From Terrimonas ginsenosidimutans (GTDB taxonomy: Bacteria; Bacteroidota; Bacteroidia; Chitinophagales; Chitinophagaceae): a stretch of 64,000 bases of DNA. Shown here piece by piece: positions 1-64,000 of this stretch; the first letter of the stretch is position 1; each line of letters opens with the position of its first letter. A program made the translations under genes and the position numbers. The stretch is taken from positions 186,001 to 250,000 of the forward strand of contig NZ_JAKLTR010000004.1 of assembly GCF_022012415.1 (NCBI RefSeq). Direction: 5' to 3'. A model generated the notes under the pieces. The model was not told where the DNA came from. It saw only the letters and a program-made list of their open reading frames with translations, and made no database searches.

Positions 1-870
1 AAAACGCTGCAGGATCTTTAACGGATCATTATCCGCTCTGGCTCCCAGTGACCCTGTGCAAAAGCAAAGACCATTTGCAACAGAAGGAACTGCGGCGGCA
101 ATGGCGGCAATATCATCTTCCGTACTCAGGATACGAGGTAAGCCAAGCACCGCGTATGGCGGATCATCAGGATGGATGGCCATCACCAGGCCACATTCGT
201 CAGCAACAGGAACTACCTGCTGAAGAAAGAAGATGAGGTGCTCACGAAGTTTGTTTGCATCGATACCTTCATAACTTTTTAAAGCCATTAATACCTGCTC
301 AGGCGTGAAGGCATCATCACTACCAGGCAAACCAAGCATTGCATTATTGAAGATCGTTTGCTTTTGTTTATCTGAACAGGAATCAAAAAATATTAGTGCT
401 TTTTCCCTTTCTTCTTTACTATAATCTGTTTCTGCTCCGGGACGCTTTAGTAAGAACAGGTCAAAAGCCACGAAGGCTGCACGCTCGAAATAGAGGGCTT
501 TGCTTCCGTCGGGCATGACGCGCTCGATATCCGTGCGCAACCAATCCAGTACGGGCATGAAATTGTAGGTTACTACTTTCAAACCGCAGGTGGCTACATT
601 GCGGAGACTTTGTTTGTAATTCTCTATATGCTGAAGATATTGACCGTCTTGTTTTTTGATGTCGTCGCTTACGGGGAGACTTTCAATGACAGTCCATGTC
701 ATACCTGCATCTTCGATCAGTTTTTTTCTTTCGTTGATGGCATCGATGGTCCAGACCTCTCCAACAGGGATCTGATGAAGGGCGGTCACAACGCCATCAC
801 AACCGGATTGACGGATATCGGAAAGTTTAACGGGGTCATTGGGACCGAACCAGCGCATGGTTTGGTGCAT
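1..870 (-). CDS. uxuA: Mannonate dehydratase UxuA (3' end outside window)
   Basis: Dehydrates D-mannonate to 2-keto-3-deoxygluconate, a cytoplasmic step of hexuronate breakdown. The N-terminus MHQTMRWFGPNDPV and the following GVVTALHQIPVGEVW stretch match the start of UxuA proteins (E. coli begins MEQTWRWYGPNDPV). Later in the fragment there are ERAAFVAFDLFLLKRPGAE and MAIHPDDPP, also typical of the family. The start at 870 is chosen by that alignment; in-frame ATGs at 876 and 858 are alternatives, and no Shine-Dalgarno sequence is visible. 290 codons are present before the window ends, so the C-terminus is missing. It follows xylA in the same direction, separated by a family-A palindrome. 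In this locus it probably handles glucuronate released from xylan side chains by the GH67 and GH115 enzymes. Confidence 0.93.
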   Translation of the reverse strand, partial: MHQTMRWFGPNDPVKLSDIRQSGCDGVVTALHQIPVGEVWTIDAINERKKLIEDAGMTWTVIESLPVSDDIKKQDGQYLQHIENYKQSLRNVATCGLKVVTYNFMPVLDWLRTDIERVMPDGSKALYFERAAFVAFDLFLLKRPGAETDYSKEEREKALIFFDSCSDKQKQTIFNNAMLGLPGSDDAFTPEQVLMALKSYEGIDANKLREHLIFFLQQVVPVADECGLVMAIHPDDPPYAVLGLPRILSTEDDIAAIAAAVPSVANGLCFCTGSLGARADNDPLKILQRF

Positions 871-896
871 TAGCATAGAATTTTTTTTTGAATGCC

Positions 897-1016
897 TGGC
901 GTAGAAGGAACGCGGCGGACCCAGCGATACGCAGCGGGCGCGGCGAATAAATATTTTCCGGCTGTTTCGCCGCGTCCGTCGCGTATCGTTGCATCCGCCG
1001 CGTTCCTCTTACGCCA
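897..1016. repeat. Family-A palindromic intergenic element
   Basis: A 120-bp imperfect inverted repeat. The left arm starts TGGCGTAGAAGGAACGCGG and the right arm ends CGCGTTCCTCTTACGCCA. The arms are made of GCGG-rich 8-9-base words (GCGGACC, GCGATACGC, GCGGGCGC) and the centre reads TTTTCCGGCTGTTT. It fills the gap between the xylA stop and the uxuA start, so it would be transcribed within that operon. Related copies are at 29605, 30101, 44821 and 55671. Confidence 0.85.
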
Positions 1017-1026
1017 ATCAATTGGA

Positions 1027-2355
1027 TTAAATGTAGCGATTTATCAGGTTCTCCAGATACTCCTGCTTTCCACTCGCCGACTTCGGCTCACCATTCGCCA
1101 CCGCAAACGCTCTCAGGTCTTCCAGAGAAAGCTTACCCGCTTCAAACTCCGCCCCTTTTCCACTATCAAAGCTTGCATAACGATCTTTCCTGATCTTCTT
1201 ATAGTCAGACTTTTCCAGGATCGCTTCCGCCGTCAGCAACGCTCTCGCAAATGTATCCATGCCACCGATATGCGCATAGAACAGGTCTTCCATATCCGTG
1301 CTGTTCCTCCGGATCTTCGCATCAAAGTTGATACCGCCGCCTTTGAAACCTCCTGCCTGCAGGATGATCAGCATCGCTTCGGTCAGTTCGTTGATATCAT
1401 TCGGGAACTGGTCTGTATCCCAGCCATTCTGGTAATCTCCACGGTTGGCATCAATGCTGCCGAGCAGTCCGGTATCAGCGGCCACCTGCAGTTCATGCGT
1501 AAAGGTGTGTCCCGCCAGCGTGGCGTGGTTCACTTCAATGTTCAGGCTGAAATCTTCCAGTAGTCCGTGCTGACGCAGGAAACCGATCACGGTCTCAGAG
1601 TCATAATCATATTGATGTTTGCTTGGCTCGCATGGCTTGGGTTCGATAAAGAACTGGCCTTTGAATCCGTTCTTTCTTGCATAGTCGCGGGCTGTTTGCA
1701 GGAAACGCGCCAGGTGATCTTTCTCGCGCTTCATGTCTGTGTTCAGCAGACTCATATAACCTTCACGACCGCCCCAGAATACATAATTCTCTCCGCCTAA
1801 TGCGATCGTTGCGTCCAATGCTGCTTTTACCTGCGCTGCTCCATGGGCGAGCACGTGAAAATCAGGATTGGTAGAAGCGCCGTTCATATAGCGTTTATGG
1901 CTGAACAGGTTGGCCGTACCCCAAAGAAGTTTAACACCGCTTTCCTTTTGCTTTTCTTTCAGGTATTCCGCGACGGTTTGCAGGCGGTTGTCATTCTCCG
2001 CGATATCATTTCCATAATCCACCACATCCACATCATGAAAACAGTAATAAGGAATATTCATTTTCGTGATGAACTCAAATGCCGCATCGGCTTTATCTTT
2101 TGCCCGCTGGATCACATCTTTGCTTTCGTCCCACCCAAACACATGTGTTGGCTCACCAAAGGGATCGGCGCCGTTACCGTTGAAGCTGTGCCAGTATGCA
2201 CAGGCAAAACGCAGGTATTCCGCCATGGTTTTACCCGCCACTTTTTTGTTCGCATCATACCAACGGAATGCCAGTGGATTGTCGCTATCACGACCTTCGT
2301 ATTTGATCTGGCCTATGCCTTTGAAGTATTCTTTATCTCCTGTTATAACGTCCAT
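1027..2355 (-). CDS. xylA: Xylose isomerase XylA
   Basis: Interconverts D-xylose and D-xylulose in the cytoplasm, the entry of xylose into the pentose phosphate pathway. The 442-residue length fits the longer class II enzymes. Visible family features are the catalytic His/Asp pair in CFHDVDVV (H107, D110), VFWGGREGY near 192-200, the metal-binding Glu and Lys in FIEPKP (E238, K240), and [11 protein letters not shown] (E274, H277). It starts [11 protein letters not shown]. It is the fourth gene of the leftward block SusC-SusD-GH10-XylA-UxuA and gives the xylanolytic cluster its catabolic exit. No xylulokinase gene is seen in the window. Confidence 0.98.
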
Positions 2356-2391
2356 TTTCTTAGTTTTTACTTATACTGTGGTGCTAATTAA

Positions 2392-2420
2392 TAAGGGAGA
2401 ATGATAGTCATCCTCCCTTA
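2392..2420. terminator. Hairpin between xylanase and xylA
   Basis: A 13-base stem with one mismatch: TAAGGGAGAATGA, loop TAG, TCATCCTCCCTTA. The T-run (ATTTTTT) follows it on the plus strand, whereas the neighbouring genes are read on the minus strand, where only TTATTAATT follows. It could be a weak intercistronic terminator or an mRNA-processing hairpin that sets xylA apart from the genes upstream. The direction of action is not settled by the sequence. Confidence 0.4.
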
Positions 2421-2471
2421 ATTTTTTACAAAAAAGTCTCTACGATTTCTTATGATTCGGTCTACAAGACA

Positions 2472-4070
2472 TCAATTTCCTTTAAGTCCCTGCAAAACTC
2501 CAGCATAGGCTGGTTTTTTATTATAATCATTGTCGTATAACAGCGGGAACTCTTTTCCGTTATCATAAAGCCAGCTATTTGCATCGTTAATGCCCCATAT
2601 TGTGATTCCTGCTCTCTGAGGTGCGGGAATATGTTTTATATATGATGCTATAACGTATTTATACATTGCCGCCTGGAAAGCGAGGAGATCATCTGTCATT
2701 TTTCCAGCCGCACTACCCATCAGTGCTCTTACATCGAGCTCAGAGATGCGAATTTTAAGACCGGTAGCAGCTAGCTTTTGCATCATTACTTCAATACCGG
2801 CGTAGCTGGTAGAGCGTGTAATATGCATTTGCGTTCCAATACCGTCCACCTTTGCACCTTTTGCTTTAAGCTCCTTTACATAGGCTATGAGAGAATCCAG
2901 TTTGGCGGCATTTGATTCAAGGTTATAGTCATTGATATAAAGATCTGCTGTGGGATCAGCCGCTTTAGCCAGGTTAAATGCTTTCAGGGCAAAATCGCGG
3001 CCAAGATAATTAGACCAAACCAGCACGTCGGTAGCGGCAGTGGTATTTGAGTTATTGCGTATAGCAACAGGATTATCTGCGAATGGCTCATTTACCACAT
3101 CCCATGCTTTTACTTTGCCTTTATAACGTCCTACAAGTGCGTTGATCCAATCGGTAAGGGCGGTTTCAAGTTTCGCCGCAACTGCTCCACCGGATGGAGG
3201 AACGACAACTTCCTTCACGCTAGCATCGTCAATAAAGTAGGTATTGGCCGCTTGCCCAAGATCGAAGAGAAAGCTTGTCGTGGCACCATTCGCCGTGATC
3301 GTCCAGGAAACTTCCTGCCATGTTGTTCCGATCGTTTGATCACCCTGGTATTGAGCGCTTCCTGCGCCACCGGTTGACAAACGAATGGACCCTCCCGCAG
3401 AGGCCGCCCTTACCCAGTATGCAATTCTGTATTGTGCTCCAACTGTGGTATTGAACGTTCCACTGGATACCTGTACGCGCCATTGACTGCCGGGATAACC
3501 TGTCGGGTTAACTACCTTCATCGCGCCTGTACCTGTTCTGACTTCCGAGGTCACACTGGTTGCTGTTATGGTTGAAGTGCCTGCAGGATTTCCCGAATTG
3601 AAAACGGACCAACCAGTGAGTCCTGACTCAAAACCGGGATTCGTTGCAAGCTCTGTTGCAGCAGGCACGGTGATACCTGCATAGTTTTTCAGATAGGTGG
3701 CATTCTGATTCTGATGCCAGAGTAAGGTATGACCGAACACTTCCATCGGTCCGACTGCAGCCACCATCGCGTCTGCATTCGTAAAATTGTAAGTTCCATT
3801 TGACTGTACTATAGCGCCGTGTTTCATTTCGTACCCAAAAGTAACGGCATCGAAATCTCTTTTCACGATCTCTGCAAATTTTGGCTCATTGGTCAATGGT
3901 TGATAATTGATCGCTGTACCTATTGGAAAATCCGCAACATCTCTTAATGCTGTTCCGTTTTCTGTAAAGTTACCGCGGTCCTGAATGTTTGAATCAGGTC
4001 CTTTTTTACATGCGGCAAAAGCGGCCGGCAGGAAAAGGATCAGCCCTATTTTGATATATGTTTGTTTCAT
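2472..4070 (-). CDS. GH10 endo-beta-1,4-xylanase lipoprotein with inserted CBM
   Basis: Secreted endoxylanase that cuts the xylan backbone, probably anchored at the cell surface. The start at 4070 (MKQTYIKIGLILFL) gives a lipoprotein signal with Cys21 (AAFAACKK); an upstream in-frame start at 4094 would overlap the susD stop. GH10 features are HTLLWHQNQ, WDVVNEPFADN with acid/base E328, and ISELDVR with nucleophile E444. The GH10 fold is interrupted at about residues 139-289, between HTLLWH and WDVVNEP, by a beta-sandwich module (NPGFESGLTGWSVF ... YFIDDASVKEV) typical of CBM4/CBM22-like domains. This inserted-CBM architecture is known for gut Bacteroidetes Xyn10 enzymes. It lies just downstream of susD in the leftward xylan operon. 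Confidence 0.95.
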   Translation of the reverse strand: MKQTYIKIGLILFLPAAFAACKKGPDSNIQDRGNFTENGTALRDVADFPIGTAINYQPLTNEPKFAEIVKRDFDAVTFGYEMKHGAIVQSNGTYNFTNADAMVAAVGPMEVFGHTLLWHQNQNATYLKNYAGITVPAATELATNPGFESGLTGWSVFNSGNPAGTSTITATSVTSEVRTGTGAMKVVNPTGYPGSQWRVQVSSGTFNTTVGAQYRIAYWVRAASAGGSIRLSTGGAGSAQYQGDQTIGTTWQEVSWTITANGATTSFLFDLGQAANTYFIDDASVKEVVVPPSGGAVAAKLETALTDWINALVGRYKGKVKAWDVVNEPFADNPVAIRNNSNTTAATDVLVWSNYLGRDFALKAFNLAKAADPTADLYINDYNLESNAAKLDSLIAYVKELKAKGAKVDGIGTQMHITRSTSYAGIEVMMQKLAATGLKIRISELDVRALMGSAAGKMTDDLLAFQAAMYKYVIASYIKHIPAPQRAGITIWGINDANSWLYDNGKEFPLLYDNDYNKKPAYAGVLQGLKGN

Positions 4071-4096
4071 AAACAAGCTTTTAAGTGGAAGCATTA

Positions 4097-5914
4097 TTAA
4101 TATCCGGGGTTTTGATACTGTTGTTTATTCGCATCAGTGATCCTGTCAAGTTGTTCTTTCGGGATCGGGCGCAGCTCATGTTTATTTGCTGTGATCTTCG
4201 CCGTTGCATCGGTGTTGTAAAGTTTCACTCTTTCAATGAGCTTACCTCTCACCGCAAGATCGCCCCATCTTACACTTTCCCCGCATAGCTCTCGGGTACG
4301 CTCATCAAGAATAAAATCGAGCGTTACCTGCGATGCAGCAGTCAGCCTGATTGCTTCATAACGATCAGTGATCTGGGTTGGTGTTAATCCGGGACGACGA
4401 ACCGCTCTTTGTTTTAACACATTGATCAGGTTCATTGCTTCGGTTGGATTGCTGTTTTGCATCGCAGCTTCTGCAGCAAGTAAATAAGTTTCAGAAAGCT
4501 TTGCTGCGGGAAACGGCCTTGAACCCGGATTGTTGGCAAGACCTCTTCCCGGATCTTCATATTTGCTAAGACTTGGATACATATTTTGTGTACTTGCATC
4601 CAGAAGCCCACCGACAAAGTAAAATTCACGCGGAGCGATAACGCGGTATGGTTTCAATCTTGGTCCCGCCGGAGAAATGCCATTCAGAGAATCAGCAATT
4701 CTATTCGTCAGCGCCATAACAAAACCAGTATCTACATCAGCGGTAAAGCCACCGCCGGTTACTGAAGCGATATAAGCAGTACGGAAGGATCCTTCATAAC
4801 GGCTATCATTGAATTTATCTGCAAAAGCAGTGTTATACAGCCATGGTGTCGGGCAAAAACGGCGAATCGGTCGACCATAGGTTACTGTACGTGTATTAAC
4901 AGGTCTTGTACCTGAACTCGCGAGTGGTGCTGATACGGATGTATAATCTCCGCAGAAATCGTTGGCAGCATCTACACCTTTACCTCCACCGATGGTGTTA
5001 GGCGGATCTCCTACTTCATTTGCAGCAAAATTCCCGGGAATACGCTCGATAGAAAAGAGTATCTCACTGTTATAATCATTACCAGGTCTGTGAACCTCTG
5101 CATAAGTCTGTTGAAGGGCTACTCCGTATTTAGCCTGGTTGTTTATTACCTCAGAAGCTGCCGTATAGGCATTCGCAAAATCAGACTGTTGCTTTGCAGC
5201 TGAATATCCCCGGAAGAGGTAAGCTTTGGCCAGGAAATGAAAAGCAGCAGCTTTCGAAAGTTTAAATGCACCAGCTGGACGTCTATCAGGCAGGTTTTGC
5301 GTAGCAAAAGTAAAGTCTTCTATAATGGTATTGTAATTCTTTACAAATACTTCGGCTGTCGGGAGGCGATTGAAACCTTGAAATGGTGACTGATTAAATT
5401 TCAACTCACCGCTACCGAGGTCGATCGGAACTGCACCGAAATATTGAATAAGATTCAGATAATACAAAGCTCTTAAAAACCGTATTTCTCCAAGTGCTAC
5501 ATTTTTGTCCGCATCATTGATCTGTACCTCGGGAGCATATTCGATCAGGGCATTTGCGAGATTGATATTGTTAAAGCTCCTGTTCCATGGGGTGAGGATT
5601 GACCCGCCCGTGTTGTCAAGGCTGTAATCGCAGAAACTTGTCAGATCCCCTGCTGCACCTCTCCGCGTTTCGCTCGCCATAGCCCATTCATCTGTACCGG
5701 CTACACCCATTGCCACAGCGCCTTCCGGGCCGTACAAAAAGCGCATGCCTGAATAAATTGCATTCACACCATTTTGAAAACCGCTTGGCGTTTTGAAATA
5801 ATCCACAGAAAAAACCGTGTATGGATTCTCTTCCAGCTTCTTCTTGCAACTTAACCCCGTTGTGAGCATGGTTGTCGCAAGCGCTGCGATAAATATTTTA
5901 TTACTGAGTTTCAT
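4097..5914 (-). CDS. SusD-family glycan-binding lipoprotein (xylan locus)
   Basis: Outer-membrane SusD/RagB-like lipoprotein, the substrate-capturing lid of a SusC transporter. The start at 5914 (MKLSNKIFIAAL) gives a lipoprotein signal with Cys in GLSCKKKLEENPY; the frame extends upstream into susC but that extension is not needed. About 605 residues, normal for the family. Typical features are the early FLRALYYLNLIQYFGAVPI helix region and the C-terminal ERTRELCGESVRWGDLAVRG plus ELRPIPKEQLDR blocks. It is paired with the susC gene 22 bases upstream and followed by the CBM-containing GH10 xylanase, which points to xylan or xylo-oligosaccharides as its ligand. Confidence 0.96.
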   Translation of the reverse strand: MKLSNKIFIAALATTMLTTGLSCKKKLEENPYTVFSVDYFKTPSGFQNGVNAIYSGMRFLYGPEGAVAMGVAGTDEWAMASETRRGAAGDLTSFCDYSLDNTGGSILTPWNRSFNNINLANALIEYAPEVQINDADKNVALGEIRFLRALYYLNLIQYFGAVPIDLGSGELKFNQSPFQGFNRLPTAEVFVKNYNTIIEDFTFATQNLPDRRPAGAFKLSKAAAFHFLAKAYLFRGYSAAKQQSDFANAYTAASEVINNQAKYGVALQQTYAEVHRPGNDYNSEILFSIERIPGNFAANEVGDPPNTIGGGKGVDAANDFCGDYTSVSAPLASSGTRPVNTRTVTYGRPIRRFCPTPWLYNTAFADKFNDSRYEGSFRTAYIASVTGGGFTADVDTGFVMALTNRIADSLNGISPAGPRLKPYRVIAPREFYFVGGLLDASTQNMYPSLSKYEDPGRGLANNPGSRPFPAAKLSETYLLAAEAAMQNSNPTEAMNLINVLKQRAVRRPGLTPTQITDRYEAIRLTAASQVTLDFILDERTRELCGESVRWGDLAVRGKLIERVKLYNTDATAKITANKHELRPIPKEQLDRITDANKQQYQNPGY

Positions 5915-5936
5915 ATAACTAAGTTTTGAGAATAAG

Positions 5937-8900
5937 TTAAAGCGAAAGGTTAAGGCCAAATGTGAATGTTCGTCTCGGAGGCGTGCCCAATCCTACAACC
6001 AAAGCGCCATTGCCTCTTTCATTTGTGCGGATATTGCTTGTAGAACCGCCTACACCGCGATCACCTGACGCTGTCGCCTGTGGATCAATCCCTGTTTTTT
6101 CCCAATATGGAGAATACAAAAGTGCCACGTTGTCAACTGTAAAATATACACGGAGGCTTTGTGCATTCAGACGCTTTACAAAATTCCGGTTGAATGTATA
6201 ACCAAGATTGATGCTTCTGATTCTGATATAACTCGCATCGTAGTAACCGAGAGTTCTGGATCCGTCTGTTACAGTTGCTACATTCGTTTGCGGCATAGGA
6301 AACCAATTAGAAGGATTCGTCGGGGTCCAATAATCAACCTTTACAGAATTACGGCGTCCATCAAGGAATGTGATATAAGAAGACAAAGGCTGATGGATCT
6401 GACTGACCAGTGTGCCACCAAATCTTGCCGTGATCACTGAAGAAAGATCAAAGCCTTTATAACTAAAGCGGTTTGTAATGCCACCCTGCAGATCCGCATC
6501 CATATCGCCGATAATCCGGCGGTCATTGGTAGAACTGATCATTCCGTCAGGTCTGCCATTCGCTCCACCAAAATCAAGGAGCTTGATCTGACCAGGCATA
6601 GCGCCAACGGCTGCTGCTGCTGCTGCTTCATCTAACTGCCATACACCCTGGTTCACATAGTCATAGATTGCAGTCATAGAATGACCCACAAACAACTGAC
6701 TGCCGATGTCTTCTGAAACGTTATTGCTAAGCTTCAGCAATTTGTTGTTGTTAAAAAATAAATTAAGATCAGTGCTCCAATTAAAGCCAGACTTTGATTC
6801 AATGTTCACTGAAGAAACAGTAAACTCCATTCCCTTATTCTCCATCTCTCCGATGTTCGTAACGAAGCCACCGGCTACGCCAGAAGTAACAGGAAGATTT
6901 ACGGCATAAAGAATGTCCTTTGTACGCGAGTTGTAATACTCGAAGGTACCGGTAATGCGATTTTTCAGCAATCCGAAATCAAGACCAATATTGGTAGTAG
7001 TAGTAAACTCCCATGAGAGGTTTGGATTTGGCAGGGTGATTACATTATAGCCGGTCACAACAGTGGGACCATAGTTATAACGGATCACGTTTCCTCCTGT
7101 ATTGCCAGCAGGAAGTCCGTTAGAGTTGTTCACCAGACCTTTCGACTGATAAGGATCAATTGCCTGGTTAGATGTTTTACCCCAACCAACCCTAAGCTTT
7201 AACGTATTCACCGCTTTTACATTACTGAAAAACGACTCATCAGATATCACCCAACCAGCTGACAACGCCGGATAATCAAACCATTTATTACCTGGTGCGA
7301 GACGTGAAGATCCATCACGACGGAAAGTTGCCGTTAACAAATATCTATCCTTAAATGAATAATTCAGTCGCGCCATATAAGAGATCAACGAAGTCTTTGA
7401 CTCCCCTCCGCCTAAAGCGGTGTTGGAAGAATTGACCGGTGTCGATTGTGCAAGGTTATAGAACTGAACAAAGTCCTCAGTAATAGAATCTTTCTGAACA
7501 AAACTATTAAAGGATTGAGCTTCCTGAATACTGTAAAGAGCTGTAAAATTGAATTTATGATCCCCTACTGTTTTATCATAAAACAAAAGGTTTTCGATTG
7601 TATACCCCCATGTCTCACCATTACCGACGCGCGCGATATTACCCTGTGCCGGACGGAAAAAGCTTGGATTTGCCGGAAGTCTATCGGCAGAGCGGAACTG
7701 ACCGCTGTTTTCCTGCGCATAGTTGAGACCAACGTTTGCACGATAACGAAGTCCTTTGAAAAATTCAATCTCTGCATACACCGTATTGAATGTTCGAAGG
7801 CGACGCACACGGTCAACCCATGTCTGAGGACCATCTTTAAGTAATAAAGGATTGTAACGACCGTCTGTGTTATTATCATCGACGTTACCATTTGGCAAAA
7901 GATAAATGCTTCCATCAGGATTGTACGCCGGCATCAGCGGGCTTAAAGCAAGCGTACGGAACATTGCTGATCCGGACACAAATTGCGAACCTTTTGCAAT
8001 GCTGACCGTGTTCTGAGTAGACACACCCAGCTTAATATGTTTGCCAACGCGGGTATCTATAGCAGCTCTTAAAGTGTATCGGGTATAATCCTCTCCCGGC
8101 ATAAGAGTTGTTTCTTTGTAATACCCACCGCCAAGCATAAAGGTGTTGCCATCGCGGCCACCAGATACACTTAAATTATGATCGGTGCGCTGCGCATTCT
8201 CGTACATAAGATCCTGCCAATTTGTGTTGCGCCCTTCCGTTATGCCAACAAGCTCCTCAGGCATATAGCCAGCCGTCCATGTGGACAAATTACGAAGCGA
8301 TTGGTATTCCGACGCATTGAACAACGGATATTTATATAATGGACTTCCAATGCCATAATATCCGTTATAAGAAAGCCGTGTCTCCCCATTACGTCCTTTT
8401 TTTGTTGTAACAAGTATAACGCCATTAGCACCCCGCGAACCGTAGATCGCAGTTGCAGAAGCGTCCTTTAAAATATCAACTGATGCGATATCATCAGGGT
8501 TTATATCATTCAGGCTCCCGTCATACGGAATTCCGTCTACTACGAATAGAGGCTCATTCGAACCGCTGATCGAGCGGTTACCACGAATGCGGATCTGACC
8601 GCCCGCACCCGGCTGATTGCCGATGGCCTGTATCTCGAGACCCGCTGCCCTTCCTATAAGCGCCTGCTGAAGATTGGCAACCGGTACTTCACGCAATGCC
8701 TTTTCACTCACTGAAACAACAGCACCGGTTACGTCACGTTTTCGTTGCGTGCCATATCCAACAACAACCACTTCACCCATATCCTGAACAGCCGAACTAA
8801 GTTGGATATTGATCGTTACATCATCCCCAACAGTAATCTGCCTGTTTGTATACCCCACACTTGAAACGACCAGCACATTTCCTTTAACAGCATTAATAGA

Positions 8901-9131
8901 GAACTCCCCATTCTCATTGGTAGTGGCTCCAAGATTCGTTTCGCTGACCTGGATTGACACGCCAGGTATCGGCGTACCTGTGGTTGTGGTAATGCGACCC
9001 CTGACTGTTTTGTCCTGGGAGAACGCAACCCCGGAACAGATCAGCATGACCACCATGAAAAATACACCCGTCAGCAGTTTTGATAATGAGCCTGCCGACG
9101 GCTGCTTTTTGTTTTTCTTTTTCATAATCAT
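5937..9131 (-). CDS. SusC-family TonB-dependent transporter (xylan locus)
   Basis: Outer-membrane TonB-dependent receptor that imports oligosaccharides with the SusD partner. 1064 residues. A signal peptide spans about residues 1-39 (ends SGVAFSQ), followed by a carboxypeptidase-regulatory-like domain (VRGRITTTTGTPIPGVSIQV, about 43-125), the VVVVGYGTQRKRDVTGAV linker, a plug domain with IRIRGNRSISGSNEPLFVVD and DILKDASATAIYGSRGANGV, then a long beta-barrel ending in FTFGLNLSL with a terminal hydrophobic residue. The start is at 9131 or the in-frame ATG at 9125. First gene of the leftward xylan block, divergent from the LacI pair, so control from the shared gap is likely. Confidence 0.97.
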   Translation of the reverse strand: MIMKKKNKKQPSAGSLSKLLTGVFFMVVMLICSGVAFSQDKTVRGRITTTTGTPIPGVSIQVSETNLGATTNENGEFSINAVKGNVLVVSSVGYTNRQITVGDDVTINIQLSSAVQDMGEVVVVGYGTQRKRDVTGAVVSVSEKALREVPVANLQQALIGRAAGLEIQAIGNQPGAGGQIRIRGNRSISGSNEPLFVVDGIPYDGSLNDINPDDIASVDILKDASATAIYGSRGANGVILVTTKKGRNGETRLSYNGYYGIGSPLYKYPLFNASEYQSLRNLSTWTAGYMPEELVGITEGRNTNWQDLMYENAQRTDHNLSVSGGRDGNTFMLGGGYYKETTLMPGEDYTRYTLRAAIDTRVGKHIKLGVSTQNTVSIAKGSQFVSGSAMFRTLALSPLMPAYNPDGSIYLLPNGNVDDNNTDGRYNPLLLKDGPQTWVDRVRRLRTFNTVYAEIEFFKGLRYRANVGLNYAQENSGQFRSADRLPANPSFFRPAQGNIARVGNGETWGYTIENLLFYDKTVGDHKFNFTALYSIQEAQSFNSFVQKDSITEDFVQFYNLAQSTPVNSSNTALGGGESKTSLISYMARLNYSFKDRYLLTATFRRDGSSRLAPGNKWFDYPALSAGWVISDESFFSNVKAVNTLKLRVGWGKTSNQAIDPYQSKGLVNNSNGLPAGNTGGNVIRYNYGPTVVTGYNVITLPNPNLSWEFTTTTNIGLDFGLLKNRITGTFEYYNSRTKDILYAVNLPVTSGVAGGFVTNIGEMENKGMEFTVSSVNIESKSGFNWSTDLNLFFNNNKLLKLSNNVSEDIGSQLFVGHSMTAIYDYVNQGVWQLDEAAAAAAVGAMPGQIKLLDFGGANGRPDGMISSTNDRRIIGDMDADLQGGITNRFSYKGFDLSSVITARFGGTLVSQIHQPLSSYITFLDGRRNSVKVDYWTPTNPSNWFPMPQTNVATVTDGSRTLGYYDASYIRIRSINLGYTFNRNFVKRLNAQSLRVYFTVDNVALLYSPYWEKTGIDPQATASGDRGVGGSTSNIRTNERGNGALVVGLGTPPRRTFTFGLNLSL

Positions 9132-9480
9132 TGTTTGGCTGTTTTTAGCAGTTAGTATTAATAATACGAGCGAGTAATTGATACTCCGGAGAGGGGAAAA
9201 CTAAACGAGTGCCTTGCAATAAAACCTTTTGAAAGAAAAACTGGAAATGGCTGCGGGAAAGAGATAACGGAAAAAGACATGGTCATCCACGCTAAAATGG
9301 GCAGCCGGCAGAGGAAAAATTCATTTTTCATACAGCAGTTTTAGTATAACAATTCAATCGTTTGGCTGACTTTCTGAAGTCTTGCACAACGAATATAGGA
9401 AAATTATATAAATCCGCAACCGATTGCATTTTTTTATTTCGAAAAATCACATTTTCTTTGGGCTCAGGCAATTATAACTT
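9132..9480. promoter_or_regulatory. Divergent regulatory gap between susC and the LacI genes
   Basis: 349 bases with no credible gene. It separates the leftward xylan block from the rightward one. It contains the 12-bp LacI-type palindrome at 9416-9427. On the minus strand, TATATTCG (9398-9391) is one base off the Bacteroidota -7 consensus TAnnTTTG, and GTTG inside the palindrome (9420-9417) is spaced like a -33 element. On the plus strand, TTTCTTTG (9453-9460) just before the lacI start is also one base off. These promoter calls are inference. Confidence 0.6.
9416..9427. promoter_or_regulatory. LacI-type operator 1
   Basis: GCAACCGATTGC, an imperfect palindrome with GCAA/TTGC arms around a central CG, the usual layout of LacI/GalR-family operators. 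It is identical over all 12 bases to 10544-10555. It lies 53 bases before the first LacI start and overlaps a possible leftward -33 element, so one bound repressor could control both directions. Confidence 0.7.
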
Positions 9481-10524
9481 ATGTCAGAAGACCGGGAAAT
9501 AACGATTTATGATATTGCAAAGCACCTCGGGATCTCCGCTGCCACTGTCAGCCGTGGCCTGAAGAACAATACCATGATCAGCAAAAGCACCCGGAAGAAA
9601 ATTGCCGACGCCGCGAAAGAACTTGGATATCAGTCGAATACATTTGCCAGCAGCTTACGGAGTAAGAATACACATACATTGGGCGTACTCGTTCCCAGGT
9701 TGAACAGCCACTTCATGTCGTCCGTTCTGGCCGGCATGGAAAAAGCGGCCAGTAAACAGGGCTACAACCTCATTATTGCGCAATCGCTTGAGGACGCCGA
9801 CCGGGAGGTTGTAAACGCCTCCACCATGTTCAATAAACGGGTAGACGGCCTGTTGATCTCCCTTTCCGCTAATACAGAGAATCTCAATCACTTAGATTCA
9901 TTTTTCAAGCGAAAGATCCCGGTTGTGTTCTTTGACCGCGTGCATCCGCACGCAGATACGACCTCCATCATCATAGATAATTATGGTGCAGCCTACAAAG
10001 TCACCTCACACCTGATCCAGCAGGGATGCAAACGCCTCATGCACCTGGGAGGCAATCTCCTCAGGGATGTATACCGCCAGCGCCTGGAGGGCTTTCAACA
10101 GGCTCTTAAAGATCATCACCTCCCTTTTATAGAGGAATTACATATCATCAGTACCCTTTCCGAAGATGCCGGTACCGATGCAGCCAGGTATATCCTCGAC
10201 CTGCCCGTCTCAAAACGACCGGATGGGGTATTTTGCGCCAATGATACGGTGGCCGTTCATTGCATGATCGGTCTGAAAGCGGCCGGACTCCGGATCCCGG
10301 AGGATATCGCCTTTGCTGGTTTTAATAATGACCCGATCAGTAAGGTAGTTGAGCCGAATCTGACGACTGTCGACTACTCCGGCGAGGTCGTCGGTACCAC
10401 GGCTGTCTCTAACCTTATTAGTCACCTCAAGGGAATCAGCGACTTATATATGACAAATCAGATCACTCTCCGGTCAGAACTGATCGTCCGTGCCTCTTCG
10501 GCAAAAATGAGAACTGATATTTAA
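9481..10524 (+). CDS. LacI/GalR-family transcriptional regulator 1
   Basis: Sugar-responsive DNA-binding regulator, 347 residues, normal for the family. The N-terminal helix-turn-helix is ITIYDIAKHLGISAATVSRG (residues 7-26), followed by a hinge helix region (NTFASSLRSKNTHTLGVLVP) and a periplasmic-binding-protein-like effector domain with FDRVHPHADTTSIIIDNYGAA, RPDGVFCANDTVAV and IAFAGFNNDPISKVVEPNLTT motifs. It is first in the rightward xylan block and divergent from susC. A close paralogue follows after 37 bases, and the operator-like sequence before this gene is repeated before the paralogue. It probably represses the xylan genes, including its own, until a xylan-derived ligand binds; the ligand cannot be read from the sequence. 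Confidence 0.95.
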   Translation: MSEDREITIYDIAKHLGISAATVSRGLKNNTMISKSTRKKIADAAKELGYQSNTFASSLRSKNTHTLGVLVPRLNSHFMSSVLAGMEKAASKQGYNLIIAQSLEDADREVVNASTMFNKRVDGLLISLSANTENLNHLDSFFKRKIPVVFFDRVHPHADTTSIIIDNYGAAYKVTSHLIQQGCKRLMHLGGNLLRDVYRQRLEGFQQALKDHHLPFIEELHIISTLSEDAGTDAARYILDLPVSKRPDGVFCANDTVAVHCMIGLKAAGLRIPEDIAFAGFNNDPISKVVEPNLTTVDYSGEVVGTTAVSNLISHLKGISDLYMTNQITLRSELIVRASSAKMRTDI

Positions 10525-10543
10525 TTTTTTTTGCGATCTTCAG

Positions 10544-10555
10544 GCAACCGATTGC
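10544..10555. promoter_or_regulatory. LacI-type operator 2
   Basis: GCAACCGATTGC, identical to operator 1. It ends 6 bases before the ATG of the second LacI gene, so a bound repressor would sit in the leader of that gene and could block transcription across the junction. This suggests auto- or cross-regulation of the pair. Confidence 0.65.
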
Positions 10556-10561
10556 AAAAAA

Positions 10562-11587
10562 ATGAAGCCAAAAAAGGATATAACCATTTATGATATAGCG
10601 GAAAAGCTGAAACTCTCCTCTGCAACCGTCAGCCGGGCTTTGCAAAACCACCCCGCCATAAATAAGAAAACAAAGGAAAAAGTACAGGCCGCCGCTCTAA
10701 CCCTTGGCTACCGCCACAATACCTTTGCAAGTAGTCTCCGTAAACAACAGACCCACACGATCGGCGTGGTCGTTCACGAGCTGAAGAGCAGCTTTATCAC
10801 CTCCGTTCTTGCAGGTATCGAAAAGATCACTTCCGAAGCCGGGTATGATCTGATCATTGCCCACTCTTCCGAAAGCTTCAAAAAAGAAGCAGCAAACGCA
10901 CTCAACCTTTTTCACAAAAGAGTGGACGGCCTCATCGCCTCCCTTTCATTCGATACCACCGGCCTTGAACATTTCAAACCGTTCCAGGAAAAAGGAATTC
11001 CAATCGTCTTCTTCGACCGTGTGGAAGAAAATTCCGAAAGCACAAAAGTTGTCATCGATAACTATAAATGCGGATATGAAGCAACCTCTCACCTGATCAG
11101 CCAGGGATGTAAACGCATTGTACTCGTTACCGCCGACCTGAAGCGTAATGTTTACAAACGCCGCTACATGGGCTATAAAGATGCATTGTTCGACAATGAT
11201 ATTCCTTTTATCGAAAATCATGTCCTGATCAAAGATCTTAGCGAACAGGGTGGTATGGAAGCCGCAAAGCAGATCCTGAAAATGAAACCGCGCCCCGATG
11301 GCGTGTTTGTCACAAACGACTTCTCCGCCGCCGTATGCATGCAAACATTAAAGGAAAATGGCATGAAAGTTCCCGAAGATATCGCCATCGTTGGTTTTAA
11401 TAATGACGCGATCGGAAAGATCGTCGAACCACAGCTTACAACGATTGATTACCCTGGCGTGGATATGGGAACCATCGCCGCCAGGCATTTGATTGATCAC
11501 CTGAAAGGAGTGGCAAGTATTGAAAATACAAGTACGATCGTGATACATTCTGATCTGATCATCCGTAAATCTTCTATGCGCAAATAA
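10562..11587 (+). CDS. LacI/GalR-family transcriptional regulator 2
   Basis: Paralogue of the preceding gene, 341 residues. HTH ITIYDIAEKLKLSSATVSRA at residues 7-26, hinge HNTFASSLRKQQTHTIGVVV, then an effector domain with FFDRVEENSESTKVVIDNYK, RPDGVFVTNDFSAAV and IAIVGFNNDAIGKIVEPQLTT. The recognition-helix stretch (SATVSRAL versus AATVSRGL) is nearly the same as in regulator 1, in keeping with a shared operator, while the effector domains differ more. The two could sense different sugars, for example a xylo-oligosaccharide and a uronate, or form heterodimers; both ideas are inference. The ATG at 10562 follows directly after the operator palindrome. Confidence 0.95.
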   Translation: MKPKKDITIYDIAEKLKLSSATVSRALQNHPAINKKTKEKVQAAALTLGYRHNTFASSLRKQQTHTIGVVVHELKSSFITSVLAGIEKITSEAGYDLIIAHSSESFKKEAANALNLFHKRVDGLIASLSFDTTGLEHFKPFQEKGIPIVFFDRVEENSESTKVVIDNYKCGYEATSHLISQGCKRIVLVTADLKRNVYKRRYMGYKDALFDNDIPFIENHVLIKDLSEQGGMEAAKQILKMKPRPDGVFVTNDFSAAVCMQTLKENGMKVPEDIAIVGFNNDAIGKIVEPQLTTIDYPGVDMGTIAARHLIDHLKGVASIENTSTIVIHSDLIIRKSSMRK

Positions 11588-11589
11588 GC

Positions 11590-11690
11590 ACGAATGGTCG
11601 CCAGCTAACACGAATGCACGCTAATGATAATGGAGATGCCAATTATGAAAATGATACGAATTACGCGAATTACACGAATTACACGAATTA
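11590..11690. repeat. Family-D CGAATTACA-type repeat tract
   Basis: Contains CACGAATGGTCGCC and AACACGAATGCACGC, then four 9-base units CGAATTACG, CGAATTACA, CGAATTACA, CGAATTA at 11657-11690. The period of nine keeps frame, so the tract reads as ITR-ITR-ITR in the gene that starts inside it. CGAATTACA-type tracts are probably intergenic repeats that the downstream gene has partly absorbed. Confidence 0.7.
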
Positions 11691-13849
11691 AGAGAACAAC
11701 AGGGATGATAGTGGCAATGGCTTTGTCCATGCTGCTTGCTATGCAGGCGGGGGCAGAAACAGGTTATGAATTATGGATGCGTTATGTGCCTGTGCAAAAT
11801 CAACCATTGTTGAATTCATACAGACTGCAGATAAATAGTATCGCTGTAAATACCGGATCCCCTACTCTACGCATCGTAAAAAATGAACTGATCTCCGGCC
11901 TCACAGGCTTGCTTGGAAAGAAAATAGATACAACTGGAAAGACTGCTTTAAACGGTATCCTGTCAGCAGAAACCTACAATCCCGCCGGCGTATCAGGCAA
12001 AGCAGGGTTGAAATCCTTGCTGGAGCAAACCGGAGAAGAAGGATTTGTGATCGCCACAAAAACAGTCAATAATAAGAAGCATATCATCATCACCGGGAAT
12101 ACGGACATCGCCGTACTGTATGGCACATTCCATTTTCTCCGGCTGATACAAACTCAACAGAATATCTCTTCCCTTCAGATCATATCAACGCCGAAGATGA
12201 AATTACGGATGCTGAATCATTGGGACAACCTGAACAGAACGGTTGAACGCGGGTATTCAGGTTCTTCTATCTGGAACTGGCATACCTTACCGGGCTATAT
12301 CGATCCGAGATACGTTGACTATGCAAGAGCCAACGCTTCTATTGGCATTAACGGCACCGTGTTAACCAACGTAAATGCCAACGCTACTTTTCTGACACCA
12401 CCTTATCTGCAAAAAGTAAAAGCACTTGCCGATGCATTCAGACCTTACGGCATTAAAGTATATCTCACCGCAAGATTCAGCGCTCCAATAGAGATCGGCA
12501 AACTAAAAACAGCTGATCCTCTTGACCCGCAGGTACAGCAATGGTGGAATGACAAGATCAGTGAAATATACCAGGTGATTCCCGACTTCGGCGGATTTGT
12601 TGTGAAAGCAAACAGCGAAGGGCAGCCAGGTCCGCAGGACTACAAACGCACACATGCAGACGGCGCAAACATGCTAGCCTCCGCCATCGCTCCGCATAAA
12701 GGCATTATCATCTGGCGCGCGTTCGTATACAGTAATGAAAATCCTGTCGACAGGCATAAACAGGCTTATGACGACTTTGTTCCGCTTGATGGAAAATTCA
12801 ACAGCAACGTCATGGTGCAGGTAAAGAATGGGGCAATCGACTTCATGCCACGCGAACCTTTCCATCCGTTATTCGGCGCCATGCCGAAAACACCGTTGAT
12901 GATGGAATTCCAGGTCACACAGGAATATCTCGGCCAGGGAACAACGCTCGCCTTCCTTGCTCCTTTATTTAAAGAAACACTGGAGAGCGATACCTACAGC
13001 AAAGGAAAAGGAAGCACCGTAGCAAAAGTGATCGACGGCAGTGTTGATCAGCATGCACTGAATGGAATGGCAGGCGTATCCAATATCGGCAGCGATATTA
13101 ACTGGACAGGTCACCCGCTCTCGCAGGCAAACTGGTACGCCCTCGGTCGGCTTGCCTGGGATCATTCCCTTTCAAGTGAAAAAATCGCCGAAGAATGGCT
13201 GCGGATGAGTTTCTCCAATAATGCTGCTTTCCTTTCAACCATGATCCCATTGATGTGCAATAGCCGCGAAACCGTTGTCCGATACATGAACCCGATCGGT
13301 TTGCATCATATTATGGGAACGAGTCATCACTATGGACCTGCACCCTGGGTCAGCAATCTGAATCGCCCTGAATGGAATCCAGTGTACTACCATAAGGCCG
13401 ACAGTCTCGGTATCGGTTTCGACCGGACCTCCAAAGGCAGCAATGCACTCGGCCAGTACGCTCCTGAAGTAAGAAAGCTCTGGGAAGATATAAATACCTG
13501 TGAAGAAAAGAACCTTCTCTGGTTTCATCATGTTCCCTGGACGTTCAAAATGAAAAGCGGCCGCAATGTCTGGGAAGAACTTTGCTACAACTACTATACA
13601 GGTGCGGAGAAAGTAAAACAAATGCAGGCCTCGTGGAAAAAGATGCAGCCATTTGTAGACCCGCAACGCTTTGACCAGATCACAATGCTTTTCAACGTTC
13701 AATACGAAGAAGCGATCTGGTGGCGCAATGCCTGCCTGCTGTATTTCCAGACATTCAGCAAAATGCCTATTCCATCGAATTACGAAAAACCAGATAGATC
13801 ACTCGACTATTACAAGAGCCTGCGCTTCCCTTTTGCGCCGGGCATTTAA
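11645..13849 (+). CDS. GH67 alpha-glucuronidase
   Basis: Removes (4-O-methyl-)glucuronic acid from the terminal xylose of xylo-oligosaccharides. About 734 residues from the start at 11645, typical for GH67. An N-terminal alpha/beta region (residues about 100-180) precedes a TIM barrel with MLNHWDNLNRTVERGYSG, FVVKANSEGQPGPQDYKR carrying the expected general-acid Glu, DFMPREPFHP, and MMEFQVTQEYLGQG carrying the second carboxylate. The start is uncertain. ATGs at 11624 and 11645 put a repeat-encoded RITRITRITRIKR segment before the hydrophobic helix (MALSMLLAMQAGAE), giving a long basic signal-peptide n-region. An ATG at 11705 would give a signal without basic residues. First enzyme gene of the rightward operon. 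Confidence 0.95.
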   Translation: MKMIRITRITRITRIKRTTGMIVAMALSMLLAMQAGAETGYELWMRYVPVQNQPLLNSYRLQINSIAVNTGSPTLRIVKNELISGLTGLLGKKIDTTGKTALNGILSAETYNPAGVSGKAGLKSLLEQTGEEGFVIATKTVNNKKHIIITGNTDIAVLYGTFHFLRLIQTQQNISSLQIISTPKMKLRMLNHWDNLNRTVERGYSGSSIWNWHTLPGYIDPRYVDYARANASIGINGTVLTNVNANATFLTPPYLQKVKALADAFRPYGIKVYLTARFSAPIEIGKLKTADPLDPQVQQWWNDKISEIYQVIPDFGGFVVKANSEGQPGPQDYKRTHADGANMLASAIAPHKGIIIWRAFVYSNENPVDRHKQAYDDFVPLDGKFNSNVMVQVKNGAIDFMPREPFHPLFGAMPKTPLMMEFQVTQEYLGQGTTLAFLAPLFKETLESDTYSKGKGSTVAKVIDGSVDQHALNGMAGVSNIGSDINWTGHPLSQANWYALGRLAWDHSLSSEKIAEEWLRMSFSNNAAFLSTMIPLMCNSRETVVRYMNPIGLHHIMGTSHHYGPAPWVSNLNRPEWNPVYYHKADSLGIGFDRTSKGSNALGQYAPEVRKLWEDINTCEEKNLLWFHHVPWTFKMKSGRNVWEELCYNYYTGAEKVKQMQASWKKMQPFVDPQRFDQITMLFNVQYEEAIWWRNACLLYFQTFSKMPIPSNYEKPDRSLDYYKSLRFPFAPGI

Positions 13850-13880
13850 CAAAATCAACGAACCAATAAAGAAGAATTTT

Positions 13881-14621
13881 ATGAAAAGGAAAGTGGCAAT
13901 TGTTACAGGTGGTGGCTCAGGACTGGGCTTCGCGATCGCGGAAAAATTTGTGCAGCAGGGAATCGATACCATCATCGCCGGACGAAATGAACAGAAACTG
14001 AATGAGGCAAAAAATAAACTGGGAGAACTATGCCATACACAGCCCTGTGATGTGACTGATCTCAAATCATTGCCCCAATTTATACAACAGATCGTAGACA
14101 AATTCGGGCAGATAGACATTCTCGTCAACAATGCCGGGATCAATATGAAAAAAGAATTCACCGACGTAACAGATGAAGATTTCCAGCAGGTGATCATGAC
14201 CAACGTGAGCTCTGTGTTCACGCTAAGCCGTGAAGTGGTAAAACAAATGCTGAAACAGGAAAACGGTTGCATCATTAATATCAGTTCCATGGCTGCCCAA
14301 TACGGCATTCCTAAAGTGATCGCCTATTCAGCCAGTAAGACAGCCATTGACGGCATGACCCGCGCCATGGCAGTGGAACTTTCGCCAAAAGGCATCCGTG
14401 TGAATGCGATCGCTCCCGGGTTTATTTATTCTGATATGACCGCGAAAGCGCTGGACAGCGACCCGGAAAGAAAAGCAAAAGTATTCGGACGAACACCAAT
14501 GGGCATCATGGGGCAAGCAGCAGATATCGGTGAAGCCGCATACTTTCTTGCCAGCGATTCAGCAAAATATATCACCGGCGTGATCCTGCCCGTTGACGGC
14601 GGAAACAGCGTCGGCTTCTAA
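13881..14621 (+). CDS. SDR-family NAD(P)-dependent dehydrogenase, uronate/aldonate type
   Basis: Cytoplasmic short-chain dehydrogenase of 246 residues. Nucleotide-binding TGGGSGLG near residue 9, NNAG near 89, catalytic Ser in INISSMAAQYG, and YSASK with the Tyr/Lys pair. The C-terminus ends PVDGGNSVGF. The start at 13881 (MKRKVAIVTGGG) fits the Rossmann beta-1 position; the reading frame is open further upstream into the GH67 gene but without meaning. It is most like gluconate 5-dehydrogenase/FabG-type enzymes. Between two alpha-glucuronidase genes, and with uxuA in the divergent block, a likely job is reduction of fructuronate to mannonate, filling the role of UxuB. That assignment rests on context only. 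Confidence 0.88.
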   Translation: MKRKVAIVTGGGSGLGFAIAEKFVQQGIDTIIAGRNEQKLNEAKNKLGELCHTQPCDVTDLKSLPQFIQQIVDKFGQIDILVNNAGINMKKEFTDVTDEDFQQVIMTNVSSVFTLSREVVKQMLKQENGCIINISSMAAQYGIPKVIAYSASKTAIDGMTRAMAVELSPKGIRVNAIAPGFIYSDMTAKALDSDPERKAKVFGRTPMGIMGQAADIGEAAYFLASDSAKYITGVILPVDGGNSVGF

Positions 14622-14630
14622 AATAACTGT

Positions 14631-17171
14631 ATGAAAAAACGTCTTCTTCTTTTTATCACGACGGTACTCGCCATTTATGGACAGGCACAGTCACTTATTT
14701 CAGAAAAAGCCTCACCGTTATTCTTTTCTTTGAAGGAAGCAACGATCTGCGTTGACCCGAATGATCATGAACTGGTTCGCCAATCAGCTATATTATTACA
14801 AACCGATCTTGAAAAAGTGACCGGTATCAAACCAGCGATCAGCTCAACGATCACAGGGAAAACAAGTATCGTGATCGGATCAGCAGACAGATCTTCATTG
14901 ATCAGATCATTGGCAGCAAAGAAGACGATCAATCTCACTGGCATCAACCAGCAATGGGAAGCATTTACCTGGAAGAGCAACAATAACCAGTTGATCATCG
15001 CAGGCAGCGACAGGCGCGGAACCGCATTCGGCGTATTCGAACTCTCCAAACAGATCGGAGTTTCGCCGTGGTATTGGTGGGCAGATGTGCCGGTTAAAGC
15101 AAAGAAGGAACTTTTTTTCAAAAAGAATCAAACCCATACTGATAAGCCTTCCGTAAAATACCGTGGCATCTTTATCAATGATGAAGCCCCGGCTTTATCA
15201 GGATGGAGCAAAGAAAAATTCGGCGGCTTCAACCACTTCTTCTACGAAAAAGTATTCGAACTGATCCTTCGTCTGAAAGGCAACTATCTCTGGCCGGCCA
15301 TGTGGGGAAATGCATTTTATGACGATGATTCACTCAATATAAAAATGGCCGATAAATACGGGATCGTGATCGGAACCTCCCATCATGAACCGCTGATGCG
15401 TGCGCACGATGAATGGAGAAGGCACGGTACAGGTAAATGGAATTACGACAGCAATAAAGTAAAACTCCAGGAATTCTGGCGCGGGGGAATGCAAAGAGCT
15501 ACCAATGAAAAGATCGTATCTGTCGGGATGCGTGGCGATGGAGACGAACCAATGTCCAGGGAAACAGCAACCGATCTCCTGGAAAGAATCGTAAAAGACC
15601 AGCGGGAGATCATTGCAGACGTAACCGGAAAGCCTGCCGAACAAACACCACAGCTTTGGGCATTATACAAAGAAGTACAGGATTACTACGACAAAGGCAT
15701 GCGTGTACCCGACGATGTGACCTTACTGCTTTGTGATGATAACTGGGGAAATCTCCGTAAACTTCCCAAACCAACAGATAAGAAACGAAAAGGCGGTTAT
15801 GGGATTTATTATCACTTCGATTATGTCGGCGGACCAAGAAACTACAAATGGCTGAACACAAATCCGCTTCCCCGCGTTTGGGAACAAATGCATCTCGCCT
15901 GGAAGCATGATGTAAAAGATATCTGGATCGTGAATGTGGGAGATATCAAACCAATGGAATTGCCGATCTCCTTCTTTCTCGATTATGCATGGAATCCTGA
16001 TAAGATCGGGCCAACGGATATACAGAAATATACAGATAGCTGGGCGGCTGCTCAGTTTGGAACAGAACATTCAAAAGAAATAGGTGAGATTCTTGCCAAA
16101 TATGCAAAATTCAATGGCAGAAGAAAACCAGAATTACTGGACGCAAGGACATACACCCTGCCTTCCGAATGGCATACAGTTGTAAATGACTATAACGACC
16201 TACTCAAAAAAACAGAACAGATCAACTCACAGCTTCCGGCTGCATATAAAGATGCATTCTTCCAGCTTGTACTTCATCCCGTAAAAGCCTGCGCAAACCT
16301 GAACGAGATGTATTATAATGCAGCACTTAACAAAAACGCCTCTACTAATAAATGGATAGAAGCTAATGGTTACGCAGACAATGTCAGAAAGCTCTATGAA
16401 AATGATTCCCTGATCACACTTCAGTACCATCAGTTAAATGGAGGAAAGTGGAACCACATGATGAGCCAGAAACACATCGGCTACACCTCCTGGCAGGAAC
16501 CAAGATGGCAGCGTATGCCCGCAGTCACCTATCTTCCAGCAGACTCAGCTGTAGCACCATCCGATTCGGTCTTAGCATACATTCAACCTCATTTAACAGC
16601 CGGTACAAAATCACGGGGAAATACCTTCTTAGAAAAACAAGGATCGGGTGTATCTATCGACGCTACCAACTATACAACTGCTGTAAACGCTGGTCCTGTT
16701 AAATGGCAGATCCTGCCCGATCATGGAAGAACAGCTTCAGCCATCACGGCATTTCCTGTAACCGCACCAGCTCAAACGCCCCGAAAGACCAGTCCACATC
16801 TGCAATACGATGTATTCACCTCCAGCACGGGAGATTTCTCCATACACACGTATCACTCTCCTTCCCTCAATTTTTATTCATCTGAAGAAGGTCTGCAGTA
16901 CGCCATCTCCATTGACGACGAAACGCCACAGATCATCTCTATTAATAAAGAAGATAAGAACTCTATCAGCGGGATCTGGAATAAATGGGTATCGGAAAGC
17001 ATCATTATCAAAACGACCAAACATAAAATATCCAAACCGGGAATGCACACAGTGAAATACTGGATGGTAACCCCGGGACCGGTCTTGCAAAAGATCGTTG
17101 TAGATTTCGGTAATGTAAAGCCATCTTATCTCGGTCCTGAAGAAACGATTCTCACAAAAGAAAAAAAATGA
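14631..17171 (+). CDS. GH115 alpha-glucuronidase
   Basis: Exported enzyme that removes (methyl)glucuronic acid from internal as well as terminal xyloses of glucuronoxylan, thus complementing GH67. 846 residues. Signal peptide MKKRLLLFITTVLAIYGQAQ, an N-terminal GH67-like domain (residues about 30-165), then the GH115 catalytic barrel with RGIFINDEAPALSGW, NYLWPAMWGNAFYDDD, GTSHHEPLMRAHDEW, VSVGMRGDGDEPM and LLCDDNWGNLRKLP, followed by an all-helical part and a C-terminal beta-sandwich from about residue 690. The gene follows the SDR stop after 9 bases and precedes the second GH10 gene by 4 bases, so they are cotranscribed. Confidence 0.95.
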   Translation: MKKRLLLFITTVLAIYGQAQSLISEKASPLFFSLKEATICVDPNDHELVRQSAILLQTDLEKVTGIKPAISSTITGKTSIVIGSADRSSLIRSLAAKKTINLTGINQQWEAFTWKSNNNQLIIAGSDRRGTAFGVFELSKQIGVSPWYWWADVPVKAKKELFFKKNQTHTDKPSVKYRGIFINDEAPALSGWSKEKFGGFNHFFYEKVFELILRLKGNYLWPAMWGNAFYDDDSLNIKMADKYGIVIGTSHHEPLMRAHDEWRRHGTGKWNYDSNKVKLQEFWRGGMQRATNEKIVSVGMRGDGDEPMSRETATDLLERIVKDQREIIADVTGKPAEQTPQLWALYKEVQDYYDKGMRVPDDVTLLLCDDNWGNLRKLPKPTDKKRKGGYGIYYHFDYVGGPRNYKWLNTNPLPRVWEQMHLAWKHDVKDIWIVNVGDIKPMELPISFFLDYAWNPDKIGPTDIQKYTDSWAAAQFGTEHSKEIGEILAKYAKFNGRRKPELLDARTYTLPSEWHTVVNDYNDLLKKTEQINSQLPAAYKDAFFQLVLHPVKACANLNEMYYNAALNKNASTNKWIEANGYADNVRKLYENDSLITLQYHQLNGGKWNHMMSQKHIGYTSWQEPRWQRMPAVTYLPADSAVAPSDSVLAYIQPHLTAGTKSRGNTFLEKQGSGVSIDATNYTTAVNAGPVKWQILPDHGRTASAITAFPVTAPAQTPRKTSPHLQYDVFTSSTGDFSIHTYHSPSLNFYSSEEGLQYAISIDDETPQIISINKEDKNSISGIWNKWVSESIIIKTTKHKISKPGMHTVKYWMVTPGPVLQKIVVDFGNVKPSYLGPEETILTKEKK

Positions 17172-17175
17172 TTGC

Positions 17176-18294
17176 ATGCATATAAAATTGATTCCCGCCA
17201 TAGCACTGACTGCCGCTTTTCTGGCAGCTGGCTGCTCGAGCGCACAAAAAACCACATCAGGCGGCAGCATCGCTTCCCTGAAAGAAACGTTTAAAGATGA
17301 CTTCCTCATCGGGACAGCTTTGAATGCTCAACAGATCGAAGAGAAAGATCCGGCGGCGGATAAACTCGTCAAACAACAATTCAACGCCGCCACTCCCGAG
17401 AACATCATGAAAGCAGAGATCATTCATCCTGAATGGAACCGGTATGATTTCACGCTGGCAGACAAACTCGTTGACTACGGGAAGAAGAACAATATCCAGA
17501 TCACAGCACACACCCTGATCTGGCACAGTCAGCTTCCCCGCTTCGCCAGCCGTATCCAAAGCGTTGACTCATTCAAGACATTCTTCAATAATCATATAGA
17601 AACCGTTGCCAGCCGCTATAAAGACAAAGTACTTTCCTGGGATGTAGTAAATGAAGCGCTGAATGAAGACGGTACCATGCGCAAGTCGATCTTTCTTGAC
17701 AGGCTCGGCCCCGACTTTGTAACAGAAGCATTTCGCTTAGCGGCAAAAGCATCTCCGGGTACTGAATTGTACTACAACGATTATAATAACGAACAACCAG
17801 CCAAACGCGCCGGTTGCATCGCGATCATCAAAAAGATACAGGCCGCAGGTGTTCGTATCGATGGTGTCGGCATTCAGGGCCACTGGCATCTCGGGAAGAT
17901 CCCGCTGAAGTTCATTGAAGAAAGCATCGAACAATATGCCGCACTCGGTTTGAAAGTAGCGATCACTGAACTCGATGTTGAAATACTTCCCCGCAACTTC
18001 CAGGGTGCCGATGTAAGCTCAAGAATGGCGAACACCCCGGGAATGAATCCCTATCCAAACGGCTTACCAGATAGCATTCAGCAACAGCTCGCGAAAGATT
18101 ACGAAGCGTTGTTCAATCTCTTCCTGAAGCATAAAGACAAGATCTCGCGCGTTACCTTCTGGGGAGTGGATGACGGACAAAGCTGGCTGAATGACTGGCC
18201 TGTTCGTGGAAGAACGAACTACCCACTTCTGTTCGACCGTAAATTCCAGCCAAAACCCGCTTTCTTCAAAGTCATTGAAACAAAAAAAAAGTGA
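17176..18294 (+). CDS. GH10 endo-beta-1,4-xylanase lipoprotein, single domain
   Basis: Xylanase of 372 residues with a lipoprotein signal (LAAGCSSAQK). It has only the GH10 barrel and no CBM, unlike the xylanase at 2472-4070. Key motifs are TPENIMKAEIIHPEWNRYDF, HTLIWHSQLPRF, WDVVNEALNEDG with acid/base E160, GIQGHWHL, ITELDVEILPR with the nucleophile Glu near 265, and TFWGVDDGQSWLN near the end. Its compact form and position beside the glucuronidases and symporter suggest a periplasmic enzyme trimming imported oligosaccharides, while the CBM-bearing enzyme acts at the surface. This division of labour is inference. It starts 4 bases after the GH115 stop. Confidence 0.96.
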   Translation: MHIKLIPAIALTAAFLAAGCSSAQKTTSGGSIASLKETFKDDFLIGTALNAQQIEEKDPAADKLVKQQFNAATPENIMKAEIIHPEWNRYDFTLADKLVDYGKKNNIQITAHTLIWHSQLPRFASRIQSVDSFKTFFNNHIETVASRYKDKVLSWDVVNEALNEDGTMRKSIFLDRLGPDFVTEAFRLAAKASPGTELYYNDYNNEQPAKRAGCIAIIKKIQAAGVRIDGVGIQGHWHLGKIPLKFIEESIEQYAALGLKVAITELDVEILPRNFQGADVSSRMANTPGMNPYPNGLPDSIQQQLAKDYEALFNLFLKHKDKISRVTFWGVDDGQSWLNDWPVRGRTNYPLLFDRKFQPKPAFFKVIETKKK

Positions 18295-18361
18295 GAAACT
18301 GTAATTCATTTCAACCTGTTCAACCTATCAAACCTCAGCGATCATCACATAAAAAAACAAC

Positions 18362-19810
18362 ATGAGCACATCCACCTCACAAAAATTATCCGTTGCGGAG
18401 AAAGTAGGTTACAGCCTGGGCGACCTTGCTGCCAACCTGGTGTTCCAGACATTGATGACCTATCTCGCTTATTTCTACACGGATATATACAAACTGGACG
18501 CTGACGATGCTTCCGCATTGATCTTAACGGTAGGATTGATCGCCGCATTTGGCTTCAACCCGGTCATTGGCGCATTGGCGGATCGAACCCACTCAAAATG
18601 GGGAAAGTTCAGACCATGGATCCTGTTCACTGCCATTCCTCTCGGCGTCGCTGCGCTGCTGGCATTCAGCACACCGGATTTTTCCTATAAAGGAAAGGTC
18701 ATCTATGCGGCCGTCACGTATACGCTGCTCCTGTTGCTTTACGCAGCCAATAATCTTCCCTATTCTGCACTAAGTGGGGTCATCACCGGTGATATGAAAG
18801 AACGAAACAGCATGTCGGCTTATCGATTCGTTGCTGTCATGTTCGCACAATTCTTTGTACAGGTGTTCATGCTTCCGATCATCGAATCAGCTGGCGGTGG
18901 CGACAAAGCAATCGGTATTGAGAAAGTGATGACATGGTTAGCAATCATCGGTACGGTGATGCTGCTGATCACATTCGTTACCACTAAAGAACGTATCATT
19001 CCGAAACCGGAGCAAAAATCAAGTCTGAAAGAAGACCTCGGCGACCTGTTTAAAAACCGCCCCTGGGTGATCATGCTCGTGCTTACCACACTCGTGTTCA
19101 TCACACTCGCACTGAAAGGCGGCTCATATGTTTACTATTTCAAGAATTATGTAGATAAGGAAAGCCTTACCAGCTTTATCACTCCGATCAACAATGCATT
19201 GTCTGGTATCGGTTTGAACTTCTTTGGTGAAGACGCATTATCTGCAGGGTTTGGCTTGTTCAATGCAGGCGGTATCATCTTCATGATTGTTGGGATCACT
19301 TTATCAAAAAGACTTGCAGACAAATACGGTAAACGCGATGTGTTCGGTGTTGCCCTTTTCATCTCCACATTATTTGTACTCGCATTCATCCTGTTTCCGC
19401 CAACGTCGGTAAAACTGATGTTTGCCTCACAGATCCTTCATGGATTCTTCTATGGCATCACCATTCCATTGCTTTGGGCAATGATCGCGGATGTGGCAGA
19501 CTTCAGCGAATGGAGAAATAACCGTCGCGCGACAGCGATCATCTTCTCTGCGATGATGGTCGGGCTGAAAGGCGGCCTGAGCATCGGCAGTGCACTGGTT
19601 GCAAAGATCCTTTCCGTCTTTCACTATGCACCAAACAGTACAGACGCACAGCCCGAATCCGCCATACAGGGCATCAAATTGCTGGTAAGCGTATTTCCGG
19701 CAATCCCATTCCTGATCGGCGCTGCGCTGCTGTTTTTCTATGAGATCAATAAAACGAAAGAACTTCAGATAGAAGCAGAGCTTAAACAGAGAAGACTGAC
19801 AGGCAGTTGA
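18362..19810 (+). CDS. GPH-family sugar:cation symporter
   Basis: Inner-membrane transporter of 482 residues with about 12 hydrophobic segments, of the glycoside-pentoside-hexuronide:cation symporter family (MFS superfamily). Family marks are the opening EKVGYSLGDLAANLVFQT, NPVIGALADRTHSKWGKFRP after TM2, YSALSGVITGDMKERNSMSAYR, and the late MIADVADFSEWRNNRRAT. In the middle of the xylan operon it most likely carries xylo-oligosaccharides, xylose or aldouronates from periplasm to cytoplasm. The cytoplasmic GH43 encoded next would then finish the hydrolysis. 67 bases without a visible Shine-Dalgarno sequence separate it from the xylanase. Confidence 0.94.
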   Translation: MSTSTSQKLSVAEKVGYSLGDLAANLVFQTLMTYLAYFYTDIYKLDADDASALILTVGLIAAFGFNPVIGALADRTHSKWGKFRPWILFTAIPLGVAALLAFSTPDFSYKGKVIYAAVTYTLLLLLYAANNLPYSALSGVITGDMKERNSMSAYRFVAVMFAQFFVQVFMLPIIESAGGGDKAIGIEKVMTWLAIIGTVMLLITFVTTKERIIPKPEQKSSLKEDLGDLFKNRPWVIMLVLTTLVFITLALKGGSYVYYFKNYVDKESLTSFITPINNALSGIGLNFFGEDALSAGFGLFNAGGIIFMIVGITLSKRLADKYGKRDVFGVALFISTLFVLAFILFPPTSVKLMFASQILHGFFYGITIPLLWAMIADVADFSEWRNNRRATAIIFSAMMVGLKGGLSIGSALVAKILSVFHYAPNSTDAQPESAIQGIKLLVSVFPAIPFLIGAALLFFYEINKTKELQIEAELKQRRLTGS

Positions 19811-19842
19811 AATTGCTAATTACCGCAAGATCCGGAGCGCGC

Positions 19843-19953
19843 AGGTTCCCGCAGATGAATGCTGATCAAACTCGCTGATGCGCGGATCAGCTGCTGATAC
19901 CTGACTGGGATCTTCGAATCCGTGCATAGAACTCCGCAAATCTGCGGGAACCT
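19843..19953. repeat. Family-C palindromic element
   Basis: Bounded by a perfect 14-bp inverted repeat, AGGTTCCCGCAGAT (19843-19856) and ATCTGCGGGAACCT (19940-19953). The inside holds further partly paired words (GCTGATCA, GCGGATCAGC, TCCGCAAATCTGCG). It lies within the rightward operon between the symporter and the cytoplasmic GH43. The same 14-mer pair bounds the element at 46334-46473. Confidence 0.85.
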
Positions 19954-19995
19954 ACGTCTGTCAGATACAATAGTAAAACACATTAAAAATACATT

Positions 19996-21030
19996 ATGCC
20001 CGAAGACAACATTGAACACATCGACTTTGACGAACTGAATAAAAAAGCGATCTCCCAACCGCTCGTTACAAATATCTACACAGCAGACCCGTCGGCACAC
20101 GTATTCGAAGGAAAGATCTATATCTATCCCTCACATGATGTGGAATCAAATATTCCCTTCGATGATCTGGGCAGCCATTTCGCCATGGAAGATTATCATG
20201 TGCTGTCCATGGACACTCCTGATGGAAAAGCAACGGACCACGGCGTGGCATTGCATGTGAATGATGTACCCTGGGCTGATAAACAAATGTGGGCGCCGGA
20301 TGCCGCAGAACGTAATGGCACTTACTATCTCTTCTTCCCTGCAAAAGATCATGAAGGCATCTTCCGCATAGGCGTTGCTAAAAGTAAGTCGCCCGCAGGA
20401 CCTTTCATTCCTCAACCCAAACCGATCAAAGGAAGTTTTTCCATAGACCCCGCCGTTTTCAAAGATGATGACGATTCATACTACATCTACTTCGGTGGTA
20501 TCTGGGGCGGCCAGCTCCAGCGCTGGAGAAACGGCTCATTCAATGCGGAAGGCGAAGGTCCGCTGGTACATATTCCCGGCGACAATGAGCCCGCACTCTG
20601 TGGTAAAATAGCACGTCTTACAAAAGACCTCCTGGAATTTGATGAAGCACCACAGGACGTTGTGATCACTGATGAAAATGGCTCACCGCTCCTGCAAGGA
20701 GATAATGACCGCCGCTTCTTCGAAGCAAGCTGGGTACATAAATACAATGGCAAGTACTATTTCTCCTATTCAACCGGGGATACACACTTTCTGTGCTATG
20801 GTATTGGAGATAATCCTTATGGACCGTTCAGGTATGCAGGAAGGATCTTAAACCCGGTGGTGGGCTGGACAAGTCATCATTCCATTTGCGCCTTCGGCGA
20901 GAAGTGGTACCTTTTCTATCACGATTCCAGCTTATCAAAAGGAGTTACTCACCTGAGAAGTGTAAAGGTCACGGAATTGATACATGATGAGAACGGAATG
21001 ATCAGGACCATCGATCCATATCGGGGCTAA
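19996..21030 (+). CDS. GH43 beta-xylosidase/arabinofuranosidase, cytoplasmic
   Basis: 344-residue five-bladed propeller enzyme without a signal peptide, so probably cytoplasmic. GH43 catalytic residues are visible: base Asp in YTADPSAHVFEGKIY, pKa-modulating Asp in FSIDPAVF, and acid Glu in RRFFEASWVHKYNG. DVPWADKQMWAPDAAERNG and YFGGIWGGQLQRW are also characteristic. It follows the GPH symporter across a family-C palindrome. It likely hydrolyses imported xylo- or arabinoxylo-oligosaccharides to monosaccharides. The exact GH43 subfamily and the choice between xylosidase and arabinofuranosidase cannot be settled by eye. Confidence 0.93.
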   Translation: MPEDNIEHIDFDELNKKAISQPLVTNIYTADPSAHVFEGKIYIYPSHDVESNIPFDDLGSHFAMEDYHVLSMDTPDGKATDHGVALHVNDVPWADKQMWAPDAAERNGTYYLFFPAKDHEGIFRIGVAKSKSPAGPFIPQPKPIKGSFSIDPAVFKDDDDSYYIYFGGIWGGQLQRWRNGSFNAEGEGPLVHIPGDNEPALCGKIARLTKDLLEFDEAPQDVVITDENGSPLLQGDNDRRFFEASWVHKYNGKYYFSYSTGDTHFLCYGIGDNPYGPFRYAGRILNPVVGWTSHHSICAFGEKWYLFYHDSSLSKGVTHLRSVKVTELIHDENGMIRTIDPYRG

Positions 21031-21042
21031 CATAAGACTGAA

Positions 21043-21065
21043 TGGCGCGGAGGTTCCCGCACGGA
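21043..21065. repeat. Family-C half-element remnant
   Basis: AATGGCGCGG followed by AGGTTCCCGCA (21051-21061), 11 of the 14 terminal bases of the family-C inverted repeat, without a matching right arm before the next gene starts at 21091. It looks like a decayed or solo end. Confidence 0.5.
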
Positions 21066-21090
21066 AACCGGATCCATAAAAAGTATCTAT

Positions 21091-22737
21091 ATGAAGAAAA
21101 GAACTTCACTGCTCTTACTTACTCTCCTGCTGGCTCGGATATCGAATGCGCAATCATTCACCAATCCCATTCTTGCAGGATTTTATCCCGATCCAAGTAT
21201 CTGCCGAGCGGGCGATGATTACTACATCGTGAATTCTTCCTTCGCCTATTTCCCCGGGCTCCCTTTATTTCATAGCAAAGACCTCTTGAACTGGAAGCAG
21301 ATTGGTTATGCAATGGATCGACCCGGTCAGTTGAACCTCGACAGTGCCGGCGTATCAAGAGGTTTGTTTGCCCCAGCCATCTCCTATCACAACGGAACTT
21401 TCTATATCGTTTGCACTGAAGTAAGCAAACTCGGAAACTTTGTGATCACGGCAAAAGATCCGCGTGGCCCCTGGAGCGATCCTGTCAAGCTCCCCCAGGT
21501 AAACGGCATCGATCCGTCACTCTTTTTCGACAACAATGGAAAAGCCTATATCGTCTTCAACAGCATTCCTCCTAACAATATTTCCTTACATGAGGGACAT
21601 AGAACCATCCGTATGTTTGAATTCGATGTGCAGAATCTGAAAGTGGTGGGTGAAGAAAAATTACTGGTGAATGGCGGAACAGATATGTCAAAAAAACCTG
21701 TCTGGATCGAAGGACCACACCTGATCAAAAAAGATGGCTGGTACTACCTGATCTGCGCAGAAGGCGGCACAGGTTATGATCATTCCGAAGTTGTATTCAG
21801 AAGCAAGTCGCCCGAAGGGCCATTTGTTTCCTACGATAAAAACCCGATCCTTACGCAACGCCAGCTTGACCCCAACAGGAAAGATCCAATCACAACAGCA
21901 GGTCATGCAGATTTCGTGGAAGATAAGAACGGGAACTGGTGGGGTGTATTCCTTGCCTGCCGTCCATACGAAGGAGATTTCTACAATACCGGCCGAGAAA
22001 CATTCATGGCGCCGGTTGTTTGGAAAGAGGGCTGGCCGGAATTTAACCTCGGTGGCGATGAAATTAAATACAGTTATCCCATCGATGCAAAACAGAATAA
22101 CAAAACGCCGCGCTTCAATGGCAACTATACATTTTATGACAATTTCCCCCAAGACACGCTGAATAAACGTTATCGCTTTCTCAGAACAGTTCACGAAAGC
22201 TGGTACAGGATCACTGATCATAAAATGCTTCAATTAAAGCTGCGGCCGGAAACAATGTCAGGCAATGGAAATCCATCATTCATTGGATTTCATCAACCGC
22301 ATCTTACAGGGCATGCCTCCACCGGAGTTGAATTTCACGGAGCGGATAGCAATCAGCGTGCAGGACTCGTAGTCTTTCAAAACGAAAAAGCTTATTACTT
22401 TCTGTGCAGAACGACGATCAACGGGCAACAGGTTGTTGCACTGTACAAGGAAAATGAACTGCTGGCGAGTATTCCCGCCACGCCTCCACATCATTTTATT
22501 TATTTGAAGATCCAGGCTGATAAAGACAAATACTCCTTCTTCTATGCCACCAGGAAAAATAAATGGCAATTGCTGAAGGGAGATGTTGATGCGAAACACC
22601 TCAGTACAAAAACCGCCGGCGGCTTCGTCGGCAGCGTTTACGGTATGTATGCGACATCCAACGGACAGCCTTCCTCCAATGCTGCCCTTTTCGAATTTTT
22701 CGAAGTAAAGAACAATGATGCTGTCTATAAGAAATGA
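21091..22737 (+). CDS. GH43 xylosidase/arabinofuranosidase with C-terminal beta-sandwich, exported
   Basis: 548 residues with a signal peptide (MKKRTSLLLLTLLLARISNAQ). The N-terminal GH43 propeller shows NPILAGFYPDPSICRAGDDY with the base Asp, GIDPSLFFDNNGKAY with the second Asp, and VWIEGPHLIKKDGWYYL with the acid Glu. From about residue 350 there is a second domain (YTFYDNFPQDTLNKRYRFLR onward) resembling the beta-sandwich found behind GH43 subfamilies 10-12. Those subfamilies are usually beta-xylosidases or alpha-arabinofuranosidases. It is probably periplasmic, trimming side chains or non-reducing ends before uptake. It is separated from the first GH43 by a short gap with a family-C repeat remnant, and followed 12 bases later by the GH3 gene. 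Confidence 0.94.
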   Translation: MKKRTSLLLLTLLLARISNAQSFTNPILAGFYPDPSICRAGDDYYIVNSSFAYFPGLPLFHSKDLLNWKQIGYAMDRPGQLNLDSAGVSRGLFAPAISYHNGTFYIVCTEVSKLGNFVITAKDPRGPWSDPVKLPQVNGIDPSLFFDNNGKAYIVFNSIPPNNISLHEGHRTIRMFEFDVQNLKVVGEEKLLVNGGTDMSKKPVWIEGPHLIKKDGWYYLICAEGGTGYDHSEVVFRSKSPEGPFVSYDKNPILTQRQLDPNRKDPITTAGHADFVEDKNGNWWGVFLACRPYEGDFYNTGRETFMAPVVWKEGWPEFNLGGDEIKYSYPIDAKQNNKTPRFNGNYTFYDNFPQDTLNKRYRFLRTVHESWYRITDHKMLQLKLRPETMSGNGNPSFIGFHQPHLTGHASTGVEFHGADSNQRAGLVVFQNEKAYYFLCRTTINGQQVVALYKENELLASIPATPPHHFIYLKIQADKDKYSFFYATRKNKWQLLKGDVDAKHLSTKTAGGFVGSVYGMYATSNGQPSSNAALFEFFEVKNNDAVYKK

Positions 22738-22749
22738 TCACATAAGTCA

Positions 22750-25374
22750 ATGTATATGAAAAGAACGATCTGTTTTGCTGTATTGATTGTTGCCATGCAG
22801 GCAAAAGCGCAGGACTACAAAACATTCCCGATGTGGAATACTGCGCTGCCAATGGAGCAGCGAGTAAATGACGTGGTAAGCCGCCTAACGCTTGAAGAGA
22901 AGGTTGCACAAATGCTGAATGCAACACCTGCTGTATCCCGGTTAGGAATTCCGGCTTACGACTGGTGGAATGAAGTGCTGCACGGTGTTGCGCGGACACC
23001 ATTCCGAACAACCGTATTTCCGCAGGCGATCGCGATGGCTGCTACATGGGATACCAACTCACTTTATCGCATGGCCGATTTCTCCGCACTGGAAGGACGC
23101 GCGGTTCACAACAAAGCAATCGAACAGGGAAGAACCGCCGAAAGATATATGGGCCTCACCTACTGGACGCCGAACATCAATATCTTCCGCGATCCACGCT
23201 GGGGACGCGGCCAGGAAACCTATGGCGAAGATCCCTTCCTAACCGCATCGCTTGGACGCGCATTTGTCCGGGGCCTGCAGGGCGAAGATCCCCGCTACCT
23301 GAAAGCAGCAGCCTGTGCCAAACACTTCGCTGTACATAGCGGGCCGGAACCAAGCCGTCACGCAGACAATTTCAATCCAACGGTCTATGATCTCTGGGAT
23401 ACGTATTTACCTGCCTTCAAAACACTCATCACGCAATCAAACGTTGCCGGTGTGATGTGCGCCTATAATGCAGTGAATACCCAACCCTGCTGCGGCAATG
23501 ATCTCCTGATGAATGACATCCTCCGCAAGCAATGGAACTTCAAAGGTTATGTAACATCGGATTGCTGGGCCATCGATGATTTCTTTAAATACCATAAAAC
23601 ACATCCGGATGCAACCAGTTCAGCAATTGACGCCGTATTGCATGGCACAGATGTAGAATGTGGGCAAACCGTTTATAAAACACTCGTTGACGCAGTCAAC
23701 AACAAACTGATCACCGAAGCACAACTGGACATTTCGCTGAGAAGATTATTTACGATCCGGTACCAGCTTGGCATGTTTGATCCTGTATCAATGGTTCCAT
23801 ATGCACAGACGCCTGCATCCGTACTCGAAAGCCAGCCGCACCAGGCACATGCATTGAAGATGGCGCAGCAATCGATCGTGCTGCTGAAAAACACCAACAA
23901 CACCCTTCCACTTAATAAGAACATCCGGAAGATCGCCATCGTTGGACCAAATGCAGACAATCGTATTTCAGTATTAGGAAACTACAATGGCATTCCATCA
24001 AAGATCGCTACTGTTGTTGACGGCCTCCGGGAAAAGCTCGGAAGCAATGTCGAGATCATTTATGAAAAAGGTGTCAACTTCACGAACGACACCCTGCTTG
24101 TTTATACCGATCTCAAAAAGCAATTCGCTTTTAACGGACAGCAGGGCTTCAAAGCTGAATATTACAAAGGCCGTGAACTGGAAGGATCACCTGTAACGAC
24201 AAGAACGGAAGATGCCGTTGACCATTCCTGGCAAAGAGGCGATATCATCGCAACAGGTCTGACAGCAACTAACTTCTCCGCACGATACACCAGTACGTTC
24301 ACTGCCACCGCCAATGGCAGTACGATGCTGGAAGTGGAAGCGGATGACGGCTATCGCCTGATCATAAATGGCAAACAGGTGATCGATGCATGGCAACGCA
24401 ACCGCTGGGGAGCCAGAACGCATAAACTCGAAACAAAAAAAGATTCTACTTACCAGGTCATCCTGGAATACTGGCAGGGAGATGACAACGCGAATGTTGC
24501 TATCCGGACCGGCAATTTCCAGCGAACAGATTACGCCGCACTAACAAAAAAACTCTCTTCCGCCGATGCGATCATCTTCGCCGGCGGGATCTCTCCACAA
24601 CTGGAAGGCGAAGAAATGCCGGTGAACGCGCCGGGATTTAATGGTGGCGACAGAACAAGCATTCTCTTACCAGCAGTACAAACCAATCTGCTGAAGGCTT
24701 TAAAGGCAACCGGCAAACCTGTTGTATTCGTCATGATGACCGGCAGCGCTATCGCTATTCCCTGGGAAGACGCTAACCTTCCCGCCATCGTGAATGCATG
24801 GTATGGCGGTCAGAGCGCGGGAACGGCCATTGCCGATGTGCTGTTCGGAGATTATAACCCTGCGGGCAGACTGCCGGTAATGTTCTATAAGAACGACCAG
24901 GATCTTCCCGGCTTCAGCAGCTACGCCATGGATGGAAGAACCTACCGCTATTTCAAAGGCACGCCCTTATATCCATTTGGATTTGGACTGAGCTATACCA
25001 CCTTCAACTACGCTGCTGTTAAAGCACCCGCACGGTTGAAAAAAGGGGAAAAACTCTCGATCAGCTGTAAGGTCACCAACACCGGAAAACGCAATGGAGA
25101 AGAAGTGGTCCAGGTTTACGCATCCTATCCCGGTGCCACCGGCAAGGCCCCGTTACGCATGCTGAAAGGTTTTAAACGTGTTGCATTGAAAGCGGGGGAA
25201 ACGCAGGCCGTTACCTTTACACTGAACGCTGAAGACCTGATGCTGATCAATGAAAAAGACGGCAGCCAGTATCAGCCAACAGGAAAATTAAGGATCAGCA
25301 TCGGTGGTGGACAGCCAGATGTGAAAAACAAAACGACCAGCAACGTCATCGATCAGTTTGTTACCATTCAATAA
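22750..25374 (+). CDS. GH3 beta-xylosidase/beta-glucosidase with PA14 insert
   Basis: 874 residues, exported (signal MKRTICFAVLIVAMQAKAQ; start at 22750 or the in-frame ATG at 22756). The N-terminal barrel has RLGIPAYDWWNEVLHGVAR, PNINIFRDPRWGRGQETYGED, KHFAVHSGPEPSRH and YVTSDCWAIDD with nucleophile D271. The second alpha/beta domain is split at about residues 460-610 by a PA14 module (FKAEYYKGRELEGSPV, LEVEADDGYRLIINGKQVID). A fibronectin-III-like domain closes the protein (SCKVTNTGKRNGEEVVQVYAS). The DYKTFPMWNTALP start and EVLHGVA pattern are typical of Bacteroidota xylan-locus GH3 enzymes, so xylosidase is preferred over glucosidase. The stop is four bases before the TTG/ATG start region of the esterase gene. 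Confidence 0.95.
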   Translation: MYMKRTICFAVLIVAMQAKAQDYKTFPMWNTALPMEQRVNDVVSRLTLEEKVAQMLNATPAVSRLGIPAYDWWNEVLHGVARTPFRTTVFPQAIAMAATWDTNSLYRMADFSALEGRAVHNKAIEQGRTAERYMGLTYWTPNINIFRDPRWGRGQETYGEDPFLTASLGRAFVRGLQGEDPRYLKAAACAKHFAVHSGPEPSRHADNFNPTVYDLWDTYLPAFKTLITQSNVAGVMCAYNAVNTQPCCGNDLLMNDILRKQWNFKGYVTSDCWAIDDFFKYHKTHPDATSSAIDAVLHGTDVECGQTVYKTLVDAVNNKLITEAQLDISLRRLFTIRYQLGMFDPVSMVPYAQTPASVLESQPHQAHALKMAQQSIVLLKNTNNTLPLNKNIRKIAIVGPNADNRISVLGNYNGIPSKIATVVDGLREKLGSNVEIIYEKGVNFTNDTLLVYTDLKKQFAFNGQQGFKAEYYKGRELEGSPVTTRTEDAVDHSWQRGDIIATGLTATNFSARYTSTFTATANGSTMLEVEADDGYRLIINGKQVIDAWQRNRWGARTHKLETKKDSTYQVILEYWQGDDNANVAIRTGNFQRTDYAALTKKLSSADAIIFAGGISPQLEGEEMPVNAPGFNGGDRTSILLPAVQTNLLKALKATGKPVVFVMMTGSAIAIPWEDANLPAIVNAWYGGQSAGTAIADVLFGDYNPAGRLPVMFYKNDQDLPGFSSYAMDGRTYRYFKGTPLYPFGFGLSYTTFNYAAVKAPARLKKGEKLSISCKVTNTGKRNGEEVVQVYASYPGATGKAPLRMLKGFKRVALKAGETQAVTFTLNAEDLMLINEKDGSQYQPTGKLRISIGGGQPDVKNKTTSNVIDQFVTIQ

Positions 25375-25380
25375 TCATTG

Positions 25381-27306
25381 ATGAAAAAAATTATCATAGC
25401 CCTGCTCAGTGCATTCTCTTTTCGCAGTGCCACCGCACAGATAAAGTTGCCCTCTATCATTCGCGACAGTATGATCTTACAGCGCGATGCGAAGATCAAC
25501 CTCTGGGGCTGGGCCGCACCAAATGAGAAGATCCGGGTTTCGTTCAATAAGAAAACTTTTACTGTAACGACAGACAGATCCGGCAACTGGAAAACGCAGC
25601 TTCCTGCAACGAAGGCCGGGGGACCATACACGATTGAGTTTGCTGCAAGCAATAAGATCTCTGTGAAAGAAGTGCTCTTCGGCGATGTATTCTTCTGCAG
25701 CGGTCAGTCGAACATGGTGCACCAGATGAACATCCATGACGTAACTTATGCAAAGGATATCGCTGACGCGAACTATCCGCAGATCCGGCAATACTGGATC
25801 CCGACATTGACCAATCTGAATGCACCACAAGCTGATCTTCCTGCCGGCAACTGGCAACCCGCGATCGGAGACCAGGTAAGACCTTTTTCAGCCGTTGCAT
25901 TTTTCTTCGCTAAACAGCTGCACGAAAAATACAAGATCCCTGTCGGCATCATCAACGCAAGCGTTGGGGGCACACCGGTTGAAGCATGGACAAGCGAAGA
26001 AGGATTCAAAGAGTTCCCGGCAATCACACAAACTATTCAGCGTAATAAAGACACCGCTTATATCAACGGGCTTAACAGGAAGGCAGCATCTTCACGTGGG
26101 AATTTCCAGCAACCAAAAGACAGGGGTCTGACAGATCAGGTCAAATGGTCTGACGCATCTTATCAACCTGTCGCATGGCATCCGATCAATATCCCCGGGT
26201 ACTGGGAAGACCAGGGTCTTAAAGATCTCAATGGCGTTGTATGGTATCGAAAAGAAATTCATATCCCCGCATCAATGGCTGGTCAGCCTGCTAAGGTTTT
26301 CCTTGGAAGGATCGTTGATGCCGATGAATTGTACATCAATGGCAAACAGGTTGGCACTACTTCATACCAGTATCCCCAACGCCGTTACAATGTGCCCGCA
26401 GGCTTATTAAAAGAGGGAAAGAACCTCTTTGTGATCCGCGTTACCAATACCGCTGGTAAAGGGGGATTTGTACCGGATAAGCCTTACTGCATCTTTTCAG
26501 GCAAAGATACCGTTGACCTGAAGGGAACCTGGCAGTATAAGGTCGGGGTGGCCTATCGTCCGCAAACCGGCGGATTTGCAGGAGGTATCAGTGCACAAAA
26601 TCAACCGGCCGGTTTATATAATGCAATGGTGGCTCCCGTGATCAATTATACCATCAAAGGATTTTGCTGGTACCAGGGTGAAGCCAATACAGGTCAGCCG
26701 AAGCAATATGAAAAACTGCAGCCTGCACTGATCGCAGACTGGCGAAGCAAATGGAACAACGACAGTCTTCCTTTCCTGTATGTCCAACTGCCCGGATTCA
26801 TGGACTACAACTATCTGCCTGCAGAAAGTAATTGGGCAATGATGAGAGAATCGCAGGGAAAAACATTATCTGTTCCCAATACGGCGATGGTGGTTGCGAT
26901 CGATCTGGGCGAATGGAATGATATCCATCCGGATAACAAAAAAGATGTAGGAGAAAGACTGGCGATTGCGGCGTATAAGACCGTGTACAAAGAAAATATT
27001 GTTCATTCCGGACCAACGGTACAATCGGTGAATGCAGACGGGGATAAGATCGTGATCACATTCAGTAATACAGGCAGTGGACTTATGACAGCCGATGGAG
27101 CGCTTCCTGCTGAATTCAGCATTGCGGGAGATGATAAAAAGTTTGTATGGGCAACGGCGAAGATTGAAGGTAATACAGTCATCATTTGGAATGAAGACGT
27201 TAAAGCACCGAAATATGTGCGGTATGCATGGGCAGATAATCCGGTGAATCCGAACCTGCGTAACAAGGAGGGATTGATGGCATCGCCCTTCCGGACGGAT
27301 GAGTAG
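25381..27306 (+). CDS. SASA/SGNH-type carbohydrate O-acetylesterase
   Basis: 641 residues from the ATG at 25381 (a TTG just before it at 25378 is a less likely start), with signal peptide MKKIIIALLSAFSFRSATAQ. The SGNH nucleophile block is FFCSGQSNMVHQM near residue 105, and the Asp/His pair is in EWNDIHPDNKKDVGERLA near residue 515. Between them, at about residues 235-370, a galactose-binding-like beta-sandwich is inserted (PGYWEDQGLKDLNGVVWYRK ... LYINGKQVGTTSYQYPQRRY). This intercalated layout occurs in the sialate O-acetylesterase group and in CE20-like xyloglucan acetylesterases. In a xylan operon the natural substrate is probably acetylated xylan. It is the last gene of the rightward operon and ends 15 bases before a family-B palindrome. 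Confidence 0.9.
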   Translation: MKKIIIALLSAFSFRSATAQIKLPSIIRDSMILQRDAKINLWGWAAPNEKIRVSFNKKTFTVTTDRSGNWKTQLPATKAGGPYTIEFAASNKISVKEVLFGDVFFCSGQSNMVHQMNIHDVTYAKDIADANYPQIRQYWIPTLTNLNAPQADLPAGNWQPAIGDQVRPFSAVAFFFAKQLHEKYKIPVGIINASVGGTPVEAWTSEEGFKEFPAITQTIQRNKDTAYINGLNRKAASSRGNFQQPKDRGLTDQVKWSDASYQPVAWHPINIPGYWEDQGLKDLNGVVWYRKEIHIPASMAGQPAKVFLGRIVDADELYINGKQVGTTSYQYPQRRYNVPAGLLKEGKNLFVIRVTNTAGKGGFVPDKPYCIFSGKDTVDLKGTWQYKVGVAYRPQTGGFAGGISAQNQPAGLYNAMVAPVINYTIKGFCWYQGEANTGQPKQYEKLQPALIADWRSKWNNDSLPFLYVQLPGFMDYNYLPAESNWAMMRESQGKTLSVPNTAMVVAIDLGEWNDIHPDNKKDVGERLAIAAYKTVYKENIVHSGPTVQSVNADGDKIVITFSNTGSGLMTADGALPAEFSIAGDDKKFVWATAKIEGNTVIIWNEDVKAPKYVRYAWADNPVNPNLRNKEGLMASPFRTDE

Positions 27307-27321
27307 AACTTAGCGCTGTTC

Positions 27322-27429
27322 GACTGGCGTAAGAGCAACGCAGAGAGCGCTAAGCAGGCGCAAAGGTCGCTAAGATCCTTTGCGTCCTTTGCGGACCTTA
27401 GCATTCTTTGCGTTACTCCCACGCCAGTC
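27322..27429. repeat. Family-B palindromic element at convergent gene ends
   Basis: GACTGGCGTAAGAGCAACGC at the left and GCGTTACTCCCACGCCAGTC at the right, with inner words AGAGAGCGCTAAG, CGCAAAGGTCGCTAAG and their complements (CTTTGCGTCCTTTGCGGACCTTAGC). It lies between the converging esterase and histidine-kinase genes, and its right end overlaps the kinase stop codon (27428-27430). It could serve as a two-way transcription terminator. Confidence 0.85.
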
Positions 27430-29404
27430 AAACAACTTTACATTCAATATAAACAGACACCCCTTTCCCCGGTGCCGACTTGATATCCATCGTCCCATTC
27501 AGGTATTTAACTCTCGACTGAATATTCCGCACACCGGCAGATCTCAACACATCAGTATTCGCCATATCAAATCCTTTCCCATTATCCTCCACCGTAATGG
27601 TGACAACGCCATCTTCCTGTCGCATCAACTGCACCATTATACCCGATGCCCCGGAATGCTTCACCGCATTATTCAGCAACTCCTGCACAATACGATACAG
27701 TACCATTTCTGAAGAACTATTCATCCGCATGTCAAACCCATGCACCTCGCAATTGATCCTGAATGCCTGGTCATGTGAAAGACTCTCACAGTAATCATAC
27801 ACCGCCTGTTTCAATCCTAATTTCAGCAATGCTTCCGGCATCATGTTATGTGCCACGCGGCGCATCTCGCTGATGGATTCATCAAGTTTGGTTAAGGTCC
27901 TGTCAAACGCAATAGTATTGGTATCGTTCAAGACCAGGTTGCCTTTCATCGCTCCCAGCTGAAGTTTAACACCACTTAATAAACCACCCAGGCCATCATG
28001 CAGATCTTTCGCAAGCCGGCTCCGTTCTTCCTCCTGCCCTTGCAACAGAAATTGTGTGGCAGCCAGTTGCTTTTCGGTTTCCAGCTCACCGATCCGCTGC
28101 TGCTGCAGCTGCTGGCGGTTCTTATAGTTCCTGTATGTAAGAAAGAATATAACGATCAGCGCCAGTGAACTGCCTATTAAAAAATAATTGAGCACATTCT
28201 TCTGCCTGATCTCGCTTTTTTGTAACCCGATCTGCGTTTCCTTTTTCTCCGTCTCATAGCGGACTTCCCGTTCTGCAAATTCCCTGGCTTTTTCGCTCAA
28301 CAGCAAACTGTCATTGATCTCCTGGTATTTCTCGAAGAACAAATACGCTTCTTTATATTTCCCCAACTTAAAATTCAATTCGCGCATGACATCATAGTAA
28401 CCTTTCTGCTCTGCTGGATCCGTGCTCGACTCATAAAAGTCTTTTGTCTGCATCAGATATTTCTCCGCCTGCCCATATTGTTCATTCTTCATCGCGATCC
28501 GCCCCAACTGCCAATTAGAGGCTGCTATAGCTCCGGGGACTTTTAATAATGAAGCCAGTTCAAGACTCTTATCAGCGTATATCCGCGATGAATCGATCTT
28601 ATCCAGCGAAAAATACTCCCGGGAAATATTCTGATAAGATTGCTGTAGATACACTTTTGCATTCTGTCCTTCCTGCATCTGGCCCAGGAATTCAAGCCTT
28701 GTGCGCAATGCTCTTTCAACAAATCCATTGGCCGTATAATTATCCGCTTTCGTCTGCATATAAAATGCCAGTGCATCAGCTGCTGCGGACGAATTATATT
28801 TTTTGGAGATCGCGATCGCTTTATCAATGTATTCGTCCGCTTTGGTAAGGTTCTTCAGCATGTTGAATACTGCGCTCATATTACCATACAGATCAGACTT
28901 ACGGCGGTCGAGCTGCTTTTCTGTAACACTTTTATCTTTCAATATCTCCTGGCCTTCATATACCGTTGCGGCTCGTTGATAATAAATGATACAACTATCA
29001 TACTTACCCTGCCAGTAATAAATATTTCCCATGTTGAATTGTGCACCGGCGATCAGGAAGAGGTTGTCATTTTTTTCAGCAGATTGCATGGACAACCGGT
29101 AATAATGCAGCGCAGAATCTTTCAGGTCATAACTGCTGTACCATACTCCTAATACGCGATAGCAATCGGTGATCGTGTTGACATGGCCTACCTGGAGGCT
29201 TTTCTGCAAAGCTTCATCGAGCAGTTGTTTTGAAAGAGTGCTGTCGGTGATTTGTCCGCCTAAACGACGCAGGCTGTTTACATGGGAAGTGTCAAGGGGC
29301 ATTTTGCGGATCTGTGCTATCTGCTGCATTATTTCCTGCTGGGCATTAAGCTGGAGCAGTACACCGGATACCAGGAAAGAACAGGCAGTGAGAAAAAGTT
29401 TCAT
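27428..29404 (-). CDS. TPR-containing sensor histidine kinase (HisKA_3 type)
   Basis: 658 residues. Signal peptide (MKLFLTACSFLVSGVLLQLNAQ), a periplasmic TPR-rich half (residues about 30-385, for example DSALHYYRLSMQSAEKND and FNMGNIYYWQGKYDSCIIYY), one TM helix at about 404-425 (FLIGSSLALIVIFFLTYR), a short coiled coil, a HisKA_3 dimerisation motif with the phospho-accepting His in RLAKDLHDGLGGLL near residue 468, and an HATPase domain (LLNNAVKHSG, VEDNGKGFD). Kinases of this type normally pair with a NarL/LuxR-type response regulator; none is adjacent on either side. Its own signal and target are unknown. The stop codon lies in the outer cap of a family-B palindrome. Confidence 0.93.
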   Translation of the reverse strand: MKLFLTACSFLVSGVLLQLNAQQEIMQQIAQIRKMPLDTSHVNSLRRLGGQITDSTLSKQLLDEALQKSLQVGHVNTITDCYRVLGVWYSSYDLKDSALHYYRLSMQSAEKNDNLFLIAGAQFNMGNIYYWQGKYDSCIIYYQRAATVYEGQEILKDKSVTEKQLDRRKSDLYGNMSAVFNMLKNLTKADEYIDKAIAISKKYNSSAAADALAFYMQTKADNYTANGFVERALRTRLEFLGQMQEGQNAKVYLQQSYQNISREYFSLDKIDSSRIYADKSLELASLLKVPGAIAASNWQLGRIAMKNEQYGQAEKYLMQTKDFYESSTDPAEQKGYYDVMRELNFKLGKYKEAYLFFEKYQEINDSLLLSEKAREFAEREVRYETEKKETQIGLQKSEIRQKNVLNYFLIGSSLALIVIFFLTYRNYKNRQQLQQQRIGELETEKQLAATQFLLQGQEEERSRLAKDLHDGLGGLLSGVKLQLGAMKGNLVLNDTNTIAFDRTLTKLDESISEMRRVAHNMMPEALLKLGLKQAVYDYCESLSHDQAFRINCEVHGFDMRMNSSSEMVLYRIVQELLNNAVKHSGASGIMVQLMRQEDGVVTITVEDNGKGFDMANTDVLRSAGVRNIQSRVKYLNGTMDIKSAPGKGVSVYIECKVV

Positions 29405-29604
29405 CTGGATTTTTTAAGGTTGATCATAACTTCCCTTTTCACAGATCTTCTACCCATAACCGGATCGGGCTTAAACGAAAAATAGCTCAATCAGGCGGAT
29501 TCACATAACTTTTTCCGGACTCTTACTTTTTATGGGGAAAAAACATTTTTGAGCGGTGTTTTACCCGAGGATCATGGAGATGCTTGTAATAGATTGCTTT
29601 GGGG

Positions 29605-29685
29605 AACGCGGCGGGCGCGGCGATACGCAGCGGACGCAGCGAAACAGCCGGGGAAAAACCTGTGTTTCGCCGCGCTCTCCGCGTT
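29605..29685. repeat. Family-A palindromic element, left of GxxExxY gene
   Basis: The left arm AACGCGGCGGGCGCGGCGAT and GCAGCGAAACAGCCGG pairs with a shortened right arm TGTTTCGCCGCGCTCTCCGCGTT. It lacks the outer TGGCGTA cap and part of the right arm, so it looks internally deleted. It ends 17 bases before the GxxExxY start. Confidence 0.75.
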
Positions 29686-29702
29686 GATAAAAATTACCAG
29701 CT

Positions 29703-30092
29703 ATGACACACAATGAAATCGTTAAGATAATCCTCGATGAAGCCTTTTACATTCATAGAAAGCTTGGTCCCGGCTTGCTTGAGTCCGTCTACTCCTATTA
29801 TCTTGAATATCGATTAAAAAAAGCAGGACTGAACGTCCGCCGGGAAGTTCCTATCCCTGTAATTCTTGAAGGCATAAAACTCGAATGCGGCTACCGCGCA
29901 GATCTTGTAGTAGAAAATATGGTTCTGATCGAAATAAAATGCGTCGATGCCCTCATCGATATACACTTCGCACAAACATTAACCTATCTGAAGTTCCTCG
30001 ATCTAAGACTGGGAGTTATTCTCAATTTCAAAACAGTCTTCCTGAAGGACGGTATTCGTAGAATTGTAAACAGATTACCAGTTGAGTATTAA
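29703..30092 (+). CDS. GxxExxY protein (PD-(D/E)XK nuclease-fold family)
   Basis: 129 residues, normal for the family. The naming motif is visible as GPGLLESVYSYYLEY (G-x-x-E-x-x-Y at about 22-29). The PD-(D/E)XK-like core is YRADLVVENMVLIEIKCVDAL, with Asp near 76 and E-x-K near 85-87, and is followed by HFAQTLTYLKFLDLRLGVILNF. Proteins of this family are common and often multi-copy in Bacteroidota; their role is not established. The gene stands alone between two family-A palindromes (29605-29685 and 30101-30228), one starting 8 bases after its stop. That arrangement suggests a link to the repeat, as RAYT transposases are linked to REP sequences, but this is inference. Confidence 0.9.
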   Translation: MTHNEIVKIILDEAFYIHRKLGPGLLESVYSYYLEYRLKKAGLNVRREVPIPVILEGIKLECGYRADLVVENMVLIEIKCVDALIDIHFAQTLTYLKFLDLRLGVILNFKTVFLKDGIRRIVNRLPVEY

Positions 30093-30100
30093 AAAGTCAG

Positions 30101-30228
30101 AACTGGCGTAGGAGTAACGCGGCGGACGCGGCGATACGCGGCGAACGCAGCGAAATACAATTTTCCCGGGTATTTTCGTTGCGGCCGTTGCGTATCGTTG
30201 CGTCCGCCGCGCTCCTCCTACGCCAGTT
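30101..30228. repeat. Family-A palindromic element, right of GxxExxY gene
   Basis: The most complete family-A copy: AACTGGCGTAGGAG at the left end and CTCCTACGCCAGTT at the right end are perfect 14-base inverted repeats. Inner words are ACGCGGCGGACGCGGCGATA and its partner in TATCGTTGCGTCCGCCGCG. It lies between the converging GxxExxY and efflux OMF genes. Confidence 0.9.
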
Positions 30229-30247
30229 GCAAAACAAGGGGCGCGAT

Positions 30248-31663
30248 TCACTCCACTCCACCGCCCAACGCCCTATATAAATCCGTCAACGCATTCAGCT
30301 TTTCACGTTTAATATTGATCGCTTCCAGCTCATTCTGCAGCGCATTATTCTGCGCTGTGATCACCTCCAGATAGTTCGCATATCCATTCCTGTAAAGCAA
30401 CAACGCATCATTCGTCGCCTTTGTAAGCGATGCTTTTTTCTGATCAACCAGCACCCGCCTTTCATTGGCATATTTCGACTTCGCCAGTGCATCCGTCACC
30501 TCACCCACAGCTGTCAACACTGACTGCCTGAACTGAAGCGCCACTTTCTGTTGCTCAATTTGCGCTACCTCATATGCCGTCCGCAAGGCCTTCTTCTGAA
30601 AGATCGGCTGCGTCAGGTTAGCCCCCACATTCTTCACCAACGACCCCGGCAGATCAAACCAGCTGTTAAACTTGAATGAATTGGTTCCAATCGAAGGCGT
30701 CAAACTCAATGTCGGATACATCGCCGCTTTGGCCAACCCTGTTTGTGAATTAGCCGCCATCACTGCAAACTCCGACGCTTTCACATCAGGCCTTCTGCTT
30801 AATAACATTGCCGGTACTCCCGTTGGAAAGACCTCCTCCGGCATTGCCGCATCCAGGCTACCCGTTCTGTCAACCGCCTCCGGATAACTTCCGCAAAGAA
30901 TGCTCAACGCATTTTCCTGGACGGCGATGTCCTGTAATGCCAATGGCACTAACAGCTCTGCTGTTTTCTTCTGCGCTTCAGCCTGCTCAACCGCCAGCGA
31001 ATTCACCTGCGCGGAACTATACTGAAGACGGATCATGTACAGCGTGCTATCGCCCAACACCACATTTCTCTTCGCTACGTTCAACTGTTCATCCAAAGAG
31101 ATCAGGTTATAATACGCCTGCGCCACCTGCGCGATCAAGCGCGTCCGTAATGCAGAAAGATTTTCCTTTTGCGCGAAATAATTAGACAATGCAACCTGCT
31201 TCTGCATTTTCGCTTTACCCCAGATATCCGCTTCCCAGGAAAGCCTGATCGTTGCGCTGTAATCATCGAGGTAGCTTGTTCCGATGAACTGCTCACTGAG
31301 TGATCCATTCAATGAATTTTTCGACAACCAGTTCCGGTTCGCACCCACACTCAGGTCAAGCGTAGGCATCAATCCAAGCTTTGCCTGTTTGTAATTCAGA
31401 TCCAATTGCTGCATCGTCATCATTGCCACAGCAACATCATTATTTTTTGCCAGTGCCTTTTCTATCAGTGCTACAAGCACGGGTTCTTTAAAAAATGTCT
31501 TCCAGGGCAGCAACACCGTATCACCTGTTACAGCAACGGGCTGCTCACGGAAAGAATCAGGCATGTTCAACTCCGTCCGGGAATATTTCTTCCCGACAGT
31601 GCAGGCAGAAAGCGCCAACACCATTATAGCGCCTGATACCGTATATCGATTCAATAATTTCAT
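30248..31663 (-). CDS. RND efflux outer-membrane factor lipoprotein (NodT/OprM type)
   Basis: Outer-membrane channel of a tripartite efflux pump, 471 residues. Lipoprotein signal with Cys in VLALSACTVGKKY, then the typical DSFREQPVAVTGD region and two repeated OEP halves with long coiled-coil stretches. LIAQVAQAYYNLISLDEQLN and RPDVKASEFAVMAANSQTGLAKAAMYPTLSL (quoted in part: RRPDVKASEFAVM) are family marks. It ends the leftward operon MFP-RND-OMF, 11 bases after the RND stop. The substrate cannot be inferred from the sequence. Confidence 0.95.
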   Translation of the reverse strand: MKLLNRYTVSGAIMVLALSACTVGKKYSRTELNMPDSFREQPVAVTGDTVLLPWKTFFKEPVLVALIEKALAKNNDVAVAMMTMQQLDLNYKQAKLGLMPTLDLSVGANRNWLSKNSLNGSLSEQFIGTSYLDDYSATIRLSWEADIWGKAKMQKQVALSNYFAQKENLSALRTRLIAQVAQAYYNLISLDEQLNVAKRNVVLGDSTLYMIRLQYSSAQVNSLAVEQAEAQKKTAELLVPLALQDIAVQENALSILCGSYPEAVDRTGSLDAAMPEEVFPTGVPAMLLSRRPDVKASEFAVMAANSQTGLAKAAMYPTLSLTPSIGTNSFKFNSWFDLPGSLVKNVGANLTQPIFQKKALRTAYEVAQIEQQKVALQFRQSVLTAVGEVTDALAKSKYANERRVLVDQKKASLTKATNDALLLYRNGYANYLEVITAQNNALQNELEAINIKREKLNALTDLYRALGGGVE

Positions 31664-31673
31664 TATACTGAGT

Positions 31674-34600
31674 TTAAGAAGGAATCACTTTATTTTTCCG
31701 GGAAACTTTTTCCTGCAGATACTGGAACAACATATACAATAATGGAATGACGAATATTCCCAGGATCACCCCACTCAACATCCCCATTGCCGCACCTGTA
31801 CTGATGGATTTATTACCCATGGCAGAGCCGCCCTTCGCCAGCATCAGCGGGATCATACCTACGATAAAGGCCAGAGAGGTCATGATGATCGGCCTCAACC
31901 TCGCTTTCGCTCCATCCAGCGCCGATTCAAGAATAGACAATCCGGATTTCCTTCTTTGCACGGCAAACTCCACGATCAGGATCGCATTCTTCGCCAGCAA
32001 ACCGATCAGCATGATCAAACCTACCTGCACATAAATATTGTTATCCAAACCAATTGCCTTGATCGCCAGGAAAGCTCCAACAACGCCCGTCGGGATCGAT
32101 AGCAATACCGCCAGTGGCAACAAATAACTCTCATATTGTGCAGCCAGCAGGAAGTACACAAATAACAGGCTGAGCATAAGGATGAACATGGTCTGACCGC
32201 CGGAAGATTTCTCTTCCAGGCTAAGCCCCGTCCACTCATAGCTATAATCCAGCGGAAGTTTATTCAGCACATTCTGCTCCAGTGATTCCATGATCGAACC
32301 ATTGCTGAATCCAGGCAGGGCGACAACATTTATCGTTAAGGAATTGTACAGATTATACCGGTTTACAGATTCCGGTCCGTATACTTTCTTCAGCGTTACC
32401 ATTGATTTAACGGGAACCATCTGACCAGCTTCATTACGTACAAAGATCTCGTTGAATGCATCTTCATCCGTTCTGAAGATCCCATCTGCCTTTACATTCA
32501 CCCGGTAGAACTTACCAAACCTGGTAAAGTTCATCGACTGATCTCCGGCGAAATAAACCTGTATCGTGTTCAGCATACTGCTTACATCAACGCCAAGCTG
32601 GTTGGCTTTATCTTCATCCACTTCCAGTTCAAGCTGCGGGAAGTCTGCACGGAAGGTGGTATACGCAAACTGCACGCCCGGTTGCCCCATGATCTGTCCG
32701 ATCACATTATCCGCCATCGCTTTCAATGACGCAGGGCTTTTACCCATCCTGTCCTGCAATACGATCTCCGCACCACTCGACACACCATAACCATCAACCG
32801 GCGGGAAACGGAATGCCATCAGCGTAGCTTCTTTCACGGTATTGAATTTCTCCGAGATCATTCCGTGTATTACATCGATATCCTGCACAGCGCCCCTATC
32901 CTTCTTTTCTTTCAGCTTGATAAAACCCATTGCATAGGCAGGGCCTGCGCTATTGTTCAGGATATTGAACCCTGTAATGATATTGGTATTCTCGATCGCT
33001 TCGAACTCCTCCAGCAGTTTATTCACTTTTCCTGCGACGACGGTCGTACGGTCAAGTGCCGTACCCGGAGGCATGCTTACCGCGAAGGCGATGAAGTTAT
33101 CATCTTCCATCGGCACAAAGCTTTTCGAGGTACTTGTCATCAGCCATACAGCTGCCGCAATGATTACAGCGATCAATGCGCCACCGATCAGTTTTTTCTT
33201 TGCCAAAAATCTTACCCCTCTTACATAACGACCCGTCATATTATTGAAGCTGCTGTTGAAGGCAGTGAAGAATCGTTTGCTGAAGGTGGTCTTCTTCGGA
33301 TGATTACCATGACCATCAGCATGCGGATTTTTCAACAACAGCGCACACAATGCAGGAGTCAGCGTAAGTGCGTTCACCGCTGAGATGATGATCGCTATCG
33401 CGAGTGTATACGCAAATTGTTTATAGAACAATCCTGATGATCCCGTCATGAACCCGATCGGGATAAACACGGCAGCCATTACCATCGTGATTGAAATAAC
33501 CGCACCCGTGATCTCGCCCATTGCACTATGCGTCGCTTCCTTACCATTCATATTCGATCCTTCCATCTTGCTGTGAACCGCTTCCACCACCACGATGGCG
33601 TCATCCACTACGATCCCGATCGCCAACACCAACGCGAAGAGTGTAAGGATATTGATCGTAAAACCAAACGCAAGCAGGAAGAAGAAGGTACCAACGATCG
33701 CAACGGGTACCGCAATTGCCGGGATGATCGTCGAACGGAAATCCTGCAGGAATAAGAACACTACGATAAACACCAGAATGAACGCTTCTATCAATGTTGT
33801 CTTCACCTGTCCCGTTGCTTCATCCAGCCTGTCCTTTGTACTCATCAGGCTCGCGTACTTAATTCCCGGAGGGAAAGACTTCGATGCTTTTTCCAGTTCT
33901 GCTTTCACACCAATTTCTATCTCATTCGCATTCGAACCGGAGGTTTGCAGGATCGCAATTGTTGCCGCATTCTTTCCATTGGCAATATTGTTACCCCCGT
34001 AATAGATAGAACCGAATTCGATCCGTGCGAGATCTTTCAACCTTACAAGATTATTCCCTTCTCTTTTCACTACGATGTTCTCATATTCTTCCGGCATGTT
34101 TTTCTTTCCCTTATACCGGATCACGAACTCCAGATCTGCATGGGATTCTTCACCGAGTTTACCCGGCGCCGCTTCCAAACTCTGCTTAGAGATAGCGGAA
34201 GTAACATCTTCCGGGATCAATCCATAAGAAGCCATTTTCTGCGGGTTGAGCCAGACGCGCATCGAGTAATCCTTTCCACCGAAGATCTGTGCCTGGCCTA
34301 CACCCGGCACCCGTTTGATCTGCGGAACAAGGTTGATATTGATATAATTCTGAAGGAACAGTTCATCATACTTCGCATTGTCTTCCGCATAAATATTGAA
34401 GATCATGATCATGCTGTTCTGCTGCTTCGAGGTGGTCAGTCCCATCCTGATCACTTCCTGTGGAAGGATCGGTGTTGCCTGCTGCACCCTGTTCTGAACG
34501 TTCACAGCTGCCTGATCAGGATCCACTCCCTGTTTGAAGATCACGCGAACATTAAATGAACCGTCATTACTTGCTGTGGAGCTGATGTATTGCATATTCT

Positions 34601-34817
34601 CCACACCATTGATCTGTTCTTCCAGTGGCGTTACCACGGAACGGAGAACCGCTTCACTGTTACCGCCGGGATAGCTACCGCTTACCGCCACCGTGGGCGG
34701 AGAAATATCGGGGAACCTTGTTACCGGAAGGCGGATCAACCCGATTATACCCAGTATCACAAATACCACGGAGATCACCGTGGCCAGCACTGGCCTGTCT
34801 ATTATTCTTTTTAACAT
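31674..34817 (-). CDS. RND efflux permease (HAE1 family)
   Basis: Inner-membrane proton-driven pump subunit, 1047 residues, with 12 TM helices and two large periplasmic loops. It starts MLKRIIDRPVLATVISVVF, and has RLPVTRFPDISPPTVAVSGS and ITPLEEQ-like VVTPLEEQINGVENM. The TM4 proton-relay pair of aspartates is in VLAIGIVVDDAIVVVEAV. The C-terminal half has the IGLIMLIGLLAKNAILIVEF-type signature. It belongs to the hydrophobe/amphiphile efflux group rather than the metal group, as the VVDD motif shows. It sits between the MFP and OMF genes. Confidence 0.97.
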   Translation of the reverse strand: MLKRIIDRPVLATVISVVFVILGIIGLIRLPVTRFPDISPPTVAVSGSYPGGNSEAVLRSVVTPLEEQINGVENMQYISSTASNDGSFNVRVIFKQGVDPDQAAVNVQNRVQQATPILPQEVIRMGLTTSKQQNSMIMIFNIYAEDNAKYDELFLQNYININLVPQIKRVPGVGQAQIFGGKDYSMRVWLNPQKMASYGLIPEDVTSAISKQSLEAAPGKLGEESHADLEFVIRYKGKKNMPEEYENIVVKREGNNLVRLKDLARIEFGSIYYGGNNIANGKNAATIAILQTSGSNANEIEIGVKAELEKASKSFPPGIKYASLMSTKDRLDEATGQVKTTLIEAFILVFIVVFLFLQDFRSTIIPAIAVPVAIVGTFFFLLAFGFTINILTLFALVLAIGIVVDDAIVVVEAVHSKMEGSNMNGKEATHSAMGEITGAVISITMVMAAVFIPIGFMTGSSGLFYKQFAYTLAIAIIISAVNALTLTPALCALLLKNPHADGHGNHPKKTTFSKRFFTAFNSSFNNMTGRYVRGVRFLAKKKLIGGALIAVIIAAAVWLMTSTSKSFVPMEDDNFIAFAVSMPPGTALDRTTVVAGKVNKLLEEFEAIENTNIITGFNILNNSAGPAYAMGFIKLKEKKDRGAVQDIDVIHGMISEKFNTVKEATLMAFRFPPVDGYGVSSGAEIVLQDRMGKSPASLKAMADNVIGQIMGQPGVQFAYTTFRADFPQLELEVDEDKANQLGVDVSSMLNTIQVYFAGDQSMNFTRFGKFYRVNVKADGIFRTDEDAFNEIFVRNEAGQMVPVKSMVTLKKVYGPESVNRYNLYNSLTINVVALPGFSNGSIMESLEQNVLNKLPLDYSYEWTGLSLEEKSSGGQTMFILMLSLLFVYFLLAAQYESYLLPLAVLLSIPTGVVGAFLAIKAIGLDNNIYVQVGLIMLIGLLAKNAILIVEFAVQRRKSGLSILESALDGAKARLRPIIMTSLAFIVGMIPLMLAKGGSAMGNKSISTGAAMGMLSGVILGIFVIPLLYMLFQYLQEKVSRKNKVIPS

Positions 34818-34850
34818 GCTTTGAATCCTTTAATCTGTTTGAAGGTTGGT

Positions 34851-36005
34851 TTACTTCGCTTTCGCAGTTGAATCAGTAGCTGCGGCCGGTGTGCCCGGTG
34901 TAACAGGCATACCTTCGTTGAGTACATCAATACGATTCAACGCCACTTTATCTCCTGCTTTCAAACCAGACTTTACGATGTAATTGTTTCCGGAGTGACC
35001 GGCAATCTCGATCGGCGTCATCGCCACCTTATTGCTGTCTGCAAGGGTAAAGACAAAGAACCTGTCCTGTATATCTTTTACACTTGCCATGGGAATGGTC
35101 AATGCGGAATCCAGCGTACGGGTCATCACCACTTTCGCGGAACCGCCGGAGCGAAGGAGTTTGTCAGGGTTAGGGAAGATCGCTTTCAGCGGAATGCTTC
35201 CCGTTGTTCGTTCGATATTACCGCTCGCGATCTCGACCGTTCCTTTCTGATCATAAACAGATCCGTCTGCCATGATCAGGGAAACGGTATTCATTCCTTT
35301 ATCCGTTTTCCTGTCTTTTACAAAAGAGATATAATCAGCTTCGCTTAAGGAGAAATAAACAAACACCTGGTTGATCTCTGACAGGGAAGTCAGCGGCATA
35401 ACGTCTGCCGGTGTTACGAGGTTGCCGACACGATTCGGAATGCGTCCGATATAACCGCTGACCGGCGCTTTGATCAGGCTGAATGCCGCATTGATCTGTG
35501 AAGAGCCAAGGGCGGCTTTCGCCTGCGCTACCTGTGCAGTGGCCGCATCATAATTTGCCTGCGCAGTTTTAAGCTGCATTTCAGACATGACTTTACCTTC
35601 TACCAGTGGCTTTACTTTCTCGATCTCCAGCTGGGCATTGGCCTGCGCAGCGATGGCGGCTTTCAATGCTGCTTCGCTGTTATGCACCTGTTCATTGAAC
35701 ACATCGCCTTTGATGCGGAACAGTGATTGCCCCTTCTGAACAAAATCGCCTTCTTTTACATAGATCTGATCGAGATAACCGCTTACCTGTGCTTTGATGT
35801 CTACATTCACGGTTCCTTCAACTGCTCCGGGATATTTCTTTTCAACACTTGCTTCGCCGGAAGCGAGTGTCAGAAAATCAACATCCGTAGGGGCGAACTG
35901 GGGAGCGGGCTGCTGACCTCCGCCGCAGGAAGACATTATTAAAATTACTGCCAGCGAGAAGAAAGTGGCCGGCAGGCTGATGTTGGTTTGAGTTTTTTTT
36001 GCCAT
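34851..36005 (-). CDS. RND efflux periplasmic adaptor (MFP)
   Basis: Membrane-fusion protein linking the RND permease to the outer-membrane factor, 384 residues. Lipoprotein-type signal with Cys in LIMSSCGGGQQ. Lipoyl halves are VDIKAQVSGYLDQIYVKEGD and IKAPVSGYIGRIPNRVGNLV, flanking a helical hairpin (about residues 105-165), followed by beta-barrel and membrane-proximal domains (SGLKAGDKVALNRIDVLNEG). First gene of the operon, divergent from the Usp gene with a family-B palindrome between them. No TetR-type regulator is next to it. Confidence 0.95.
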   Translation of the reverse strand: MAKKTQTNISLPATFFSLAVILIMSSCGGGQQPAPQFAPTDVDFLTLASGEASVEKKYPGAVEGTVNVDIKAQVSGYLDQIYVKEGDFVQKGQSLFRIKGDVFNEQVHNSEAALKAAIAAQANAQLEIEKVKPLVEGKVMSEMQLKTAQANYDAATAQVAQAKAALGSSQINAAFSLIKAPVSGYIGRIPNRVGNLVTPADVMPLTSLSEINQVFVYFSLSEADYISFVKDRKTDKGMNTVSLIMADGSVYDQKGTVEIASGNIERTTGSIPLKAIFPNPDKLLRSGGSAKVVMTRTLDSALTIPMASVKDIQDRFFVFTLADSNKVAMTPIEIAGHSGNNYIVKSGLKAGDKVALNRIDVLNEGMPVTPGTPAAATDSTAKAK

Positions 36006-36347
36006 ATCTGTAATTACATTTCAGGGCGCAAAAAAACATAAAAAACAGCTGACCAGGCGATCAAAAGCGACCCAACCGGAATTAATCGGGGCCGAAGCGA
36101 AAATGGAGGAGACCGAAGATGTTTTAATTAGTCTGGCGTAAGAGTATCGCAGAGGACGCTAAGAAACCGCGAAGGACGCCAGGAATGCTTTGCGGACTTT
36201 GCGATTTCTTAGCGTCCTTTGCGATACTCCTACGCCAGACGGTTCAGCAACCCAAAATCTCCTTTCGGAAACATCTTTCTCCATCTCAGAACAATCTCAC
36301 TCCACTACTGTTATAGCATTAAATAGTTTTATCCAACAATCATCCCA
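36006..36347. other. Divergent gap between efflux operon and usp gene
   Basis: 342 bases without a gene. It holds the family-B palindrome at 36131-36240 and should contain both promoters. TAGTTTTA about 20 bases before the usp start is one base off TAnnTTTG. Nothing else is recognisable. Confidence 0.6.
36131..36240. repeat. Family-B palindromic element
   Basis: GTCTGGCGTAAGAGTATCGC at the left and GCGATACTCCTACGCCAGAC at the right, nearly perfectly complementary. The interior is AGAGGACGCTAAGAAACCGC, GAAGGACGCC and complements (CTTTGCGGACTTTGCG, TTCTTAGCGTCC). It is located between divergent genes, so a pure terminator role does not fit this copy. Confidence 0.88.
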
Positions 36348-37160
36348 ATGAAAAGAATAATCGTAGCCACAGACTTCTCTGCCGAAGCGGACAATGCCCT
36401 TCAATACGCCGCCGCCGCAGCCGCCGAACAACAATATGAACTGATCCTTTTTCATTTGCATAATATGTCTATTCACGCCATGAATGCAAGGATCTCCGGC
36501 GAAGCCCTCTATGAACTGATCACTGTAAAAAGCAATCAGCTGAACGAAACAGCCACTCTCATTTCTTCAGCTTATAAGATCCCGGTTGTACCGCATTTCG
36601 CAACAGGAAATTTCTTTGAAGAATTGAACAGATGCATTGAGTCATTCAGCGCGGACCTTATCGTACTGGGAATGGCCGGCAAATATCTCGAACAGGATCT
36701 GCTGGGAGATACCACCACTACAGCCATTCACCGCTTAAAGACACCGATCCTCGCTGTTCCTCTTCAGGCAAAATACAAGGGTATCAAAAACATCCTTTTT
36801 GCGGCTGATATCGTAAGAGGTGTGCAGAAACATATTCTTGACCAGGTAAAAACAGTTGCCGCGGATTTCGGTTCAACAGTAGAAGTATTTCATGTGCGGG
36901 AAAAAATTGACGAACTGATCAGTACCAGTGCGGAAACAGAAAAGATCTCAGAGGTAATGTCCGGCATCAGTTATTACCACAAGAATATAGAATCAAGGAA
37001 AGTGATCGATGCGATACGTGAAGAAATTGTGCAGTCGAATGCGGACCTGCTGGTGATGGTGCCATATAAATACGGGTTCTGGAATTCACTGGTGCACCGA
37101 AGCAAGACGAGGATGATGGCTTCGGGAAATAATGTACCGTTATTGTCCATACCTGTCTGA
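36348..37160 (+). CDS. Universal stress protein, tandem UspA domains
   Basis: 270-residue cytoplasmic protein with two Usp domains in series. The first starts MKRIIVATDFSAEADNALQY and carries ADLIVLGMAGKYLEQDLLGD near residues 104-123. The second starts near residue 145 with GIKNILFAADIVRG and ends with NADLLVMVPYKYGFWNSLVH and SGNNVPLLSIPV. The full ATP-binding G-x2-G-x9-G(S/T) pattern is not clearly kept in either half. Tandem Usp proteins of this size are common in Bacteroidota. It is monocistronic, between two family-B palindromes. Confidence 0.9.
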   Translation: MKRIIVATDFSAEADNALQYAAAAAAEQQYELILFHLHNMSIHAMNARISGEALYELITVKSNQLNETATLISSAYKIPVVPHFATGNFFEELNRCIESFSADLIVLGMAGKYLEQDLLGDTTTTAIHRLKTPILAVPLQAKYKGIKNILFAADIVRGVQKHILDQVKTVAADFGSTVEVFHVREKIDELISTSAETEKISEVMSGISYYHKNIESRKVIDAIREEIVQSNADLLVMVPYKYGFWNSLVHRSKTRMMASGNNVPLLSIPV

Positions 37161-37171
37161 TCAACATTTAA

Positions 37172-37258
37172 GTATCGCAGAGGGCGCAAAGAGACCGCAG
37201 AGAGCGCGAAGATAAACTTTGCGCTCTCTGCGGTCTCTTTGCGCCCTCTGCGATACTG
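37172..37258. repeat. Family-B element: perfect 37-bp hairpin
   Basis: The left arm 37172-37208 (AGTATCGCAGAGGGCGC, then AAAGAGACCGCAGAGAGCGC) is exactly complementary to 37222-37258, with a 13-base loop. It lies between the converging usp and LytTR regulator genes and ends about 10 bases from the regulator stop; the outer ACGCCA cap remains on the right only. As RNA it would form a very stable stem in both directions. Confidence 0.92.
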
Positions 37259-37267
37259 TTACGCCAT

Positions 37268-38023
37268 TCAATAATCCATCCACCCCTTCAGCAAATGCGC
37301 TTTATCCCTGCTCACAATGATCTCCGTGTCCGCATTTCCCTTCATCTCCACTTTTAACTTTCCATTGAAATAATTATGCACCTGGCTCACGCCATCAATA
37401 TGAATGATGAATTGCCGGTTCGCCCTGAAAAACTGTTTCGGATTCAATTGCTGCTCTAATTCCTCCATCGTTTGCGGCAGGATCTCGTCTGCCCCATTAT
37501 ACAGCTTCGCTCTCGTGATCTTCAACTCTGAATAAAAGAACACGATATCGCTTACCAGTACAGTCTTATACCCATCACGGAACGGCAATAAGAACCGCCC
37601 CCGATATTCCTTCGGCTGCAGATAATTGATCAGCCCTTCAATCGCCGGCTGCTGAACAGCTGAAGGTATTGTTTCAAACTTCTCAAATGCCGCCGCCAGT
37701 TCTTCCTGCTCCACCGGCTTCAGCAAATAATCAACACTGTTATACTTGAATGCTTTTACTGCATACTCATCATACGCCGTGGTGAAGATGATCGGGGAAT
37801 TGATCGTCGTCTTTTCAAAGATCTCAAAGCTTAACCCATCTGACAAACGCACATCCATCAATACTATATCCGGATGTTCATTCTTACGGAACCAGTCAAC
37901 ACTATCCGATATACTATCCAGCACAGCCACGACCACCGCCTTCGGCCTGATCGTGCGGATCAACCGCAGCAGCCTGTCAGCATTGGGCTTCTCATCTTCT
38001 ATTATCAGTATCGTATTGATCAT
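37268..38023 (-). CDS. LytTR-family response regulator
   Basis: 251 residues. Receiver domain (residues 1-120) with acidic pair EDE near 9-11, phospho-accepting Asp in PDIVLMDVRLSDG near 56, and Lys in DYLLKPVEQEEL. The C-terminal LytTR DNA-binding domain (about 145-250) has FLLPFRDGYKTVLVSDIVFF, LPQTMEELEQQL and FFRANRQFIIHIDGVSQVHN. It overlaps the LytS-type kinase gene by four bases, so the two are translationally coupled and form a two-component pair. Target genes are unknown; LytTR binding sites are not recognisable by eye nearby. Confidence 0.96.
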   Translation of the reverse strand: MINTILIIEDEKPNADRLLRLIRTIRPKAVVVAVLDSISDSVDWFRKNEHPDIVLMDVRLSDGLSFEIFEKTTINSPIIFTTAYDEYAVKAFKYNSVDYLLKPVEQEELAAAFEKFETIPSAVQQPAIEGLINYLQPKEYRGRFLLPFRDGYKTVLVSDIVFFYSELKITRAKLYNGADEILPQTMEELEQQLNPKQFFRANRQFIIHIDGVSQVHNYFNGKLKVEMKGNADTEIIVSRDKAHLLKGWMDY

Positions 38024-39111
38024 GCTTTGATAAGAGGAATGGTTACCTGGAAAATATTTTCGTCTTTATAGATCTCCGGCTGGCGTTGTGACAGAAGATC
38101 GTATCTCCTCACAATGTTTCGTATTCCAATACCGGAAGAATCCAGCGGCTTTTCGATCGGCCTCAGGGCATTCTCCACTACCAGTTCATTTTTTTCGGTA
38201 GTATAGATCCTGATCCTTAGCGGATCTTTCTTACTCGTTTTATTATGTTTTAATGCATTTTCCACCAGCAACTGCAGCGTAAGCGGAGGCATGTACAAAT
38301 TCCGGCTGTCTGCACTTACATTGATCTCAAAGATCACGCCTTCGCCGATCCTGTTTTTGATCAGGAACATATAAGCGTCGAGAAACTTCAGTTCATCTTC
38401 CAGCAAGGTTGTATTCTTCCTGGAGCTGACCAGCATGTAGCGGTAGATCTTCGAAAAATTCTCTGCGTATTCATAGCCGAGCTGCTGGCTTTCGAGAATG
38501 AGTTCCGAAAGAACACTGAGATTATTAAATACAAAATGGGGGTCGATCTGGAGTTTCAATGCCTGTAACTCTGCTTCCATGGCGACTTCATTCAACTCAG
38601 CTGCTTTGATGGCGGTATTCTTCCAGTTCACGATCAGGTAATTGCCGGTATTAATGGCGATCATCATAAACGCGATCATCGAGCTTACCACCACCCATTG
38701 CAGCATGCCACGATTACGCTCAATAATATAGTTAGGGCGAATGGTAAAAAGCCTGTCATCCGGAGGAAAGAAATAACAAACGACACTGATAATGCCGATG
38801 ATGATAAAAACAGCCAGCATATTGAAACCAGCTTCCGCAATCAATCTCCTGCCCGGCCGTTCCGTCCAGGGAAGATGATCGTTCAATTTATTGCCGATCC
38901 GGATACTGGCCTCTGAAACAAGAATACAGAAAACCAGGGTGATCGTCCATTCAAGGATCATATCCGACAGGCTGCGCTCGAAATAGACCTGCCAGAAATA
39001 TGCATAAGGATCGAGGATGAAGGAGATCAGGTACGACAAAAAGAAAGCTGAAACGATGAAGAGGATCCGCCTGTACTTGTTGTTTAAAAATGTGTCTTTC
39101 CTGGTAGCCAT
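38020..39111 (-). CDS. LytS-type sensor histidine kinase
   Basis: 363 residues from the ATG at 39111 (MATRKDTFLNNKYR); an upstream start at 39144 would add 11 residues. Four hydrophobic segments lie in the first 165 residues (ILFIVSAFFLSYLISFIL, WTITLVFCILVSEASI, MLAVFIIIGIISVVCYFF, VVVSSMIAFMMIAINTGNYL). The His_kinase domain (PF06580 type) follows with LKLQIDPHFVFNNLSVLSEL near 185-205, and an ATPase domain with LLVENALKHN and GIGIRNIVRRYDLL. No extracytoplasmic sensor domain is present, so the signal is probably sensed in or at the membrane. It is coupled to the downstream LytTR regulator. Confidence 0.95.
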   Translation of the reverse strand: MATRKDTFLNNKYRRILFIVSAFFLSYLISFILDPYAYFWQVYFERSLSDMILEWTITLVFCILVSEASIRIGNKLNDHLPWTERPGRRLIAEAGFNMLAVFIIIGIISVVCYFFPPDDRLFTIRPNYIIERNRGMLQWVVVSSMIAFMMIAINTGNYLIVNWKNTAIKAAELNEVAMEAELQALKLQIDPHFVFNNLSVLSELILESQQLGYEYAENFSKIYRYMLVSSRKNTTLLEDELKFLDAYMFLIKNRIGEGVIFEINVSADSRNLYMPPLTLQLLVENALKHNKTSKKDPLRIRIYTTEKNELVVENALRPIEKPLDSSGIGIRNIVRRYDLLSQRQPEIYKDENIFQVTIPLIKA

Positions 39112-39632
39112 GAATTCCTGCAAAATTGACCAATAATAGGGCAAAAGGCGGAATTTTCTGTCCTAAACGTAAATATCGGGGACCGAATGTCGGATTCCGG
39201 GGACTGAGTCCGTTTCCGCCGCATCCGTAAGGATTTCATCGCCCGAATGGGCTCAATAAAATTTCATTCTACCCATCACGAACATCCCTGTTCATTTCGC
39301 TTTACCCTGCTCCCTCAGCCACAATCATCACCTCGATCTCTTCAGCTTTCATATTGTCCTTCCACTCTTAAAAGTTGCACAAGCTGATGATCCATCGTTC
39401 AGGGCGTACTTAAGCTATGTATCTGTACTATATCTCCGGTCTGTGGGTGGGGTTGTCGCGTATCGTAAGCGTAGTTGTCGCGTATACCAGGCGTAGTTGT
39501 CGCGTATAAGTAACCACATGCGGTCTTTTAGCCGTTTGTCCCGGTGTCTTCCGGCAGGCTGGAATGGATAGCTTAAAAAAACGCCTTTATTCCGTTTAAA
39601 TTCAATGAATTGCAACAATGAGCAACTTTGTC
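39112..39632. other. 521-bp gene-free stretch with 22-bp direct repeats
   Basis: Between the divergent start of lytS and the end of the GldM-C-like gene. Apart from three direct repeats at 39452-39507 nothing is recognisable; small open frames here look random. It probably includes the lytS promoter. Confidence 0.6.
39452..39507. repeat. Three direct repeats at exact 22-bp spacing
   Basis: GTTGTCGCGTAT occurs at 39452, 39474 and 39496. The two intervals (CGTAAGCGTA and ACCAGGCGTA) also share GCGTA, so the unit is GTTGTCGCGTATnnnnnGCGTA. The 22-bp period is about two helical turns, which puts the copies on the same DNA face. Confidence 0.85.
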
Positions 39633-40280
39633 TCACTTTATATATACGGTGAACGGCTCAAATTTCTGCCCCCGTCCGTCCCTGCAAAATACCCGGATCT
39701 CGTCGAAAAACAATTTATCTCCTGGCTTAAGTTTCCGGATCAAAGTGATCATCTTCTCCGTCAGACGGTTTTCTTCGCCGCCCGTTTGCTCAAGCAACTC
39801 TTCGCCATTGCTATCGGTTATCTTCAGCATGAAGCTGCTGATATCGCAGTCAGACTTGAATTGGCTACCAGGATAGAAGGTTTCCAATTGTGGGTTGGCA
39901 ATGATAACGCCAACTGATAAATTACTATCTGCCGCAGCCATCAGCCTGGCCTTCGGGCGTGACAGGAGTACAGAACGGAACACTTTACTGGTCAGCAACC
40001 GCCTGTCGCCTTGTACTTTTCTGTAAACATCCACTTTAACAGTTCCGGGTGTATGTACCATCGCATAATAACGGCCATTTGATCCCTCAGCGTCTTTTCC
40101 CCCGACAACAACCTCCATATTCTGCCTCTCAGAGACACCTTCTACTGCCAGATCATTCACCACGCCGATATAAATAATATCCATGGCTGGATCCGTTAAT
40201 GAAAGGTTCTTGAGTTCAGGTTGGGCAGAAAATGACACGGCAAAAAACAGCGATGAAATGCTGAAGAGAATCCCATTCAT
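39633..40280 (-). CDS. Secreted GldM-C-like domain protein
   Basis: 215 residues with a signal peptide (MNGILFSISSLFFAVSFSAQ). The rest resembles the C-terminal immunoglobulin-like domains of gliding/T9SS protein GldM: MDIIYIGVVNDLAVEGVSER, the YYAMVHTPGTVKVDVYRKV strand pair, VFRSVLLSRPKARLM, and the end LKPGDKLFFDEIRVFCRDG. GldM itself is over 500 residues and has an N-terminal TM helix; here only the periplasmic end-domain is present. There are no other gld genes nearby. A binding partner in the periplasm is possible, but the role is unknown. Confidence 0.7.
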   Translation of the reverse strand: MNGILFSISSLFFAVSFSAQPELKNLSLTDPAMDIIYIGVVNDLAVEGVSERQNMEVVVGGKDAEGSNGRYYAMVHTPGTVKVDVYRKVQGDRRLLTSKVFRSVLLSRPKARLMAAADSNLSVGVIIANPQLETFYPGSQFKSDCDISSFMLKITDSNGEELLEQTGGEENRLTEKMITLIRKLKPGDKLFFDEIRVFCRDGRGQKFEPFTVYIK

Positions 40281-40548
40281 AAAATGGCAGGTTTAAGTGT
40301 TTACAAAAAAGGTGACGTCTTAAACCCTTTATGTGATATGATCATTGGAAAATTTAACATGGACGGATTGGGTATTTGCAGATATTTAATCCGACTATAA
40401 AGAGGTTAAATAGTACAAAGATCTTTGGCGTACCTGGGATTTCCCTCGCGTTAATCCTACAACCGCAAAAGTGCCCGATCGTACCGTTTTTAAAGAACTG
40501 TACATGTCGCAAACGCGGGACGGGCATACCATTTGTTCTCTCACCCTT

Positions 40549-41352
40549 ATGACACCCGCCAACAAGATCTGGATCGGTACTTCCAACGTAGTCGTTCCCG
40601 GTAATAAAACAACTTTCCCACCCGTCTTTCAGCAATCAAGCCGGCTGCATTACTATGCCAGCATCTTTAACAGTGTCGAGATCAATAGCTCTTTTTATAA
40701 AATCCCACAGGAAAAAACGTATGAAAAATGGGCAACAGAAGTGCCTCCATCATTTCGCTTTTCTATAAAACTCACGAAAGAAGCCAGTCATGCAAAAAAC
40801 CTGGAATGGAATGAAGAAGCTGTTGAAAAGTTCATGCAAACAGCTAAGGGCCTCGGTAATAAAAAAGGAAGCCTCCTTATTCAATTTCCCGGAAAGATCA
40901 CGCTTGATCATTTCAATGAAGTGCAGCGGATCCTTGAAAAGATAAGCACCCTGGATTATGACCATTCATGGCATAAAGCGGTAGAGTTCCGGAACAACAG
41001 CTGGTACATCAGCGAAACCCGGGAACTGCTGAATGAGTTCTCCGCAGGAATGGTATTACATGATCATCCCAAGGCGAAGATGAATGAAGTGAAAGACAAG
41101 GCAGACTTTGTATACCTGCGGTATCATGGACCGAAAGGAGATTATAGAGATTCATACAGCGATGTTTTTCTGGAGCAGCAGGCTTCGCAAATTAAAGATT
41201 GGCTGAAAGATGGGAGAACGGTATATGCGTATTTCAATAATACGATAGGCAATGCGTTTGAAAATGCAAAACACTTACAGCATCTGCTAACCTCAAAAAA
41301 TGATAAAAACTCCAGTATCGCAAAGCACGCAAAGGGCCGCAAAGCACGCTAA
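40549..41352 (+). CDS. DUF72-family protein
   Basis: 267 residues from ATG 40549 (MTPANKIWIGTSNVV), which best fits the family opening KxxIGTSG; an ATG at 40504 and a GTG at 40471 are in-frame alternatives. DUF72 marks are YYASIFNSVEINSSFYKIP, RFSIKLTKEASH, GSLLIQFPGKI, VEFRNNSWY, FVYLRYHGPKGDYRDSY and TVYAYFNNTIGNAFENA. The family has a TIM-barrel fold and unknown activity. The last 13 residues (SSIAKHAKGRKAR) and the stop codon are encoded by the left arm of a family-B repeat, so the natural C-terminus, likely ending near HLLTSKN, has been changed by the repeat. Confidence 0.92.
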   Translation: MTPANKIWIGTSNVVVPGNKTTFPPVFQQSSRLHYYASIFNSVEINSSFYKIPQEKTYEKWATEVPPSFRFSIKLTKEASHAKNLEWNEEAVEKFMQTAKGLGNKKGSLLIQFPGKITLDHFNEVQRILEKISTLDYDHSWHKAVEFRNNSWYISETRELLNEFSAGMVLHDHPKAKMNEVKDKADFVYLRYHGPKGDYRDSYSDVFLEQQASQIKDWLKDGRTVYAYFNNTIGNAFENAKHLQHLLTSKNDKNSSIAKHAKGRKAR

Positions 41353-41477
41353 GGAGGTCTTTGCGTGCTTTGCGGCCCTTTGCGTGCTTTGCGCCCCTTT
41401 GCGTTCTTTGCGGGTCCTTTGCGTTCTCTTGTGCTCCTTTGCGTTCTTGGCGGGCCCTTTGCGTTCTTTGCGATACT
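41313..41477. repeat. Family-B element with expanded right arm
   Basis: Left end AGTATCGCAAAGCACGC, right end CTTTGCGATACT. The left arm (about 40 bases) pairs with CTTTGCGTGCTTTGCGGCCC, then the right side continues with further CTTTGCG words (CTTTGCGTT, CTTTGCGGG, CCTTTGCGTT and so on, about ten in all) that have no partner. It looks as if the right arm was lengthened by tandem duplication. It lies at the convergent DUF72/GH36 junction and includes the end of the DUF72 gene. Confidence 0.88.
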
Positions 41478-41496
41478 AAATAACGCCGATCGAAGA

Positions 41497-43677
41497 TCAA
41501 ACCCTTTCCACCACTAACACCACGCTATTCCTTCCCTGCCTCACTGCCGGATTAAATCCAATCTTCATCAAGAATTCGCCCGTATAAGTTCTAGCAGCAT
41601 CGATAGCCGACCTCGAACCCGGTAAAACATTCACCTCACGGATCCTGTACTGACCGCCGGCATCCAGCCCTTTCAACTTCACCGGCATCACCGACCCCTG
41701 ACCATACCGGTTATTCACGAGATAATTGAACACCACTGCCTTGCTTTTCTGCTGATCAACATACATCACCGAAGCCACCGGCTCTTTCCATGGATCAGAT
41801 AAACGATACTGATCACCATGCCAGATCACGTTCTTTACAGAATCATACACCCGCACCGACTGCTGCGCCAGCGCAAGCTCCTTCTCCGGCAATTTACTGA
41901 TCACAATATCAAAACCCATTTTACCCATCATCGCCACATCGATCCGGTATTTCAACGGTTGCTTGCCCCATTCAGTAACATGGTTCGAAGACGCCATGGC
42001 CGGGAAGAAATAAGAATACTCCCACTGCATATAGATACGCTCCAGTGGATCTGTATTGTCACTCGGCCAGTATTCTGTGAAATACTGCAACGCCCCATAG
42101 TCAACACGTCCGCCACCGCCCGAACACAGCATCAGCGGGATCGTTGGATATTTCGCACGGATCCGCTGCAACACTTTATACAAGCCCCGCACATACTCGA
42201 TATACAGATGTTGCTGATTGGTCAAAAAAGCAGAATGCGCATTATAGATAACCGCATTGCAATCCCATTTGATATAAGCCAGCGTAGGATTCTTTGTCAG
42301 CAGATCATCCACCACACCAAATACAAAATTCTGTACTGTTGGGTTCGTCAGATCAAGCACCAGTTGGTTGCGGAAATAATGCTCCGGTCTGCCGGGTTGT
42401 TTGATCACCCAGTCAGGATGTTTCTCATACAACTCGCTCTTCGGATTGACCATCTCCGGTTCTATCCAGATCCCGAACTTCACGCCATTATTTGTCGCTT
42501 CTTTGACAAGGTAAGAAATACCGTTCGGCAGTTTCTTTGTATTCTCTTTCCAGTCGCCCAACCCTGCATGATCATCATTCCTCGGATACTTATTAGCGAA
42601 CCATCCATCATCCAGCAGGAAGAGATCAACACCCAGCTTCTTCGTATCTTTTAATAAGTCCGCCAGCTTTTGTTCGTTGAAATCAAAATAGGTCGCTTCC
42701 CAGTTATTCAGCAACGTCATTCTTGATCCATGTCCATCCACCATTCCAAACTCTCTTGCCCAGTTGTGCAGGTTGCGGCTGGCCAATCCTTTTCCTTTAG
42801 ATGAAAATGTATACAGGAATTTCGCTGTTTCAAATTCTTCATTGGGTTTCAATGTATACGCAGACTGAAAATTGCTGATCCCTGCTGTCAAACGAAGATT
42901 ATCACGGTTATCCAGTTCAAGATCTACTTTGAAATTTCCTGTCCATGATACAGAACCCACCAACACATCACCGTCATCTTCTGTTGCAGGTTTACCCATA
43001 GACACCATGAACAATGGCGGCTGGAACAGGTTTGCCCTTGCACCCAGTTTCGTATCGAGTGTTTTGATACCATGTGTGAGCTTTGCTTCTTCCGGCTGCA
43101 TCTCACGGGCCCATTCACCATGATAATTTCTAAGCCAGAATTCTGGTGCGCGGAAATACAGATTGGCGGAAGCGAATTTGGTCAGCACAACAGGCTTCTT
43201 CTCCGTATGACTGATCGTGTTCCAGATCTCCACCACATCCTGGTCGGCATATGTTTTATAGAACAGTTTTACCTGGAATGGATAAACACGATCTTTTAAA
43301 ATGATCGTTGTTAGTGTTGCACCCTTCCCGATGTTTTCGCTGTTATGCGAAACATAAGCGAGATCTAGACTGGTATTGCCATCAGCATGTACCGCAGAAA
43401 TGGCGGGCTCAAACAGATCTTTTGAACCGGCTGAACTATAGGCAGCATCTGCAACACCGGTGTATTCTTCTCCCTGCCGGTACATCGAAAGCACTTTCGC
43501 ATATTCAGCCGTATTACCCAGCTTCTCACCAAAATAAATAGTGTTCACATTTTTCTGTGCATCCACCTGGAGAACCAGCGCATTATTTTTTGTCAGTAAG
43601 GGAATGGTCTGTTGGCCGGCTGCAATAAGCGAAAAAAACGATGCACTTAACAAAGAAAAGAAACGTAACATACGCAT
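41497..43677 (-). CDS. GH36 alpha-galactosidase, exported
   Basis: 726 residues with a signal peptide (MRMLRFFSLLSASFFSLIAAGQ). An N-terminal beta-supersandwich (residues about 30-315) is followed by the barrel: LLNNWEATYFDFNE, DLFLLDDGWFANKYPRNDDH, GIWIEPEMVNPKSELYEKHP, YIKWDCNAVIYNAH with nucleophile D472, MLCSGGGGRVDYGAL, and YWPSDNTDPLERI with the acid Asp near 540. A small beta domain ends the protein. It hydrolyses alpha-galactosyl ends of oligosaccharides in the periplasm. It is the last gene of the leftward locus headed by the DUF5107-TPR protein, and gives the best clue that the locus handles alpha-galactosides. Confidence 0.96.
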   Translation of the reverse strand: MRMLRFFSLLSASFFSLIAAGQQTIPLLTKNNALVLQVDAQKNVNTIYFGEKLGNTAEYAKVLSMYRQGEEYTGVADAAYSSAGSKDLFEPAISAVHADGNTSLDLAYVSHNSENIGKGATLTTIILKDRVYPFQVKLFYKTYADQDVVEIWNTISHTEKKPVVLTKFASANLYFRAPEFWLRNYHGEWAREMQPEEAKLTHGIKTLDTKLGARANLFQPPLFMVSMGKPATEDDGDVLVGSVSWTGNFKVDLELDNRDNLRLTAGISNFQSAYTLKPNEEFETAKFLYTFSSKGKGLASRNLHNWAREFGMVDGHGSRMTLLNNWEATYFDFNEQKLADLLKDTKKLGVDLFLLDDGWFANKYPRNDDHAGLGDWKENTKKLPNGISYLVKEATNNGVKFGIWIEPEMVNPKSELYEKHPDWVIKQPGRPEHYFRNQLVLDLTNPTVQNFVFGVVDDLLTKNPTLAYIKWDCNAVIYNAHSAFLTNQQHLYIEYVRGLYKVLQRIRAKYPTIPLMLCSGGGGRVDYGALQYFTEYWPSDNTDPLERIYMQWEYSYFFPAMASSNHVTEWGKQPLKYRIDVAMMGKMGFDIVISKLPEKELALAQQSVRVYDSVKNVIWHGDQYRLSDPWKEPVASVMYVDQQKSKAVVFNYLVNNRYGQGSVMPVKLKGLDAGGQYRIREVNVLPGSRSAIDAARTYTGEFLMKIGFNPAVRQGRNSVVLVVERV

Positions 43678-43714
43678 GATTTAAGATCTGAGATTGTATA
43701 AATGTATCCCGGTA

Positions 43715-44761
43715 TTACTCAACCAGGAATTCATAGGCAGTGAATGACCGGTATTCTTCTCCCGGTCTCAGTATTGTTGACGGAAATTTCGCATGATTTG
43801 GGGAATCAGGCCAAGCCTGTGTTTCAAGCGCAACAGCTCCATGTTTTATGTAAGGAATTTCGTGTGCACCGGTGATCTCTCCTTTCCACCAGTTGGCTGT
43901 ATACACCTGCATTCCCGGCTGATCGGTGTATACGTTCATTATCCGGCCACTTAACCCATGTTTTAAAGTTGCCGCTTTAAATTTCGATTTATCAAATGCC
44001 TGTGTTCCCGGAGGGCTGTCACGCAGCACATAATTATGATCATATCCCATGTCTGCTCCAAACTCTTCAATGCCTTCTCCTATTTGTTTTGCAACACGGA
44101 AATCAAGCGCCGTCCCTTCCACTTTTCGAACCTCACCGCTCGAGGTGTTTGTTTCATTCTTGACGGTATAGCTATCGGCAACGATCTGTAGCGTGTGATC
44201 AAGGATCGCCGGATCTTGAAAACCAGACAGGTTAAAATAACTGTGATTGGTGAGGTTGACGATCGTTGGCTTATCGGTCTCCGCACTGTATTCGATCAGC
44301 AAAGTATTATTGTCGGCAAGTGAATATTTCACGGTCGCACGAAGAGTGCCAGGGTAACCTTCTTCACCATCTGCACTGAGATAACTGAAGGTGACCGAGC
44401 TGGAAGATGCATTGTCTACCTGCCAGATCTTTCTATCAAACCCTTCCCAGCCGCCATGAAGCTGGTTCACTTTTTCATTCAGCGAAAGCTGGTACACTTC
44501 ACCATCGAGCTCAAACTTTGCCCCGGAGATCCGGTTTGCAAACCGTCCCACCACTGAACCGAAATAAGGATGAAGGCCCAGGTATTCTTCCGGCTTTGAA
44601 AATCCGGCAACGATATTAGCGGTTTTGCCGGTTCGGTCCGGTGCCTCCACGCTTACCACTGTTGCTCCGTAATTCAGCAGTACAACACGGATAATGCCAT
44701 TATCTATTGTGAAGGTTTCGAACCCTGTTGGAGCATGCTGTTTGTCGTTCGTTTCATTCAT
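43715..44761 (-). CDS. galM: Aldose 1-epimerase (galactose mutarotase)
   Basis: 348 residues from ATG 44761 (MNETNDKQHAPTGF); the frame is open upstream to 44887, but that part translates the family-A repeat and an unlikely Cys-rich stretch. GalM features are LNYGATVVSVEAPDRTG, GSVVGRFANRISGAKFELDG, QLHGGWEGFDRKIW with the substrate His, NLTNHSYFNLSG with the catalytic His, MGYDHNYVLRD, and the catalytic Glu near the end in HGAVALETQAWPDSPNH. There is no clear signal peptide, so it is probably cytoplasmic, converting beta- to alpha-D-galactose or a similar sugar after import by the adjacent porter. It lies between the porter and GH36 genes of the second sugar locus. Confidence 0.95.
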   Translation of the reverse strand: MNETNDKQHAPTGFETFTIDNGIIRVVLLNYGATVVSVEAPDRTGKTANIVAGFSKPEEYLGLHPYFGSVVGRFANRISGAKFELDGEVYQLSLNEKVNQLHGGWEGFDRKIWQVDNASSSSVTFSYLSADGEEGYPGTLRATVKYSLADNNTLLIEYSAETDKPTIVNLTNHSYFNLSGFQDPAILDHTLQIVADSYTVKNETNTSSGEVRKVEGTALDFRVAKQIGEGIEEFGADMGYDHNYVLRDSPPGTQAFDKSKFKAATLKHGLSGRIMNVYTDQPGMQVYTANWWKGEITGAHEIPYIKHGAVALETQAWPDSPNHAKFPSTILRPGEEYRSFTAYEFLVE

Positions 44762-44820
44762 AGGAACTAAATTACAGGTAAGCGGGCAATCCTCCTCGTG
44801 TTGGCAGCATTTAATAGCAT

Positions 44821-44940
44821 CGGCGTAAAAGGAACGCAGCGGACACGGCGATGCGCGGCGAGCGCAACGAATTAAAATATCTTCCACGGCTGTTTTGCGG
44901 CGTCCGTTGCGTATCGCCGCTTCCGCCGCGTTCCTTTTAA
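44821..44940. repeat. Family-A palindromic element touching a stop codon
   Basis: Left end CGGCGTAAAAGGAACGCAGC, right end GCCGCGTTCCTTTTAA, centre CCACGGCTGTTTTGC. The right end includes the TAA stop (44937-44939) of the upstream-transcribed sugar porter, so the normal TACGCCA cap is absent there. It sits inside the leftward operon between the porter and galM. Confidence 0.85.
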
Positions 44941-46289
44941 TGTCCCGCCATCACCTGCTCCACTTCCTCCAGCGTCCGGCCCTTCGTTTCCTTCACCTTC
45001 ATTTTTACAAACAGGAAGCCCACAAGGCAAATTCCAGCGTAAAGAATAAAGGGACTATACGTACTTCCCATTGCTTCTATCAAAATCGGGAAGGTGAATG
45101 TCAGAACGAAATAACCGATCCATAGAAAAACAACTGCCACGGAGGTCGCCATTCCGCGGACCTTATTGGGAAATATCTCCGAGATCAGCACCCAGGTAAC
45201 CGGTGCCAGCGAAGTAGCATACATGCCGATCGCAAGAAATACAAAGACCGCTACCCAGGCAGTACTCAATTGCGCTTTCAATGCCAGCGCAAGCACGATA
45301 TACAAAACGGTCAACCCGATAGAGCCGATCAGCATCAACGGTCTGCGCCCAAGCTTATCCACCTGCCACATCGCGAGTAAAGTAAATGCGAGGTTCACCA
45401 CACCAATGCCCACCGTTCCCAGCAACTGCTGATCAATCCCCGCTCCTACCGAAGCAAAAATGGTCGACGCGTAATTAAAGATGATATTGATGCCGCACAA
45501 CTGCTGGAACACAGCCAGCCCGATCCCAACTGCCAATGCAGGGAACACTGCCTTATCAAGCAATGCTCTCCAGGATTGCTTCTTCACATTCACCAATGAA
45601 GCATTGATGTCATTCGTCACCGAGGACGCATATGCTTCATTCCCTATCTTCAGTAACACTTTTTTTGACGCCTCTCCTTTATTGTTCTTCAATAACCATC
45701 TCGGACTTTCAGGCAGCCAGAACACGCCTGCAAAAAACAACACAGAAGGAATCACACCTAGACCAAACATCCATCTCCAGGCATCCACGCCACTATCCGC
45801 AAGAAGATAATTCACGAGGTTTGTGATCAATATGCCGATCACGATCGTCAGCTGGTTAATGGATACATTCCTTCCCCTTACACTTGCCGGTGAGATCTCA
45901 GCGATATACATCGGGCTCAGCACGGATGCCATCCCCACGCCAATGCCTGCGGCAAATCTCATCGCGATAAAAACAGGGAGCGACCCTGAAAATGCCATGC
46001 CTAAAGAAGACAGCGCGAAGATCAATGCGGCACTCATCAATGCCGGTTTCCGTCCATACTTCTCCGCTACAGAACCGGCGATCAAGGTTCCGGCAATACA
46101 TCCTAAAGCCAGCGAACCGGTCAGAAAACCTTCCTGCAATGGAGTGAGATCAAACATTGTTTTTAAGAAAGGTAGTGCTCCGGCAATGACGGCGAAATCA
46201 AAACCGAATAAGTATCCACCCAATGCTGATATGAAAGAGATGGCAATTATATAGGAGTTATTGAACTTCGCCGATTTTACTTCATTCAT
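44937..46289 (-). CDS. MFS sugar porter (XylE/GalP type)
   Basis: 450 residues, 12 TM helices, sugar:proton symporter family. Motifs: FGFDFAVIAGALPFL in TM1, GSVAEKYGRKPALM loop 2-3, RFAAGIGVGMASVLSPMYIA, PESPRWLLKNNKG between TM6 and TM7, QQLCGINIIFNYASTIF in TM7, WQVDKLGRRPLMLIG, and TWVLISEIFPNKVRGMATS. The C-terminus TKGRTLEEVEQVMAGH is typical. The nearest named homologues by motif are xylose and galactose symporters. With galM and GH36 next to it, galactose is the likelier cargo here. The stop codon is formed by the edge of a family-A palindrome. Confidence 0.95.
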   Translation of the reverse strand: MNEVKSAKFNNSYIIAISFISALGGYLFGFDFAVIAGALPFLKTMFDLTPLQEGFLTGSLALGCIAGTLIAGSVAEKYGRKPALMSAALIFALSSLGMAFSGSLPVFIAMRFAAGIGVGMASVLSPMYIAEISPASVRGRNVSINQLTIVIGILITNLVNYLLADSGVDAWRWMFGLGVIPSVLFFAGVFWLPESPRWLLKNNKGEASKKVLLKIGNEAYASSVTNDINASLVNVKKQSWRALLDKAVFPALAVGIGLAVFQQLCGINIIFNYASTIFASVGAGIDQQLLGTVGIGVVNLAFTLLAMWQVDKLGRRPLMLIGSIGLTVLYIVLALALKAQLSTAWVAVFVFLAIGMYATSLAPVTWVLISEIFPNKVRGMATSVAVVFLWIGYFVLTFTFPILIEAMGSTYSPFILYAGICLVGFLFVKMKVKETKGRTLEEVEQVMAGH

Positions 46290-46333
46290 AATTTCCTTTA
46301 GTTTAGAGACTTCTCAAACTTTGACTGGCGTAA

Positions 46334-46473
46334 AGGTTCCCGCAGATTCCGCAAATCAATTTCTTACAACAGAGCGTCATCTGCGCCATCTGTGAAATCA
46401 AATTCAGAAAGTTGCAAGTCGATCCCGCAACTACACGGGAAAATTGATAAATCAGCGTCATCTGCGGGAACCT
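46334..46473. repeat. Family-C palindromic element with TGGCGTAA cap
   Basis: Bounded by AGGTTCCCGCAGAT (46334-46347) and ATCTGCGGGAACCT (46460-46473), identical to the ends of the element at 19843. Directly outside on the left is GACTGGCGTAA, the cap seen on families A and B. Inside, AGCGTCATCTGCG occurs twice. It lies between susD and the sugar-porter gene within the leftward operon. Confidence 0.85.
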
Positions 46474-46542
46474 AAGCATAACCCCGAAAAGACTTTGACA
46501 AGCCTCATTCGGGGGTTCTGCTAACTGACTGCTTAACGAAAC

Positions 46543-48078
46543 TTAATAACCCGGATTATTGGGTAATAAATTACTATTGATATCGATCTCCCGTTGCGGC
46601 ACCGGCCACAACTCATGTTTGTTCTGTACAATGTTCGCGCCTGCCTGCGGATTCCACGCCTTCACTCTTGAATAATAAGTGCCCGTACGCATCAGCTCAA
46701 AACGGCGCTCACCTTCAAAACACAATTCCCAGGCACGCTCAAGCAGCAGATGATCGCGCAACTGAGTTTGTGACATGGCCGGAAGATCATCCAGCCCCGC
46801 ACGTCTTCTTACAAGATTTACATAGTTCGCCGCATTTGCTCCGTTTGTTTCGTTGATAGCTTCTGCATACATCAGCAATACATCTGCATAGCGAATGATG
46901 TAATGATCAAGTCCGGAACCCTGCGAGTTATCATTCGGAGATGTTTCCCTGAACTTCTTTATATGCGGTGCGGCAAAAACCACCGGACCACCTGCGCTGT
47001 TATTGATCGCAGCATATTCCGTCGGAAGATCTGCCGTAGATCTCCAGTAAGTGAACGTATAACGTTTATCTCTTGCCTGGTTATACGAAGCGAGGAATGC
47101 TTCTGTAGGCAATTCGTTGCTCCATCCTCCACCACGTGTCAATCCTGCTCTTGAATCATAATACAATTCGATCGGTGAAAAGTCGGTATGTACCTGGCTT
47201 CCCTGTCCGAATGTACCACGGGTGAAGTTGACTGTCCATACGGCTTCCTGTCCACCCTGGATATTTGCATCAGCGAAAGCCTGGCTGTATTCCGGCCACA
47301 AATTATATTGCGCACCATATTTCTTATCATCCACAAATTCTTTCAGCAGTACGCGCGCCTTTTCCCATTTGTCGGTCTGGCGAAGCGGGTAGCCGGCCAT
47401 AGTGATATACACGCGTGCCAGCATTGCGGCACAAGCACCAGCGGTGATCCTTCCTTTATCCGCAGCGGCGGTATAAGTATTAGGAAGACTGGCGATCCCG
47501 AATTCAAGGTCTTTGATGATCTGCTCATACACCTGCGCTGCGGGTGTACGTGTCAACGAATTCAATGCTTTTACATCTGAAACCGGTTCAAGTATCAGCG
47601 GCAATGCGCCAAAGATGCGTACGCCATCAAAATACAGATGTGCACGCCATGCTCTTGCCTGTGCAGCAATACTTGTTTTTGCAGCGGCGGGAGCATCAAC
47701 CACGTCAACCGCGGCCAGCAAAAAGTTGATATCTTTTACGTGACGATAGATATAATCCCACATATTCCAGGGCATATCAGAAGCCGGATTAAAATCAGCG
47801 CGGAGGTGAGCTGGCTGGTTATGGAATGCGTGGCCATTGGCCGGCGTCAGGTAACCAAGATCTGTTGCCCAGCCAAACCAGCAGGGAGCACCCCACATAT
47901 TCGAATAGCGATCCTGTGGAGTGCGATAGACTCCATTCAATCCCATCTGCAGGTCTGCTTCTGTTTTGTAAAAATTCCCGGGGGTTAAAAATGTTCTCGG
48001 ATCTTCCTCGAGGAACTCCTTGGTGCAGGATGAAGCCAGCACCGTGAAAAGGATCAGTATATAACAAGTAAGTTTCAT
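46543..48078 (-). CDS. SusD-family glycan-binding lipoprotein (second locus)
   Basis: 511 residues. Lipoprotein signal MKLTCYILILFTVLASSCTK with Cys18. Family features are EDPRTFLTPGNFYKTEADLQ, RAWRAHLYFDGVRIFGALPL, YADVLLMYAEAIN, and the C-terminal ERAWELCFEGERRFELMRTG with ELWPVPQREIDINSNLLPNN. It pairs with the SusC gene 26 bases upstream. Its ligand is unknown; the locus context (GH36, GalM, hexose-type porter) suggests an alpha-galactoside or galactose-bearing oligosaccharide. Confidence 0.96.
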   Translation of the reverse strand: MKLTCYILILFTVLASSCTKEFLEEDPRTFLTPGNFYKTEADLQMGLNGVYRTPQDRYSNMWGAPCWFGWATDLGYLTPANGHAFHNQPAHLRADFNPASDMPWNMWDYIYRHVKDINFLLAAVDVVDAPAAAKTSIAAQARAWRAHLYFDGVRIFGALPLILEPVSDVKALNSLTRTPAAQVYEQIIKDLEFGIASLPNTYTAAADKGRITAGACAAMLARVYITMAGYPLRQTDKWEKARVLLKEFVDDKKYGAQYNLWPEYSQAFADANIQGGQEAVWTVNFTRGTFGQGSQVHTDFSPIELYYDSRAGLTRGGGWSNELPTEAFLASYNQARDKRYTFTYWRSTADLPTEYAAINNSAGGPVVFAAPHIKKFRETSPNDNSQGSGLDHYIIRYADVLLMYAEAINETNGANAANYVNLVRRRAGLDDLPAMSQTQLRDHLLLERAWELCFEGERRFELMRTGTYYSRVKAWNPQAGANIVQNKHELWPVPQREIDINSNLLPNNPGY

Positions 48079-48104
48079 GACAAGTGATTTAAATAATGAT
48101 TGGA

Positions 48105-51100
48105 TTAAAAACCAAGATTCAATCCGAAGATGATCGTGCGGGTGATCGGATAAGGTGCGTTTCTGGCGGTATTACCCAGATCGCTATCCTCCGGATCCAT
48201 TCCGCTGTACCCTGTGATCGTAAACAGGTTCAACCCGGTTACGTATACGCGCAGATTGTTGCTGGAGATCCTTCTTGTTACAGATGCAGGGAACGTGTAA
48301 CCCAGTGTCAAACTTCTCAGCTTGATGAAATCTGCTTTCTCCAAAAATTCTGTTGAAGCCATGCTGGAACGGTTTGAATAACCGATCGCTGCTCTTGGAT
48401 ATTCGTTTGTTGGATTGGAAGGTGTCCACCTGTTCAGCATTTCGATCCGGTGGTTATCATAACCATCGCCCGCCAGCAATTTATAGTTCAAACCATTGTA
48501 GATCGTTCTACCTGCTTCGAACGTGAAGAATGTATTCAGATCAAACCCTTTGTAAGAGATCTCATTTGTTAATGAGCCATAGAAATCAGGAAACAGCTTA
48601 CCGTAGAATGCGCGATCATTATTATCGATCTTATTATCCTTATTCAGATCATTGTATTTCACATTACCCGGACGGGCGCCATACAATGCCGCTTGTGTGG
48701 CTTCGCTTGTCTGCCAGATCCCGGTTTTTTCGATCAGGTAACGGGCGCCGATACCGATCGGCTGACCGACAAAGTGCGTAGTACCGATCCTGTCTGTTCC
48801 ATCACCAAGAGAAGTCAGTTTGTTTGTATTGGTAGCAAGATTCAACGTTGCATTCCATTTCAATTCACGGTCAATAATAAGGCCTTTGATCGCTAACTCC
48901 ACCCCTTCGTTACGCAGGTTACCCAGGTTTGCCCATCCTGTTTGGAAACCAGATACAGCAAGGATCGGCAACTGACGGATCAGATCACGTGTATTTTTCA
49001 GGTAATAATCAGCAGTGATGTTCAACCGGCGCTTCAATATTGACAGATCAATACCAAGATCGAATTGCTTGGTTGTTTCCCATTTCAGGTTGTCAAACGC
49101 CAACTGTGATGGGTAATAACCCGGGGCCTCAATACCATTCCAGTTAAAAGATGCCGGAGACATTCTCGCCTGCGTTGAATAAACGCCCAATGCATTCGCA
49201 TTACCTGCCAAACCGTAGCTCGCCCTGATCTTCAGGTCATCAAACACATTCAGGTTGCGGATAAAGTTTTCTTCCGAAGCTCTCCATGCGAACGCAGCAC
49301 TTGGGAAGAAACCCCATTTGTTATTTGAGCCGAATCTTGAAGAGCCATCGGCACGGAAGTTAGCCGTGGCGATATACTTCGAATCGAATGTATAGATCAC
49401 ACGACCGATATAGGAATTCATCGTCCAGATCTGCAGGTCAGATACCGGCTTACGGGGTGTACCGGTTGAAGCACCGAGATTCCATGTTCCATATATATCA
49501 AAGGGAAAACCTGAAGCAGAAGCCTGCGTACGCTCCCAGCGATTCTGCTGCGCAGAATAGCCGGCTACGGCATCCACTTCATGACGGCTGCCGAAACGTT
49601 TGTTATAAGAAAGAACAGTCTCGGAGATCCAGTTATAATTCGTGTTGTGGGAAACACGCGCAAAACCATTGGCTACCCGACCACTTTCTTCATGGTTGGC
49701 AGAAAGCGCGATCGGCACATAGAAATTCTCTTTCCAAGAATCAAGTTCGCCGCTGATCTGCGTGCGTACTTTCAAACCATTCAGGATCCTGTATTCCAGC
49801 GCGAGTGAACTCGTGATCACCGGCTGTACATATTTATTATCGATCATCTCCGTGTACGCTACCGGGTTTGCCCATGGCGTATTTCCCACACCGATCAGCA
49901 TTGTGTAATACTGTCCGTTCGGCTGCCGGATCGGAGCAAGCGGATTACCTACATATGCAGGATACAATACACTTGGCCCGGTTACACCACGGCCAGTCAG
50001 CACACTCAGGTTATTGTTGGAGGTAAGCGTCAGTTTATCACCGATCTTCTGCACCAGGTTCAAACGTAAACTTCCCCGGAGATAATCAGAGTTATTGATC
50101 ACGCCTCGCTCGTTATATAAGTTACCACTCACGAGAATCCTGGTTTTCTCCGTACCTCCGGAAAAGGCAAGCTGAATGTTTTGTGTAATTCTTCCTGATC
50201 CGGTAACCTCGTCCAGCCAGCTGGTTGATTTTCCGCTTTGCAGCATCGCTTCTTCTTCCGGCCGGAATACGGCAACACCGCCATTCACATTGTCATTCTG
50301 ATAAGCTTCCCTTCTCATCTGCGCGATCTGATCGCCATTCATAAAATCGATCGGATTCGAAAACGATTTGAAACCTGTCCACACATTCACATCAAATGAA
50401 TTCTTTCCGGCCTTCCCCGCTTTTGTGGTGATCAGGATCACACCATTCGCCGCGCGTGCTCCATATATCGCTACAGATGAAGCGTCTTTTAAAACGGACA
50501 CTGATTCGATATCATTCGGGTTGATCGCATTCACACCACCACCGGATGCAATCGGAAATCCATCTACGATGAACAGAGGAGCGTTTCCCGAGAAGGAATT
50601 ATTACCGCGAAGCGCAAGCGAAACGCCCGCACCCGGACTTCTATCACTTTGTTGTGTATACAGTCCAGGTACATTCCCTTGCAACGCCTGATCAAGATTG
50701 GCGGCTGGTAATTTTGTAAGATCTTTTGAACTGACCGTCGTTACAGCACCAGTAAGATTTGAGCGACGGACCGTACCATAACCCACCACCACGACATCAC
50801 TCAATGTAGATGCTGTGCCGGTCATGCTAAAATTCAATTCCGATCCGCTGCCAACAGCCATCGTTGCAGCTTCATAACCGATAGAAGTGACCTGGATGCT
50901 ATCACCAGCAGATGCCATAATAGAATAGCGTCCATTCGCATCTGTGGTCGTACCACCGGTAACTCCTTTAATGGTAACAGAAGCACCAGACAACGGTGCC
51001 TGATCAGCACCCAACACACGCCCATTGATCAGTTTTGCCTGACCATACGCATGCTGACTAAAAATTAGTAGAAGTAAAGGGATTATCGTTTGCACAAAAA

Positions 51101-51137
51101 GTGCCTTATGCCGGGAGGCATTTAAGAAATTTCTCAT
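48105..51137 (-). CDS. SusC-family TonB-dependent transporter (second locus)
   Basis: 1010 residues from ATG 51137 (MRNFLNASRHKALF); the frame is open to 51272, but the extra 45 residues would overlap the promoter-like box at 51177-51184. Signal segment FVQTIIPLLLLIFSQHAYGQ, carboxypeptidase-regulatory-like domain (LINGRVLGADQAPLSGASVT), VVVVGYGTVRRSNLTGAVTT, plug with LALRGNNSFSGNAPLFIVDG and SVLKDASSVAIYGARAANGV, then a beta-barrel ending IIFGLNLGF. It imports the substrate of the second locus together with the SusD protein encoded 26 bases downstream. Confidence 0.96.
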   Translation of the reverse strand: MRNFLNASRHKALFVQTIIPLLLLIFSQHAYGQAKLINGRVLGADQAPLSGASVTIKGVTGGTTTDANGRYSIMASAGDSIQVTSIGYEAATMAVGSGSELNFSMTGTASTLSDVVVVGYGTVRRSNLTGAVTTVSSKDLTKLPAANLDQALQGNVPGLYTQQSDRSPGAGVSLALRGNNSFSGNAPLFIVDGFPIASGGGVNAINPNDIESVSVLKDASSVAIYGARAANGVILITTKAGKAGKNSFDVNVWTGFKSFSNPIDFMNGDQIAQMRREAYQNDNVNGGVAVFRPEEEAMLQSGKSTSWLDEVTGSGRITQNIQLAFSGGTEKTRILVSGNLYNERGVINNSDYLRGSLRLNLVQKIGDKLTLTSNNNLSVLTGRGVTGPSVLYPAYVGNPLAPIRQPNGQYYTMLIGVGNTPWANPVAYTEMIDNKYVQPVITSSLALEYRILNGLKVRTQISGELDSWKENFYVPIALSANHEESGRVANGFARVSHNTNYNWISETVLSYNKRFGSRHEVDAVAGYSAQQNRWERTQASASGFPFDIYGTWNLGASTGTPRKPVSDLQIWTMNSYIGRVIYTFDSKYIATANFRADGSSRFGSNNKWGFFPSAAFAWRASEENFIRNLNVFDDLKIRASYGLAGNANALGVYSTQARMSPASFNWNGIEAPGYYPSQLAFDNLKWETTKQFDLGIDLSILKRRLNITADYYLKNTRDLIRQLPILAVSGFQTGWANLGNLRNEGVELAIKGLIIDRELKWNATLNLATNTNKLTSLGDGTDRIGTTHFVGQPIGIGARYLIEKTGIWQTSEATQAALYGARPGNVKYNDLNKDNKIDNNDRAFYGKLFPDFYGSLTNEISYKGFDLNTFFTFEAGRTIYNGLNYKLLAGDGYDNHRIEMLNRWTPSNPTNEYPRAAIGYSNRSSMASTEFLEKADFIKLRSLTLGYTFPASVTRRISSNNLRVYVTGLNLFTITGYSGMDPEDSDLGNTARNAPYPITRTIIFGLNLGF

Positions 51138-51176
51138 ACGCAAGTTTGTTTGAAGAAGTGAATCCAGAACCCAACC

Positions 51177-51184
51177 CAAATGTA
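51177..51184 (-). promoter_or_regulatory. Bacteroidota-type -7 box for the second susC
   Basis: On the minus strand this reads TACATTTG, a full match to the TAnnTTTG -7 consensus of Bacteroidota. The ATG of susC is 40 bases downstream. The expected -33 position (51204-51207) reads TTTC rather than TTTG. It implies that susC has its own promoter in addition to readthrough from the DUF5107-TPR gene. Confidence 0.6.
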
Positions 51185-51298
51185 TCATTAACCTTAACCG
51201 AAGGAAATGGATTATCGGTTGAATAAGATGGATTATTTTATGATGATAAAAAACAACATTTGTTAACAGCACAAAACATCGTCAGTGTAATCAGTATA

Positions 51299-54200
51299 TT
51301 ATGCGGAATCTTTCATCGCTCCGGCCAATTGATGTTTAAGATCTTTATGCAATAATGCACCCTGATGATTTTTATCCAGTGCAAGTACGTTCTGAAACAG
51401 ATCACCAGCAGCAGGCCCCTCCATCATTGCAAGTCCCAGTTCGCCTAATGCGATCAGGTAAAGACAATGTATTTTATTCCGGAGATCAAGGTCAATATCA
51501 AATACCAGCAATTCCGGAAGCGACACGGCGAAATAATCAATACTGATCTTATCGTCCATATGTGCTTTGCCAAACGAGATCAACTTCTGGAAAATGCTGT
51601 ACGCTTTTTCCTTCTCCTCCAGTTCTATCCAGGCCAATCCCTGGTAAAGGATCTTGTCAGGTTGCGGATCGTTATAAAATATTGCCTGCGCAGGCTCGCT
51701 GTTCCCTTCAGTAGCCAAACGGAACATTCTGTCAGCTTCCGTATCATCACCCATCCGCTGCAAGGCCATTCCTTTCAGATAATGGAGATCATTCTCCGAC
51801 GCACCAGGAAGCTTCCCCTCTCCGAGATTATCCGGATATTCAGCTGCCTGATCGAGCAGCCCAATAGCTGCTGAATAATTTCCCGACTGGATCGCTTTCC
51901 GCGCAAGTGCGATGTAACAGATCAGGTATTGATTTACCACTTTCCCTTCACCACCTTCCCATGGATGAAATTTCCTTCCGGCAAGCAATTCTTTTGCTTT
52001 TTCAAAATGCCCCAGTTGATTGTGCAGCGTGATCAATTCAAGAAAGAGATCATCACGCGATTCAACCAGCAATGAGTATTTTTCCAGGAAAGCAAGGCGT
52101 GCGGCGTGATCATGATCCAGCCGCTTACGCAGCTGATCAAGTTCCATCAGCACACGCGCATCTGTTGTATCCAGTTCGAATGCTTTTGTTAAAGATGCGT
52201 GTGCCTTATTCTCGTCATGCTGTTTATTATAATAGGCCAGGGAAAGATTCCGGTGAACGGTGGGAAAATTTTCATCGATAGTCGCCGATCTTTCCCAGCA
52301 ATTTATTGCGTCTTCATACTGGCGTTTGTCATACCATAAATTGCCCAGATAGTAAGGCGCCTTTGCATCATTTCCGTTAAAGGCCATAGCGGCTTTCAAT
52401 ATCACTACCTCTTCCATTCTGTTAGGAAAGCAATGATCAGCGTTCAGGTTTCCGGCAGCTGAATAGAACTCCGCAGCCCTTACATCATCGCCTTTCAACT
52501 GAAACAACCAGCCAAGACAGTACAAAGTCATCGGATATTTCTCTTCCGCATATTTTACATGAAGTTGCAATAGCCTGATCGCTTCTTCTCCGAGGCCGGC
52601 GTGGGCATAATCCAACGCGTATTCCAGGATATTATGAACCCAGTTCCGGCTAAGCGTCAACAATTCGCTGGACATTGCATCCGCCGCAGAGGAAGTGGCC
52701 ATCATCTGCATTTTTTCGAAAATGCATCCGAAGTTGAATGGATCAAGCTTTAATGACTCGTCGATAAATGATACGGCTTCGTTCATACGTCCCAGCTTTC
52801 GCAATGCAACAGCTTTCAAATGCCTTGCTGTATGACTGTGATAATTCCGGACGATCGATTGTTCTATTAATTGCAACGCTTCCTCGAAATCATTTTTCCT
52901 GCACGCAATTCTTGCCAGGTTCAGAAATGCGGCATGTTGCCACGCATGATTCCAGGTGGCTTTATAGAATGCATCGAACGCCTGATCGTATTTGCCCTGC
53001 ATCTGCAAACTCCATCCGAGGTTGTAATACGGTTCCCCATCATATGGATTTGGATTGCGCTGGGTTGAAGTCGTGATCGCTTTCCTGAAATATGCTTCCG
53101 CTTCTTCAAAATGACCTTGTCTCAGTTTCAGCAAACCCATCGCATTATTGCAACGGATATCTTTCGGATCTCGACGAAGCGCTTCCCCGTAATAATCTGC
53201 CGCCTTATAGGTGGCGTGACGATACTGTTCCAGGTGCTGCCCGGTCAGGAAAAGCTGCTCATTGTTTTCAACTTCCGCCGGACGTTTTGCTGCTTGCGCT
53301 GCAGCGGGGATCTCCTGCTCGACCGCTTCTTCATATTTAACATCGATCAGTTTTCTCCCGTTGTGATAAACAGCAATAACCAGGTCTTTTAATATTGTTT
53401 TTCCGGGCATTCCAAAAGATGAAATAAATGCCTTCAGCGGTGAAAGGTTCTCCTTTGAAGAATATATTTCGTCTCCATTAACGGTTTCAACTTTTACCTC
53501 CGCGCTTTCAAACACAGATGTAGCATATATTTTAAGTTGCACTTGCTGTTGATCAGCCTGCAGACCAACGACGATCTCTTTGCTTGCATTACTCACTACA
53601 CCTACTTCGGAATAAGGCATGAAGTATTGTGTAAATTCCTTTTGTTCGTATGGTTGAAGCCAGCTGAAATCGGGTTGATTATCGGTAAACACACCAGTCA
53701 TCAACTCGATGTAAGGTCCATCTTCATCTGTTAAATTTTTATCCCATGCCTGGCCAAAAGCTCCATTGCCCCATGTCCATTGTTTTTTCCCGGGAGAAAT
53801 ATGATGATCTGCCACATGCAGAAGTCCCGCGCGCGAATCATGTTCATACCCGCCGATGAAATTATATTTTGACGTGATCGCCATATAAGAAGTCGGAACC
53901 GGAATATTCTTATACCTGGAAATATCCGTTCCCGGAGCATAATCCACTTTATAGTATACGCCTTTTGCGATCGGGAAGGAAGAAACGTCTCTTTTACCAT
54001 GATCAAACACGGCGTATACATCCGGCGGAAAAACCGACTGATAATGATCATTCACCTTCACCGCCGGGTTTGCCCACCACAGGAATGTTTGCGGAAAAGG
54101 GGTCCGGTTATACAAACGCCCGCTGATCTCTATATAAGCTTTCCCGGGATGCAGAGTAATGCCGGCCATTCCTTTGGTGCGGAACATCCGTTCCACTTCA

Positions 54201-54646
54201 TTCAGCCAGACGGTCTTGCTACCGTCTTCATTCTCTTTGATCGTAAAGTCGACCGGCTGAAAAGTAGATGGCCGGTGATGCTGCGGCCAGTTGAATTCTA
54301 TACCACCGGAGATCCATGGCCCGGTAAGTCCAACCAGCGCGGGTTTGATCACCTGGTTGTAATAAATAAAATGACGTTGGCGTACTTTATCATACGCCAT
54401 TTGAATACGGCCACCGAGTTCAGGCAGCACCATTACTTTGATATATTCATTCTCGAGATAAACAGCCTGGTAAACCTGATCGGTCTTTTCATCAGCAATT
54501 TTTTCTATCACCGGATGCGGATACACCACACCACTGCTGCCCTGGTAAACCCGGTTTTCGAGAAACATGGGATTCTTCTCTGGTTTTCCAACCGGGTAGG
54601 TAGGAATGATCACCTCTTCCTGCCAAACGGAGACGTCTTTTTTCAT
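51299..54646 (-). CDS. DUF5107 domain-TPR protein
   Basis: 1115 residues without a signal peptide, so probably cytoplasmic. The N-terminal part (about 1-330) is a DUF5107 region: YLENEYIKVMVLPELGGRIQ resembles the strand-turn start of galactose-mutarotase-like supersandwich folds, and GGIEFNWPQHHRPSTFQPVD is conserved in the family. From about residue 455 onward there are many TPR helices (NAMGLLKLRQGHFEEAEAYF, YNLGWSLQMQGKYDQAFDAF, YYLGNLWYDKRQYEDAINCW). The activity is not known. The gene is first in the leftward block and divergent from the AraC regulator by 96 bases, which makes it a likely first target of that regulator. A sugar-binding or sugar-modifying role is inference. Confidence 0.88.
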   Translation of the reverse strand: MKKDVSVWQEEVIIPTYPVGKPEKNPMFLENRVYQGSSGVVYPHPVIEKIADEKTDQVYQAVYLENEYIKVMVLPELGGRIQMAYDKVRQRHFIYYNQVIKPALVGLTGPWISGGIEFNWPQHHRPSTFQPVDFTIKENEDGSKTVWLNEVERMFRTKGMAGITLHPGKAYIEISGRLYNRTPFPQTFLWWANPAVKVNDHYQSVFPPDVYAVFDHGKRDVSSFPIAKGVYYKVDYAPGTDISRYKNIPVPTSYMAITSKYNFIGGYEHDSRAGLLHVADHHISPGKKQWTWGNGAFGQAWDKNLTDEDGPYIELMTGVFTDNQPDFSWLQPYEQKEFTQYFMPYSEVGVVSNASKEIVVGLQADQQQVQLKIYATSVFESAEVKVETVNGDEIYSSKENLSPLKAFISSFGMPGKTILKDLVIAVYHNGRKLIDVKYEEAVEQEIPAAAQAAKRPAEVENNEQLFLTGQHLEQYRHATYKAADYYGEALRRDPKDIRCNNAMGLLKLRQGHFEEAEAYFRKAITTSTQRNPNPYDGEPYYNLGWSLQMQGKYDQAFDAFYKATWNHAWQHAAFLNLARIACRKNDFEEALQLIEQSIVRNYHSHTARHLKAVALRKLGRMNEAVSFIDESLKLDPFNFGCIFEKMQMMATSSAADAMSSELLTLSRNWVHNILEYALDYAHAGLGEEAIRLLQLHVKYAEEKYPMTLYCLGWLFQLKGDDVRAAEFYSAAGNLNADHCFPNRMEEVVILKAAMAFNGNDAKAPYYLGNLWYDKRQYEDAINCWERSATIDENFPTVHRNLSLAYYNKQHDENKAHASLTKAFELDTTDARVLMELDQLRKRLDHDHAARLAFLEKYSLLVESRDDLFLELITLHNQLGHFEKAKELLAGRKFHPWEGGEGKVVNQYLICYIALARKAIQSGNYSAAIGLLDQAAEYPDNLGEGKLPGASENDLHYLKGMALQRMGDDTEADRMFRLATEGNSEPAQAIFYNDPQPDKILYQGLAWIELEEKEKAYSIFQKLISFGKAHMDDKISIDYFAVSLPELLVFDIDLDLRNKIHCLYLIALGELGLAMMEGPAAGDLFQNVLALDKNHQGALLHKDLKHQLAGAMKDSA

Positions 54647-54742
54647 ACAGCTAATTTCTTGATGGTAAAAGTATCGCCTGATCCATTAACCGTTGATGGA
54701 GTAATTCCGCAATTTGATGGATTTTTTTATTATCATTGGCCA

Positions 54743-55642
54743 ATGAATCCGGAAACAACGATAAAGAAACAGGAAGGATTCCAGGGACAAAAAGCGATCA
54801 TCCTTCCCCGTTCTGTACTTGCCACACTTATTAAAAACAATGACATTGTCAGCCCGCTTTATATTACCGACATTGGCTATTATCCAAAAGCAAAACATCA
54901 TTTCCGTGAGAGAAAACATGGAGCAGACCAGCATATACTGATCTATTGCATCAAGGGCAATGGACGTGTAACTATTCATAATACATCGCATGAAATAGGC
55001 TCAGGGGAGTTTGTACTGATCCCGGCAAAAACGCCGCATGTATATGAAGCGGATGACCAGGACCCATGGACTATTCACTGGATACACTTCAAAGGATCTG
55101 TCTCCAATTCCATCATTGACACATTTGAAAAACAAACCGATTCATACAAAGGATCCATTCTCGCCAGCGAAAAGATCGTCAACCTGTTTGATGAAATGTA
55201 TCATCAGCTGGAGCGGGGTTACAGTATAGACAATGTTGCTTATACCAATATGTGCTTCTGGCATTTTATGACGTTGTTTCTTTTTAACAATAAATTCAAT
55301 GCATCGGCGGAAAGCCTGGAGAAAGATCCGTCTGATCTTGCGATTGATTATATGAGCAAGCATATTGACAAAGCATTGACACTGGAAGAAGTGGCGCGAC
55401 AGGTTAATTTTTCTACCTCACATTTTTCTTCGTTGTTTAAGAAAAAGACGGGGCATGCGCCGATGGAGTATTTTAATCATTTGAAGATCCAGAAGGCGTG
55501 CCAGTACCTGCTGTTCACGAGCCTCCGGATCAAGGAGGTGGCGCAAGGATTGGGGTTTGAGGATCCGTATTATTTTTCGAGACTGTTCACAAAGGTAATG
55601 GGCGTGTCACCGGCGTTGTACCGGGAGAAGAGATCTCATTAA
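54743..55642 (+). CDS. AraC-family transcriptional regulator (cupin + double HTH)
   Basis: 299 residues from ATG 54743 (MNPETTIKKQEGF). The frame is open far upstream, but that region is the antisense of the DUF5107-TPR gene. The N-terminal cupin sensor (about 35-145) includes RKHGADQHILIYCIKGNGRV and GEFVLIPAKTPHVYEADDQD. The C-terminal DNA-binding part (about 200-298) has two HTH motifs, LTLEEVARQVNFSTSHFSSL and IKEVAQGLGFEDPYYFSRLF, with the closing PALYREKR. The arrangement matches sugar-responsive activators of the AraC type. It is divergent from the second sugar locus and probably activates it in response to a sugar such as galactose or arabinose. Confidence 0.95.
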   Translation: MNPETTIKKQEGFQGQKAIILPRSVLATLIKNNDIVSPLYITDIGYYPKAKHHFRERKHGADQHILIYCIKGNGRVTIHNTSHEIGSGEFVLIPAKTPHVYEADDQDPWTIHWIHFKGSVSNSIIDTFEKQTDSYKGSILASEKIVNLFDEMYHQLERGYSIDNVAYTNMCFWHFMTLFLFNNKFNASAESLEKDPSDLAIDYMSKHIDKALTLEEVARQVNFSTSHFSSLFKKKTGHAPMEYFNHLKIQKACQYLLFTSLRIKEVAQGLGFEDPYYFSRLFTKVMGVSPALYREKRSH

Positions 55643-55670
55643 CACCGTGGCATTCTTTATTCCGACAAGT

Positions 55671-55778
55671 GAGGAACGCGGCGAACGCAACGATACGCGG
55701 CGATACACCATGTCTTTTCCGGCTGTTTTCTCCGCGCCCGCTGCGCATCGCCGCCTCCGCCGCGTTCCTTCTACGCCA
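55671..55778. repeat. Family-A palindromic element
   Basis: Left end GAGGAACGCGGCGAACGC, right end GCCTCCGCCGCGTTCCTTCTACGCCA, centre TTTTCCGGCTGTTTTC as in the copy at 897. The left TGGCGTA cap is missing. It lies between the end of the AraC gene and the metallo-beta-lactamase gene. Confidence 0.85.
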
Positions 55779-55860
55779 ATTAGAAAAACTTACATTTCCA
55801 CCCCTTATACAGATTCATTAATTTCGGTCCCTGACAGTCTGCAAAACACTGTCCCCTTCC

Positions 55861-56751
55861 ATGCCCAATCATTCATGCATCCTCACAAAACTGCAAATAG
55901 TAGTATTCGCCTGTCTTGTCAACTTAACCGTTGCCGCTCAAAAAGTCGTTGAACCCATTTCCGACAACAAAGAATGGACAGCCCCTTACAAACCGTTCCG
56001 CGTTGCCGGAAATATCTATTACGTCGGAACATATGACCTGGCCTGTTATCTTATCACCGGTTCAAAAGGTCATATCCTGATCAACACCGGTCTTGCATCC
56101 TCGGCTGCAACCATTCAATCCAATATAGAAAGTCTCGGTTTTAAAATAAAGGACGTAAAAATCCTGCTGACAAACCAGGTGCATTTCGATCATGTCGGCG
56201 CAATTGCCGCCTTAAAGGAATTAACAGGAGCACAATTAATGATCGACAGCAAAGATGCTGGCGTAATGGCAGATGGCGGGAAAACAGACTATTACTTCGG
56301 TGGCAATACGCCAAGTTTCGCACCTGCGAAACCAGACCGTTTATTACAGGATAAAGATTCTATCGTTCTCGGTGAAAACAAACTGACCATGCTGCATCAT
56401 CCCGGTCATACCAGGGGCTCCTGCAGCTATCTGATCAATGTAAAAGACAATAACAAAACCATTCGCGTACTGATCGCCAATATCCCCTCTATCATTCTCG
56501 ATGATGATAAAAAGTTTTCCGAAGTCGAATCCTATCCTTCCATGGCCAACGACTATGCTTATACACTTGCGGCTATGGAAAAACTGGATTTTGATATCTG
56601 GGTGGCGGCCCATGCCAGCCAGTTCAACATGCATGACAAAAGAAAAGAAGGCGGTACCTATAACCCTGCAGCATTCTCCGACAAAGCCGCTTTCTTGAAA
56701 AGAATACAGAAAATAAAAAAACAATACGAAGAGAAAAAAGCAGCGGAATAA
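55861..56751 (+). CDS. Subclass-B3-like metallo-beta-lactamase with Gln at zinc position 116
   Basis: 296 residues with a signal peptide (cleavage near LTVAAQKVV), so periplasmic. MBL-fold motifs are VGTYDLACYLITGSKGHILI, LLTNQVHFDHVGAI, HHPGHTRGSCSYL and VAAHASQFNMHDKR. The expected HxHxDH zinc motif reads QVHFDH: Q106 takes the place of the first His (standard position 116), H108, D110 and H111 follow, then H183 (196) and H251 (263). A Gln at 116 is known in GOB enzymes of Elizabethkingia, which hydrolyse beta-lactams, so the change does not by itself abolish activity. Another MBL-fold hydrolase activity remains possible. The GH78 gene starts 16 bases after its stop. Confidence 0.88.
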   Translation: MPNHSCILTKLQIVVFACLVNLTVAAQKVVEPISDNKEWTAPYKPFRVAGNIYYVGTYDLACYLITGSKGHILINTGLASSAATIQSNIESLGFKIKDVKILLTNQVHFDHVGAIAALKELTGAQLMIDSKDAGVMADGGKTDYYFGGNTPSFAPAKPDRLLQDKDSIVLGENKLTMLHHPGHTRGSCSYLINVKDNNKTIRVLIANIPSIILDDDKKFSEVESYPSMANDYAYTLAAMEKLDFDIWVAAHASQFNMHDKRKEGGTYNPAAFSDKAAFLKRIQKIKKQYEEKKAAE

Positions 56752-56767
56752 AGATATAAATCCATTC

Positions 56768-59467
56768 ATGAGAAATATTATACCAGCAATTGCTTTCGCC
56801 ATACTTTCGATCTTATTATCAAGCCCCTTCATTCTTGCCCAAACGGGATCGAAAGAATTGCGCTGCGAACATCTCGTCACACCGCTCGGCGTTGATAAAG
56901 ATCAGCCAAGACTTTCCTGGCAGATGAACGACCCGGCACAGGGTGCCACTCAGTCTGCTTACCAGGTGATCATCTCCACTGACACTGCCTTACCAGAATC
57001 CGGCAGTAAAAATCACTGGAACTCCGGTAAGATCAGTTCAACCACCCATCTCATTACTTACAATGGCAAGCGACTGGCACCATTTACGCGCTATCACTGG
57101 AAGGTGAAGATCTGGGATAAGAATGGAAAGCAATTACCATCATCTCCTGTCAGCTGGTTTGAAACAGGCATGATGGACATGGCTAACTGGAAAGGCACCT
57201 GGATCAGCGACGGAGGAAGTATCAATACATTACCTGCACCCTACTTCAGAAAACAATTCACAGCGAAGAAGAAGATCAGCTCAGCACGTGCATATATCGC
57301 CGTTGCGGGCTTATATGAACTTTATATCAATGGACAAAAAACCGGCGATCATCGTCTCGACCCGATGTATACCCGCTTCGACAGAAGAAATATGTATGTG
57401 AGTCATGATATCACCGGATTGCTGAACAACGGAGAAAATGCAGTTGGCGTGATACTCGGCAATGGCTGGTACAATCACCAATCTCTCGCCGTTTGGAATT
57501 TTGAACGCGCTCCATGGCGTCAGCGACCAACATTCTGCATGGATATACGGATCACTTATGAAGACGGAACGACCGAAACTGTTTCTACAGATGGCTCATG
57601 GAAAAGCCATGCAAGCCCCATCATATTTAATAGCATTTATACAGGAGAACATTATGACAGCCGCCTGGAGATCCCGGATTGGAGTACGACACGATACAAC
57701 GATAGCACATGGAGAGGATCAGGGCTTCGCGCTGCGCCCTCCCAACACGTGGTCAGCCAGCTAATGGCGCCCATTAAAAACGTAGATGAAATTAAACCGA
57801 CCTCCTTTACACGCTTTAGTGACACCAGCTACCTGTTTGATCTCGGAAGAAATATCGCCGGAGTGATCAAAATAAAACTCAAAGGAAAAAGTGGCACAAC
57901 TGTCCGCATCATTCATGGAGAGCGCTTATATAAGCAGGGAGCGGCAAGGAAAGTACCTGCACAGCACGTTGACCTTTCCAATATTGATGTATACCATCGT
58001 CCTAAAGACAACAGTGATCCATTTCAAACGGATATCGTGATACTTAACGGATCCGGGGCGGTTGAATTCATGCCTAAGTTCAATTATAAAGGGTTTCAGT
58101 ACGTAGAGATCATCAGCGATAAGCCGGTCAAGATCGAAAAAAATGACCTCGTCGCATACTTCATGCACAGTGATGTATCTGCAACAGGACAAATCAGCTC
58201 TTCGAATACTTTGCTCAATAAGATCTGGGAAGCGACCAACAATTCTTACCTGTCAAATCTTTTCGGATACCCAACAGACTGTCCGCAGCGCGAAAAGAAC
58301 GGCTGGACAGGTGATGGCCATTTTGCAATAGAAAGCGGCCTGTTCAACTTTGACGGCATCAGCGTTTATGAAAAATGGATGGCAGACCATCGCGATGAGC
58401 AACAGCCAAATGGGGTATTACCCGATATCATTCCCACAGGAGGGTGGGGTTATGGTACAGCAAATGGCACCGACTGGACGAGCACGATCGCGATCATTCC
58501 CTGGAATCTGTATCTTTTCTATGGTGATCTGACTCCATTAAAAGACAACTACGAGAATATAAAACGGTATGTAAATTATGTAGAAGGGATCAGCCCTACC
58601 GGTTTTACAACTTTTGGGCGTGGCGATTGGGTGCCGGTGAAATCAACCTCATCACTTGAGCTGACTTCGTCCATTTATTTCTATGTGGACGCAAACATTC
58701 TTGCAAAAACAGCAAAACTGCTTAACAGGAAAGACGATCAGCAGCGATATACAGCGCTTGCTGAAAAGATCAGAAAAGCCATCAATGAAAAATATTTTGA
58801 TAGAGACAAGAAGATCTACGGTAATGGGGTCCAGACAGAGTTGAGTATGGCCTTATACTGGAAGATCGTCCCTGAAGAATTCAGAGCGGCCGTGGCTGAC
58901 AATCTCGCAAAACGCGTAATGCAGGATAATCTCCATCTTGATGTGGGAGTTTTAGGAGCAAAAGCCATTCTGAATGCACTCAGCGAAAATGGAAAGACTG
59001 ATATAGCCTATCAACTGGCGGTGCAGTCGACCTACCCTTCCTGGGGTTGGTGGATCCAGAACGGAGCTACAACATTGTACGAAAACTGGGATATAGATGC
59101 CGCACGTGACATTTCTTTGAATCACATGATGTTTGGAGAGATCGGCGGATGGTTCTATAAAGGCCTCGGAGGCATACACCCCGATGAAGCAGCACCAGGT
59201 TTTAAGCATGTAAAACTGGAACCGGGGTTTCCTACAGGACTTGAGAATTTTTCGGCAAGTTACCGAAGCCCTTATGGAAAGATCATTTCCTCCTGGAAAC
59301 GCACCGCAGGGAATATCGTGTATGAAGTGACGGTCCCCGCAAACTCTTCAGCTTCGGTTCAATTGCCGCCAGTGATAAAGAAAGCGAAGCTGAACGGAAA
59401 GGAGATCGTAGTTGAAAAATCGATTAGGCTGACAGCAGGATCTTATACCCTTACATTTGCTGAATAG
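56768..59467 (+). CDS. GH78 alpha-L-rhamnosidase, exported
   Basis: 899 residues with a signal peptide (IAFAILSILLSSPFILAQ). The N-terminal motif RCEHLVTPLGVDKDQPRLSW and the domain-D/N sandwich LYINGQKTGDHRLDPMYTRF with GNGWYNHQS are family marks. The (alpha/alpha)6 catalytic barrel includes YPTDCPQREKNGWTGDGH near residues 500-518 with the catalytic acid Glu, TFGRGDWVPVKS, and the late WWIQNGATTLYENWD with the second Glu. A C-terminal sandwich ends the protein (APGFKHVKLEPGFPTGLENF). It releases terminal L-rhamnose from plant glycans or glycosides. It probably shares an mRNA with the metallo-beta-lactamase gene. No rhamnose catabolic genes are in the window. Confidence 0.95.
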   Translation: MRNIIPAIAFAILSILLSSPFILAQTGSKELRCEHLVTPLGVDKDQPRLSWQMNDPAQGATQSAYQVIISTDTALPESGSKNHWNSGKISSTTHLITYNGKRLAPFTRYHWKVKIWDKNGKQLPSSPVSWFETGMMDMANWKGTWISDGGSINTLPAPYFRKQFTAKKKISSARAYIAVAGLYELYINGQKTGDHRLDPMYTRFDRRNMYVSHDITGLLNNGENAVGVILGNGWYNHQSLAVWNFERAPWRQRPTFCMDIRITYEDGTTETVSTDGSWKSHASPIIFNSIYTGEHYDSRLEIPDWSTTRYNDSTWRGSGLRAAPSQHVVSQLMAPIKNVDEIKPTSFTRFSDTSYLFDLGRNIAGVIKIKLKGKSGTTVRIIHGERLYKQGAARKVPAQHVDLSNIDVYHRPKDNSDPFQTDIVILNGSGAVEFMPKFNYKGFQYVEIISDKPVKIEKNDLVAYFMHSDVSATGQISSSNTLLNKIWEATNNSYLSNLFGYPTDCPQREKNGWTGDGHFAIESGLFNFDGISVYEKWMADHRDEQQPNGVLPDIIPTGGWGYGTANGTDWTSTIAIIPWNLYLFYGDLTPLKDNYENIKRYVNYVEGISPTGFTTFGRGDWVPVKSTSSLELTSSIYFYVDANILAKTAKLLNRKDDQQRYTALAEKIRKAINEKYFDRDKKIYGNGVQTELSMALYWKIVPEEFRAAVADNLAKRVMQDNLHLDVGVLGAKAILNALSENGKTDIAYQLAVQSTYPSWGWWIQNGATTLYENWDIDAARDISLNHMMFGEIGGWFYKGLGGIHPDEAAPGFKHVKLEPGFPTGLENFSASYRSPYGKIISSWKRTAGNIVYEVTVPANSSASVQLPPVIKKAKLNGKEIVVEKSIRLTAGSYTLTFAE

Positions 59468-59494
59468 TATTATGTTGATGAGGTTTAAAAAAGA

Positions 59495-62245
59495 CTACTT
59501 CGCTACACGAACTCTTTTATAACAGCTATTCAGAAATGCCCTGATCTCCGTACGTAACCTTTTTAATTCTGTAAGATCATCTTTGTGTGTCAGTTTCCAA
59601 TTTGAAAGTTTATTATCTATTGCCATGACCATCGCTATGGGAACAGCCTGCCTGGTTCTTATCTGTTCCTTAGTGAAAACAGTTCTGAGCCGTCCCATTT
59701 CAGTCTGCTCATCTTCAAAAACAAATTTTGCTTTTTCAAACAGCACCCGCATAATAGATGTTACCGTTTCAGGTAGTTTACTGGAATCAAGAGCCTTTGT
59801 AGATTCCTTGAAGATGCGTGTCGCATTGGAATAGGCAAATTGAACTTCTTTAGTCGGCCATTCAGCTGCGTAATAGGTCCGCACCCCTACACCGTACTTT
59901 AAAGGTTGCTGCAACGATTGTTTGGTTTTATGCAGCATATGGTCAAAAGCATGCTTACTGATTTCAGATTGCTCTGTTTTCTCATATTTAACTTTTTCGA
60001 TAAAAGGTTCATAGTTCTTTTTACGGACAGAATTTCCAGGTACGTGTTTCATCATTAAAATAGACAGGATCTCATTCCAGTATAAATCGAATTTGCTCTT
60101 GATATCCTCGGGTATGGTATTCTCTTCCTGAAATTCTTTTATTTCAGTATTCTGACTTCCCTTGCTTCTTGAGGCATCGCTGACAGTCATCAACAGCAGA
60201 TCGATCGCTGCATCAAGCGTGAATACAAAGACTGAAAGCTGTCGTATATCTTCCCAATTACCCCACTCTGTTTCGTTCAGCTCAAATGTCTTCTTTTCAG
60301 CTTTCGTTTCGCCAATTGATATTTCTTTCACCCTGTCGATTTTGAATGATGGCGCTTTTCCTCCATCTTCTCTGCCATCAAGGGTCTGCTCTTTTTGAAA
60401 TTCTGCCGAGATGGTGATAAGCTGGGCTGTATTGGCCTGAGTGGACTTCATGATCTTAAATCCGGTTACAGCATCCCTCCATAATCCCACCACCGTTCCA
60501 CTCCCAGGAATCCTTGCATCTGTATCGGCATTTTCTGGCTTAGACCTGGACGCCATTCCATAGGAGGTGAGAGAGAAGACTGCGGTACCAGGATCGTCTG
60601 CCAGTACACTTGCATAGCGGGCAGACCATCTCTCCGTGAGTTGTGGCCCGTCACTAAGTAAAGCCACTAAAAATGTGGGTCCTACCCCTCTGATGATCTC
60701 TGAAACCGGCTCCAGACGAGCAAGGTCTTCACAGATCAGCGAAGTGATCACCAGCCAGTCATTTGGCGCAAGAAATGTCAACCGCCGCTGAGAAACGGTC
60801 GTATACTCAAACCACCTCCGCTCTGTAGATAACACGCCCTGCAGATCATATTGAATGATCTGCTTCCTGTCAAGCTGCCAGCGATGATGTTTCCGCTGCT
60901 TCACTTCGTACCAGCGTCCTGCAAAATAAGATGCTACCCTAACTTCATTATTTACATAACGTTCTGCTTTATCCATCTGTTTAAGGGGCGCCTGATCGGA
61001 CCCATTTAATCCTATCACGCCTGCAATGATCATGGGCAGCTTAAATGATTCACCAGTGGACTTTACAGCAAGCAGCTTATGGAAGCGGCTCAGCATGTGT
61101 TGATACTCTTCTTCTTTCAACGCACATTCAGGAAAGACTATCATATGAATGGTGGTACCTGTATCATGCAGATCAAAGACAAGTTTGATGATCGCTTCCA
61201 GCATCGCTATTCCTTCTACATTTTTCTTTTCAAAGTTGGGCTGAAAATAACGGACCGAATGATAGCGTTCTTCCATCACCTTGAAATCGTCATTGGAAAC
61301 CTGGTAAGGAAATGGAAAAGCCAGCACATTTAATGTCTTCTCATTTGAATTAAGCCAGGGGATCGTCCGCCAGATCACTTCTACTTCTGTAGCATGATAG
61401 CTGATATGATGGGACATGGAGCGTAGAATAAATCCAACCTGAGGAGTCCTCATTTTTGGCAATACCACGCCATGAAATTTGGAAACAGTACTTAATGAAC
61501 CGGTTGAAATAAGCAGGAGGTTTGCTTTCATCTTTGCAAACGCTCTGATCCCTGTTGCGAACTCGTATTTGTCGAGTGAAGTCGTATAACACTCGCTAAC
61601 CAACCCAAACCCCATACAAGCTTCATCAGCCAGGGCATGTATCCAAACAAGAATAAGGGCTATCTCGCGGCATTTGTAGAATTTCTCTTCGGAAAAATCC
61701 GCGTTCAACTGCAGATCAAGACTATCCCAGGTGTCTGACGATATCAAACGAAGCTCTTCTATATTGACATCTTCCGTATCCAGTTTGTGCCAAAGACGCT
61801 CCAGCAGTTCCAGCTTCGCTATCCAGCCCTTGCAGGATACAGACCTCTTTGTAACGATCTTTTCCTTGATCTCAGCAAGTGAACCACTATGCTCCTGCAT
61901 GGCGGCAAAGCCGGTCACATTAATCCACGCAGATCCTACAGATCTGATATCCTCCTGCCATTTCTCCGACTGCCAGTAGAATTTTTTTGACGAAGACATT
62001 TCTCCCTGACTTCCTTTTTTAAAAGACGCAGTTTCAGCATGAGTATCTTGTACAGCATTCAGCCATTCTTCTTCCAGCTCAACCAGGGCAATCCGATAAC
62101 AGCCAGTTCGCTGTAACAATATAGATGTTACAAGAAACACGTCAGGAGGCCAAAGCAGCCAATCCTGGAATAAACTATCCTCTCTCTTTCCTACAAGGGA
62201 TGAAATGAAATCCCGGACAAATAAAGTGTTTTCTCCCGCACTCAT
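59495..62245 (-). CDS. Large protein with embedded nitrilase (CN-hydrolase)-fold domain, function unknown
   Basis: 916 residues from ATG 62245 (MSAGENTLFVRDF); a TTG at 62296 would add 17. Not recognised as a whole. The middle part (about 305-625) has the nitrilase triad in order and spacing: Glu373 in IHMIVFPECALKEEEY, Lys449/452 in WYEVKQRKHHRW, and Cys505 in WLVITSLICEDLARL, followed by ARYASVLADDPGTAVF as in the nitrilase 'ARA' segment. The N-terminal 300 residues are mostly helical, with DWLLWPPDVFLVTSILLQ, and end in LPKMRTPQVGFILRSMSHHI. The C-terminal 290 are charged and helical. No signal peptide or TM helix. Nitrilase domains occur fused to reverse transcriptases in DRT1-type phage defence, but no RT motif is seen here. 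Convergent with the rhamnosidase gene, 27 bases apart. Confidence 0.75.
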   Translation of the reverse strand: MSAGENTLFVRDFISSLVGKREDSLFQDWLLWPPDVFLVTSILLQRTGCYRIALVELEEEWLNAVQDTHAETASFKKGSQGEMSSSKKFYWQSEKWQEDIRSVGSAWINVTGFAAMQEHSGSLAEIKEKIVTKRSVSCKGWIAKLELLERLWHKLDTEDVNIEELRLISSDTWDSLDLQLNADFSEEKFYKCREIALILVWIHALADEACMGFGLVSECYTTSLDKYEFATGIRAFAKMKANLLLISTGSLSTVSKFHGVVLPKMRTPQVGFILRSMSHHISYHATEVEVIWRTIPWLNSNEKTLNVLAFPFPYQVSNDDFKVMEERYHSVRYFQPNFEKKNVEGIAMLEAIIKLVFDLHDTGTTIHMIVFPECALKEEEYQHMLSRFHKLLAVKSTGESFKLPMIIAGVIGLNGSDQAPLKQMDKAERYVNNEVRVASYFAGRWYEVKQRKHHRWQLDRKQIIQYDLQGVLSTERRWFEYTTVSQRRLTFLAPNDWLVITSLICEDLARLEPVSEIIRGVGPTFLVALLSDGPQLTERWSARYASVLADDPGTAVFSLTSYGMASRSKPENADTDARIPGSGTVVGLWRDAVTGFKIMKSTQANTAQLITISAEFQKEQTLDGREDGGKAPSFKIDRVKEISIGETKAEKKTFELNETEWGNWEDIRQLSVFVFTLDAAIDLLLMTVSDASRSKGSQNTEIKEFQEENTIPEDIKSKFDLYWNEILSILMMKHVPGNSVRKKNYEPFIEKVKYEKTEQSEISKHAFDHMLHKTKQSLQQPLKYGVGVRTYYAAEWPTKEVQFAYSNATRIFKESTKALDSSKLPETVTSIMRVLFEKAKFVFEDEQTEMGRLRTVFTKEQIRTRQAVPIAMVMAIDNKLSNWKLTHKDDLTELKRLRTEIRAFLNSCYKRVRVAK

Positions 62246-62638
62246 AATGACGACCGTTTTATTACCACAATTGAAATAATTCAGTTTCAGGCGCAAATCC
62301 CCGCTTCATAGTTAAACAGGCAGACACAGTAAACTTTTCATTGGGTGAATAGGTCATTCAATCACGTAACGTGACAGTATTGGAAAAGAGATCCAACTAT
62401 CTTTCATCAAAAAGATACGGAAATTAAAAACCTGCACAAAAGGTATTTTATAGTTTTATCAGATCCACGCAAAAGGAGGGTTAATACACTTTTCATCTAG
62501 GGTGATTTCACCCCCAACCCGTAACTTCCCACACAAACAAATTATCCGATCTGATATCACCCATTCTTTCTTAAAGTGATCGGAGTAAGTCCGCTTAAAG
62601 TAGTTGAACTGGTCAATGGTCTTCTCTTCTGTTAACGC
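62246..62638. other. Gene-free stretch before the nitrilase-fold gene
   Basis: About 390 bases with no convincing gene. It contains a perfect small palindrome GGGTGATTTCACCC at 62500-62513 and should hold the promoter of the leftward gene. Nothing else stands out. Confidence 0.5.
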
Positions 62639-62926
62639 CTAAACGCTTCCATTTTTCCGGCTTCTTCGGGGGGGCTTATTCCACACAATCTTTGGCAACA
62701 ACAGCTTAACCATCTGTCCAACATAAGTCTTCGGAAATGCCTCGCTGATCCCAAAACTATCAGGCTCTTTCGGCGGACAAACATACGTCCCAAAGATCAG
62801 ATCCATCAGCGGTGAAATATTCGCATAATTCCATACTAATTTAATTGCCTTGTCCGGAAAAAAGTCCCAACGCTCCGCTGTTAACATCCAGAAAGAACAA
62901 AATCGAAAATATATGATCTGGGAGTA
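62639..62926 (-). pseudogene. Relic resembling a sterol desaturase/fatty acid hydroxylase C-terminus
   Basis: An open frame of under 100 residues with no good start. Its middle, NYANISPLMDLIFGTYVCPP followed by KEPDSFGISEAFPKTYVGQM, resembles the C-terminal end of the sterol desaturase/fatty acid hydroxylase superfamily (pattern NYxNxxPxxDxxFGTY, then FGI and a YxxQ helix). The His-rich clusters and membrane helices that should precede it are absent; upstream in this frame is a stop, and the neighbouring frame (62841-63077) shows no His motif. It therefore looks like the tail of a gene whose front has been deleted. The similarity is by eye only. Confidence 0.45.
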
Positions 62927-63007
62927 GCCTCATCCAGTCATGATTTTTATTAAACAATCTCATCCGGATCATTCGCATGCGCCTAAAAAAACTGCATTCA
63001 ATTCCAC

Positions 63008-63736
63008 TTATGACATCGCCGACAACTTCATTGCCATCACCGCAATCACAGAAGCCAACACTACCAGTATCCACCACATACTCCGTTTAGTTTTGCTATT
63101 TATATTTTTGCTGGTGATAGTTTTGATGAAACTCCACGTCATCAATGCAACCAGTCCGGTTCCTGCTACTACAACAACAATCTTATTATTCACACCGTAA
63201 ACACAAAGCATAAGTCCGATGGTCAGCAGCAAGACCAGACCCTGATATTTCTCAAGGAGGGATGTACTGGACTTTTCACTGAACGGGCGGATCTGGCTTA
63301 AGAGCGCTTCCAGCGTCGAAACATTGTCGATCTGTGGCGGGATAAAAATCAGATCACCTGAATTCCTTCCTTTAATCAAAAAAGCACCTTTCTTCGTTTT
63401 GATAATGCTATTAATATCGTTGAAGTAGATCGAAATTGTTGGCGTATTCAGCTGCTCCCGCGTAATCAGGTTGTTTGTAATGGTCAGCGTATAACTCTCC
63501 AGCAATGCTTTTTGCTTTCTTATTGCGCTATAGATCCCAGCCCCAAAAGCAAGCGCTATGAAAACAATCATTATCAGAAACGTCGTTATTCCTGAGCCAG
63601 CAATCTTTTCTTTCGAATTAGATATGCTGACGATCACTGCCCCGATCATCACAACGCTCATCAAAGGAATTATACGGTTCAACATTTGCTTTTTTAAAAC
63701 ATTGATCCCGTCACGGTTGATCTTAAAAACTTGCAT
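63008..63736 (-). CDS. Membrane protein with PH-like middle domain, function unknown
   Basis: 242 residues with four hydrophobic segments in two pairs: IIPLMSVVMIGAVIVSI and FLIMIVFIALAFGAGIY near the N-terminus, and LVLLLTIGLMLCVYGV with IVVVVAGTGLVALMTWSFI near the C-terminus, plus a short last one (WWILVVLASVIAVMAMKL). Between the pairs a soluble part of about 90 residues (SYTLTITNNLITREQLNTPT, YFNDINSIIKTKKGAFLIKG, DLIFIPPQIDN) looks like a small PH/YcxB-type beta domain. No function can be assigned. It lies upstream of the desaturase relic and downstream of a partial gene, all leftward. Confidence 0.7.
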   Translation of the reverse strand: MQVFKINRDGINVLKKQMLNRIIPLMSVVMIGAVIVSISNSKEKIAGSGITTFLIMIVFIALAFGAGIYSAIRKQKALLESYTLTITNNLITREQLNTPTISIYFNDINSIIKTKKGAFLIKGRNSGDLIFIPPQIDNVSTLEALLSQIRPFSEKSSTSLLEKYQGLVLLLTIGLMLCVYGVNNKIVVVVAGTGLVALMTWSFIKTITSKNINSKTKRSMWWILVVLASVIAVMAMKLSAMS

Positions 63737-63801
63737 TTTCTTAAAATTTTAGAACACTCAATACGGCAATAGTACAGCGTGCTTCCTGCATTGGCAGTTC
63801 C

Positions 63802-64000
63802 TCAGGCTTTGCTTAGTGCACGTTCAAGAACATCGAGGTTGATAAGATATTCGCCTGCATGCTCCCAGTTATCCAGAACTTTCGCCCAAACTCTCTGCCT
63901 GTCGATAGCCAGTTGTATGACTGGCTTGTTCTCCGCTTCGATAATCCCTTCATCTACCAACTGCGCAAAACCAGTTGCGATTACTGAGACGTCGAGGGTG
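63802..64000 (-). CDS. C-terminal part of a gene continuing beyond the window, unrecognised
   Basis: An open frame enters from the right edge and stops at 63802-63804. The last 65 codons read TLDVSVIATGFAQLVDEGII, then EAENKPVIQLAIDRQRVWAK and VLDNWEHAGEYLINLDVLER, ending ALSKA. The composition looks like a normal helical soluble protein. I do not recognise the family. It is upstream of, and codirectional with, the PH-like membrane protein. Confidence 0.55.
   Translation of the reverse strand, partial: TLDVSVIATGFAQLVDEGIIEAENKPVIQLAIDRQRVWAKVLDNWEHAGEYLINLDVLERALSKA

Follow-up and report, generated by a model that had tools for sequence, protein, structure and literature searches.

The closest described systems are the DRT type 1 (class 3 UG-RT) proteins, in which a nitrilase domain is fused to a reverse transcriptase (RT) or has one encoded beside it. 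In DRT1 the nitrilase acts as the effector in abortive infection and its substrate is unknown; nitrilases in phage defence are described as uncommon (PMC13275509). The literature that we searched, which lay mostly outside subscription journals and preprints, held no RT-free nitrilase defence protein. The window analysed here (the whole stretch of DNA, 64,000 nucleotides) encodes such a nitrilase-like protein, P0001, which has no RT. We favour, at slightly better than an even chance, the reading that P0001 is a cytoplasmic carbon-nitrogen (C-N) hydrolase and the stand-alone effector of an RT-less mobile conflict or anti-phage module. Its family may represent a new kind of phage-defence enzyme.

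The frame of P0001 is uninterrupted from the ATG at 62245 to the stop at 59495. A TTG at 62296 is a possible upstream extension of the open frame; the N-termini of the relatives agree with a start at the ATG. The gene is present once in its own 7.1-Mb genome. When P0001 alone was searched against Pfam, NCBIfam, PADLOC and PDB sequences, nothing significant was obtained apart from an implausible kinase match. This weak match, to an NCBIfam type III pantothenate kinase (E 9e-4), and a PDB match to malic enzyme were both judged to be due to chance, because the fold of P0001 disagrees with them.

An AlphaFold2 model of P0001 was built from a 58-sequence alignment of the family (pLDDT 80.6, pTM 0.87). 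The model is helical over residues ~1-250, alpha/beta over 298-643 and helical again over 667-911. All 44 of the Foldseek matches with a probability of 1.00 (44/44) were nitrilase-superfamily chains. VIA-align placed model residues 303-626 on yeast Nit2 with a Z of 18.4 (rmsd 4.0, 247 residues) and gave Z of about 16-18 with the glutaminase domains of NAD+ synthetases. A viral-protein structure library gave no significant match to the model, and nothing RT-like was seen in its fold or in Foldseek. By its modelled fold and its Glu-Lys-Cys order P0001 is a nitrilase-superfamily protein, as an earlier note made from the sequence had proposed. The roughly 300 residues on each side of the core, in which that note recognised nothing, are helical in the model (about 1-250 and about 667-911).

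Residue conservation was scored over 97 family sequences, where shortfalls from this number are gaps in partial sequences (Table 1). Three of the catalytic residues first named, Glu373, Lys452 and Cys505, proved invariant, but Lys449, named beside Lys452, is not conserved among the relatives. The second catalytic Glu of nitrilases is expected about 25 residues before the Cys. Glu480 of P0001 lies 25 residues before Cys505 and, because this spacing fits, is likely the second catalytic Glu (the fourth catalytic residue). The stretch LADDPG was considered as an RT YxDD motif and rejected: on the nitrilase fold it follows the Cys, and of its Asp residues the second alone is nearly invariant.

The N-terminal helical domain has as conserved features WPPDxF, Trp107 and Asp207 in the family alignment. 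Its model found no fold match in the PDB (Foldseek best E 1.6; VIA best Z 3.6), which is no proof of a new fold. The C-terminal helical extension is missing from short members in the 97-sequence alignment, and the motifs shared among the long members are weak. With hhalign, neither flanking domain showed homology to the DRT region that precedes the nitrilase.

Table 1. Features of the P0001 gene, in positions of the window.
Feature	Positions	Strand	Basis
P0001 gene, 916 aa, long-clade member	59495..62245	minus	intact ORF; family alignments; clade support 1.0
N-terminal helical domain, residues 1-250, family-wide	61496..62245	minus	AlphaFold2 models; alignment
Nitrilase-superfamily domain, residues 298-643	60317..61354	minus	Foldseek, VIA-align, profile alignments with catalytic residues in register
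Catalytic Glu373 codon	61127..61129	minus	invariant, 94/94
Catalytic Lys452 codon, KHHRW motif	60890..60892	minus	invariant, 95/95
Glu480 codon, likely second catalytic Glu	60806..60808	minus	invariant, 96/96; role inferred from spacing to Cys
Catalytic Cys505 codon, ICEDLAR motif	60731..60733	minus	invariant, 97/97
C-terminal helical extension, residues 645-916, long clade only	59498..60313	minus	AlphaFold2 model; alignment of long members

The neighbours of P0001 in the window are a rhamnosidase-like gene, a PH-like membrane protein, a DUF1801 gene and a rhomboid gene, and no recognisable defence gene is among them. The locus is neither a defence island nor linked to an integrase, and a defence role, suggested partly from these surroundings, is not supported by them. 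The earlier remark that the RT is missing holds beyond the window, as no RT-nitrilase occurs anywhere in the genome. Between the end of the P0001 gene and the convergent rhamnosidase gene there are 27 bp, which leaves no room for a small partner gene 3' of P0001. The other examined genome of the genus has neither the family gene nor the rhamnosidase gene, and since the latter is also absent the comparison is uninformative as an empty site. Upstream of P0001 lies an interrupted frame (MLTAERWDFFPDKAIK..., window 62246-63007, minus strand) with an apparent frame change in a tract of seven C (about 62668-62674), after which reading resumes. It had no Pfam match and is either a decayed gene or a phase-variable tract. 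The PH-like membrane protein (window 63008-63736, minus strand) weakly resembles the STM3941 family (E 0.002).

Searches with the single P0001 sequence found no relatives in genome contigs, viral contigs, phages or 394 other Bacteroidota genomes. The family was entered through tblastn against plasmids, which gave 12 records with 27-36% identity to P0001, and then through an alignment-based search, which confirmed 165 loci in species-representative genomes; 80 of these were retained (L014-L093). The family is widespread, unnamed and uncatalogued. It occurs in Bacteroidota, Acidobacteriota, Myxococcota-like bacteria, Planctomycetota and Pseudomonadota, among others, with a patchy, single-copy distribution over chromosomes, plasmids and viral contigs (five of the last). 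In Bacteroidota it is rare, with one convincing profile match in 395 genomes. There are two forms, a short one of ~600 aa (about 530-700 aa) and a long one. On a 95-tip tree the twelve long-form genes make up one separate clade with a support of 1.0, and P0001 falls within it. A deltaproteobacterial genome (L020) carries tandem long-form paralogues at 9896-12652 and 13427-16162.

A recurring partner gene of at least 80 aa was sought beside the family and not found; a small gene surfaced once the length limit for partner ORFs was lowered. Short-form members commonly have a short ORF at their 3' end, overlapping or at most about 120 bp away. Homologues of the small gene, which is mostly unannotated or overlooked, were recognised at 44 of about 83 short-form loci. 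Eight of their groups are codirectional; two more, both alphaproteobacterial, are convergent, with stops at most about 20 bp from the hydrolase stop. Iterative searches started from the three main groups brought in 9, 9 and 5 such ORFs but not one of 5,281 decoy ORFs. One smaller group drew in a decoy beginning at the very edge of its stretch (L007), and two further decoys drawn in were the same ORF with an alternative start. Judged from substitution patterns the small gene is subject to purifying selection: dN/dS was 0.06-0.44 in six close pairs, with an excess of third-position change. Most of the groups are monophyletic on the 95-tip tree. A recognised partner was present at 44/83 short-form and 0/12 long-form genes (Fisher P 3e-4, but this reflects one evolutionary event). 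By hhalign the small-protein groups showed no homology to one another, and none of them to the C-terminal extension of the long form. As a hypothesis, the C-terminal domain of the long form may stand in for the small partner.

Of 5,426 complete E. coli genomes, 17 carry the gene, E. coli W among them, and 12 of these 17 copies are 99-100% identical to that of E. coli W. Several are called 'carbon-nitrogen hydrolase family protein' by NCBI's pipeline, which is consistent with the fold. The intact pair of E. coli W is WFL_RS23695/WFL_RS23690, whose small partner WFL_RS23690 (88 aa) is annotated and belongs to the Vibrio group of small genes. In E. coli W the gene is located in a tRNA-Leu island, with a complete type I R-M system on one side and a 5'-nucleotidase, a phosphorothioate-dependent endonuclease (REase) and an integrase on the other. 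The same block, in which the hydrolase and the small gene lie with the type I R-M, 5'-nucleotidase and phosphorothioate-dependent REase genes, was found at tRNA-Phe in other strains; the E. coli loci compared are L178-L181. Two records labelled E. coli DH5alpha, NZ_CP026085.1 and NZ_CM135829.1, have a block 100% identical to that of E. coli W, and these labels may be wrong.

A small linked gene beside an effector is a feature of toxin-antitoxin pairs, present in the short form and absent from the long clade of P0001. The locus could be an addiction or island-stabilising module of this type, with the hydrolase as toxin, the small protein or the C-terminal domain as antidote, and defence at most secondary. 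The tight linkage of the small gene at the 3' end, whether codirectional or convergent, and the presence of the family on islands and plasmids agree with this. So does the state of three E. coli strains, in which the hydrolase gene is frameshifted and the small ORF is open with an altered C-terminus; these frameshifts are compatible with a costly protein but also with plain decay. We nevertheless regard an addiction module as unlikely, since the hydrolase, at about 600 aa and with an extra domain that is conserved, would be unusually large for a toxin and several groups of short members are without a recognisable partner.

The neighbours of the relatives were examined for defence genes. The 80 nearest include type I R-M subunits, RTasPolA (DRT), GmrSD, S8 peptidases, BrxL and integrases. 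In a matched control on 20 of the same genomes (PADLOC at E 1e-15, random stretches chosen arbitrarily), 108 proteins near the family gave 102 PADLOC models and 116 random-stretch proteins gave 5, where models rather than proteins are counted and a handful of loci supplies the matches. The models on the family side included CBASS cyclase, HORMA, TRIP13 and effectors, IetA and type II methyltransferases, and those of the random stretches were RtcR-like, LolE-like CARF and HEAT. Relatives lie near CBASS, type I R-M, GmrSD, IetAS and DRT genes far above chance, and many family loci are defence islands or integrase-linked. Ten other chosen neighbours of relatives had zero PADLOC matches, so the enrichment stems from a subset of loci, and several relatives (L032, L046, L059, L088) have ordinary surroundings. 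Accessory or defence placement, proposed in the earlier note, is supported for relatives, near which RTs and nucleotide cyclases, genes that it advised looking for, do occur; some other relatives lie in housekeeping surroundings.

Two loci show particular arrangements. In L022 a protease-RT fusion and a family-A DNA polymerase (RTasPolA-type DRT, 6053-9891) directly adjoin a long-form member. In L059 the family gene is flanked by near-identical 149-aa genes in direct repeat (7891-8337 and 11973-12419), which looks like insertion by recombination.

Most nitrilase-fold enzymes serve metabolism. Some relatives have metabolic genes around them, and P0001 itself adjoins the alpha-L-rhamnosidase-like gene, as might be expected if the family acted as an amidase, nitrilase or carbamoylase in the metabolism of a secondary or scavenged compound. 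The small protein would then be a structural subunit, and the nearness of defence genes would come from shared mobile islands. A metabolic neighbour never recurs, however, and the patchy, single-copy distribution, the defence enrichment in the matched control, the large extra domain and the DRT effectors as nearest profile kin all argue for a different role. A metabolic enzyme therefore seems improbable to us.

Sequence searches of Pfam, NCBIfam and the PDB did not find relatives of the family, and the Pfam CN_hydrolase model (PF00795) matched 0 of 58 members even at E 0.01. With PADLOC, the 58 members gave matches to RTasNitrilase (13), RT_UG5-nitrilase (10) and Drt1a (5), with a best E of 3e-6; P0001 itself matches none of these models. 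In the members inspected individually the matches were confined to the nitrilase core. In profile-profile alignment the family reached E 3e-5 against DRT nitrilases (298 columns) and E 3e-4 against ordinary CN hydrolases (284 columns), the PE, K and C motifs being in register in both. The likeness to RT-nitrilase fusions pointed out earlier is thus upheld, DRT nitrilase domains being the nearest profile matches, but the closer kinship to DRT than to CN hydrolases is suggestive only, because the DRT sample is small.

The family is without an RT and is therefore no DRT, and as the polymerase domain is absent, control of the nitrilase by protein-primed DNA synthesis is not expected. RT genes are occasional neighbours of the relatives and never constant ones. 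That RT-nitrilases are the closest profile matches would also suit a degenerate DRT-type protein, which has lost its RT and keeps a vestigial nitrilase. This is disfavoured and very improbable, given catalytic residues that are invariant across many phyla, an N-terminal domain unlike the DRT part before the nitrilase, and the age and diversity of the family.

The stand-alone effector module remains our preferred reading. A more specific version of it, an undescribed RT-independent immune system consisting of a nitrilase enzyme with a new N-terminal helical sensor and gated by a tiny, fast-diverging 3' protein or a built-in C-terminal domain, we rate somewhat short of an even chance. The mechanism that we propose for the preferred reading is modelled on abortive infection by the DRT1 nitrilase. 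The N-terminal helical domain would sense infection or drive assembly, and the active site would be restrained or gated by the small protein in the short form and by the C-terminal domain in the long form. The released hydrolase, through its active-site Cys, would cut an amide- or nitrile-type C-N bond in an essential metabolite or, alternatively, yield a toxic product, and growth of the infected cell would stop. If true, a widespread family of RT-less effectors would uncouple the chemistry of killing from DNA synthesis, and the question of the substrate could be tested directly. Most copies of the small partner gene lack annotation, so that both halves escape the current defence catalogues.

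Like the DRT type 1 / class 3 UG-RT proteins (Drt1a, RT_UG5-nitrilase, RTasNitrilase), the family has a nitrilase domain whose catalytic motifs follow one another in the same order; it repeatedly, though weakly, matches the nitrilase part of their profiles, and it is linked to defence loci. Unlike them, it has no RT domain or constant RT neighbour, its N-terminal helical domain is different, and a small partner gene or a C-terminal helical domain is present instead. The glutaminase domain of NadE and Nit2 / omega-amidase share with it the fold and the Glu-Lys-Cys chemistry, and NadE glutaminase has, as the P0001 family does, CED around the catalytic Cys. The family differs from these enzymes in its low identity (about 12%), in the absence of a synthetase domain and in a family-specific insertion after the catalytic Lys with KHHRWxL, DGPQxxxRW and DPG motifs. 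With Pfam CN_hydrolase it shares the structural superfamily and a profile-profile match with the catalytic residues aligned, whereas the six CN_hydrolase matches in the genome of P0001 are separate genes.
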